In this document: piece by piece, positions 1-34,982 of the stretch
Position numbering within the stretch: the stretch's first letter is position 1
How the letters are laid out: each line of letters starts with the position of its first letter
NCBI GenBank assembly: GCA_030019395.1
Contig: JASEES010000012.1
Span: 1 to 34,982, forward strand
From: Methanolinea sp.
GTDB lineage: Archaea > Halobacteriota > Methanomicrobia > Methanomicrobiales > Methanospirillaceae
Length of the DNA: 34,982 nucleotides
Direction of reading: 5' to 3'
The notes under the pieces: model-generated
The model's database searches: none
The model's input: only the letters and a program-made list of their open reading frames with translations
What the model was told of the DNA's origin: nothing
Made by a program: the position numbers and the translations under genes

Positions 1-180
1 GTGTCGGGGTGGGAGTCGCTGTCGGTGTCGGGGTGGGAGTCGCTGTCGGTGTCGGGGTGGGAGTCGCTGTCGGTGTCGGAGTGAGAGTTGCCGTCGGTGT
101 CGGAGTGAGAGTTGCCGTCGGTGTCGGAGTGGGGGTTGCCGTCGGTGTCGGAGTAGGGGTAACTGTCGGTGTCGGGGTGA
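1..180. repeat. 24-nt tandem repeat coding for Pro-Thr octapeptides
   Basis: Seven 24-nt units cover 1-168, and a degenerate partial unit follows. The first three units at the window edge are identical; units further in carry scattered third-position changes plus some replacement changes. On the minus strand each unit encodes eight residues rich in Pro and Thr. The array continues beyond the window. Confidence 0.9.
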
Positions 181-778
181 GGATTATCGTATCCCCGATG
201 GGGAGGGTGCGGGACAGCGCGACATTCTCATTCACGAGAATGGTGATCGTGACGGCCCCGGCCGTCACCCCGTCGACCGAGAACGTGATGTGGGAATCCA
301 CCGGTCCGGCTTTCCTCCCTGCAAGGGCAAGGCGGGTCACGACGGACGTTGCGTCTGGTGCTGCAGTCCCCCCGAAAGAGATGAGGGTGCAGGTCCCCGG
401 GGGGATGGTCCCGGTGTCACTTGTTGAAAACGTGCCGTTCCGGGAACGCCCGACTTTCCTGATCTCGGTATCACCTGCAACCACGGTGATGACATTCGTG
501 TCGGTATTCGAAAGAGTTGCGGAGAACCTCCCCTCGTTCAGGGTAAAGGGGAGGACGAAGTTTTTCAGCTCGAAGGAGAAGGAACCCGCCGAAGTCACGG
601 CAAACACGCCATCGACGAGGATAGAGAAGACACTGCCATCGGGCAGGCCGTTTATCGTGATCGTCACCTGGTCGCCCTGCTGGATCCGGTCCGGGGCAAG
701 GGAGATGGAGACTGCTGATGCCCCCTGTGCAAGGAGCAGGAGCAGGCAGACGAGACAGGACCGGAATACTAATGCCAC
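1..778 (-). CDS. Secreted surface protein with Pro-Thr repeat linker (partial, C-terminus beyond window)
   Basis: The reading frame opens at a GTG (778-776) and runs off the left edge, so only about 259 N-terminal residues are seen. An in-frame TAA lies just upstream at 796-794, and a GGGGGA ribosome site precedes the GTG, so this start is well fixed. Residues 1-22 form a signal peptide (Arg near the start, a Leu-rich core, then an AQGASA-type cleavage region). A beta-rich extracellular domain of about 170 residues follows, then seven or more copies of an eight-residue Pro-Thr unit (PTPTPTAT, with a variant containing TLT). Such linkers are usual in glycosylated S-layer or cell-envelope proteins of Methanomicrobiales, where they join an ectodomain to a C-terminal anchor. 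The specific function is not recognised. The long opposite-strand frame is a shadow of the repeat. Confidence 0.82.
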   Translation of the reverse strand, partial: MALVFRSCLVCLLLLLAQGASAVSISLAPDRIQQGDQVTITINGLPDGSVFSILVDGVFAVTSAGSFSFELKNFVLPFTLNEGRFSATLSNTDTNVITVVAGDTEIRKVGRSRNGTFSTSDTGTIPPGTCTLISFGGTAAPDATSVVTRLALAGRKAGPVDSHITFSVDGVTAGAVTITILVNENVALSRTLPIGDTIILTPTPTVTPTPTPTATPTPTPTATLTPTPTATLTPTPTATPTPTPTATPTPTPTATPTPT

Positions 779-1305
779 CCTGGGATCTCCCCCTTATCCG
801 TATTCTCTGAATGGTCCGGACACCTTTATTATCGATTCGGTGACGCTTGACCGCCGGAGGGCTGCATCGTTTCCCACCCGGCCGGCACAGGTCCGCGGAG
901 GAATGCATCCATGGAATACCCGGGTACTCCTGCAAGGATACCCTTATCGCGTTTGCCCGGACCGGGAAAGAGGGGACGCAGGCAGTCGCTCCCTTGGGGC
1001 TCGTCCACGGCGGGAACATGCCGGGAGGGTTGCCCGGTCGCCCGTGCCGGGATGGGACGATCCCGTTCCCTGCATCCCGCGGTCATGCAGCCCTTGCGCC
1101 TGCCCTTCCCGATGGACGCACCACGGGCCTTTCCGGTCACGGTGCACAGGTCATCGGGCTTGCCCGGGAGAGGTGCGCCGGGGGCGTCATCCCCGCCGGG
1201 GACAGCGGGGACGGCAGGGAATACCACAAGATTATTCACGCGGGAAAAAGGAAGGTCTTTGTCTGACCCGGGGGAAGGATCCGGAAGATATGGAGGGGGT
1301 TTCTC
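779..1305. other. Unassigned 527-bp stretch between surface-protein gene and RND gene
   Basis: No recognisable gene is present. Two overlapping frames of similar size occupy it. One is on the plus strand at 847-1266 (TTG start, 139 residues, rich in Gly, Ala and Arg). The other is on the minus strand at 829-1239 (GTG start, 136 residues). Neither has a convincing ribosome site, a known motif or a hydrophobic segment. Codon third positions are GC-rich in both, so composition does not decide between them. The part next to 778 must contain the promoter of the surface-protein gene; an AT-rich patch at about 824-835 is the only candidate. Confidence 0.5.
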
Positions 1306-3621
1306 CTACTCTGCTGCAGGGGCACTCTTCCCGGCATCCGATGCCGCCGGGTGACCTGCACGGTACAAGAGGGCAATGACTGCCGGCATGATCAGGATCG
1401 CGCCCATCAGGGAGAACCCGACTGTGATCACCGTGGTGATCCCGAAGTTCGAGACGATGTTGAAAGCCGAGAGGATGAGGGCCGAGAACCCAAAGACCGT
1501 TGTTAAGCCGGATACCGTGATCGCGGTGCCGATCTTCTGGACGCTGGTCTGGATTGCCGTATAGAGATCGAGGCCGCGGGCCATCTCCTCGTCGACCCGT
1601 TCCATGATGAGAACGGTGTACTCGGACGCCACCCCGATGGTCATGGAACCGAGGACCGCGGTGAGGGGGGTATAGTCCAGTCCCAGGAGGTACATGATGG
1701 CTCCGTTCCACCCCACGATGGCAACGATGGGCAGGAGGGGCGAGACGGCATGGAAGCGCCTGTACGCGAGGAGGAGAAATCCGAGGATGAAGCCGAACCC
1801 AAGGAGCGTCATGGTCGTCTTGGAGTTCTTGATGTCGTCCATCAGCGCTGCAAACATCTCCGTCATCCCTGTGACCCGGGCAGTCACTCCCGGCGGGGGA
1901 GTGTTCCACTTCACGTCGTCCCGGATGAGCTCAATCTGGGACCTGGCCTGCCCAATCTCAAGGTCGACCGTGGAGAATTCGAGCACCGCCTCGATGTTCC
2001 CGTTCAGGTACCGCTTCTTCGTCCCGTCCGGGATACGGGCAAGGGCCTGCCGGATTTCGTCCTCGGTCGAGGGGAGGACCCCGTTGTTGTAGCGTGCCAG
2101 CAGGGTGGCAATGCTCGTCACCCCCGTGACCTTGTCGTTGTGCGAGACCTCGTACTCGCCGAAATCGTTTATCCATTTGACGGTGACCGGGTCAAGGACG
2201 TTTCCCGACGACACCATGACAGGGATGGTACTCGTGGACCCCATGGTCCTCGTCATCTTGTTCATGTACTGGAGCGCGGGCATGTCCGGGGGTACGAATG
2301 TCTTTTCGTCCGCGCTGATGGGGACTTCGTTGTCGAGGCTGAACCCGATGATCGCGACCAGGAACACGAAGATAAGGACAGGGACAGGGTTTTTGGCTAT
2401 CCGGTAGGCGACTCTCCCGAGGAAGGCATCGTACTTCTCGATGAAGGTACCACGCGATCCTTCCTGGTGGACGGGGGGAACATCGCAGCCTTTCCATTCA
2501 AGTTCGCACGCAGAGACATCATCGAGCTTTCCCTTCGGTGTCTTCGGGCGGTACCGGATGATCATGGCAAAGACCGGGATGATGACCAGTGCGGCAAGGT
2601 AACAGGAGACCACGCCGATGGTGCAGGTGATGCCGAAATCCCCCACCATGGGGATGGGCCCGAACTTCATGGCAATAAACCCCATCGAGGTGGCAAGCAT
2701 CGCTATCAGCACTGCGGGGCCGGCCTTGGTAACCGTGGTCCTGATGGCGTCCGGGAGCGTTGACTTCCGGGCCTCCTCGTCCAGCCGGGAATGGATCTGG
2801 ATGGCATAATCGATGCCTATCCCGATCAGGACCGGGAAAGCCCCGATGACCACCATGCTGATGGAGATGCCGGACAAACCCATGACCCCGAACGTGAGGA
2901 TGAGCCCGGTTGCCACGACGACGACGGGGAGAAGGGTATAGCGGACATGGTTAAAGAGGGTCATGACCGCAACGACCATCAGGACCATGGCTGCCATGAT
3001 GAGAACTCCCATCGATGCCCCCATCTCCTGCTTCATCTCCTGGGAAAAGGCAGGACTCCCGGAGAGTGTCACCGTGATGCCCGGCGGCGGGTCCGACGAT
3101 GCGATGACATCCCGGAGGGTGTTGAGGACCTCCTCCTGCCTGTCCTTCGATATGCCGGGCTGGAGGGTGACAACGCTGATCGTCATCATCCGGGAAGGCA
3201 TGTACCGTGACACGAGCTCGGCAGGGGCCTGTTCGATGATGTGGTTCACCTCTGCCGCGGATTGCGGGAGTGTGCCCCCGTTGCCCTGCATGAGCAGGTC
3301 GACGATACCCGAGACTCCTGTCACATACCTTTCATCGGAGAGATCTCTCTGGAGCCGCTCGATGTACTGCAGGGATCCCGTGTCCGTGATGTCATCGGAC
3401 TCGAAGATGACCATGATTGCATCCGACCCGTACGTATCGGTGTAATGGGTGAGGGTCGCGCCACGGGGGGTTGCCTTATCGATATAGGTGCCTGACCCGG
3501 TCTCCATCGTTACGAGGGTGAGCCCGTACAGGGCGATCACCACAACGATGACTGCAACAGCCCCGACAATCCGGGGATGCGCAATGATCCGGTCGGCAAG
3601 CCACTCGTAGGGATTTTTCAT
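1306..3621 (-). CDS. RND superfamily transporter, HAE3/MMPL type
   Basis: This is a 771-residue integral membrane protein with the duplicated layout of RND permeases. TM1 is at about 17-37, followed by a large extracytoplasmic loop (about 40-200), then a five-helix block (205-355). TM7 is at about 412-428, followed by a second large loop (430-600), then a second five-helix block (603-755). The conserved GIGIDYAIQIHSR stretch (266-279) and its repeat GVASEYTVLIMER (663-675) mark the MMPL/HAE3 branch. That branch is common in archaea and is thought to export lipids, hopanoid-like or other amphiphilic compounds; the substrate here is unknown. The start is the ATG at 3621, because it has a GGAG about 10 nt upstream and the protein then begins right before TM1. 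An upstream in-frame extension of 41 residues has no family support. No periplasmic-adaptor gene is adjacent. Confidence 0.9.
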   Translation of the reverse strand: MKNPYEWLADRIIAHPRIVGAVAVIVVVIALYGLTLVTMETGSGTYIDKATPRGATLTHYTDTYGSDAIMVIFESDDITDTGSLQYIERLQRDLSDERYVTGVSGIVDLLMQGNGGTLPQSAAEVNHIIEQAPAELVSRYMPSRMMTISVVTLQPGISKDRQEEVLNTLRDVIASSDPPPGITVTLSGSPAFSQEMKQEMGASMGVLIMAAMVLMVVAVMTLFNHVRYTLLPVVVVATGLILTFGVMGLSGISISMVVIGAFPVLIGIGIDYAIQIHSRLDEEARKSTLPDAIRTTVTKAGPAVLIAMLATSMGFIAMKFGPIPMVGDFGITCTIGVVSCYLAALVIIPVFAMIIRYRPKTPKGKLDDVSACELEWKGCDVPPVHQEGSRGTFIEKYDAFLGRVAYRIAKNPVPVLIFVFLVAIIGFSLDNEVPISADEKTFVPPDMPALQYMNKMTRTMGSTSTIPVMVSSGNVLDPVTVKWINDFGEYEVSHNDKVTGVTSIATLLARYNNGVLPSTEDEIRQALARIPDGTKKRYLNGNIEAVLEFSTVDLEIGQARSQIELIRDDVKWNTPPPGVTARVTGMTEMFAALMDDIKNSKTTMTLLGFGFILGFLLLAYRRFHAVSPLLPIVAIVGWNGAIMYLLGLDYTPLTAVLGSMTIGVASEYTVLIMERVDEEMARGLDLYTAIQTSVQKIGTAITVSGLTTVFGFSALILSAFNIVSNFGITTVITVGFSLMGAILIMPAVIALLYRAGHPAASDAGKSAPAAE

Positions 3622-3986
3622 GCTACCCTGCTCCGGTAATGGGGGGGAAGTAAATGGGTAAACTGACCCGGAACGGGATGGAATGGCACCCTCTGGAAAA
3701 AGACATGCCCCGGCCCGCACGCGGGAGTGTTGCCACGGCCCCATGGAGTTGTCATATTCACTACAACATATCTGGGCGACGTGATGTTATAAGGGTATTG
3801 CACCGGAAAGGGGCATGCCTCGCCGGAAAAATGGCTGCATAAAATGCCTTTAGCAGGAAAAGAGGGGAATTATCCGGATTCCTGCGAGGGGTCCCCACCG
3901 GTTTCCCTGCACCACCCCGGTGCCCTGATCGGTCCCCGTGGCGCGGGGAAAAGGGGGACAGGGATCCGGGGTCCCTTCCCGCGGGT
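3622..3986. other. Intergenic region upstream of the RND gene
   Basis: This 365-bp non-coding stretch lies between two minus-strand genes. Only short frames without plausible starts occur. On the minus strand there is a CTTATAACAT element at about 3783-3793 and a further AT-rich patch near 3645-3660, either of which could be the promoter of the RND gene. No stable hairpin or repeat was seen. Confidence 0.5.
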
Positions 3987-4766
3987 TCACTCTTCCACCA
4001 CGAGGATTCCCCGTGCACCGATCCAGCCTCCGGGCTCTGTCACCTCAACGGACACTGTATCGGTGTAGGAATGGGAGACCCAGCCACCCTTCCATACTGC
4101 ATTGGTCCCTTCGATGCTCGTGGTGATGGAGAGGGCAACCGGGGAGCCGGCAGAAAAACTCACGTAGACCGGGACAGTATGCCCGAAGGCCCGGCCCCTG
4201 GCATAGGGCAGGGTGTATTCTTCCTCCAGCCGGAACTCTCCTCCGGGGGAGAAGAGGGGTTCCTTTCCCACCGGGTTGCGGGTGTCGATGGTCCTGTTCA
4301 CCGGAAAGATCGTGCCCAGGCTGACAGGCACGAGCACGGGGGTATCAGCCGAGTATTCTTTCCCGGGAGCACGGGTAGGGGGAAGGGGGCTCTCTCCCGG
4401 TTCGATCGCGATGGGATACCCATGGTATTCCGGGACCATCGTGGCGGCCCGGATGGCGAGCAGGGGAGTCCCGTTTACGACCTCGAGCGAGAGGTTCCAG
4501 CCGGGAGGTGCCCCGGAGACTGTTCTGTTGAGGAAGGATTCGGCCAGGACGGGTGTCCCGTCCAGGAGCGGGACCGGGAGGAGGATGGTCACATTGTCAA
4601 TCGTGGATGGATAGGATAGGGTGATGGTGTAGTGGAAATGGTGCACCCCGCTCCCTGATGGAGCCTCGTTGAATAGGAATACGAGGTATCCGAAAAATGC
4701 AATGAACACGATGACTGCCCCGATGAGGAGGTATTTCAATCCCTTTTGCACCGGTTCCGGTATCAT
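3987..4766 (-). CDS. Membrane-anchored secreted protein, function unknown
   Basis: The 259-residue product starts at the ATG at 4766, which has a GGAGAT ribosome site about 9 nt upstream and a TATA-like box about 45 nt upstream. A single transmembrane helix (about 12-32) is preceded by basic residues, so the rest is predicted to lie outside the cell. The ectodomain is beta-rich and has several N-glycosylation sequons (Asn58, Asn80, Asn91, Asn98, Asn157), usual for archaeal surface proteins. No catalytic motif, cysteine or metal-binding cluster is visible. I do not recognise the family. A 60-residue upstream extension exists in frame but lies beyond the promoter and is unlikely to be translated. 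Confidence 0.75.
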   Translation of the reverse strand: MIPEPVQKGLKYLLIGAVIVFIAFFGYLVFLFNEAPSGSGVHHFHYTITLSYPSTIDNVTILLPVPLLDGTPVLAESFLNRTVSGAPPGWNLSLEVVNGTPLLAIRAATMVPEYHGYPIAIEPGESPLPPTRAPGKEYSADTPVLVPVSLGTIFPVNRTIDTRNPVGKEPLFSPGGEFRLEEEYTLPYARGRAFGHTVPVYVSFSAGSPVALSITTSIEGTNAVWKGGWVSHSYTDTVSVEVTEPGGWIGARGILVVEE

Positions 4767-4805
4767 GGGTTTAATCTCCGCACAAGGGGCTTGGTTCTCC
4801 CTGCA

Positions 4806-4816
4806 GAAATAAAGAG
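4806..4816 (-). promoter_or_regulatory. TATA-like box for the membrane-anchored protein gene
   Basis: The minus strand reads CTCTTTATTTC. Its centre is about 45 nt before the ATG at 4766. A transcript starting some 25 nt downstream would have a leader of about 20 nt that contains the GGAGAT ribosome site. Confidence 0.5.
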
Positions 4817-5015
4817 GGGATGGCACAAGGGGCGTTCCGGCGAAAACTCCAGTGCAGGAACAAAAGGCACGGACCGGGGAGGGTTCCACCACGGGCCCGT
4901 CGCGGACATGTCCCGGAATGCCCGCGGGAACCGGAGAGCGTGTCACTCTCCTGCCGGTTTCCCCGGGGTTGTATCTTCAAATACAGGGAGGTCACATTGT
5001 GCCAGAAGGATCACC

Positions 5016-5519
5016 ATGTCAGCACGGATTCTTGTCGCGTATGCATCGAAGAAGGGATCGACTGCCGGGATAGCCCGTGCCGTCGCACGTGAACTCGAGA
5101 GTGCCGGGATGACGGTGGATGTCATCCCTCTTGAATCGGTCACATCCCTCGGGGCGTATGATGCACTGGTTCTCGGGACTCCGGTGTATGCAGGAAAGTT
5201 CCTTGCGGATATTCCGGCGTTTGCCAGCAGATTCTCCGAAAGAATCGCCAGGATTCCCGTCGCAGGGTTTGTCACCGGTATCGCCCCGGTCTGGCCGGAA
5301 GCGGGTGACCCGGATGCAATCACCGAAAAGTTCGTGCAGGCAATGGCTCCCGGAAAACCCGTTGCTGTCACGATGTTTGCGGGAAAATTCGACCCCCGGG
5401 AGCATGGAATTCTTGTCCGTTCCCTCGGGAAGGTGATGAAGATACCGGCAGGAGATTTCAGGGACTGGGGTTCAATCTCGGCATGGGCGCGTGAGCTGCC
5501 CGCAAAGATGGGATTCTGA
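5016..5519 (+). CDS. Flavodoxin-fold protein
   Basis: The 167-residue protein has a flavodoxin-like domain over its whole length. The N-terminal strand and phosphate-binding loop read ASKKGSTAGIA (residues 9-19), and the next conserved segment is ALVLGTPVYAGKF, as in FMN-binding flavodoxins and HemG-like protoporphyrinogen oxidases (flavodoxin_5 group). It probably carries FMN and acts as a soluble electron carrier or small oxidoreductase; its partner is unknown. The ATG at 5016 follows AGAAGGA at 6-12 nt and is the first start that gives the family's usual N-terminus. A GTG at 4999 behind a better GGGAGGT site is in another frame. The gene converges with the Rieske protein gene, another electron carrier, but they are on opposite strands. 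Confidence 0.85.
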   Translation: MSARILVAYASKKGSTAGIARAVARELESAGMTVDVIPLESVTSLGAYDALVLGTPVYAGKFLADIPAFASRFSERIARIPVAGFVTGIAPVWPEAGDPDAITEKFVQAMAPGKPVAVTMFAGKFDPREHGILVRSLGKVMKIPAGDFRDWGSISAWARELPAKMGF

Positions 5520-5617
5520 CGCACCGGGGATCACTTCCGTCTCCCCCCTTTTTCCGGACGGAAAAAATCCTGCAGGGGGCACACCTGCGAATTGAAAGCG
5601 CCCTTTTTCCTTTTCAC

Positions 5618-5977
5618 TCAACTCCATGGGACACTGACAAGGACCCTGTCCCCCTCGATACGGACCGGGTAGCAGGTGAGGGGGCGCGGCGGGATCGCCC
5701 GCGTGGCAAATTTCAGGATGATCCCCGAAAGGTTCGTCCACCGCACGACGTGCCCGTCCCGGATATCAAACTGCGATCCGTGCATAGGACATGTGAGGAT
5801 GTGGCCCTCCAGCGTCCCTTCCGAGAGGTCCGCCCGGAGGTGGGGACAGAGGACATCGGTTGCATAGACCCGGTCTCCCCGCCGGGCAAGGAGGATCTCT
5901 TTGCCCCGGACCGTCACCTTTCTCAGCTCTCCATCCCGGATGCCGGAGAGCCTGCAGGTCCCGGTGAACTCTGCCAT
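5618..5977 (-). CDS. Rieske [2Fe-2S] ferredoxin-like protein
   Basis: This single-domain Rieske protein has 119 residues and the ligand pattern C44-P-H46 ... C63-P-M-H66 (CPHLRADLSEG, then CPMHGSQFD). Both Cys-His pairs needed for a Rieske cluster are intact. It has no signal peptide or membrane segment, so it is cytoplasmic, like the small ferredoxin components of Rieske oxygenases and nitrite reductase small subunits. In a strict anaerobe it is more likely a general electron carrier. No oxygenase or reductase partner is beside it; the flavodoxin-fold gene at 5016-5519 converges on it. The start ATG (5977) follows GAAAGGGT. Confidence 0.9.
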   Translation of the reverse strand: MAEFTGTCRLSGIRDGELRKVTVRGKEILLARRGDRVYATDVLCPHLRADLSEGTLEGHILTCPMHGSQFDIRDGHVVRWTNLSGIILKFATRAIPPRPLTCYPVRIEGDRVLVSVPWS

Positions 5978-6153
5978 ACCCTTTCAAAACCCCCTCATCA
6001 GCCCCTCGTTCCCCCACCGTGTGCATTCGCGGGGGACTCTGCCTCTCCTGCCACGTTATCCTGCCGGATGACTAAAAGGTTTTGTGCCCCTCGTTTTCTC
6101 CCTGCCGGGCATGGAATGGGGAGGGGGCTCCCGGACGAGAGAACGTCTTCCCG

Positions 6154-6735
6154 TCACTCCTTGACGAGCACCGCCGCCCTGTTGACGAAAAAGAGCCTCC
6201 TTTCCCTCACGGAAAACCCGGCTTCCCCCGCATACCGGAGCTCGTCCCCAAACTCCCTGCCGGAGACGACGAGCGGCGGTTCGGAGAGAAAGAGCGTCCC
6301 TCCCGGTTTCAGGAGGGATGCTATCTCCGAAAAGAGCCTCCGGGGATCCGGGACCTCGTGCACCACGAAGATGGCAAAGGCAAGGTCAAATGTCCCCCTG
6401 CACGCATCCGGGAGAGCGATCGTGTCCGGCCTGCACCGGTGCGTCGTGATGCGGGAGATGAGCCCCTCCGTTTCCATTCTTGTCCGGAGGATGTGGAGCA
6501 TCTCCTCCTGGAGGTCGACGGCATAGACCCGGCCGCCATCCCCCACGCGTTTTGCAAACTCCCGGGTGAAAAAGCCCGGCCCGCAACCGAAGTCGAGGAC
6601 GCGGTCACCAGGCCTGACGTAACGGGCTGCGAGCCGGCCGGGGCGGTAGAGGAGCCTTCGGAGCCGGGTATCGAGATGTCCTGCCCTCTCTGCCGAAAAG
6701 ACCTCGTGCTGCGGGCGGACCGGGGTAGATGCCAT
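6154..6735 (-). CDS. Class I SAM-dependent methyltransferase
   Basis: The 193-residue protein has the Rossmann-like methyltransferase fold. Motif I is VLDFGCGPGFFT (about 47-58), followed by an acidic residue at the end of strand 2 (YAVDLQ), a FDLAFAIFVVHEVPDP motif IV region, and the typical LLKPGGTLFLSEP strand 5. This fits the Methyltransf_11/25 group of small-molecule methylases; the substrate cannot be told. The ATG at 6735 has AAGGA about 11 nt upstream. The gene stands 176 bp upstream of the Rieske gene on the same strand. Co-transcription is possible but not evident. Confidence 0.85.
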   Translation of the reverse strand: MASTPVRPQHEVFSAERAGHLDTRLRRLLYRPGRLAARYVRPGDRVLDFGCGPGFFTREFAKRVGDGGRVYAVDLQEEMLHILRTRMETEGLISRITTHRCRPDTIALPDACRGTFDLAFAIFVVHEVPDPRRLFSEIASLLKPGGTLFLSEPPLVVSGREFGDELRYAGEAGFSVRERRLFFVNRAAVLVKE

Positions 6736-6840
6736 GGTGAACTATTCCTTCAAACCGGAATAATGGTTCCCGGGCGGGGGACCGGGACCAGTCCCTTTCG
6801 AACCGGATGAAAAAGGGAAGGTAATTTTGCCGGGGGAAAA

Positions 6841-7770
6841 TCAGGTTCTCCTCGCGCCCGACACGTACGCCATATCCTTCTGGAATGTCCAGATGGCGCC
6901 GCTCGCTGACGTCTTCTCGCTGTAGGAGAGGTCTGACCCGAGACCGGGGCGGTAAACGATCCCTATTAGATCCCCCTCATCTACCTCGTAAATCTTCGAC
7001 ATCCTGCCCTCTTTTGAATGTACATTCATGTACGCGGTGACATCCCCGAGAGCAGGTTCCGAACCAGGACCATTGATAGTAACAGCATAATCCAGTGCAA
7101 CGGGGATATCGGCAGATGCTGCGATGAAGCGGTCGCCTGCTTTCGTCGAAAGGACGACCTGTTTCATGGAGACATCGCTTCCTGCTGCAACGATGTTGCA
7201 GAACTGGGGTGTCACTGCACCATTTCCGGCAGCAAAGGGACAGAGGAAAGATTGTTTTGTCCTGCTGTAATTTCCAGCGGTGTCCAAGGCAAGGGACTCA
7301 CTGGAGACCATCTGCCCTGATGCATCACCGATAAAGGTGACGGTTTTTTCTGCCTCGAAATTGTTCTGGTTGACGGGTTTATTCCTCGTATCGATATCTG
7401 CGGATTTGGTGTATGTTGTTACCCCATGGTCTGCGAGAGTCTGTTCATTGTACGAACTTGTGTACTGGACTTCTCCCGGCTGGAAAAAAATGTCTCCAAA
7501 TGGAACAAACGAAAATAGTACATCTCCGACTTTAAATTGTAAATAATCCATAGTGCTGACCCAAGTTTCCCCCGGAGGGTCCAGTGTGTTATCGAGCGCT
7601 GCCGTTGCACCCTGCATGACAGCAGCGTCGTCTTCCGTGAAGAGACCTGTTACGGTCACATCCGTGTGTGTCTGCAATCCCTGCGTTTCGAGCGTCTGGT
7701 TTGCCGGAATGTCTGCGGTTGCAAGTGCTGTGAAAAAAAGGAAAGCAATGAAAATAATGGAATATTTCAT
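6841..7770 (-). CDS. Secreted protein of unknown function, lower-GC gene
   Basis: The 309-residue product begins at the ATG at 7770, giving a clean signal peptide (MKYSII, hydrophobic core, cleavage after ALATA, residue 19). The in-frame extension to 7836 would bury this signal and is not favoured. The mature part is beta-rich and Ser/Thr-rich, contains few sequons and one possible disulfide pair in an FLCPFAAGNG ... QFC segment, and has no second membrane segment, so it is exported or loosely attached. The coding region and especially its upstream DNA are AT-richer than neighbouring genes, consistent with either a weakly conserved surface protein or transferred DNA. I do not recognise the family. 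Confidence 0.72.
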   Translation of the reverse strand: MKYSIIFIAFLFFTALATADIPANQTLETQGLQTHTDVTVTGLFTEDDAAVMQGATAALDNTLDPPGETWVSTMDYLQFKVGDVLFSFVPFGDIFFQPGEVQYTSSYNEQTLADHGVTTYTKSADIDTRNKPVNQNNFEAEKTVTFIGDASGQMVSSESLALDTAGNYSRTKQSFLCPFAAGNGAVTPQFCNIVAAGSDVSMKQVVLSTKAGDRFIAASADIPVALDYAVTINGPGSEPALGDVTAYMNVHSKEGRMSKIYEVDEGDLIGIVYRPGLGSDLSYSEKTSASGAIWTFQKDMAYVSGARRT

Positions 7771-7804
7771 GTATCCGCACCGAAATAAAAGGTTCACGGT
7801 GGCG

Positions 7805-7816
7805 CCAATAAATTTT
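7805..7816 (-). promoter_or_regulatory. TATA-like box for the secreted-protein gene
   Basis: The minus strand reads AAAATTTATTGG, centred about 40 nt before the ATG at 7770, inside an AT-rich tract. A second box-like sequence (CCTTTTATTT, 7782-7791) lies too close to the ATG to be the main promoter. Confidence 0.4.
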
Positions 7817-8033
7817 GTTATTTTTGATATTCTCATTTATTATGAAGTTTTATTTTTATTTTGTATCTTAATCAATGGGGGAAGGAGTATATCCTGTTGT
7901 CCATGAGTGGTTTCATTTCCTTCATGACCATTCCAACACGTATGTGATTACCTGAATGAATTGACTGCTGCCTTTATAAAAAAAGAATTTCCTGCCGGAT
8001 TGCCTGCAAGGCAGATCCCCTCCCCGTTCTCTC

Positions 8034-9326
8034 TCATTTCGGCCGCATGTATCCCCACTTCTCCAGAGCCCGTGCAAGCTCCCGGGAGGTTTTTGCCTTC
8101 TCGTCGAGGGATACACCCTCCTTCCAGGCCTCGATCGCCTGCATCGTGGCAACTGCCCCCGCCCGTGTCCCGTCGGGATGGCCATGGATGCCTCCGCTCA
8201 CGAGGAGCACGAGGTCACAGCCGTAGATACCGAGGACGTCCGGGACGAGTCCGGGGTGAAGCCCCCCGGAAGAGACCGGGAACGCGGTCTTTATCCTGCC
8301 CCAGTCCTGGTCGAGGAGGATATGGGGGACGGCCTTCACGTGCTGCTCCCGCAGGACGTTGGCGAGGAGGGCCACCTCTCTCTTTGTCCCGGAGAGCTTT
8401 CCCACCGCCGTCCCGGTATGGATCTGGGAAACACCGATCAGGCGCATCAGCTTGGCGAGGAACTGCATGGATATCCCGTGCTTCCTGTTCCGCGAGAAGG
8501 CGGCATGCATGGCCCGGTGCGCATGGATGGCAAGCCCAAGGTCCGAGCAGTAGTCCCGCATCGTCGCGACTGCCGCGGTCCCGGCGACGACAACGTCGAT
8601 CATCGCGTAGTTCCACCCGGACGCTGCAAGCAGGTCGGCCCGCTTCTTCATGGTCTCCGTGTCGGCCGTGATGTTGAGGAAAGCGGACTTCGTCTCCCCT
8701 GTCTCCTGCTCGGCCCGGTCACGCAAACGCGTCATCTCCCGAACCCTCTCGTCGAACCTGTTGAAGGACGTGGAGGTCAGGTTCTCGTCGTCCTTGGCAA
8801 AGTCAAACCCGCCCATCCATGTCTCGTACGCGACCTGTGCGTGTTCCTTCGCGGAAAAACCCACCTTCGGCTTCGGGACCGCCCCTGTCAGGGGCCTGCC
8901 GTGCACCTTCATCATCGTCCGGATACCCTCCATGCCAAAGTGCGGCCCGCGGAAGTGGGAGATGTACGCCTGCGGGAGGGTGACGTCGATGAGCCGGAGG
9001 TTCCGGAGCGCCTTCATCCCGAAGATGTTTCCCGCGATCCCGCTCAGCAGCTGGACGGCATTGCCCTCCTCCCAGAGATCGAGAGGGTAGGAGATCCATG
9101 CGTACTTCCCCTCAATTTCAAAAACGGTTGCCTGGAGGTCCCTCATCCGGTCCGGAAGCGAGGTCAGTGTCGTCCAGGTCCCTGTCGAGCTCTCGGACGC
9201 AATCCTGCCTGCGGCCTCTTCCCTGCTTATCCCTGCCGCCGGTTCGAAATAAAAAAGGGCAACGAGTTCGTTTTCTGCGGGTTCGTAGGACGTGTCCACG
9301 AAGTCCATGTACCAGTCGGTTGCCAT
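8034..9326 (-). CDS. rbcL: Ribulose-1,5-bisphosphate carboxylase, form III
   Basis: The 430-residue archaeal RuBisCO large subunit retains every recognised catalytic position. Lys152 and Lys154 (KPKVG) match Lys175 and Lys177 of the plant enzyme. The carbamylated lysine and metal ligands are Lys178, Asp180 and Glu181 (GGFDFAKDDEN). His268/His270/Arg271/His274 lie in HAHRAMH, loop-6 Lys310 in GTAVGKLSG, and Ser353 in SSGGLH. The enzyme fixes CO2 onto ribulose bisphosphate to give 3-phosphoglycerate. In archaea, form III enzymes serve AMP/nucleoside salvage; in some Methanomicrobiales they work with phosphoribulokinase in the reductive hexulose-phosphate route. Neither AMP phosphorylase, ribose-1,5-bisphosphate isomerase nor phosphoribulokinase is in this window. 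The neighbour upstream is hisD, across a structured spacer. Confidence 0.97.
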   Translation of the reverse strand: MATDWYMDFVDTSYEPAENELVALFYFEPAAGISREEAAGRIASESSTGTWTTLTSLPDRMRDLQATVFEIEGKYAWISYPLDLWEEGNAVQLLSGIAGNIFGMKALRNLRLIDVTLPQAYISHFRGPHFGMEGIRTMMKVHGRPLTGAVPKPKVGFSAKEHAQVAYETWMGGFDFAKDDENLTSTSFNRFDERVREMTRLRDRAEQETGETKSAFLNITADTETMKKRADLLAASGWNYAMIDVVVAGTAAVATMRDYCSDLGLAIHAHRAMHAAFSRNRKHGISMQFLAKLMRLIGVSQIHTGTAVGKLSGTKREVALLANVLREQHVKAVPHILLDQDWGRIKTAFPVSSGGLHPGLVPDVLGIYGCDLVLLVSGGIHGHPDGTRAGAVATMQAIEAWKEGVSLDEKAKTSRELARALEKWGYMRPK

Positions 9327-9329
9327 GTG

Positions 9330-9348
9330 CTTTCCCTGTACAGGAAAG
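9330..9348. promoter_or_regulatory. Imperfect palindrome at the RuBisCO transcription/translation start
   Basis: The plus strand reads CTTTCCCTGTACAGGAAAG. The arms match perfectly except for one extra C, around a GTAC centre. It sits 4-22 nt before the RuBisCO ATG, downstream of an AT-rich CCATTAAGAG element at about 9360-9370, where a repressor could block transcription. It could also be chance. Confidence 0.35.
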
Positions 9349-9406
9349 GGAGGGAATGTCTCTTAATGGAAATGGTGGAGGAGAGAGGAAAAGGCCCTTC
9401 GCTCAT

Positions 9407-9579
9407 CTGGTTGGGAGAGTGAAGAACCAGAGCGGGGGCGGCCCCGCCCCCGCACCCCCCACGGGGATAGTCCCGCCGCCCCCGAAGGGAGCCCCCGCAG
9501 CGGTTTCACGATGGGTGTCCCAAGAAGAGCGGAGTGCCAGACCGGCATGAAAAATGGCATGGTTCTGCCCGGGACACCC
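9407..9579. other. GC-rich spacer with five inverted repeats between hisD and RuBisCO
   Basis: Consecutive inverted repeats are: 9407-9412 with 9425-9430 (CTGGTT/AACCAG); 9432-9441 with 9444-9453 (GCGGGGGCGG/CCGCCCCCGC); 9462-9465 with 9472-9475; 9478-9483 with 9487-9492 (one G-U pair in the minus-strand RNA); and an outer pair 9513-9521 with 9571-9579 (GGGTGTCCC/GGGACACCC) enclosing smaller helices. No open frame with a start and ribosome site covers it. It lies after the hisD stop and before RuBisCO, both on the minus strand, so it could be a hisD 3' structure, a processed small RNA or a DNA element. No U-tract follows the strong hairpin, so it is not a classical terminator. Confidence 0.5.
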
Positions 9580-9622
9580 GGCCAGAGAAGGAAAATGGCG
9601 GAGCCGTTTCCATGGGAAAATA

Positions 9623-10873
9623 TCAGGTCCCCTTCCGCCTGATGCGGACCGACTCGGCATGGGCGTGGAGTCCTTCGGCGTCCGCGATCGTCTCCATGAT
9701 GTCTCCGATCGCCTCGAGGCCCTCCTTCCCGATGATCTGGACGGTGGATGTCTTGCAGAAGTGCCCCACGTTCAACCCCGAGTACATCTTCGCGTACCCT
9801 GCCGTGGGCAGGACGTGGTTTGTGCCCGACGCGTAGTCCCCGGCGGCGACCGGCGTATAGGGACCGACGAAGATGGACCCCGCATGCCTGACGGCAGAGA
9901 GGACCGGGAGCGGGTCGCTGACCTGGATGGAGAGGTGCTCGGGGGCGATCCGGTCCATCATGCGGACCGCTTCATCCATGTCGGGCGCGATCACGTACCC
10001 GGAATGGGCGAGTGCCTTTTCGATGATCTCCTTCCGCGGGGACCGGGCAAAGAGGCGTTCGACCTCCCTGCCGACCTTTTCTGCCATCGCCCCGTCGGTC
10101 GTCACGAGCACGCAGGCGGCGTCCGGGTCGTGCTCTGCCTGGGCGAGGATATCGATCGCGATGAAGGACGGGTTGGCGGTTGCGTCCGCGATGATGCCGA
10201 TCTCGCTTGGACCCGCCGGGAAGTCGATCTCCGCGTGTTCCCGGAGGAGCATCTTTGCTGCCGTCACGTACACGTTGCCCGGCCCGACGATCTTCTGGAC
10301 CGGGCGGATCGTCTCCGTCCCGAGTGCCATCGCCGCGACGGCCTGGGCTCCCCCGATCCGGTAGATCTCCTCCACGCCCGCGATGTCGAGCGCAACCAGG
10401 GTGAGCGGGAGGACTGGCGGCGGGCTGCAGGCGCACATCTCCGGGACTCCTGCCACCTTCGCAGGGACTGCGTTCATCAGGGCTGTGGAAGGATAGGCGG
10501 CCCGGCGGCCCGGGACGTACAGTCCCACGCGGTCGAGCGGGGTTGTCTTGACACCGAGCACGATACCCGGTTCGGTCTCCTCGAGCCAGAGGCTCCTCTC
10601 CTTCTGGAGCTCGTGGAACCGCGTGATCCGCGCCTCTGCCTCGATCAGGCTCTCGATCAGCCGGTCTTCGACCTCCTCGTAGGCCGCGTCGACCTCCTCG
10701 GGCATGACACGGACGGACGTGCACTCCGGTTCGTGCTTCTGTGCCATCCGGAGGAGGGCGGCATCCCCGCCTTTCCGGACTTCTTCGATGATCCGGGCGG
10801 CCGAGGCCTTCGCCTCGTCGAGGCTCGAACGCCGCTCCCTCTCCCACCGATCCACATCAAGCGGTCTGAACAT
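9623..10873 (-). CDS. hisD: Histidinol dehydrogenase
   Basis: The 416-residue enzyme oxidises L-histidinol to L-histidine in two NAD-dependent steps, the last stage of histidine synthesis. The family's signature FPAGPSE is at 218-224. The zinc ligands correspond to Gln245 and His248 (AQAEHDP), Asp346 (AAGDYASGTNHVLPT) and a C-terminal histidine (His405 or His403, in GLHAHAES). The catalytic pair Glu312-His313 lies in APEHLS. The length is normal. The start is the ATG at 10873 with AGGTG 8 nt upstream; the 15-residue in-frame extension is not conserved in the family. No other his gene is adjacent, so the pathway is dispersed in this genome. Confidence 0.96.
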   Translation of the reverse strand: MFRPLDVDRWERERRSSLDEAKASAARIIEEVRKGGDAALLRMAQKHEPECTSVRVMPEEVDAAYEEVEDRLIESLIEAEARITRFHELQKERSLWLEETEPGIVLGVKTTPLDRVGLYVPGRRAAYPSTALMNAVPAKVAGVPEMCACSPPPVLPLTLVALDIAGVEEIYRIGGAQAVAAMALGTETIRPVQKIVGPGNVYVTAAKMLLREHAEIDFPAGPSEIGIIADATANPSFIAIDILAQAEHDPDAACVLVTTDGAMAEKVGREVERLFARSPRKEIIEKALAHSGYVIAPDMDEAVRMMDRIAPEHLSIQVSDPLPVLSAVRHAGSIFVGPYTPVAAGDYASGTNHVLPTAGYAKMYSGLNVGHFCKTSTVQIIGKEGLEAIGDIMETIADAEGLHAHAESVRIRRKGT

Positions 10874-11029
10874 GCGGAACACCTGTTTCTCCCGGAAAGA
10901 GATTAAGGGTGGTGTCACGGGAGGAAACGGTGACCGGTACGGTTCAGGGGCAGAAAAGAGGATGCAGATGCATCGGAAGAGGGGAGAAAGGCGCGCAGGG
11001 CAAGGAAACGGTAGTTGCCTGATGATGAA

Positions 11030-11112
11030 TGCGAGTGGCAGGATTCGAACCTGCGAACTCCTGCGAGAACCGATCTTGAGTCGGTCACTTTTGGCCTCTC
11101 AGTCACACTCGC
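11030..11112 (-). tRNA. tRNA-Leu (anticodon CAA)
   Basis: An 83-nt class II tRNA folds on the minus strand. It has a 7-bp acceptor stem (GCGAGTG with CACTCGC), a short D-arm, and an anticodon arm ACCGA-CTCAAGA-TCGGT giving anticodon CAA. A long variable arm (CTC-GCAG-GAG) and a T-arm GCAGG-TTCGAAT-CCTGC follow, with discriminator base A. The long variable arm, discriminator A and anticodon CAA identify leucine (UUG codons). The 3' CCA is not encoded, and no intron interrupts the anticodon loop. Confidence 0.95.
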
Positions 11113-11398
11113 TCCTGTACAATAGGAAAGGATCAGGCAGCAGGATAAATCTTCACGATCCACCCGTCTCACCCGTGACTGGAAACGGTTTCAATGATAC
11201 GTATTTCGTTCCCCGGAAAAAGAAGGTGACCTTCATAAAACCCCGTGCGATTCCCACGGGCTCCTTGCCAGAGAGATGGCGTGCCCGAAATCGCTGCGGG
11301 GGTCAGGGAAAAAACTCCCGGGAACAGGTTAGGTCCAAAAATGATGTATCAGGGAGGGGGAAAGGGGCCCTGATGGAATGATTCCGGGGGGATTCCTG
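11113..11398. other. Intergenic region between tRNA-Leu and cheW
   Basis: This 286-bp region has no supported gene. It holds the tRNA promoter, probably in the AT-richer stretch at about 11115-11145. A 6-bp hairpin, CCCGTG (11242-11247) with CACGGG (11255-11260), stands near an A-tract that reads as T on the minus strand and could form part of the cheW 3' end. Confidence 0.4.
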
Positions 11399-11926
11399 TC
11401 AGCAAATCCCGGAGATATCCTCCAGCAGCTTCCTCACATCGATCCAGATTATCAGCTCGTTCTGGTCCCCGTCCTTGTCCCGGTCTCTCTTTTTGATGAT
11501 GCCGAGGATGGTCGCAGACGATCCCCCGTTAAGGAAGGTGTCCTGGTCACGGTCCACCTGGGCCGCCTCGAATGTCGAGACGGACGTCACGTCGTCGACG
11601 AGGATACCGATCTTTTTTCCCATGACCTTTTCATCGAGGACGATTATTCTCCTGTCCTCCTCGGGGATATCGGAGGTTTCAGTGATGCCAAGTTTCCCGC
11701 GGAGGTCGACGATTACCGTGATCTCTCCCCTCAGGTCGATAATCCCCCTGACCCAGGGGGGCGTGCTCGGGAGAGTCGTAATGGTGGTGTATTCCACGAC
11801 TTCGCGCACATCGAAGAGGTCTATTGCGAAATGCCGGTTCCCGAGGAAAAACTCGACGACCTGGATAGTATCGCCATGGGTCCTGTTATCCGGTGAAGAG
11901 TGAACGGGCACGCTGGACGGGGTCAT
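11399..11926 (-). CDS. cheW: Chemotaxis coupling protein CheW
   Basis: The 175-residue protein is a single CheW-like domain with two SH3-like lobes. The conserved core runs from QVVEFFLGNRHFAID through VREVVEY to the typical GIIDLRGEITVIVDLRGKLG stretch (about residues 61-80). It links chemoreceptors to the kinase CheA. A highly charged loop near the C-terminus (KKRDRDKDGDQNE, about 145-157) is longer than usual. It follows the receptor gene by 12 nt, with a GAGGGG ribosome site that begins at the receptor's stop codon, so the two are almost certainly one operon and probably work as a dedicated receptor-coupler pair. No cheA or other che gene is in the window. Confidence 0.93.
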   Translation of the reverse strand: MTPSSVPVHSSPDNRTHGDTIQVVEFFLGNRHFAIDLFDVREVVEYTTITTLPSTPPWVRGIIDLRGEITVIVDLRGKLGITETSDIPEEDRRIIVLDEKVMGKKIGILVDDVTSVSTFEAAQVDRDQDTFLNGGSSATILGIIKKRDRDKDGDQNELIIWIDVRKLLEDISGIC

Positions 11927-11938
11927 GGCCGATACCCC

Positions 11939-13414
11939 TCATTCGACCTTGAATCTCTTGTTTGCGGCCAGGGCTTCGACAGCAATGGTGTTCACCTTCT
12001 TGGCCATAGTTGAGATTTCATCCATGGAAGAGGTCGATTCTTCAACCGCGGCCGCAATGCCCGTTGCTTCCTTTGCGGTCTGATCGACAATCCTCGCCAC
12101 CTCGTTCACGGTCGCAGTGATTTCCTCGGTTGCTGCAGCCTGTTCTTCCGTGGCAGATGCCACCTCCTCGGCGCTCTTTGCCACGCGGTCTATGGATTCG
12201 GCAATCTTCATGAAGGCCTGGACAGTCTCTGTCACCATCTGGGATCCGGTCTCGACGACTGCTTTGGCCGCCTTCATTGCCTGCGTCGCATTGAGCGTCT
12301 CCTTGTTGAGGTTGTTGATCATCCCCTCGATCTTTTCGGCTGATTGACCCGATTCCTGGGCCAGAGCCTTGACCTCTGTCGCGACGACTGCAAAACCACG
12401 GCCGGCATCCCCGGCCCTCGCTGCCTCGATCGCGGCATTGAGTGCGAGGAGGTTTGTCTGGTTGGCAAGGTCCCTTATCAGGCTGACAATCTTGGTAATC
12501 TCGTTCATCTGGCGTTCGACCTTCGAGACGATCTCGGAGACCTGCGATGTCGAGGCCGCAATGTCGGCCATGCTTTTCTCGGTATCTCCCGCGAGCTGTG
12601 CACCCTTCCTCGAGAGATTGTTCGTTTCCCGCGACAGGCTGGAGACCGATTCCATCGAGGAGGCAATCTCCTCTATCGTGGCGCTCATGTCGCCCATCGC
12701 CTTGAGAACCTCTTCTATGTTCTGTGACGACTTCTCCGCGTTGGAACTGAGGGATGCAGTTTTCTCTGCGATGTAGTGGAGGCTCTTGACCGCATCGGCG
12801 ATGTCAGCGCTCGTCACTTCCGCTGCCCGCGTCAGCTCGTTCATCTTCCCGTTGACGTCGCGGATGTTGTTCTGGAGAGAGCTGATAATTCCGCGTACCG
12901 CATCCCGCAGAAGGATAATCTGCTCGTAAACATCCTTTGTATCCTCGTCAGGTGGCGTTATATCATACCGGAGCGTGAGGTCACCTTTCGCCATCAGGGC
13001 ATACATCTTCTGGAGCTCTTCGACCTCGCGTGCCATGTATTCCTGCTTTTTAATGATTTTTGTGATGTCGTTGTAGTTGATGTAAATATACTTGACATTC
13101 CCTTTTTCGTCGAGGAGCGGGATGTTCGTCCGCACAACGGTGTGGATTCCCGACGGAGTCTCCATTGTACTCTCCCCCACACTCACCCTGCCGGAAAGCG
13201 CGTCCAGGATGGAACCACCCGAATCCCTGATATACCGGATCATATTTTTATTCTTGATGTCGGAAAGCGGGAGCCCGATAAGGGTTTCCCTGCTGTACCC
13301 GAGCAGTCTGCAAAGCGGTTCATTAACAAGGATAATCTTCAGGTCCTTATCCAGGATACCATGTGGAATCGGGTTTTTCTCAAATATCTCGGCATATTCC
13401 TGAACTTCAAGCAT
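11939..13414 (-). CDS. Cytoplasmic PAS-domain methyl-accepting chemotaxis protein
   Basis: The 491-residue receptor has no transmembrane segment. An N-terminal PAS domain (about 5-130, with the NPIPHGILDKDLKIILVNE entry) is followed by a short HAMP-like linker (MAKGDLTLRYD) and a long coiled-coil signalling domain. The hairpin tip that contacts CheW and CheA is intact, including the hallmark QTNLLALNAAIEAARAG and GRGFAVVATEVKALA stretches. It should sense an intracellular cue through the PAS domain, possibly redox, oxygen or energy state; no cofactor-binding residue can be assigned. A GAGGGG site precedes the ATG, and a TATA-like box lies about 95 nt upstream. It is co-transcribed with cheW. 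Confidence 0.94.
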   Translation of the reverse strand: MLEVQEYAEIFEKNPIPHGILDKDLKIILVNEPLCRLLGYSRETLIGLPLSDIKNKNMIRYIRDSGGSILDALSGRVSVGESTMETPSGIHTVVRTNIPLLDEKGNVKYIYINYNDITKIIKKQEYMAREVEELQKMYALMAKGDLTLRYDITPPDEDTKDVYEQIILLRDAVRGIISSLQNNIRDVNGKMNELTRAAEVTSADIADAVKSLHYIAEKTASLSSNAEKSSQNIEEVLKAMGDMSATIEEIASSMESVSSLSRETNNLSRKGAQLAGDTEKSMADIAASTSQVSEIVSKVERQMNEITKIVSLIRDLANQTNLLALNAAIEAARAGDAGRGFAVVATEVKALAQESGQSAEKIEGMINNLNKETLNATQAMKAAKAVVETGSQMVTETVQAFMKIAESIDRVAKSAEEVASATEEQAAATEEITATVNEVARIVDQTAKEATGIAAAVEESTSSMDEISTMAKKVNTIAVEALAANKRFKVE

Positions 13415-13505
13415 TCATTTCCCCTCTGAAATTTATGCACCGGCGGCGTCTCTGCCCTAAGAGGAAAAGACCGTACCTGGTGATGCACGAGTTTACGTTT
13501 CAGGT

Positions 13506-13520
13506 AAAAATATTTAAATG
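13506..13520 (-). promoter_or_regulatory. TATA box of the receptor-cheW operon
   Basis: The minus strand reads CATTTAAATATTTTT, a strong archaeal TATA element in an otherwise GC-rich spacer. Transcription would start about 25 nt downstream, giving a leader of roughly 70 nt before the ATG at 13414. Confidence 0.6.
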
Positions 13521-13660
13521 TGGAGTTTGGATCCCCCCATTTAACGTCAAAAGGGCGGGTACCGCAGCAGGTGAAGGGTCCTTTTCTTCACCGGAAAATA
13601 CGGACTGCCCGGGAAGACCGGCCGGGGTAACCCGCAGGCCCGCCCCGGCAATGCCGGGAA

Positions 13661-14854
13661 TCACCCTGCACGGTCTTTCGTCAGCCCGGTGACCGTGCCT
13701 GCAATCTCTCCCACCGTCTCCACGAGGGCAGAGACCTCCTCCCCGGTTGTATAGCACCCAAGCGACGCCCGGACGGTTCCAGCGGGATGGAGGGACGCTG
13801 CCAGCGGCTGGGCACAGTGGAACCCGGACCGGACGCAGATGCCCCTCCGCCGGTCGAGTTCCGCGGCACATGCGTGGGGGCTCATTTCCGTGACGTTGAA
13901 GGAGATGACCGGCGAGCCCCGGGGGCTGTAGACTTTGACACCGGGCAGTGCGGAGAGCCCGTCGTGGGCCAGGCAGGCAAGCGTGGTCTCGTGCCGGTGG
14001 ATGTTATCCACGCCGAGTTCCATGACAAGCCCGATCGCTGCGCCAAGACCGATCACGCCCGGGATGTTCGGTGTCCCTGCCTCGAAACGGGCAGGCGGGG
14101 GAAGCAGGGAGAACCCGTCGAGCGTAACCTCCCCGACGATGCCGCCACCGAGGATGCATGGCGAGAGGAGGGAGAGGTCGGATGCATACAGGATTCCCGT
14201 TCCCTGGGGACCGAGGAGCCCCTTGTGCCCCGGGATGGCGACGAAGTCAAACTTCCCGGCGTCGAAGGGGATGTGCCCGGCGGACTGTGCAGCATCGAGG
14301 AGGACCGGGACGTCACGGTCGTGGGCCAGGTCTGCAACCTCCTCCACCGGCTGGACCGTCCCGAGGACGTTTGTCATGTGGGTGATCGCGACGAGGCGCG
14401 TCCTCTCCGTCAGGGCACCTCCAATTTCGGCGGGATCGACCCTTCCGCCATGGTTGGGGACAACCACGGTGCGGACGCCCCTCTTCTCCAGGTTCATCCA
14501 GGGCAGGAGGTTGGCATGGTGCTCGAGGGCTGTCGTGACGACCTCGTCGCCCCTCTCCCAGGACATCCCGTTCGCAACAAGGTTGATCGCCTCTGTCGTG
14601 TTCCGGACAAAGACGAGCGTGTCTGACGGAACACCCAGAAAACGGGCCAGCACGTCCCGGGTCCGCTCGTACTCCTCCGTCGTCCGGCGTGCCAGCCGGT
14701 GGGACCCCCTGCCGTGGTTTGCGGCATACTCGTAAAAATAAGCGCACATGGCCTCGACCGCCCTCCGCGGTGTCTGGCTGGTCGAGGCCGAGTCGAGGTA
14801 TATGCACCTTTCAAGGACCGGGAACTCCTCCCGCAGGCGTGCAAGATCGTACAT
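13661..14854 (-). CDS. Cysteine desulfurase, group II (SufS/Csd-like)
   Basis: The 397-residue PLP enzyme belongs to aminotransferase class V. The Schiff-base lysine is Lys211 (PGHKGLLGPQGTG). Asp187 (LLDAAQ) contacts the PLP ring nitrogen, EHHAN (111-115) supplies the stacking histidine, and the persulfide cysteine is Cys347 in RSGFHCAQP, the group II (SufS-type) context. It releases sulfur from cysteine as an enzyme-bound persulfide for Fe-S clusters or tRNA thiolation. A SufBC scaffold or SufU is not nearby. The ATG (14854) lacks a close ribosome site. It lies 53 nt after polC on the same strand, so read-through transcription is possible. Confidence 0.92.
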   Translation of the reverse strand: MYDLARLREEFPVLERCIYLDSASTSQTPRRAVEAMCAYFYEYAANHGRGSHRLARRTTEEYERTRDVLARFLGVPSDTLVFVRNTTEAINLVANGMSWERGDEVVTTALEHHANLLPWMNLEKRGVRTVVVPNHGGRVDPAEIGGALTERTRLVAITHMTNVLGTVQPVEEVADLAHDRDVPVLLDAAQSAGHIPFDAGKFDFVAIPGHKGLLGPQGTGILYASDLSLLSPCILGGGIVGEVTLDGFSLLPPPARFEAGTPNIPGVIGLGAAIGLVMELGVDNIHRHETTLACLAHDGLSALPGVKVYSPRGSPVISFNVTEMSPHACAAELDRRRGICVRSGFHCAQPLAASLHPAGTVRASLGCYTTGEEVSALVETVGEIAGTVTGLTKDRAG

Positions 14855-14907
14855 CGGGAGGAATTATCGTCCTGTCTGACCTTGAGAATTGCCGTTTGGA
14901 CGCAGGG

Positions 14908-17900
14908 TCACATGAAGTCGGCAAGTCCCTTCTGCTCGGACTTCTCCTGCCCGAACGTCGACTCTATTGCCATGTCGAGGACGGCAACCCTCTGGCGGGT
15001 ATAGTCCGAGATCCTGTAGCGGGTACAGATATCGCGGGAGACTTCGAGGTACTTCTTCACAGAGCCCTCGTGCACCGTCGGGATGATGTTCCCGCCGCAC
15101 CGCGTGCACTTCCCGGCAAGGGGCATCCGCCTGTAACTCGCGTTGCACCTGGTGCACCGGAACTTCTGCCTGGAGTAGGCCGAGAGGTTGCCCATCAGGT
15201 CACGGATGAAGTGGGTTGTGAGTACCCTCTCGGCCACGTCATGCTCGTCGACAGCCCGGATCTTCTCCGCAAGGTCGAGTTCCTTCTGCAGCTTGTCGAT
15301 CATCGACTTCTGCTGGGTGTACATCGACTCGATCGGCCCTGCCGAGATATCCGTCGTGTCGTGGGAGAAGGAAAACCCCTCCATCTGGGCGGGCGTCCCG
15401 AGCCTCCGGCCCACCCTGTCGACGAGTCCCTCCACCTCCCGGGGATGGGCATACCGCAGGGCCGCGAGGTAGAACTCGAGCGGGTAGCCGGACCCGACAT
15501 CGATGTTGTGGCTCTCCTTGTCTATCTCCGCAGGGTCGATCCGCGTCGTGAGGACCAGCGGTGCATCCATCGTCCCGCCCCTCGTCTCCGGGAGGAAAGA
15601 CCGGGAAAAGTTGATCAGCCCGTCGAGGAGGAGCATGATGCAGTCCTCGTCCCCGTCGCACTGCCCCGTGAAGATGCCGTTTGCACAGACCGTGTGCTCG
15701 TCCGTGACCGTGAGGCAGAAGACCCGGTCGTCAGGGCAGGGGATGACGTCCCGCCGGGCAATGTGGTCGGCAAGGACGTTCATCCCGACCATCACCGGCA
15801 CGGCATCCCCCTCTTTGACCTCGACGGCCCGGATCTTGCGCAGGAAACAGACGTCCCAGAGGAGCATCGCGTGGTCGGGGGTGACCACGATGGATCGCCC
15901 CCCTCTTGTCTCGAACCGGATCAGGGCTGCGGGAGCCCGGTGGATCGAGACAGACGTGACCCGCCGGAGGTGAGGTTTTCCCTCGGTGTCCACGGTCCGG
16001 ACGAGGAGCGTTGACTGGGGATCGGAGTAGTACGTGCCGAGCCTGTCTATCCCGGGCCGCGAGAGGTCGAAGTTCTCCGCAACGATCTGCCGGATCGGTT
16101 TCGTGCTCCATTCTTTTCCGTCGAATGTCTCGATCAGGGTATCCCCGTGGAAACAGTTCCTCCGCTTGGCCGCGTGGAAGAACGGGTGGGCGTACCCGAC
16201 GTTCGCCCGGGAGAACCCCACGATCCGGGCGAGGACGCCGGCACTCGTGTGGGGCGCAAGCCCGATGACGAGGTGGCCGAGGAGGTCCTCCCGCGAGCTG
16301 ACCCTGTAGAAGGGGGAAAGGCCGTAGCACTTCTCGAGGAGCTCATCGATGAACTGGGCGACCCGGACCATGTACCCGGCACAGGAGTCGGAGACGAGGA
16401 TGTCCTGGGGACGCAGTTCGACCACCTGCAGGGGTGACGTGAGGGGTTTTCCATCGATATCCGCATCGTACCCCAGTTCTCTCAGCTTGTCGGGAGACAC
16501 GCCGATTTCGGCGGGCCGGATGTGGGTTAAGGGCAGGTCAATCATGTCAAAGCGGACGGTGCCGTCCTTGAAGACGAAGATATCACGGGCCGCCCGGAGG
16601 ATGCCCTTCTCGATTGGCTCGACCGTCTTTTCCCGCGATATCAGCCCTCGGACACCCTTCACGAGGGTGATGGCGTTCTCGCGGAGGCCCAGTCTCTCCA
16701 CGGCTGCCATGTACTCCTGCCTGACGTTGAGTGTTGTCGTCGCCGAGCAGGTGGCAGGGACGTGGCAGGAAGGGCAGGTACCGCTCCCGATCTCCCGCCT
16801 GCACCGGGGACACGTGTACACCGGCTCCGTGTGGCTGCCGCAGGCACACCTGTTCCGGAACGTCTCGGCCCCGCAGGAGGGACAGCGGCGTCTCCCCGTC
16901 TCGATGGTGATCACGCCGCCGTCCATGTTGGGCTGGGGTGCGTGGGCCTGTGCTTCCTGGAACGACCGCCTGTTCCCCCCTGCGTCGCCGAGGGGGAAGA
17001 GACCGTGGGGAGGGGGGTTCATCTTCCGGGGACGTGACTTGCCCGGCCGCCCCATGCGGCCGCCAATCCGCGTCCCGGCACGGGACCGCATGGGGAGGCC
17101 CGAGAGGTGGCTGACGAGTGCGAGCGTGTCACTGCCGCCGGGCACACTGTCCCACGCCGGGCGTCTCTTCAGTTTCAGGTCGAGGCCGAGGCACGCGAGG
17201 AAGACGAGGTACTCGCTGATGCATATCTGGCCCTCCCTCACGCGGTGGGGGAGGAGGATCTCCTCGAGGAGGTACTTGATCCGGGGGTCCGGCGGGAGGA
17301 CGAGAATGCCGTGGCGAATTTCACCCTTCTCCGAGACGTAATCGGCGATTTCACGCACCTCGGCGGGCGAGATATCGTCCCAGAGGAAGGTGAAATCGGG
17401 GTGGAGAAATGCCCCCTCGAAACACTGGGCGATCGCCTCTTCCTCGGTCTTAGGCCGCTCCTTTCCCCCCTCCTGGCACCACCACTCGTGGCAGTAGGCA
17501 GGCGGGACGAGGACGTGGTTGTTCTCGAGGAATTCGCCGTACCCGATGAGGATCTCGCCGACGTCGAGGATGCGGTCGACATCGTCCTTCAGCCTGACCG
17601 CAACCTCGGCGTCGTCGATGCGGAGGACATCGCCGTTCTTCAACCGGACCGTCGGCCCCTCTATCGTGTCCACCGGGACGATCCCGGCAGCCTTCCCCGG
17701 GCGCTCGATCTTCATCTGGGTCCCGACCGCGAGGTAGTCGCCGAGGATGTGCATCGTCGCCGGGGAAAGGCCTGCTGCGGCAAACCCCGTGTTCCGCGAA
17801 CGCCCGTACCGGAGCCGGAACCCCCCCTTCCTCATCGGGTAGGCAAAGACCGGGCGTCCGCCGATCAGGTCGCGGAGGTACTTGTCCCGTGGCGCAATCG

Positions 17901-18789
17901 CTCCTCCATTCTCCCCTTCCCCCGGCTTTGCCACGCCCCTGATCAGCTCCTCGAGCCAGTCCCAGCCATCCATCGAGAGGGCCCGGACGTACCGGAGGAC
18001 CTTGGGGGCCTTGAGGGCGAGACCCTCGGCGAGGACGAGGGCCATCCCGCCGCGCACCGCGTTCGTTTCGACCCGCTCGAGGTTCCGGTACCCGCTCACC
18101 TCGTCCTGTTCAGTCCCCTCCCCGTCGATGCAGACCGGGCAGTTCTGGACGATGAGGCGAATCTCGTGGTCGGACGGGAGGTACTGGAGGTTCATGATGG
18201 AGTTGTACTGGCGGATCTCCTCGATGTAGCGTTCCACCTCCTCGGGCCGGGGAATGTACCTGTTCATCCCGAGTTCCCTCCGGACGAAATCGCCGACGAG
18301 GACGGAGAGCGCCTGCGCAGTGCCGCCCGCACTCCTGATGGGTCCTGCGTAGTAGATTTTGAGGTACTCGGAGCCGTCGTCGTTTTTTCCCGTTCCCACC
18401 TTCGCGATCCCCTCCGTCGGGGCGGCCACCACGCCTTCCGTGAGGATTGCCATCGCCGTCCGGATGGCATGGTCGAGCACTTCCTCGCGGCTCTGCTCGC
18501 CGAAACGCCGCTGGACAAAATCAAGCCCGATGCGGAGTGCAGCCTCCTCGCGGGACATCTGGCCCTCGAGTTCCCTGATCCGGGAAGCAATTCCCGGTAT
18601 ACCGAGCAGTGCCTCGACCCGGTCTGCAAGGTCGCTTGCGATCGGGATCTCGACCCCGGTCCGCGGGTCCAGGCCGAGTGCCCGGGCCTTTCCCGCGACC
18701 TCCATTGCGCGCGAGAGGCCTTCCTCGAGGCCGGCAAGGTACTTCTCCATTGCAGGGGAGCAGTGGATCATCACCTTCTCTCTTGCCAC
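14908..18789 (-). CDS. polC: DNA polymerase D large (catalytic) subunit DP2, intein-containing precursor
   Basis: The precursor has 1293 residues; removing the intein leaves 1128, a normal DP2 size. DP2 is the polymerising subunit of the archaeal replicative PolD and pairs with DP1 (polB), which is not here. The N-terminal region carries the family's [23 protein letters not shown] stretch (135-157). Cys-rich zinc modules are seen at C636/C639/C648/C650, C660/C663/C672/C675, and near the C-terminus at C1212/C1215/C1228/C1231. The catalytic acidic motif DGDED (1045-1049) directly follows the intein. The start is a GTG at 18789; a downstream ATG (M7) is possible. It lies 114 nt downstream of the HEAT/MscS cluster with its own TATA-like boxes. 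Confidence 0.97.
15661..16155 (-). other. Mini-intein within PolD DP2
   Basis: This 165-residue insert (precursor residues 879-1043) separates HAAKRRN from CDGDED, which are contiguous in intein-less DP2 proteins. Block A starts at Cys879 ([13 protein letters not shown]). Block B has the TPDH motif at 970-973. Block F is [16 protein letters not shown] and block G is IFTGQ followed by Cys1044. No LAGLIDADG endonuclease domain is present, and the space between blocks B and F is short. The last residue is Gln rather than the usual Asn, and the penultimate residue is Gly rather than His. Gln-ending inteins are known at this same DP2 site in other archaea, so the element is probably still able to splice. 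Confidence 0.93.
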
Positions 18790-18860
18790 CGGGAGACTTA
18801 TCCCTTCGGTTTTTCCCGGACGGGCAGATCGTCCCTGTCCCGGGAGATACGAAAAAGCGG

Positions 18861-18890
18861 AAAAATTTTGGAGGAGGGGAAATTAATTGC
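18861..18890 (-). promoter_or_regulatory. Probable polC promoter region
   Basis: Two AT-rich elements on the minus strand (CAAAATTTTT at 18861-18870 and GCAATTAATTTCC at 18878-18890) lie in the 114-nt gap before polC. Either could be a TATA box giving a leader of about 50-70 nt. Confidence 0.4.
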
Positions 18891-18903
18891 GTCGACCTTC
18901 CTG

Positions 18904-19404
18904 TCACCCGGGCCCGGACATGAGGGCATCGATCCCCTCTTCGCCCATCTGCCAGAGTATCATTGCCGCGTACTGGCGCATGTCCGGATCGGCGGAGCCG
19001 AGCGCGGCCCGGAGAGCGGGAACCGCGGCTTTCCCGACGCGGCACAGGGCCTGCGCAAAGAACCCGCGGGCAGAGGGGTCTTTCGTGGAGAGGGCTGCGA
19101 TGAGAGGCCGCACGGCAGGCCCGCCGATGTGGCCGAGGGCGGCTGCTGCATACCGCCGGAAGCGGACGTCACTGTTCTTCCCGATGGCTTCGATCAGGGG
19201 ATCGATACCCGGCGGGCCTATCCGGGCAAGGGCGACGGCTGCATACCAGCGGGCATCGTCGTTGTCAGTCTCTGCCATGAACCGGACAAGTGCGGGAACC
19301 GCAGTCCCGCCTGCCGCTGCGAGGGTCTTTACGGCACTTCTCCTCGCGGCAAGGTCGCCCTGCGCGAGCACCCGGACCTGCTCCGCGATCTCCTCTTCCC
19401 TCAC
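18904..19404 (-). CDS. Soluble HEAT-repeat protein
   Basis: The 166-residue protein consists almost entirely of about five HEAT-like repeats of some 31 residues, the PBS-lyase/EZ-HEAT type (for example WYAAVALARIG, RRYAAAALGHIGG and FFAQALCRVGK helices with PLI/PAL second helices). Such repeats form alpha-solenoid binding surfaces; there is no catalytic motif. The start is the GTG at 19404, which overlaps the TGA of the upstream MscS gene as GTGA, with GGGGGCG 8 nt before it. A longer frame reaching 19572 would overlap the channel gene by 172 nt and has no repeat signal. It is the last gene of the four-gene cluster. Confidence 0.85.
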   Translation of the reverse strand: MREEEIAEQVRVLAQGDLAARRSAVKTLAAAGGTAVPALVRFMAETDNDDARWYAAVALARIGPPGIDPLIEAIGKNSDVRFRRYAAAALGHIGGPAVRPLIAALSTKDPSARGFFAQALCRVGKAAVPALRAALGSADPDMRQYAAMILWQMGEEGIDALMSGPG

Positions 19405-20249
19405 CGGATATCGCCCCCGCCGTGCGCATGGGACACCTCGATCCTTGCCCCCGGCGCGATTGTCACGACCCTCTGGGGATAGGGTATCTCGATTCCCGCC
19501 TCCTCGAGCGCCTTCTTGATCGTCCAGAGCATCTCGGTCCTCACCGACCACCAGACGCGGGACGGCGCCCATATGAACACCCTGATGATCACGGCCGACT
19601 CGGCGAGGCTGTCCACGAAGACGCTCGGGGCCGGGTGTGCGAGCACGAAGGGGTGGTCCTCGAGCAGCGACCGGATGATCCGGATGGCCGTCTCCGCATC
19701 GGACCGGTAACTGATGCCGATCGAGTACTCGAACCTCCTTGCGACGTTGGCAACGTAATTGGTTATTTCCGAGGTGAATACCTTCTCGTTCGGGACACGG
19801 ACATAGACCCCCTCGTACGTCTTGATGATCGTCGAGAGGACCCGGATCTGGTCGACGGTCCCGCTCACTTCCCCGATGGTGACGTTGTCCCCTGGTTTCA
19901 TCGGGCGTTCCGCGATGATGAAGAGCCCGGACCCGAAGTTCGAGACGATCCTCTGCCCCGCGAAGGCCGCGACAAGGCCGATCGTCCCCCCGACCACCAC
20001 CATGTCAGCGATGTTGATATCGAAGCGGGGGAGCGCGGCGTACACCCCGACGATGATGATGGCCGCCTGGATGACCTTGACGAGCTTGTCGAGCTCGACG
20101 GGATCGACCCGGTCGCTGAATGCCTTTTTGAGGTAGATTGCGACGATCCGGGAGATAATGTAAACCACGAAGACAGCTATGGCAAAGACGAGGAGATCGA
20201 GGAGGGTGACCGTGCCAATGACAGGTATTGAGAGCGATTCAAAGACCAT
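19401..20249 (-). CDS. MscS-family mechanosensitive channel
   Basis: The 282-residue protein has three transmembrane helices (about 16-38, 58-78, 82-112). TM3 is the Gly/Ala-rich pore helix, and after it comes the family's FIIAERPMKPGDNVTIGEVSG beta-domain entry (about 110-130), then the cytoplasmic alpha/beta vestibule. It should open under membrane tension to release small solutes during hypo-osmotic shock. The length is like E. coli MscS (286). The ATG at 20249 has AGAAGGG upstream and lies 8 nt after the DUF432-like gene's stop; the end overlaps the HEAT gene by 4 nt. The N-terminal extension to 20378 would overlap the upstream gene and is rejected. Confidence 0.94.
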   Translation of the reverse strand: MVFESLSIPVIGTVTLLDLLVFAIAVFVVYIISRIVAIYLKKAFSDRVDPVELDKLVKVIQAAIIIVGVYAALPRFDINIADMVVVGGTIGLVAAFAGQRIVSNFGSGLFIIAERPMKPGDNVTIGEVSGTVDQIRVLSTIIKTYEGVYVRVPNEKVFTSEITNYVANVARRFEYSIGISYRSDAETAIRIIRSLLEDHPFVLAHPAPSVFVDSLAESAVIIRVFIWAPSRVWWSVRTEMLWTIKKALEEAGIEIPYPQRVVTIAPGARIEVSHAHGGGDIR

Positions 20250-20257
20250 GGCCCTTC

Positions 20258-21025
20258 TCAGTCCCCCACCCCGTATTCCATCAGGTAACTTGGTTTTTCG
20301 GGAACAAGACTCTTTTTTGTCGGGAAAATCCGGATGGCCTCCTCCATGCCCTCCCGTGGCGGTGTCCTGGTGACCCACGTCTCGCCCAGAATACGGGAGT
20401 AGACCATCATCTCTGCGGACATGGCGGCATGGGGGCCATAGAAGATCCGCAGGGAGGGACTCTCAAAGACTGCCCGGGACACCCATACCCAGTCCTTTCC
20501 CGTGTTCCTGATTGCAAGTGCAAGGATGCCCTCCTGCAGGGGGTCCACCGGGGGAGGTTCGTGACTGACCCCCGTCTCCACGTGCCGCGTGATCACGCCC
20601 TTTTCCGGGGTCCCGTACAGCGAGTACTTGGGCTTTGCGAGAGAGAATACGTCGATGAGGGTATAACTGCCTTCCGAGCCGGAAAAGACACCTATCTCGA
20701 CGGGGAACGTGAGAAAGACGGTCACCTCGGAGAGGGGTCCTATCGCGATCGGGGTAAAATGGAACTCGATTGTATTCGTGACCTCCTGGGGAAGGTTGAC
20801 GGGTTCCACCGGGTTGATGGTGATCGTCCCGCCGGAGAACCCGAGCCTCCTTTCCACGCGGCCGGACGGCGCTACCCTCTCGTAGAGGGTAAACTGTCCT
20901 TCCGTCCTTGTCTCCACCGTTATCCCGCTCTCCCCGAGCCGGAACGGGATCCCGTACCTCCCGAACACGGAGAAGAGATCGGGTCTCCGGGAACATATAC
21001 CTGACCTGCTGCCGGTGCCACTCAC
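20258..21025 (-). CDS. DUF432-like archaeal protein
   Basis: The 255-residue protein matches, by recognition, the archaeal DUF432 pattern: an FGRYGIPF entry, TINPVEPVNLPQEVTN (about 69-84), FPVEIGVFSG, LIDVFSLAKPKYSLYGTPEKGVITR (about 122-146) and a C-terminal YLMEYG. It is all soluble, with no membrane helix, and its function is unknown. In several archaea DUF432 genes neighbour MscS channels, as here. The GTG at 21025 overlaps the previous gene's TGA (GTGA), which supports coupled translation. The family-like part begins only at residue 20, so the GTG at 20968 is an alternative start giving 236 residues. No active-site residues can be proposed. Confidence 0.78.
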   Translation of the reverse strand: MSGTGSRSGICSRRPDLFSVFGRYGIPFRLGESGITVETRTEGQFTLYERVAPSGRVERRLGFSGGTITINPVEPVNLPQEVTNTIEFHFTPIAIGPLSEVTVFLTFPVEIGVFSGSEGSYTLIDVFSLAKPKYSLYGTPEKGVITRHVETGVSHEPPPVDPLQEGILALAIRNTGKDWVWVSRAVFESPSLRIFYGPHAAMSAEMMVYSRILGETWVTRTPPREGMEEAIRIFPTKKSLVPEKPSYLMEYGVGD

Positions 21026-22260
21026 GGCCCGGCAGGTCTCTCCCCGGGCCCTTCGTGCCGTTCCCCTGCATCGATGACGGAAAGGATGAACTCGCGCGAT
21101 TTCCTGTCTGCCCCGGACAGGAGGGGAACAAACCCCTTCAGCAGCTTTTGGTTCGGGATATCCCTGATCGCCTGGAACACCCCTGCCCTTTCTGCCATCG
21201 GGGCGGCGGACAGGTAGAGGAGGATGTGCCTGTACCCTTCCTCGCCGTGCTGCATCAGGGCCTCGAGGGCTGCCGACCGGACAATCGCGTCCGGGTCCCC
21301 GAGTGCCCGCGTCAGGTCGTCGAGGGCGGCAGGGTCGCGTATCTTTCGAAGTGCGAGCACTGCACCCTTCCGGACGGGTGGGGGGCCGTTTGCAAGGGCA
21401 AGGCGGAGGAGCGGCGCCGCCCTGATCCCAAATTCCCCAAGGGCGTAAGCGGCCCTGCTCTGGACAAAACGGTCCGAATCCCCGAGGAGCTCGATGAGGG
21501 GGGAGATGGCACGGTCATCCCCGATCTCGCCGAGCGCGATCGCTGCTTTCCACCGCACGTCCTCGTCGGGGTGGTGGAGTGCACCGATGAGGGGGACGAC
21601 TGCCGGTTCCCCGATCCGGGCGAGGGCTTCCGCAGCCTTCCACCTCACCCCGGAATACCTGTCAGCGGTCAGGACTTCCATCAGGGGTGCAACGCCCGAG
21701 GGTTCGCGCAGCTCGCCCAATGCTTCGGCCGCTGCATACTGGACGGCCGGATCCTTGTGGCCAAGGGCCCGGACGAGGCCCGGAACATCCCTCTCCACGC
21801 GCATCCGGTCCACGTTGGGAGGGCCAATGTGCCAGAGGAGGGCATCTCCCCGCGGGAACGCTCCCCTCCGGGCAGTCGCCGTCCGGGCTTCCGCATCCCC
21901 CGTGCCGGCCATTGCCTCGCGATGCTTCCTGCGCGCCGAATCGGAGACAAGACCGATAACGAGCGAGACAAGGACGAACATCCCGGCCCGGATCGAGGAG
22001 TCGGGACCGATTGTCCCGGAAAGGAGGGCCGTGTCTGCAAGGTAGAGGGCCGAGAGGATGAGACTGACGGGAAGTCCCCTGATACCCATCCATGCCGCCG
22101 CGAGGACGATGGGAACGTAGAAGAAGTGCGAATAGACCGTTTCCATGCCAAGGCCAACGTGCACGACGAGTTCGAGGATGACTGATACGGCGACGAGAAA
22201 CACGATGATGGCGATCTTCGGGCGGTCAAGTCCTTCGCGGGCCGGGCGGAGAAGGTTCAT
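21022..22260 (-). CDS. Membrane-anchored HEAT-repeat protein
   Basis: The 412-residue protein has an N-terminal membrane domain of four helices (about 15-37, 44-60, 64-80, 92-108). It includes the SHFFYVPIVLAAAWMGIRG stretch typical of the sensor module found on many Methanomicrobiales histidine kinases. A basic linker (110-150) and about seven HEAT repeats (155-395) follow, for example RWKAAEALARIGEPAVVPLI. There is no kinase, GGDEF or PAS domain, so the output is presumably protein binding. The ATG at 22260 has no ribosome site but a TATA-like box 29 nt upstream, suggesting a leaderless transcript. The in-frame extension to 22584 lies upstream of that promoter and overlaps the AcnX gene. 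It is the first gene of the HEAT/DUF432/MscS/HEAT cluster. Confidence 0.85.
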   Translation of the reverse strand: MNLLRPAREGLDRPKIAIIVFLVAVSVILELVVHVGLGMETVYSHFFYVPIVLAAAWMGIRGLPVSLILSALYLADTALLSGTIGPDSSIRAGMFVLVSLVIGLVSDSARRKHREAMAGTGDAEARTATARRGAFPRGDALLWHIGPPNVDRMRVERDVPGLVRALGHKDPAVQYAAAEALGELREPSGVAPLMEVLTADRYSGVRWKAAEALARIGEPAVVPLIGALHHPDEDVRWKAAIALGEIGDDRAISPLIELLGDSDRFVQSRAAYALGEFGIRAAPLLRLALANGPPPVRKGAVLALRKIRDPAALDDLTRALGDPDAIVRSAALEALMQHGEEGYRHILLYLSAAPMAERAGVFQAIRDIPNQKLLKGFVPLLSGADRKSREFILSVIDAGERHEGPGERPAGP

Positions 22261-22540
22261 CGAGTCAGGGTGGTACAGGCCCTCTGATAAATCCTGCGGA
22301 ACAGAGAAGAGAACCCCGCCGTCATTCCAGGCGGGTAGAGACCGGGTGTGCTTTTCAACCTCCCGGAGGTCCGGGTTTGTCAATCTCAAAATGCCGGTTT
22401 TTTCGGACGCGATGCGTGATACTGCCGCCGCGACGGTGCCTTGAGCGGTGGCGGGCGACGGGTCCCTGCACGCGGTTCTTACCACCCATCGGGGAGAGCC
22501 ACGATCCCAAAAAAAGAGTCCGGGAAGTGGGGGGCGGGGG
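22261..22540. other. Intergenic region upstream of the HEAT/MscS cluster
   Basis: The 280-bp stretch lies between the aconitase-X stop and the first cluster gene. The only supported element is the TATA-like box at 22285-22294. The reading frames that cross it have no family signal. A short T-tract near 22396-22401 on the plus strand is unremarkable. Confidence 0.45.
22285..22294 (-). promoter_or_regulatory. TATA-like box of the HEAT/DUF432/MscS/HEAT cluster
   Basis: The minus strand reads GGATTTATCA, centred 29 nt before the ATG at 22260. That distance fits a transcript starting at or next to the start codon, in line with the absence of a ribosome site. Confidence 0.5.
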
Positions 22541-23734
22541 TCACCGGTTCTTCCCGGAACGCCCGGTTGTTTCTCCTGTCGCAACCCCGATGCACTCTTC
22601 CGTTGTCCCGAGGCGCACCGCTGCCCCGCACATGCCCGGCACGTAGGAGAATGCCTTGCCCGAGTTCACCATGATCGCCCGGAACCGCTCCATCGCGGGG
22701 GAGACGACCATGCACGTGTCTGCAAACACGCGGGCACCGCTCGCCTCGATAACGGCAACATCGTCGCGGTGCCTCTCGATAACTCCCCGGGCGGCAAACA
22801 CGTAACAGGGGATCTTCGTCACTTTTCCTTCCAAAAGACGTGCAATCGTGCCGAGTTCCTGGGGAGAACAGTGGGGACAGCCCAGGGCAACTGCCTCGAC
22901 GGGGATCTCCTCCATGATCGTCTCTATCTCCTTTCCCTCGACGGTGATGACCTCGAGGTCGCCGGTTGAAAAGGAGAAGATCCGGGCCTCGGGGGTGATG
23001 CCGGCCACGTGAAAGAGTGCGACTGCACCGGATGCTGCCATTGCCGCGCCGAGTGCCTTCAGGTTGTCCCTGCGGGGAGAGATCCCTTCGAAGAGGGGTA
23101 TCCTACCCCCGACGAGTTTTCCCACGTGGTACCCGAGAGCCCCGAAAAGGGCAGGATCGGAGAGCGACGCGCCTCCCTCCACCCGCACAACGATCTCGGG
23201 ACGGCGTTGGGAAACGAGGTGCAGGCCGTACTCGGGCGTCCTCCCCATTATCGCGGCGGCAAGGGCTCCCGGTCCCCCCTCCCGGTTCGTCCGTGCACCG
23301 ATCACCGAGTTTGCGTACACAACGGCTGATGATTCCGACCAGGCCAGGTGGTCGCCGTACTGCGTCACGTAGAGGTAATACGGCGTGCAGGTGCACTCGA
23401 GGGCCAGGCCAAGCTTCCGGTAGGCAGCGATGACCTCTTCCTGGGCGCGTGCAAACCCGGGGTCGATACCCATCTCCTGCCACCGCTCCCTGTCCATCCC
23501 CACGGGGTTGAGGACGGTCGGGACAGCGACCCTCGCGTCCAGCTGCTGCAGCCATTCGAGGCCATACCTCCCGATCGTCTTGAAGGACGCCCCGCTCACC
23601 TGGGCACTCCGGATGGGAATGAGACGCTCTGCCCCGTAGACCTTCCCGAGAGCGATGAGGATTTCGAGCATCCGGGCCCGGGTCTCACCCTGCTCCCCGG
23701 CAAGGATGGCCTCCTCCTCGGACGATAGTCTCAT
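22541..23734 (-). CDS. Aconitase X catalytic domain, phosphomevalonate dehydratase large subunit
   Basis: The 397-residue protein is the large (catalytic) part of aconitase X, formerly DUF521. In archaea it dehydrates (R)-5-phosphomevalonate to trans-anhydromevalonate 5-phosphate in the modified mevalonate pathway, giving isoprenoids for membrane lipids. The enzyme carries an Fe-S cluster. Conserved cysteine contexts are ECTCTPYY (113-120), GCPHCSP (285-291), FADTCMV (337-343) and PGMCGAAV (366-373). The family entry is IRSAQVSGASFKTIG (41-55). The ATG (23734) has GGGGGAGA immediately before it and is 8 nt after the UbiD-type gene, whose product catalyses the next step. The required small swivel subunit (DUF126, usually about 130 residues) is not in the window. 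Confidence 0.9.
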   Translation of the reverse strand: MRLSSEEEAILAGEQGETRARMLEILIALGKVYGAERLIPIRSAQVSGASFKTIGRYGLEWLQQLDARVAVPTVLNPVGMDRERWQEMGIDPGFARAQEEVIAAYRKLGLALECTCTPYYLYVTQYGDHLAWSESSAVVYANSVIGARTNREGGPGALAAAIMGRTPEYGLHLVSQRRPEIVVRVEGGASLSDPALFGALGYHVGKLVGGRIPLFEGISPRRDNLKALGAAMAASGAVALFHVAGITPEARIFSFSTGDLEVITVEGKEIETIMEEIPVEAVALGCPHCSPQELGTIARLLEGKVTKIPCYVFAARGVIERHRDDVAVIEASGARVFADTCMVVSPAMERFRAIMVNSGKAFSYVPGMCGAAVRLGTTEECIGVATGETTGRSGKNR

Positions 23735-23742
23735 TCTCCCCC

Positions 23743-24978
23743 TTACCAGCCCGCACGCGTAAACTCGTGCTCGTGGCCAAGGACCATTGTCGCGTCCACG
23801 CCCACCTTCACGTTCGTCCCGTCAGCCATCCGGCACGGGTCAAGGGACGACCCGCGGGCACCGGGAATGATGAGGATGTCCCGGTCTCCCCTCACGCGCG
23901 TGGCGATGGCATACTCGACCTCGGCAGGGTCGGCCGGGTCGATGTCCTCGTCCACCACGACGACGTGCTTGAGGGACGTGTGTGCCGCGAGGGCCGCCAG
24001 GATCGCGTTCTTCGCGTCGCCCTGCGTGCTCTTGCGGATCTGGATGACCGCGTGGAAGTAACCGCATCCCCCCGTCGTGAGGACAACGTTCCTGACGGTC
24101 GTCACGGCAGAGACCGCACGGAAGATGACGGGTTCGTACGGCACCCCCATCAGGATGCGGTGCTCGTGTCCTCCCGGGAGGATGCTGTGGTAGATCGCGT
24201 CCGGCCGGGTATACATGCCCGTGAACCGGATGACCGGCTGCATCCTGACGCTGTCGTACGTGCCCGTGATGTCCACGAAAGGCCCTTCCTCTGCTGTCTC
24301 GGCCCCGATGAACCCTTCGAGCACGATTTCTGCCTCGGGGACACAGACCCCGTTCCGGCACCGGCGGACCCTCACTTCCCCGCCCATGAGTTCGGCAGCA
24401 AAGGCTAGTTCCCTGCCCTTCGGGACGCGTGTGCAGCTTGCAAACGTGACTGCAGGGTGGACTCCGATGGCAACTGCCACCGGCAGCACGTCACCGGCCG
24501 CGAGGGCTTCCCTGTGCATGGTGAACGTATGCCTGCCCTCGACGAGCCGGGCTGCGACCCTGTCCGGGCCGAGGACGAGCATCCGGTGGATCGATGCGTT
24601 CTCGACTCCCCCGTAGGCAGAAAAAACGATCCCTGCCGTGATGTACCGGCCTGCATCGCCTGGGAAAAACTTCATGACGGGGAGGCGGGAGAGGTCGGCC
24701 TTTCCCATGGGGAGCGGGTCTTCCCGCACGATCCTGCCCTCGTAGGAAGCCCGGGCCAGGGTCTCTGCGATCCTGTTTTCGTCCACTCCCAGTGCGAGGC
24801 CGAGTGCCTTCCTCGTTGCCGTAAGGTTCATTGCGGCACGGCCGCCGGGAAGGTCGTGGAAGAGGAGGAGGGAGTCCGTCCGGCTCGCCATCCGGGGTGC
24901 ACCGAACTCCCCTTCCGGGCATTCCTCGACATCGATGACCGCCCCCTTCTCCCTCATCAGTTCGATGAATTCACGCAT
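23743..24978 (-). CDS. UbiD-family decarboxylase, probably anhydromevalonate phosphate decarboxylase
   Basis: The 411-residue protein is a UbiD-type enzyme that should use prenylated FMN. Visible family marks are NASIHRM (127-133, Asn for metal and prFMN phosphate binding, Arg132), the acidic residues in EAEIVLEGFI and EEGPFVDITG (about 215-240), and the C-terminal GDRDILIIPGARGSSLDP. It is shorter than E. coli UbiD (497) and matches the archaeal group that decarboxylates trans-anhydromevalonate 5-phosphate to isopentenyl phosphate. The assignment rests on its position directly before the aconitase-X gene, with an 8-nt gap. GGGAGATCC precedes the ATG. The prFMN synthase UbiX is not nearby. 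Confidence 0.88.
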   Translation of the reverse strand: MREFIELMREKGAVIDVEECPEGEFGAPRMASRTDSLLLFHDLPGGRAAMNLTATRKALGLALGVDENRIAETLARASYEGRIVREDPLPMGKADLSRLPVMKFFPGDAGRYITAGIVFSAYGGVENASIHRMLVLGPDRVAARLVEGRHTFTMHREALAAGDVLPVAVAIGVHPAVTFASCTRVPKGRELAFAAELMGGEVRVRRCRNGVCVPEAEIVLEGFIGAETAEEGPFVDITGTYDSVRMQPVIRFTGMYTRPDAIYHSILPGGHEHRILMGVPYEPVIFRAVSAVTTVRNVVLTTGGCGYFHAVIQIRKSTQGDAKNAILAALAAHTSLKHVVVVDEDIDPADPAEVEYAIATRVRGDRDILIIPGARGSSLDPCRMADGTNVKVGVDATMVLGHEHEFTRAGW

Positions 24979-25095
24979 GGATCTCCCGCCTTCCTTCCAT
25001 GCGGTAAGGTGTGACCTCCCGTCAGATAAACCTGCAAGCCTTCGCGGGGGGAGGGGTTCCTCCCGGCGCGGGGCCCGGCAGAAAGGGCGGGTTTT

Positions 25096-25539
25096 TCAGG
25101 TGCGCGGCGGGTTGTAGAACCGGTACCGGAACTGGGCTTCTTCCAGCGCCCGGGCGCTCTCCGGGTCGAGTTCCCGCCGGGCTGCCTGCACGATCGCGTT
25201 GAGGATGTTTTTCTCTTTCAGGACGTCGTAGTCGCCCTCGCGGGTCTCGTTCAAAAAATCGAGGAGTTCGTTGACGTGCCCGAGTACTTCGGGACCGGCA
25301 ACGAGGTTGACACGGTTCAGGACGAACGCGAGGTTCCTCTTGGCCTGGGAAAGGGCATATGCGTCGCCGCCCGCGACCGTGAGGCGGGTTACCGCGCAGA
25401 GAAAATCGTTGTATACCTTCAGTTTCTGCCTGTTTTGCACGAGCCGGAGTTCCCTGCTCTTCGCGTAGAGATATGCACAGGAGGTGATGGCGGCGACTGC
25501 CACCACGCCTGCAATGACCATCGTCCAGTATTCGATCAC
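25096..25539 (-). CDS. Small single-pass membrane protein, unknown
   Basis: The 147-residue protein starts at a GTG (25539) with GGGGGTC a few nt upstream and a TATA-like box about 37 nt upstream. One transmembrane helix spans about residues 7-27. The remainder is a charged, helical cytoplasmic region, probably coiled-coil (LNRVNLVAGPEVLGHVNELLDFLNE). No known motif is seen. It precedes the UbiD-type gene by 117 nt on the same strand, so it could be co-transcribed, but nothing in its sequence links it to isoprenoid synthesis. Confidence 0.72.
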   Translation of the reverse strand: MIEYWTMVIAGVVAVAAITSCAYLYAKSRELRLVQNRQKLKVYNDFLCAVTRLTVAGGDAYALSQAKRNLAFVLNRVNLVAGPEVLGHVNELLDFLNETREGDYDVLKEKNILNAIVQAARRELDPESARALEEAQFRYRFYNPPRT

Positions 25540-25570
25540 ACTGACCCCCGAGGACTCCTTTTAGGCACTT

Positions 25571-25582
25571 TTCGTATTTGAG
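25571..25582 (-). promoter_or_regulatory. TATA-like box for the small membrane protein gene
   Basis: The minus strand contains CTCAAATACGAA, centred about 37 nt before the GTG at 25539, giving a leader of about 12 nt that would include GGGGGTC. Confidence 0.35.
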
Positions 25583-25748
25583 CATTCTTTTTTCGCATCA
25601 AGACCACTCCGGGGTTTTCCAGCCTTCATGCCCGACTGCAGGGAAGGAGGGGACGGTCGCCATGAATGGCGCACCCGTGGTTTTCATGCCATGTGCCTCT
25701 GTCCGGGAAAAGAACCGTGTGATATCTTCCGTATGGGCACGGGGACAC

Positions 25749-26957
25749 CTAGAAGAGGGGTTCCTGCGTCGTCAGGGGCCTGACGTGGAGAATGTCCGCT
25801 GCAATCTCCCCGACCTGTTCGCGGAACTCGGGCGGGGTGTACACACCGAGCCGCCACTGTCCCCGCCGTGTCTCGTTCAGGGTGTGGAGCAGGGGGGACA
25901 CCTCCGAGAGCGGGACTGCCATGTGGCGGTGTCGCACCTGGACGGAGAGGGACATATCGCCCGGGAAGGGGGGGATATCCACGAGGACGCACGAGGGGGC
26001 TATCCCCGCCTCTTCTGCAACCTTCTTCCCGATCTCTTTCCGCCTCTCGAACGAGGCATACCTGGCCATGTGGGCCGTGTTCACCCTGTCCCGGCCGATG
26101 TAGAGTGCCCTCTTGTAAAGCCTCCTCTCGTAGATCCTGCGGGAGAGGTCGCGGGCAACAGGATCGGGCGAGGAGAGGAGTGCCTGCATGCAGGCTGAAT
26201 CGTCGGCCCGGATGAGCGCTTCGAGTCCCCTGGCCGGGTCCCTGGCCACGTGTGCCATGATCGCCTCCTGGAACATCATCTCCCCTATCCTGCTGACGTG
26301 GTGGAAGTAGACCGACGGGCGCATGAGTGTCCGGGCAATCAGGAGGCTCTCTGCGGCATTTATCCCGGCATCGGCAAGGACGAGGTGCCCGTCCATCACG
26401 AACGTGTTCCTGATCAGCCGGTGGGCATCAATCGTCCCGTACAGGGCGCCCGTGTAGTGGGCGTCACGCAGGAGGTAATCCATCCGGTCGACGTCGAGTT
26501 CTCCGTGGATAATGCCGGAGAGGGGGTGCGTGCCCTGGATAAGGGAGGCAACGTCGCCCGCGTCGATTCCCATGGCCCCGAGAACCTCCCGGACATCACT
26601 CCGCCCGAGGAGGAGAGAGACATCCTGGTGGTGGCGTCCCAGGTACTCTCCGGCGAGGGGCTCGATCGCGTGCGAAAAGGGGCCGTGCCCGACGTCGTGG
26701 AGGAGTGCGGCCGCCTTCACGAGCGCCTGGTCCCTCGCGGCAAGACCGAGCTGCCGTGCCATGACCCCGGCAAGGTGCATCGTTCCAAGCGAGTGCTCGA
26801 ACCGGGTATGGTGGGCGCCGGGGTAGACGAGGTACGAGAAACCGAGCTGCCGGATGTAGCGGAGTCGCTGCAGGAGCGGGGAGTCAAGCAGGGGAAGAAA
26901 GGGGTCCTCGACCTCCACGTACCCGTGGACGGGATCCTTGATGATCTTTGCACCCAT
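25749..26957 (-). CDS. HD-domain phosphohydrolase (SAMHD1/dGTPase-like family)
   Basis: The 402-residue protein opens with the family's [10 protein letters not shown] motif and an HD domain. The metal ligands are His55 ([12 protein letters not shown]), His87-Asp88 ([12 protein letters not shown]) and Asp157 ([14 protein letters not shown]), all intact. The layout matches archaeal and bacterial SAMHD1-like proteins, some of which hydrolyse dNTPs; the exact substrate is not provable here. The C-terminal 150 residues form the usual second domain. The ATG at 26957 lacks a ribosome site, and a TATA-like box about 31 nt upstream suggests a leaderless message. It is transcribed divergently from cofD across only 44 nt. 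Confidence 0.9.
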
Positions 26958-26983
26958 CCGGAAGAACAGTCATCTTTCGGAAC

Positions 26984-26993
26984 GATAAAGAAT
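26984..26993 (-). promoter_or_regulatory. TATA-like box in the HD/cofD divergent promoter
   Basis: The minus strand reads ATTCTTTATC, 31 nt before the HD gene's ATG. It lies in the 44-nt divergent gap, so the cofD promoter must overlap it or lie inside the HD coding region. Confidence 0.4.
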
Positions 26994-27001
26994 ACATCAG
27001 T

Positions 27002-27940
27002 ATGATCGTCCTCCTCTCCGGGGGCACGGGTACCCCCAAGCTCGTCCAGGGTATGCGCATGGTCGTGCCAGACAGCGATATCACGGTCGTTGTCAATACC
27101 GCCGAAGACATCTGGATCTCGGGCGGGTTCCTCTCCCCCGATATCGACACCCTGATCTACCTCTTTTCGGGGCTCCTTGACACGGGGACGTGGTGGGGCG
27201 TCGCGGGGGACACCTTTGTCACCCACGACGCGCTCCTTCGCCTGGGCAGCGACGAGTACATCGCCATCGGGGACCGGGACAGGGCCCTGCAGATCCGCAG
27301 GGGAGAGATGCTCCGGGAGGGACTGACCCTCACGGAGGCAACGGAAGCCCTCTGTTCCATCATGGGGATCGATGCCCGCATCCTTCCGATGACCGACAGC
27401 CCCGTGGCAACCCTCATCCGCACGACCGGTCGCACCATCCATTTCCAGGAGTACTGGGTCCGTCACCGCGGGCAGCTCCGGATCGATGAGGTGGTCCGGC
27501 AGTGGGACGGTCCCGCCCGGGCAACATCCCGTGTCCTCTCCTCCATCCGTGAGTCAGAGGGCGTGATCATCGGGCCGAGCAACCCAGTCACGAGCATCCT
27601 CCCCATCCTCGAATGCGGGGGCGTGCGTGACGCGCTCCGGGAGGTGCCCGTCGTTGCGGTCAGTCCCTTCATCGGGGACACTCCCGTGAGCGGCCCTGCT
27701 GCCGCGCTCATGAAAGCAAGGGGCTGTTCCCCTGACTCGGCCGGGACGTACGCCCTTTACAGGGATTTCGTGGACTTTTTTGTGCAGGACGTACGCGATC
27801 CCGTATCGGTGCCCGGCGCTATCCGCGCAGATACGCTGATGAAGACACCCCTCGTTGCACGGGATCTCTCCGTCCTTGCCCTCTCGCTCATCCGGGAGGC
27901 ACGCGGGCGGACCCGTTCTCCGTCCGAAAAGGACAGATAG
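27002..27940 (+). CDS. cofD: 2-phospho-L-lactate transferase
   Basis: The 312-residue enzyme joins the 2-phospholactyl (or related phospho-enolpyruvyl) group from its guanosine diphosphate-activated form to the deazaflavin Fo, making F420-0, the hydride carrier of methanogenesis. The N-terminal [15 protein letters not shown] (4-18) is the family signature, followed by VVNTAEDIW and the SPDIDTLIY segment. The length is normal. The ATG at 27002 matches the family's N-terminus exactly; the upstream frame overlaps the HD gene. No ribosome site precedes it, so a leaderless start is likely. The gene is followed 45 nt later by a HEAT-repeat gene. Confidence 0.96.
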
Positions 27941-27985
27941 GGTTTTTACCTGGCGGACAGACATTCGTGGAAGGAGCGGGAAATA

Positions 27986-29242
27986 ATGAGTATCTTTCGA
28001 TCTCTCCGGGGAGCACTGGGAAGGGAGGGGGACAAGTCCCCCGACGAGGCAGAGAAGGAACGGGTGGAGAGCGTTCGCAACGCGCTTGCATACGGGGACA
28101 TGGAAGCGCGGTGGAACGCGATCCGGGCCGCCGGGGAACTCGGGGACGCATTCATCGATCCGCTCATCAATGCCCTGAACGATGAACACTGGATCATCCG
28201 CCGGGGGGCAGCCCAGACCCTTGCAAAGATTGGTGCACCCGCGGTTCCGCCTCTCATCGAGATGCTGGCCTGCGAGGACGAGTCCGTCAGGCGGGAAGTC
28301 GTCCAGGCTTTCATCCTCATCGGGGATACGTCGGTCGAGTCCCTGATCCGGGCGCTCTCGCGCGACCAGCCCGCCATCCGGGAGGGTGCTGCCCAGATAC
28401 TCGGCGAGATGGGTGTGCAGAGCGCAGTCGGACCGCTCGTGGAGGCCTTGAAAGACAAAGAGCCCCGCGTCCGGAAGCAGGCGGCAATCGCCCTCAAGAT
28501 GATAGGGCACCCGGATGCCATATCCCCCCTGATCACCCTCCTCGGGGACGAGTCGGGATACGTCCGCATCGCCGCTGCCGAGGCCCTCTGTTCCCTCGGT
28601 GACCGGGCAATCGGGCCGATGATCGCTGCACTTGCCCATCCCCAGCCGGAACTCCGCCAGAGGGCCGGGCTCGCCCTCGCAGCGATCGGCAGCCCGGCAG
28701 TGGAGCCCCTCATCGCGGCACTCGACCACGAGGACCCCCTCGTCAGGCAGGGTGCTGCAGGAGTGCTCGGCAGGATAGGCGATTCGCGCGCAGTCCCGGG
28801 CCTCGTCCGCCTCCTGGGTGACCCGGTCAGGAATGTCCGCCAGGAGTGTGTCAAGGCTCTCTCCACGCTCGGGTACCCTGCCATATCCCCGCTCGTCTCC
28901 GCGTTCCGCGAGGGTGACATGGTCATCCGGAACTGCGCCATGGAAGCGCTCTGGCTCATCGGTGGTCCCGCGGTACGCCCCCTGCTCGACCTCCTCGACG
29001 ACTCAAACCCTGACGTGCGGAGGAGGACCGCCCTCCTCCTCGGCGAGATGGGGTATCCCACTGCCATCGAGGCACTGACAAGGGTCCTCGGTGACCAGGT
29101 TCCGGCAGTCAGGAGGGAGGCATTCGAGGCCCTCGAGAAGATCCGGAAAAAGCAGCCCGAAGGGACCCCTCCTCTGCCAAAGGCTGAAAAGGGCGGGAAT
29201 GAACCGGCCCGGAATTCTTCACCCAGCGCAAAGAAGGCCTGA
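27986..29242 (+). CDS. HEAT-repeat protein (PBS-lyase type repeats)
   Basis: The 418-residue soluble protein is nearly all HEAT repeats. About eleven units of 31 residues run from about 35 to 385, each with a pattern like VRREVVQAFILIGDTSVESLI. The last 30 residues are a charged, probably disordered tail. It has no catalytic domain and should be a binding scaffold; relatives of the EZ-HEAT class chaperone or modify bilin and iron-sulfur proteins in other lineages, but nothing ties this one to such a role. GGAG lies about 9 nt before the ATG. The cofD gene ends 45 nt upstream on the same strand, so the two may be co-transcribed. The minus-strand frames across it are shadows. Confidence 0.88.
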   Translation: MSIFRSLRGALGREGDKSPDEAEKERVESVRNALAYGDMEARWNAIRAAGELGDAFIDPLINALNDEHWIIRRGAAQTLAKIGAPAVPPLIEMLACEDESVRREVVQAFILIGDTSVESLIRALSRDQPAIREGAAQILGEMGVQSAVGPLVEALKDKEPRVRKQAAIALKMIGHPDAISPLITLLGDESGYVRIAAAEALCSLGDRAIGPMIAALAHPQPELRQRAGLALAAIGSPAVEPLIAALDHEDPLVRQGAAGVLGRIGDSRAVPGLVRLLGDPVRNVRQECVKALSTLGYPAISPLVSAFREGDMVIRNCAMEALWLIGGPAVRPLLDLLDDSNPDVRRRTALLLGEMGYPTAIEALTRVLGDQVPAVRREAFEALEKIRKKQPEGTPPLPKAEKGGNEPARNSSPSAKKA

Positions 29243-29253
29243 AAGACTCTTTC

Positions 29254-29790
29254 CTATCCTGCCGCTGCCAGAGAAAACCGGAGATCGAGAGAGAAATCCG
29301 GGACCTCGATGCCCTGCACCCGGACCATGTACTCCCCCGGTTCCCATCCCGTGGTATCGAATCCAAAAGACCACCGGCTGAATGCCGCCCCTTCCTGCCG
29401 GGTCACGGGTGCCACTCCCGATACCCCTGATACCGGCAGGCCCGCCCCCTTTTTCGTGGGGCCGAACGCGACTGGCGTGACCTGGACAAGGACGTGGTTT
29501 CCCGGGGAGAGGATCGTCTCTCCCGAGATTGTCAGCGTGTCACCCGCCCGGTAAACGGCACCGGGAGCGAGAGGCCGTGGAGAACGCTCTGCCTCCACAG
29601 GCACCACTGCTGCCACAGTCACCGTCTCCTGGACCTGAGGAGAAGCGGTGGGAACGGGTGTTATTCCCGGTGTCCCTCCGGGGCTTCCCCTTCCTTCCCC
29701 TCCCTGCGTTTGCGGCGCCATGCACCCGGTTGCCACGAGAAGGGTAACGAGGAGGACGACGAGGGCGGGGCGGAGGGCACACCGTTCCAT
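29254..29790 (-). CDS. Putative lipoprotein with Ig-like surface domain
   Basis: The 178-residue protein starts at the ATG at 29790. A signal peptide with a lipobox (LLVATGC, Cys23) indicates lipid attachment outside the membrane. A Gly/Pro/Thr-rich linker (24-60) leads to a beta-sandwich domain (about 75-178) with RAGDTLTISGETILSPGNHV and a late FDTTGWEPGEYMVRVQ motif, both frequent in surface proteins of Methanomicrobiales. No enzymatic motif is seen. It converges with the HEAT gene (11-bp gap) and diverges from the MNT-HEPN gene. The longer frame up to 30081 would overlap that gene and is rejected. Confidence 0.78.
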   Translation of the reverse strand: MERCALRPALVVLLVTLLVATGCMAPQTQGGEGRGSPGGTPGITPVPTASPQVQETVTVAAVVPVEAERSPRPLAPGAVYRAGDTLTISGETILSPGNHVLVQVTPVAFGPTKKGAGLPVSGVSGVAPVTRQEGAAFSRWSFGFDTTGWEPGEYMVRVQGIEVPDFSLDLRFSLAAAG

Positions 29791-29896
29791 AACCAGGGAA
29801 TGATGCTCCGCGGCAAAGAACCTTCTCCTCTTCTCCCGGCCGGGACGTCGATATCCATAAGCCTCGAAAAGTCCTAGATGAGAGGCAGGTTGAACC

Positions 29897-30544
29897 ATGC
29901 CACAGGGAGAGAGGCAATCGTCCCGGGAAGAGGTCGTCCTTGCGCTGAATGCAAAATTCCCTGTCATGCGGAAGCTCTTTGGGGTCAAAAAGATAGGGAT
30001 ATTCGGGTCCCTTGCCCGTGGCGAGGACAGGCCCGGGAGCGATGCGGACATCGAGGTCGAGTTCGAGCCGGGAATGGACACGTATGCTAACTACATCGGG
30101 CTTGCCCTGTACCTCGAGGAACTCCTCGGGCGAAGGGTTGACCTCGTCCTCTCGCGCGTCCTTGCGTCGTACCTGCGACCCGAACTCGGGGCCATGCATG
30201 CCGCAATCAGCAGGGACAAGGTCTACCTCGCCCGGATCCTCGACGAGATCGCGTTTCTCTCCCACCGGACACGGGGGATTTCAGCCCGTGACTTCCTCAA
30301 AGACGAGACCCTCCGGCGGGCCGTCGCCCGGAGCCTCGGGGTCATCGGGGAGTCGGCCGAAAGGGTATCGGAGCAGACCCGGAAAGATACCCCGAAAATC
30401 CCGTGGAAGGAACTGGAGGGTCTGCGGTCTCACCTCCTGCACCCCTACTTCTCGATGGACTGGTCACTCGTCTGGAACGTGCTCAACGTCTACCTCCCCA
30501 CGGTCGAACCGCTCATCCGCGCAGCCCACTCGCGGATAGCCTGA
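29897..30544 (+). CDS. Fused MNT nucleotidyltransferase-HEPN protein (MntA-HepT in one chain)
   Basis: The 215-residue chain combines both partners of a type VII toxin-antitoxin pair. Residues 1-105 are a minimal nucleotidyltransferase of the MntA type, with Gly37-Ser38 (IFGSLARGE), Asp49 and Asp51 (GSDADIEVE) and a third acid, Asp83 (VDLV). Residues 108-215 are a HEPN/DUF86 domain (HepT type) with the RX4HXY motif Arg177 ... His182-Pro-Tyr184 intact, the proposed RNase site. In the separate system MntA adds AMP to the tyrosine of this motif and silences HepT, so here the reaction could occur within one chain. The ATG (29897) is preceded by GGCAGGT. No second copy or split partner is beside it. 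Confidence 0.88.
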   Translation: MPQGERQSSREEVVLALNAKFPVMRKLFGVKKIGIFGSLARGEDRPGSDADIEVEFEPGMDTYANYIGLALYLEELLGRRVDLVLSRVLASYLRPELGAMHAAISRDKVYLARILDEIAFLSHRTRGISARDFLKDETLRRAVARSLGVIGESAERVSEQTRKDTPKIPWKELEGLRSHLLHPYFSMDWSLVWNVLNVYLPTVEPLIRAAHSRIA

Positions 30545-30671
30545 GTGCATTCCCGCCCGGCCGGTGCAGGGGAACGGGTCCGATCCGGTATCGTTTAATA
30601 AGCAGCAGCGACGAACTTTTTTCATAATCGCTCAGCCGGTCCCTGCACCGGCGGGGCTTTAACCACTTTCC

Positions 30672-31652
30672 ATGATCCACTCGTACAACCTGTCCCCGGT
30701 CCTGCGCGAACTCCTGGAGATGACCGAGAGCATGCTCGGGATAGAAATCCAGCTCGTCAGGAGGACGGATGTCCCGCCCCAGGGTCTCCTCATCGACGAG
30801 TTCACGTACGGGACGGGGAAGAACGTCATCGCATTCTCCAGTGCACTCCTCGGGACACTCAAGGACTACACGATCTGCCGCAACTGCATCGAGCTCCTTG
30901 CCCGGGGCTGTGCTGCCCGCCGCGGCAACCACAAGGTGCTCTCGTTTTCAAAGGAAAGTGCCCTGGAGGGGTGCCGCCAGATCTACCTTGACATCCTCAA
31001 GGACGAAGGTACCCGGAACCTGCCCGTCTGGCAGAAGAAGCAGCTCGTGTTCCTCCTCTTCATGCTGCTCCACGAGGTCTTCTCGGAGATGCCCCTGAAA
31101 CTGCTGGCAGATCTTGTCATCTCGCACCGCTTTTCACTGCTGCGCAATGCACAGGTGTATTCACTCCTCAAGGAGAGCATGAGGGACATGCATGACCTTG
31201 TCCCTGTCAAGGACTTTCTCCCCCAGCGCTATTATGTCGTGCACAACGCGGTCTACTATGCACGGGACATGGTCCTTGCCTATACCCTCTCCGAATACAA
31301 GCTCAACCCTGTCATCAACATCCCCGAGCTCCAGCGGTTCAAGAACCTCGACATGAAGGAGATGATGACGCACAGGTGGAGCAGGTCACCCTGGTACCAC
31401 ACGAAGGTCGTCGGGGATGCCCTCTCGAACATGCTCAAGCGGACCATCGAGATGGACTTTTCCAGGGAATTCTCGATGGACTATTTCTACGAACTTTATG
31501 TGCTCTCAACCGAGATACCCGCCCGCTGGTGGGTGATGATGGGCATGCAGGACTGGTTCCTCTGGGATTCGCCGGAAGCGAGAAGAGAGGTCCTTGCCTC
31601 GCAGGCTGCCATCGAAAAGTTCGTCAGGGAAGAGATCTTCGGGCCCGACTGA
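30672..31652 (+). CDS. Conserved-looking protein of unknown function
   Basis: The 326-residue soluble protein is mainly helical, with many aromatic and basic residues in the C-terminal half. A cysteine cluster (Cys69, Cys72, Cys80, Cys101; YTICRNCIELLARGC) could bind a metal. Other distinct stretches are LIDEFTYGTGKNVIAFSSALLGTLKD (38-64) and PVINIPELQRFKNLDMKE (213-230). I do not recognise the family. Codon use and length indicate a real gene. TATA-like sequences lie at 30592-30602 and near 30655. It precedes aspS by 68 nt on the same strand. Confidence 0.8.
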   Translation: MIHSYNLSPVLRELLEMTESMLGIEIQLVRRTDVPPQGLLIDEFTYGTGKNVIAFSSALLGTLKDYTICRNCIELLARGCAARRGNHKVLSFSKESALEGCRQIYLDILKDEGTRNLPVWQKKQLVFLLFMLLHEVFSEMPLKLLADLVISHRFSLLRNAQVYSLLKESMRDMHDLVPVKDFLPQRYYVVHNAVYYARDMVLAYTLSEYKLNPVINIPELQRFKNLDMKEMMTHRWSRSPWYHTKVVGDALSNMLKRTIEMDFSREFSMDYFYELYVLSTEIPARWWVMMGMQDWFLWDSPEARREVLASQAAIEKFVREEIFGPD

Positions 31653-31720
31653 CGGGATGAAGGGGCCCCCTTTTCGGAAAGACAGATTATCCCAAAACCA
31701 CCATAGGTAATGGATTTCAC

Positions 31721-33013
31721 ATGCGGATACCTGTAAGGGAGGTCACTCCCGGATGCGAAACGGCTGAGATCTGTGGTTTTGTTCACGAGGTGCGTGACCT
31801 GGGGGGTCTTGCCTTCCTCCTCGTCAGGGACCGCACCGGTATCATCCAGGTGACCGTGCCCAAGAAGAAGGTCGCTCCCCACATCATCGATGCGGTCAGG
31901 GATGTCTCCCGCGAGTCGGTGGTCCGGGTGAAAGGGACCGTCAGGGCCATCGACAAGGCACCGGGCGGGAGAGAGATCATCCCCGAGGTCTTCGAGGTCA
32001 TCAGCAAAAGCGAGTCTCCCCTCCCCCTCGATGTCGCCGAGAAGGTCCCGGCGGAGCTCGACACGCGCCTTGACTCGCGGTTCCTCGACGCCCGCAGGCC
32101 GCGTGTCGCAGCAGTGTTCCATATCCGGAGTGCGGTCGCACAGGCTGTGCACGAATACCTTTTTTCCGCCGGTTTCGTGAACATCACGACCCCTAAAATC
32201 GTTGCCGCAGCCACGGAGGGCGGGACTGAACTCTTTCCGATCGCATATTTCGAGAAAGAGGCGTTCCTCAACCAGAGCCCCCAGCTCTACAAGCAGATGA
32301 TGATCGGTGCAGGATTCGAAAAGGTGTTCGAGATCGGGCCGATATTCCGGGCAGAGGAGCACAACACGACCAAGCACCTCAACGAGGCGACGTCCATAGA
32401 CCTGGAGATGGCCTTTGCCGACCAGAACACCGTGATGGAGATCCTCGAGGACCTCATCGTCTCTGTCTACAGGAAGGTGGAGAAGGACTGCGGTCCCTTC
32501 CTCGAGGCAATGGAACTCGACGGGTTTTCTGTCCCGAAGACACCGTTCCCCCGGCTCCCCTACGCGGAGGCGATAGAGATTGCCGGGAAGAAGACGGACG
32601 AGCCCATCCGGTACGGGGACGATATCGGGACTGCCGCAGAGAAAGCAATCGGAGAGGAGATGGGCGGCCATTACTTCATCGTGGACTGGCCCACCGCGAT
32701 CAAGCCCTACTACGCGATGCCATACGAGGACGACCCCTCGATCTGCCGTGCCTTTGACCTGATGCACCCCCGGATGGAGCTCTCCTCGGGTGCACAGCGC
32801 GTCCACCAGTACGACCTCCTCGTTGCGCAGATCAGGGAGAAGGGACTCAACCCCGAGAGCTTTTCGTTCTACCTGACCCCGTTCCGGTACGGGATGCCGC
32901 CCCACGCGGGATGGGGGCTTGGGATGGAGCGGCTCGTCATGACGATGCTCGGTCTTCCCAACATCCGCGAAGCAGTCCTCTTCCCCCGTGACCGGCACAG
33001 GCTCGTCCCATGA
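31721..33013 (+). CDS. aspS: Aspartyl-tRNA synthetase, archaeal type
   Basis: The 430-residue class IIb synthetase has an N-terminal OB-fold anticodon domain (about 1-105) and a catalytic domain. Motif 2 is [20 protein letters not shown] (about 206-225) and motif 3 is [15 protein letters not shown] (about 399-413). The length is that of the archaeal/eukaryotic form without the bacterial insert. In the anticodon domain, His22 ([11 protein letters not shown]) stands where discriminating archaeal AspRS has Trp, which suggests a non-discriminating enzyme that also charges tRNA-Asn for GatCAB-type amidation. The ATG at 31721 fits the family start. The stop overlaps the metE-like start by 4 nt. Confidence 0.96.
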
Positions 33014-33927
33014 CCATACCGGACCTCTTCGCTGCCCTCCCCGTCCTCCCCACGACCGTCGTCGGGAGCTTTCCGGTCGATACGGGCCGGGGTCTCCCGG
33101 GACTCCTGTTTCCGCTCCGGCACGCGGTCCAAAAAGCTGTTGAATCCCAGGTCAGGGCGGGAATCGACATCATCTCGGACGGCCAGGTCAGGGGTGACAT
33201 GATCCGTGCGTTCTCCTCCCGTTTACCCGGGATTCGCGGGCAGGACGTGGTAAGCACCGTCCTGCCTGCATCGGGTTCCATCACGGTTGCCGATACCCGC
33301 TATGCCCTCTCGCGCCACCGGCTCGTCAAGGGCATCCTCACGGGCCCGACGACCCTCTCTTTCGGCCTCCATATCGCAACTCCCGTCTACAGGGACAGGG
33401 CGGATCTCGCGATGGACCTGGCACGGGCGCTTGCAGCCGAGGCTAAGGCACTCGAAAGTGCAGGGGTCTGCATGCTCCAGGTCGATGAGCCTGTTCTCTC
33501 GACGGGTGCCGCGGATATCGCAGGGGCGGAGAGGGCGCTGAAAGTCCTGCTGGAAGGTATCCACGTCCCCGTCTGCCTCCACGTCTGCGGGGACCTGTCA
33601 TCCGTCATCGACAGGCTGCTCGCATTTCCTGTCGACGTGCTCGACATCGAGTGCGCAAAGACCCCGCAAAACCTCGAACTCGTTTCGGAACGGGACCTCA
33701 GGGAAAAGAGGATCGCCGTGGGATGCGTGGACTCGGGCACTCCCCGCGTCGAGGACGAGGACGAGATTGCGCGGAGGGTCCGGGATGCCGTCGACCGTCT
33801 TGGTGCAGGACGTCTCCTCGTCGACCCTGACTGCGGCCTCCGGATGCTCCCGTTCGATTCCGCGACCGGCAAGCTCTCCCGCATGGTTTCCGCTGTCAGG
33901 AAAGTGAGGGAAGAACTGGCTGGGTAA
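33010..33927 (+). CDS. Core methionine synthase (MetE C-terminal domain family)
   Basis: The 305-residue protein corresponds only to the catalytic barrel of cobalamin-independent methionine synthase. Zinc ligands His191 and Cys193 (LHVCGD), Glu214 (DIECAKT) and Cys275 (DPDCGL) are all present, and the entry is TTVVGSFPVDTGRGLPG. The N-terminal half of bacterial MetE (about 750 residues) is absent, as in archaeal core enzymes that transfer a methyl group to homocysteine from a methyl-corrinoid protein rather than methyltetrahydrofolate. The methyl donor cannot be read from the sequence. The ATG lies inside the aspS stop (ATGA), so translation is coupled to aspS. Confidence 0.92.
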   Translation: MTIPDLFAALPVLPTTVVGSFPVDTGRGLPGLLFPLRHAVQKAVESQVRAGIDIISDGQVRGDMIRAFSSRLPGIRGQDVVSTVLPASGSITVADTRYALSRHRLVKGILTGPTTLSFGLHIATPVYRDRADLAMDLARALAAEAKALESAGVCMLQVDEPVLSTGAADIAGAERALKVLLEGIHVPVCLHVCGDLSSVIDRLLAFPVDVLDIECAKTPQNLELVSERDLREKRIAVGCVDSGTPRVEDEDEIARRVRDAVDRLGAGRLLVDPDCGLRMLPFDSATGKLSRMVSAVRKVREELAG

Positions 33928-33942
33928 CCCTGTCGTATCCGC

Positions 33943-34527
33943 CTAGACGACGCGCGAGGTCGTGGAGAGCTCGATCCCCTTCTCCGTGATGTTGAAGGGA
34001 ATGATACGCTTGGGAACCTGGGCGTTGCGGACCTTGTGGACTGCCAGCTGCCGCTCGATCTCGGTCATGATGATGATCTCCTTGAGCTCGATGACGACGT
34101 CGGCCATCCGCATGATCCTGATCTCCTCAACAGTGGTGTGGAGATCGCTGTAAAGGATGAAAAGAGCATTTGCCTTCCGTTCTGCAATATCCTTCTTGAC
34201 CGAGGAGAGGAGCGAGATTGCGGCATCGATCCCGTTCCTCGTGATGATTGTCGAGAGGGAGTCGAGAACCACCCTGTCTCCCTTCATCAGGGGAAGAAGG
34301 GCCTCGGGGGGGCTGTCACGTGCATCCGTCATGCCCGGTTCCACCTCGCTGTCGATCATCAGGTAGGTACCGGTCATGCCGTCCGCACTCCAGAATTGGC
34401 GGGCAAGCAGGTCGATCCCGGTGAGGGGGGAACCCTGGACCACGATGGTGCTCCCTGCCGGAAAACCCCCCTCCATCGCGAGATCCAGCCCTGAAATACC
34501 AGTCGATCGCCTGTTCTCTCTGGCCAA
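33943..34527 (-). CDS. RecA/KaiC-like (RAD55-type) protein with degenerate Walker A
   Basis: The 194-residue protein has one RecA-like domain: STGISGLDLAMEGGFPAGSTIVVQGSP, then a Walker B-like strand RVVLDSLSTII (85-95). It resembles archaeal KaiC/RAD55 signalling ATPases. The P-loop position reads GSPLTGID (32-39), lacking the Lys-Ser/Thr that binds ATP phosphate, so ATP hydrolysis is doubtful and the protein may act as a binding or scaffolding partner. The start is a TTG at 34527 with GGGGAT about 8 nt upstream. It lies 67 nt after the acyl-CoA synthetase on the same strand and converges with the metE-like gene. Confidence 0.85.
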   Translation of the reverse strand: MARENRRSTGISGLDLAMEGGFPAGSTIVVQGSPLTGIDLLARQFWSADGMTGTYLMIDSEVEPGMTDARDSPPEALLPLMKGDRVVLDSLSTIITRNGIDAAISLLSSVKKDIAERKANALFILYSDLHTTVEEIRIMRMADVVIELKEIIIMTEIERQLAVHKVRNAQVPKRIIPFNITEKGIELSTTSRVV

Positions 34528-34543
34528 GAGAATTATCCCCGCT

Positions 34544-34574
34544 GATAAATATTTCTGTCCCCTGTCTTATACTC
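34544..34574 (-). promoter_or_regulatory. Promoter region of the KaiC-like gene
   Basis: Two TATA-like elements lie on the minus strand: GAGTATAAGAC (34564-34574), which would give a 17-nt leader holding the GGGGAT ribosome site, and GAAATATTTATC (34544-34555), which would give an almost leaderless message. Confidence 0.5.
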
Positions 34575-34594
34575 TTTCACGAAAACTCTCAGCG

Positions 34595-34982
34595 TTACCG
34601 GAAATACTGTTCCCGGAGTGTGCGCCTGAGGAGCTTCCATCCGTGGACACGGGGCAGTGACGCGACGCGGATGATCTTTCTTGGGACCTTGTACCCGGCC
34701 AGCCGTTCACGGCAGAAACCGAGGATCTCCTCGTCAGCCGGCTCGCATCCCCTGCGGACGACTATTGCCGCTGCAGGGATCTCGCCGCGCCTCTCGTCCG
34801 GAACCCCGAATATGGCGGCATCCTCGACGGCCGGGTGCTGGAGGATGACGTTTTCAACCTCCGTCGGGTAGATCTTCCACCCCGACATGTTGATCATGTC
34901 TTTTTTCCGGTCGGTGATGTAGAGCACCCCTTCCCCGTCCATGTACCCGATGTCCCCGGTGAGGAACCACCCGCCGGGAAGG
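34595..34982 (-). CDS. AMP-forming acyl-CoA synthetase (partial, C-terminal part)
   Basis: About 128 C-terminal residues are visible; the frame is open at the right edge. The GGWFLTGDIGYMD core, DRKKDMINMSGWKIYP hinge, PTEVENVILQHPAVEDAAIFGVPD and YKVPRKI segments are the end of an ANL-superfamily enzyme, which activates a carboxylic acid as acyl-AMP and transfers it to CoA. The C-terminal catalytic lysine is in place, but its context reads HGWKLLRR instead of the usual SGK. The substrate cannot be told from this part. Its start lies outside the window. Confidence 0.93.
   Translation of the reverse strand, partial: LPGGWFLTGDIGYMDGEGVLYITDRKKDMINMSGWKIYPTEVENVILQHPAVEDAAIFGVPDERRGEIPAAAIVVRRGCEPADEEILGFCRERLAGYKVPRKIIRVASLPRVHGWKLLRRTLREQYFR

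Follow-up and report, generated by a model that had tools for sequence, protein, structure and literature searches.

The mechanosensitive channel MscS is the textbook case of a channel needing only membrane tension. In E. coli, the cytoplasmic domain of MscS is bound by a soluble protein, FtsZ (PMC4440785), and in 'Ca. Methanoperedens' an MscS-type channel gene lies beside compatible-solute genes in the salt-induced kamA-ablB-ynaI cluster (PMC11337218). The locus analyzed here resembles the latter in that an archaeal MscS-type channel gene is co-located with other genes, but the kamA-ablB-ynaI partners make a compatible solute, and the main text of that report contains no mention of DUF432 (PMC11337218), the protein family encoded next to the channel in our locus. 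DUF432 (PF04254) has no function on record; our analysis supplies a strict gene partner from a monophyletic subfamily of channels, as well as a promoter and a structural model that is all-beta. In the literature searched, no paper was found on DUF432, COG2430 or PF04254, nor on MscS together with HEAT repeats and archaea, and within that literature the DUF432-MscS unit is undescribed.

Gene layout and promoters of the cluster

The DNA under study (hereinafter designated the window) is a 34,982-nt stretch from Methanolinea sp. ORFs and Pfam profiles confirm four adjacent minus-strand genes with the transcription order HEATA-DUF432-MscS-HEATB. The identities originally predicted for the four genes are borne out by Pfam (HEAT_2 plus a membrane domain, DUF432, MscS and HEAT_2, respectively), and with these matches the cluster is not due to chance. 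The features of the locus are as follows.

22291-22286, minus strand: TATA-like element of HEATA (TTTATC), from conservation across genus loci versus shuffles
22260–21022, minus strand: HEATA, 412 aa, with a membrane (sensor-like) domain at residues ~12-110 and a HEAT-repeat solenoid at ~150-400 (Pfam HEAT_2, 2.5e-53)
20999-20994, minus strand: TATA box of DUF432-MscS (TATATG), at ~-27/-28 from the conserved DUF432 start
20968–20258, minus strand: DUF432, 236 aa, GTG start, predicted soluble and all-beta (PF04254, 2.9e-36)
20249–19401, minus strand: MscS-family channel of the DUF432-linked subfamily, 282 aa (PF00924, 2.3e-19; PF21082, 1.3e-16)
19404–18904, minus strand: HEATB, 166 aa, soluble, five HEAT repeats (HEAT_2, 2.4e-19)
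18789–14908, minus strand: DP2 (polC), the intein-bearing DNA polymerase II large subunit, a conserved neighbor of HEATB and HEATA

The cluster is flanked by AcnX and UbiD genes upstream and by the intein-bearing DP2 gene downstream. The same four-gene order is found in every other locus of the Methanolinea genus with enough contig, and this context is also present in named database records.

DUF432 proteins across loci share the N-terminus [M/V][F/Y]G, which in the window is matched by the GTG codon at 20968, ~57 nt downstream of the start assumed in the original prediction; in relatives (L064 and L072, for example), the frame is closed by a stop codon just five codons before this start. HEATA and DUF432 are consequently spaced by ~53 nt, and the GTGA overlap once assigned to this junction is a longest-ORF artefact, because the conserved DUF432 start lies further downstream. 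The other two predicted junctions hold in the window, where DUF432 and MscS are separated by 8 nt and MscS overlaps HEATB by 4 nt (GTGA).

The corrected start places a TATA box ~27 nt upstream of DUF432 in 12 of 13 genus loci (1.6 expected from shuffles, with a maximum of 6 in 500) and in 26 of the 32 loci that have HEATA upstream (4.1 in shuffles). A position of about -27 is where a leaderless archaeal transcript would be expected to have its promoter. HEATA has a conserved TATA-like element of its own, the best 8-mer falling at -31 to -23 in 9/11 genus loci compared with 1.4 in shuffles. For HEATB, the same genus-locus test yields no TATA element (2/12 loci versus 1.4 in shuffles), and 11 of the 12 loci have its gene overlapping MscS by 4-14 nt. 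The conserved internal TATA box and the corrected DUF432 start lead us to reject a four-gene operon behind one TATA-like box, as had been proposed. The simplest reading of these signals is two transcripts, one carrying HEATA alone and the other DUF432, MscS and HEATB together. Since HEATB overlaps the stop region of MscS and has no separate promoter in Methanolinea, it is probably made together with the channel there; to this extent the idea that the genes of the cluster are made together survives, although not from a single promoter.

The DUF432-MscS pair across the phylum

We examined 101 DUF432 loci, 99 of which have contig room downstream. In 98/99, the next gene after DUF432, on the same strand, encodes MscS; 94 of the 96 measured gaps are no longer than 30 nt, and in 56 the two genes overlap. 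The sole exception, G033, has a DUF432 gene split by a frameshift; no MscS remnant is found in the 5 kb downstream of it, and the DUF432-linked MscS subfamily is absent from that genome.

The channels encoded beside DUF432 are themselves distinct. A tree of 29 MscS proteins drawn from 12 genomes groups the 13 DUF432-linked members into one clade, apart from the 16 others of the same genomes (support 99/98). This subfamily is present in 10/10 DUF432-bearing genomes, with scores of 240-468 bits, and in 0/36 DUF432-less genomes (best score 195 bits), nearly all of which carry other MscS-like genes. The pairing, for which archaeal precedent had been noted, is thus much stricter than the original prediction knew. 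Pairs adjacent to HEAT genes and stand-alone pairs fall on one DUF432+MscS tree, two genera carrying both kinds, and no DUF432 was found in plasmids. Among the control genomes, that of Methanosarcina acetivorans, a genetically tractable methanogen, yielded a match to DUF432. Strict linkage to, and co-occurrence with, one channel subfamily is the pattern of a dedicated accessory subunit, and these genomic data strongly support the DUF432-MscS pair as one functional unit.

The HEAT proteins and the DP2 neighborhood

The original prediction also took HEATA and HEATB as partners of the channel and proposed conserved gene order in relatives as a check. We used as a control 106 Methanomicrobiales genomes with a completeness of at least 95%, in which HEATB orthologues are cleanly apart from other HEAT proteins (at least 141 bits versus at most 119 bits). 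Of the 96 genomes with HEATB, 88 place it no more than 6 kb upstream of DP2, but only 39 have it up to 3 kb downstream of DUF432. In 43 genomes HEATB stays with DP2 while DUF432 is located elsewhere, 10 genomes have HEATB and no DUF432, and in 9 DUF432-less genomes the HEAT genes remain with DP2. HEATA and HEATB are directly adjacent in 12 DP2 loci that lack the DUF432-MscS pair, and a search of 32 genomes outside Methanomicrobiales, 20 of them carrying DUF432, returned no HEATB orthologue. Because HEATB stays with DP2 without DUF432-MscS and did not turn up in the genomes searched outside the order, the two HEAT genes, judged by their neighborhoods, are a separate, order-specific module of the DP2 region, and neither module requires the other. 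On the DP2 control, we reject the HEAT proteins as obligatory channel partners. Two modules that are unrelated can end up in a tight cluster, and comparison with relatives and inspection of promoters then tells them apart.

In our estimate, a single complex of all four proteins, with HEATA as sensor and HEATA or HEATB as scaffold or gate of MscS, is very unlikely. Such a complex would fit the HEATA-DUF432-MscS-HEATB order, which is found in three families, the DUF432-MscS-HEATB order of two lineages, the overlap of HEATB with MscS and the sensor-kinase-type membrane domain of HEATA, as well as seven genomes (g12, g7) that lack both DUF432 and HEATB and two (G015, G054) that keep HEATB with the DUF432-MscS pair, away from DP2. 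It is at odds with the separate promoters, with the HEAT genes that remain at DP2 whether DUF432 is elsewhere or missing, and with the pairs that do without a HEATB orthologue in the DUF432-bearing genomes outside the order. A looser link between the HEAT proteins and the channel may have room in the g12/g7 and G015/G054 genomes and in the MscS-HEATB coupling within the genus. On a weakly supported DP2 tree, the junction between DUF432-MscS and the HEAT genes accounts for six changes.

We instead favor, as a reasonably probable explanation, two interleaved modules: DUF432 would serve a single MscS subfamily as its dedicated cytosolic accessory subunit, and the HEAT proteins would stand apart. 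Module 1 would be the two-gene unit of DUF432 and MscS, found phylum-wide, and module 2 the membrane-sensor protein HEATA and the small soluble HEATB, belonging to the DP2 neighborhood. In Methanolinea, the pair has a HEAT gene on either side and a promoter of its own, and its transcript would carry HEATB as the final gene. The channel thereby probably has one dedicated partner, not three.

Multi-PAS, histidine-kinase-like proteins (L079, L101) have N-termini that match the membrane domain of HEATA, in agreement with the earlier description of this domain as sensor-like. The domain had also been called four-helix: hydropathy gives four windows, two of them overlapping, and the AlphaFold2 (AF2) model (pLDDT 84.7) shows three long membrane helices next to a solenoid modeled with confidence, suggesting three or four helices. 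HEATA looks like a membrane sensor with a HEAT scaffold as output. Assignment of the membrane domain as KdpD-type DUF4118 was rejected (17.3 bits, below the cut-off of 28.4), and sensor-kinase membrane domains match better. Both HEATA and HEATB share the repeat type of HEAT_2 and PBS-lyase-type HEAT proteins; in contrast to the latter, they fall far under the phycobilin lyase cut-offs and form an order-specific pair beside polC.

DUF432 and its proposed role at the channel

The DUF432 protein of the window matches PF04254 over its full length (positions 1-123 of 123) with 124.8 bits, above the curated cut-off, and contains all the conserved motifs of the family, NPVEP, FP.EIGVF, K[YF][ST]LYG and the C-terminal ME[YW]G. 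Hydropathy reveals no transmembrane segment. An AF2 model built from 16 sequences is all-beta (pLDDT 83, pTM 0.79), and a fold search with this model returned no PDB or BFVD match at E <= 0.001, the best TM-scores being ~0.2. The fold of DUF432 may be new, although an imperfect model could also explain this result; because the model matches no solved or viral fold, the fold yields no clue to function.

The motifs could form a binding site, which would suit DUF432 acting as an enzyme or as a sensor of a ligand; the channel would then export or respond to that product or ligand, and the two proteins would share a pathway without contact. Strict co-occurrence fits such a pathway as well. We regard this reading as unlikely, given that DUF432 shows no enzyme similarity by sequence or fold and that no third gene was found conserved beside the pair among the gene set tested. 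A chaperone that assembles or folds this MscS subfamily without being part of the working channel is another candidate, in keeping with a dedicated, soluble protein encoded just before its client by genes that overlap or nearly do so, a placement usual for co-translational partners. Other MscS channels, however, assemble without a helper in E. coli, and we consider a DUF432 chaperone quite unlikely.

Under the favored explanation, that of a dedicated accessory subunit, soluble DUF432 would bind the cytoplasmic cage of the heptameric MscS channel and, once bound, would set its gating, closing or inactivation. The cage, our proposed binding site, is the sole large surface that the channel exposes to the cytosol. 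The arrangement would parallel FtsZ-MscS in placing a soluble protein on the MscS cage (PMC4440785), but FtsZ is neither dedicated to MscS nor encoded with it, whereas DUF432 is both. If this holds, an MscS subfamily never found without one soluble protein throughout a phylum would constitute a natural two-part tension channel, and DUF432, a family without a function, would gain a testable one. More broadly, and only as a tentative possibility that we consider rather unlikely, the phylum may possess a two-component mechanosensitive channel. Its MscS subfamily would work only with a new-fold, all-beta DUF432, which would gate or inactivate it in response to a signal from the cytoplasm; within Methanomicrobiales, this channel could further be coupled to the membrane-sensor HEAT protein and HEATB.

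The channel itself retains the architecture of the family. Both the MscS beta domain (PF00924, 69.7 bits, cut-off 20.2) and the C-terminal domain (PF21082, 61.3 bits, cut-off 21.0) exceed their thresholds, and the match to the TM2/3 profile (PF21088, 21.2 bits) lies just below its cut-off of 23.1. Hydropathy peaks at residues 14-32, 51-74 and 80-102 correspond to three transmembrane helices with a pore-lining TM3, and residues 20-274 align with solved MscS structures at 1e-32, through the pore helix. As in E. coli MscS, the beta and C-terminal alpha-beta domains are present, the pore helix aligns without gaps and the equivalents of Q112 and N117 are retained. By contrast, the archaeal subfamily is separate and inherited only with DUF432, and in the window protein L109 is replaced by F96 and the kink residue G113 by R100. 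The position equivalent to G113 is R or K in Methanolinea and S or N elsewhere. In MSL1, charged residues at the Q112 and G113 positions alter gating kinetics (PMC7757850), and because of this precedent and the charged kink residue R100, the unaided gating of the window channel may differ from that of E. coli MscS.

Duplication and decay of the DUF432-MscS pair

Some genomes contain two pairs of adjacent DUF432 and MscS genes: G019 (L077/L076), G044 (L103/L104), G039 (L096/L097) and G042 (L100/L101). In the first three, one pair adjoins HEAT genes and the other is isolated; the DUF432-MscS pair has therefore been duplicated as a whole unit, both genes together. In genome G033, DUF432 is split by a frameshift (L087 4782-5497) and an MscS of the DUF432-linked subfamily is absent from the genome, indicating either that the channel was lost and its partner DUF432 then decayed, or that the two events occurred in the opposite order.

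Pore of the DUF432-linked MscS

Residues 96-100, window 19950 region: pore stretch

Compared with E. coli MscS, the DUF432-linked MscS carries Phe in place of L109, and the kink residue G113 is replaced by Arg in the protein of the window. Across the subfamily, the kink position is occupied by R/K in Methanolinea and by S/N in other members.

Genes surrounding the cluster

14908-18789, minus strand: intein-bearing DNA polymerase II large subunit (DP2; TIGR01445 and TIGR01443 matches)
22541-24978, minus strand: AcnX and UbiD genes, 8 nt apart
25022-25585: conserved protein of 187 aa that matches no Pfam family, upstream of AcnX/UbiD
L189 1852-3717 and L190 4735-6600: 622-aa histidine-kinase-like protein, f5 genomes

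AcnX and UbiD, which presumably act in the archaeal mevalonate pathway at the phosphomevalonate dehydratase and decarboxylase steps, remain in the vicinity of HEATA (the membrane-domain HEAT protein) and DP2 in many relatives. In some genomes of group f5, the histidine-kinase-like protein, which has a membrane domain of related type, is flanked by the small soluble HEATB on one side and DP2 on the other.

A third HEAT-repeat protein (27986-29242, plus strand; 418 aa; HEAT_2, 2.4e-73) is encoded on the strand opposite to the cluster, at a distance of 5.7 kb. This methanogen also encodes a RuBisCO large-chain homologue (8034-9326, minus strand; PF00016, 1.3e-85).
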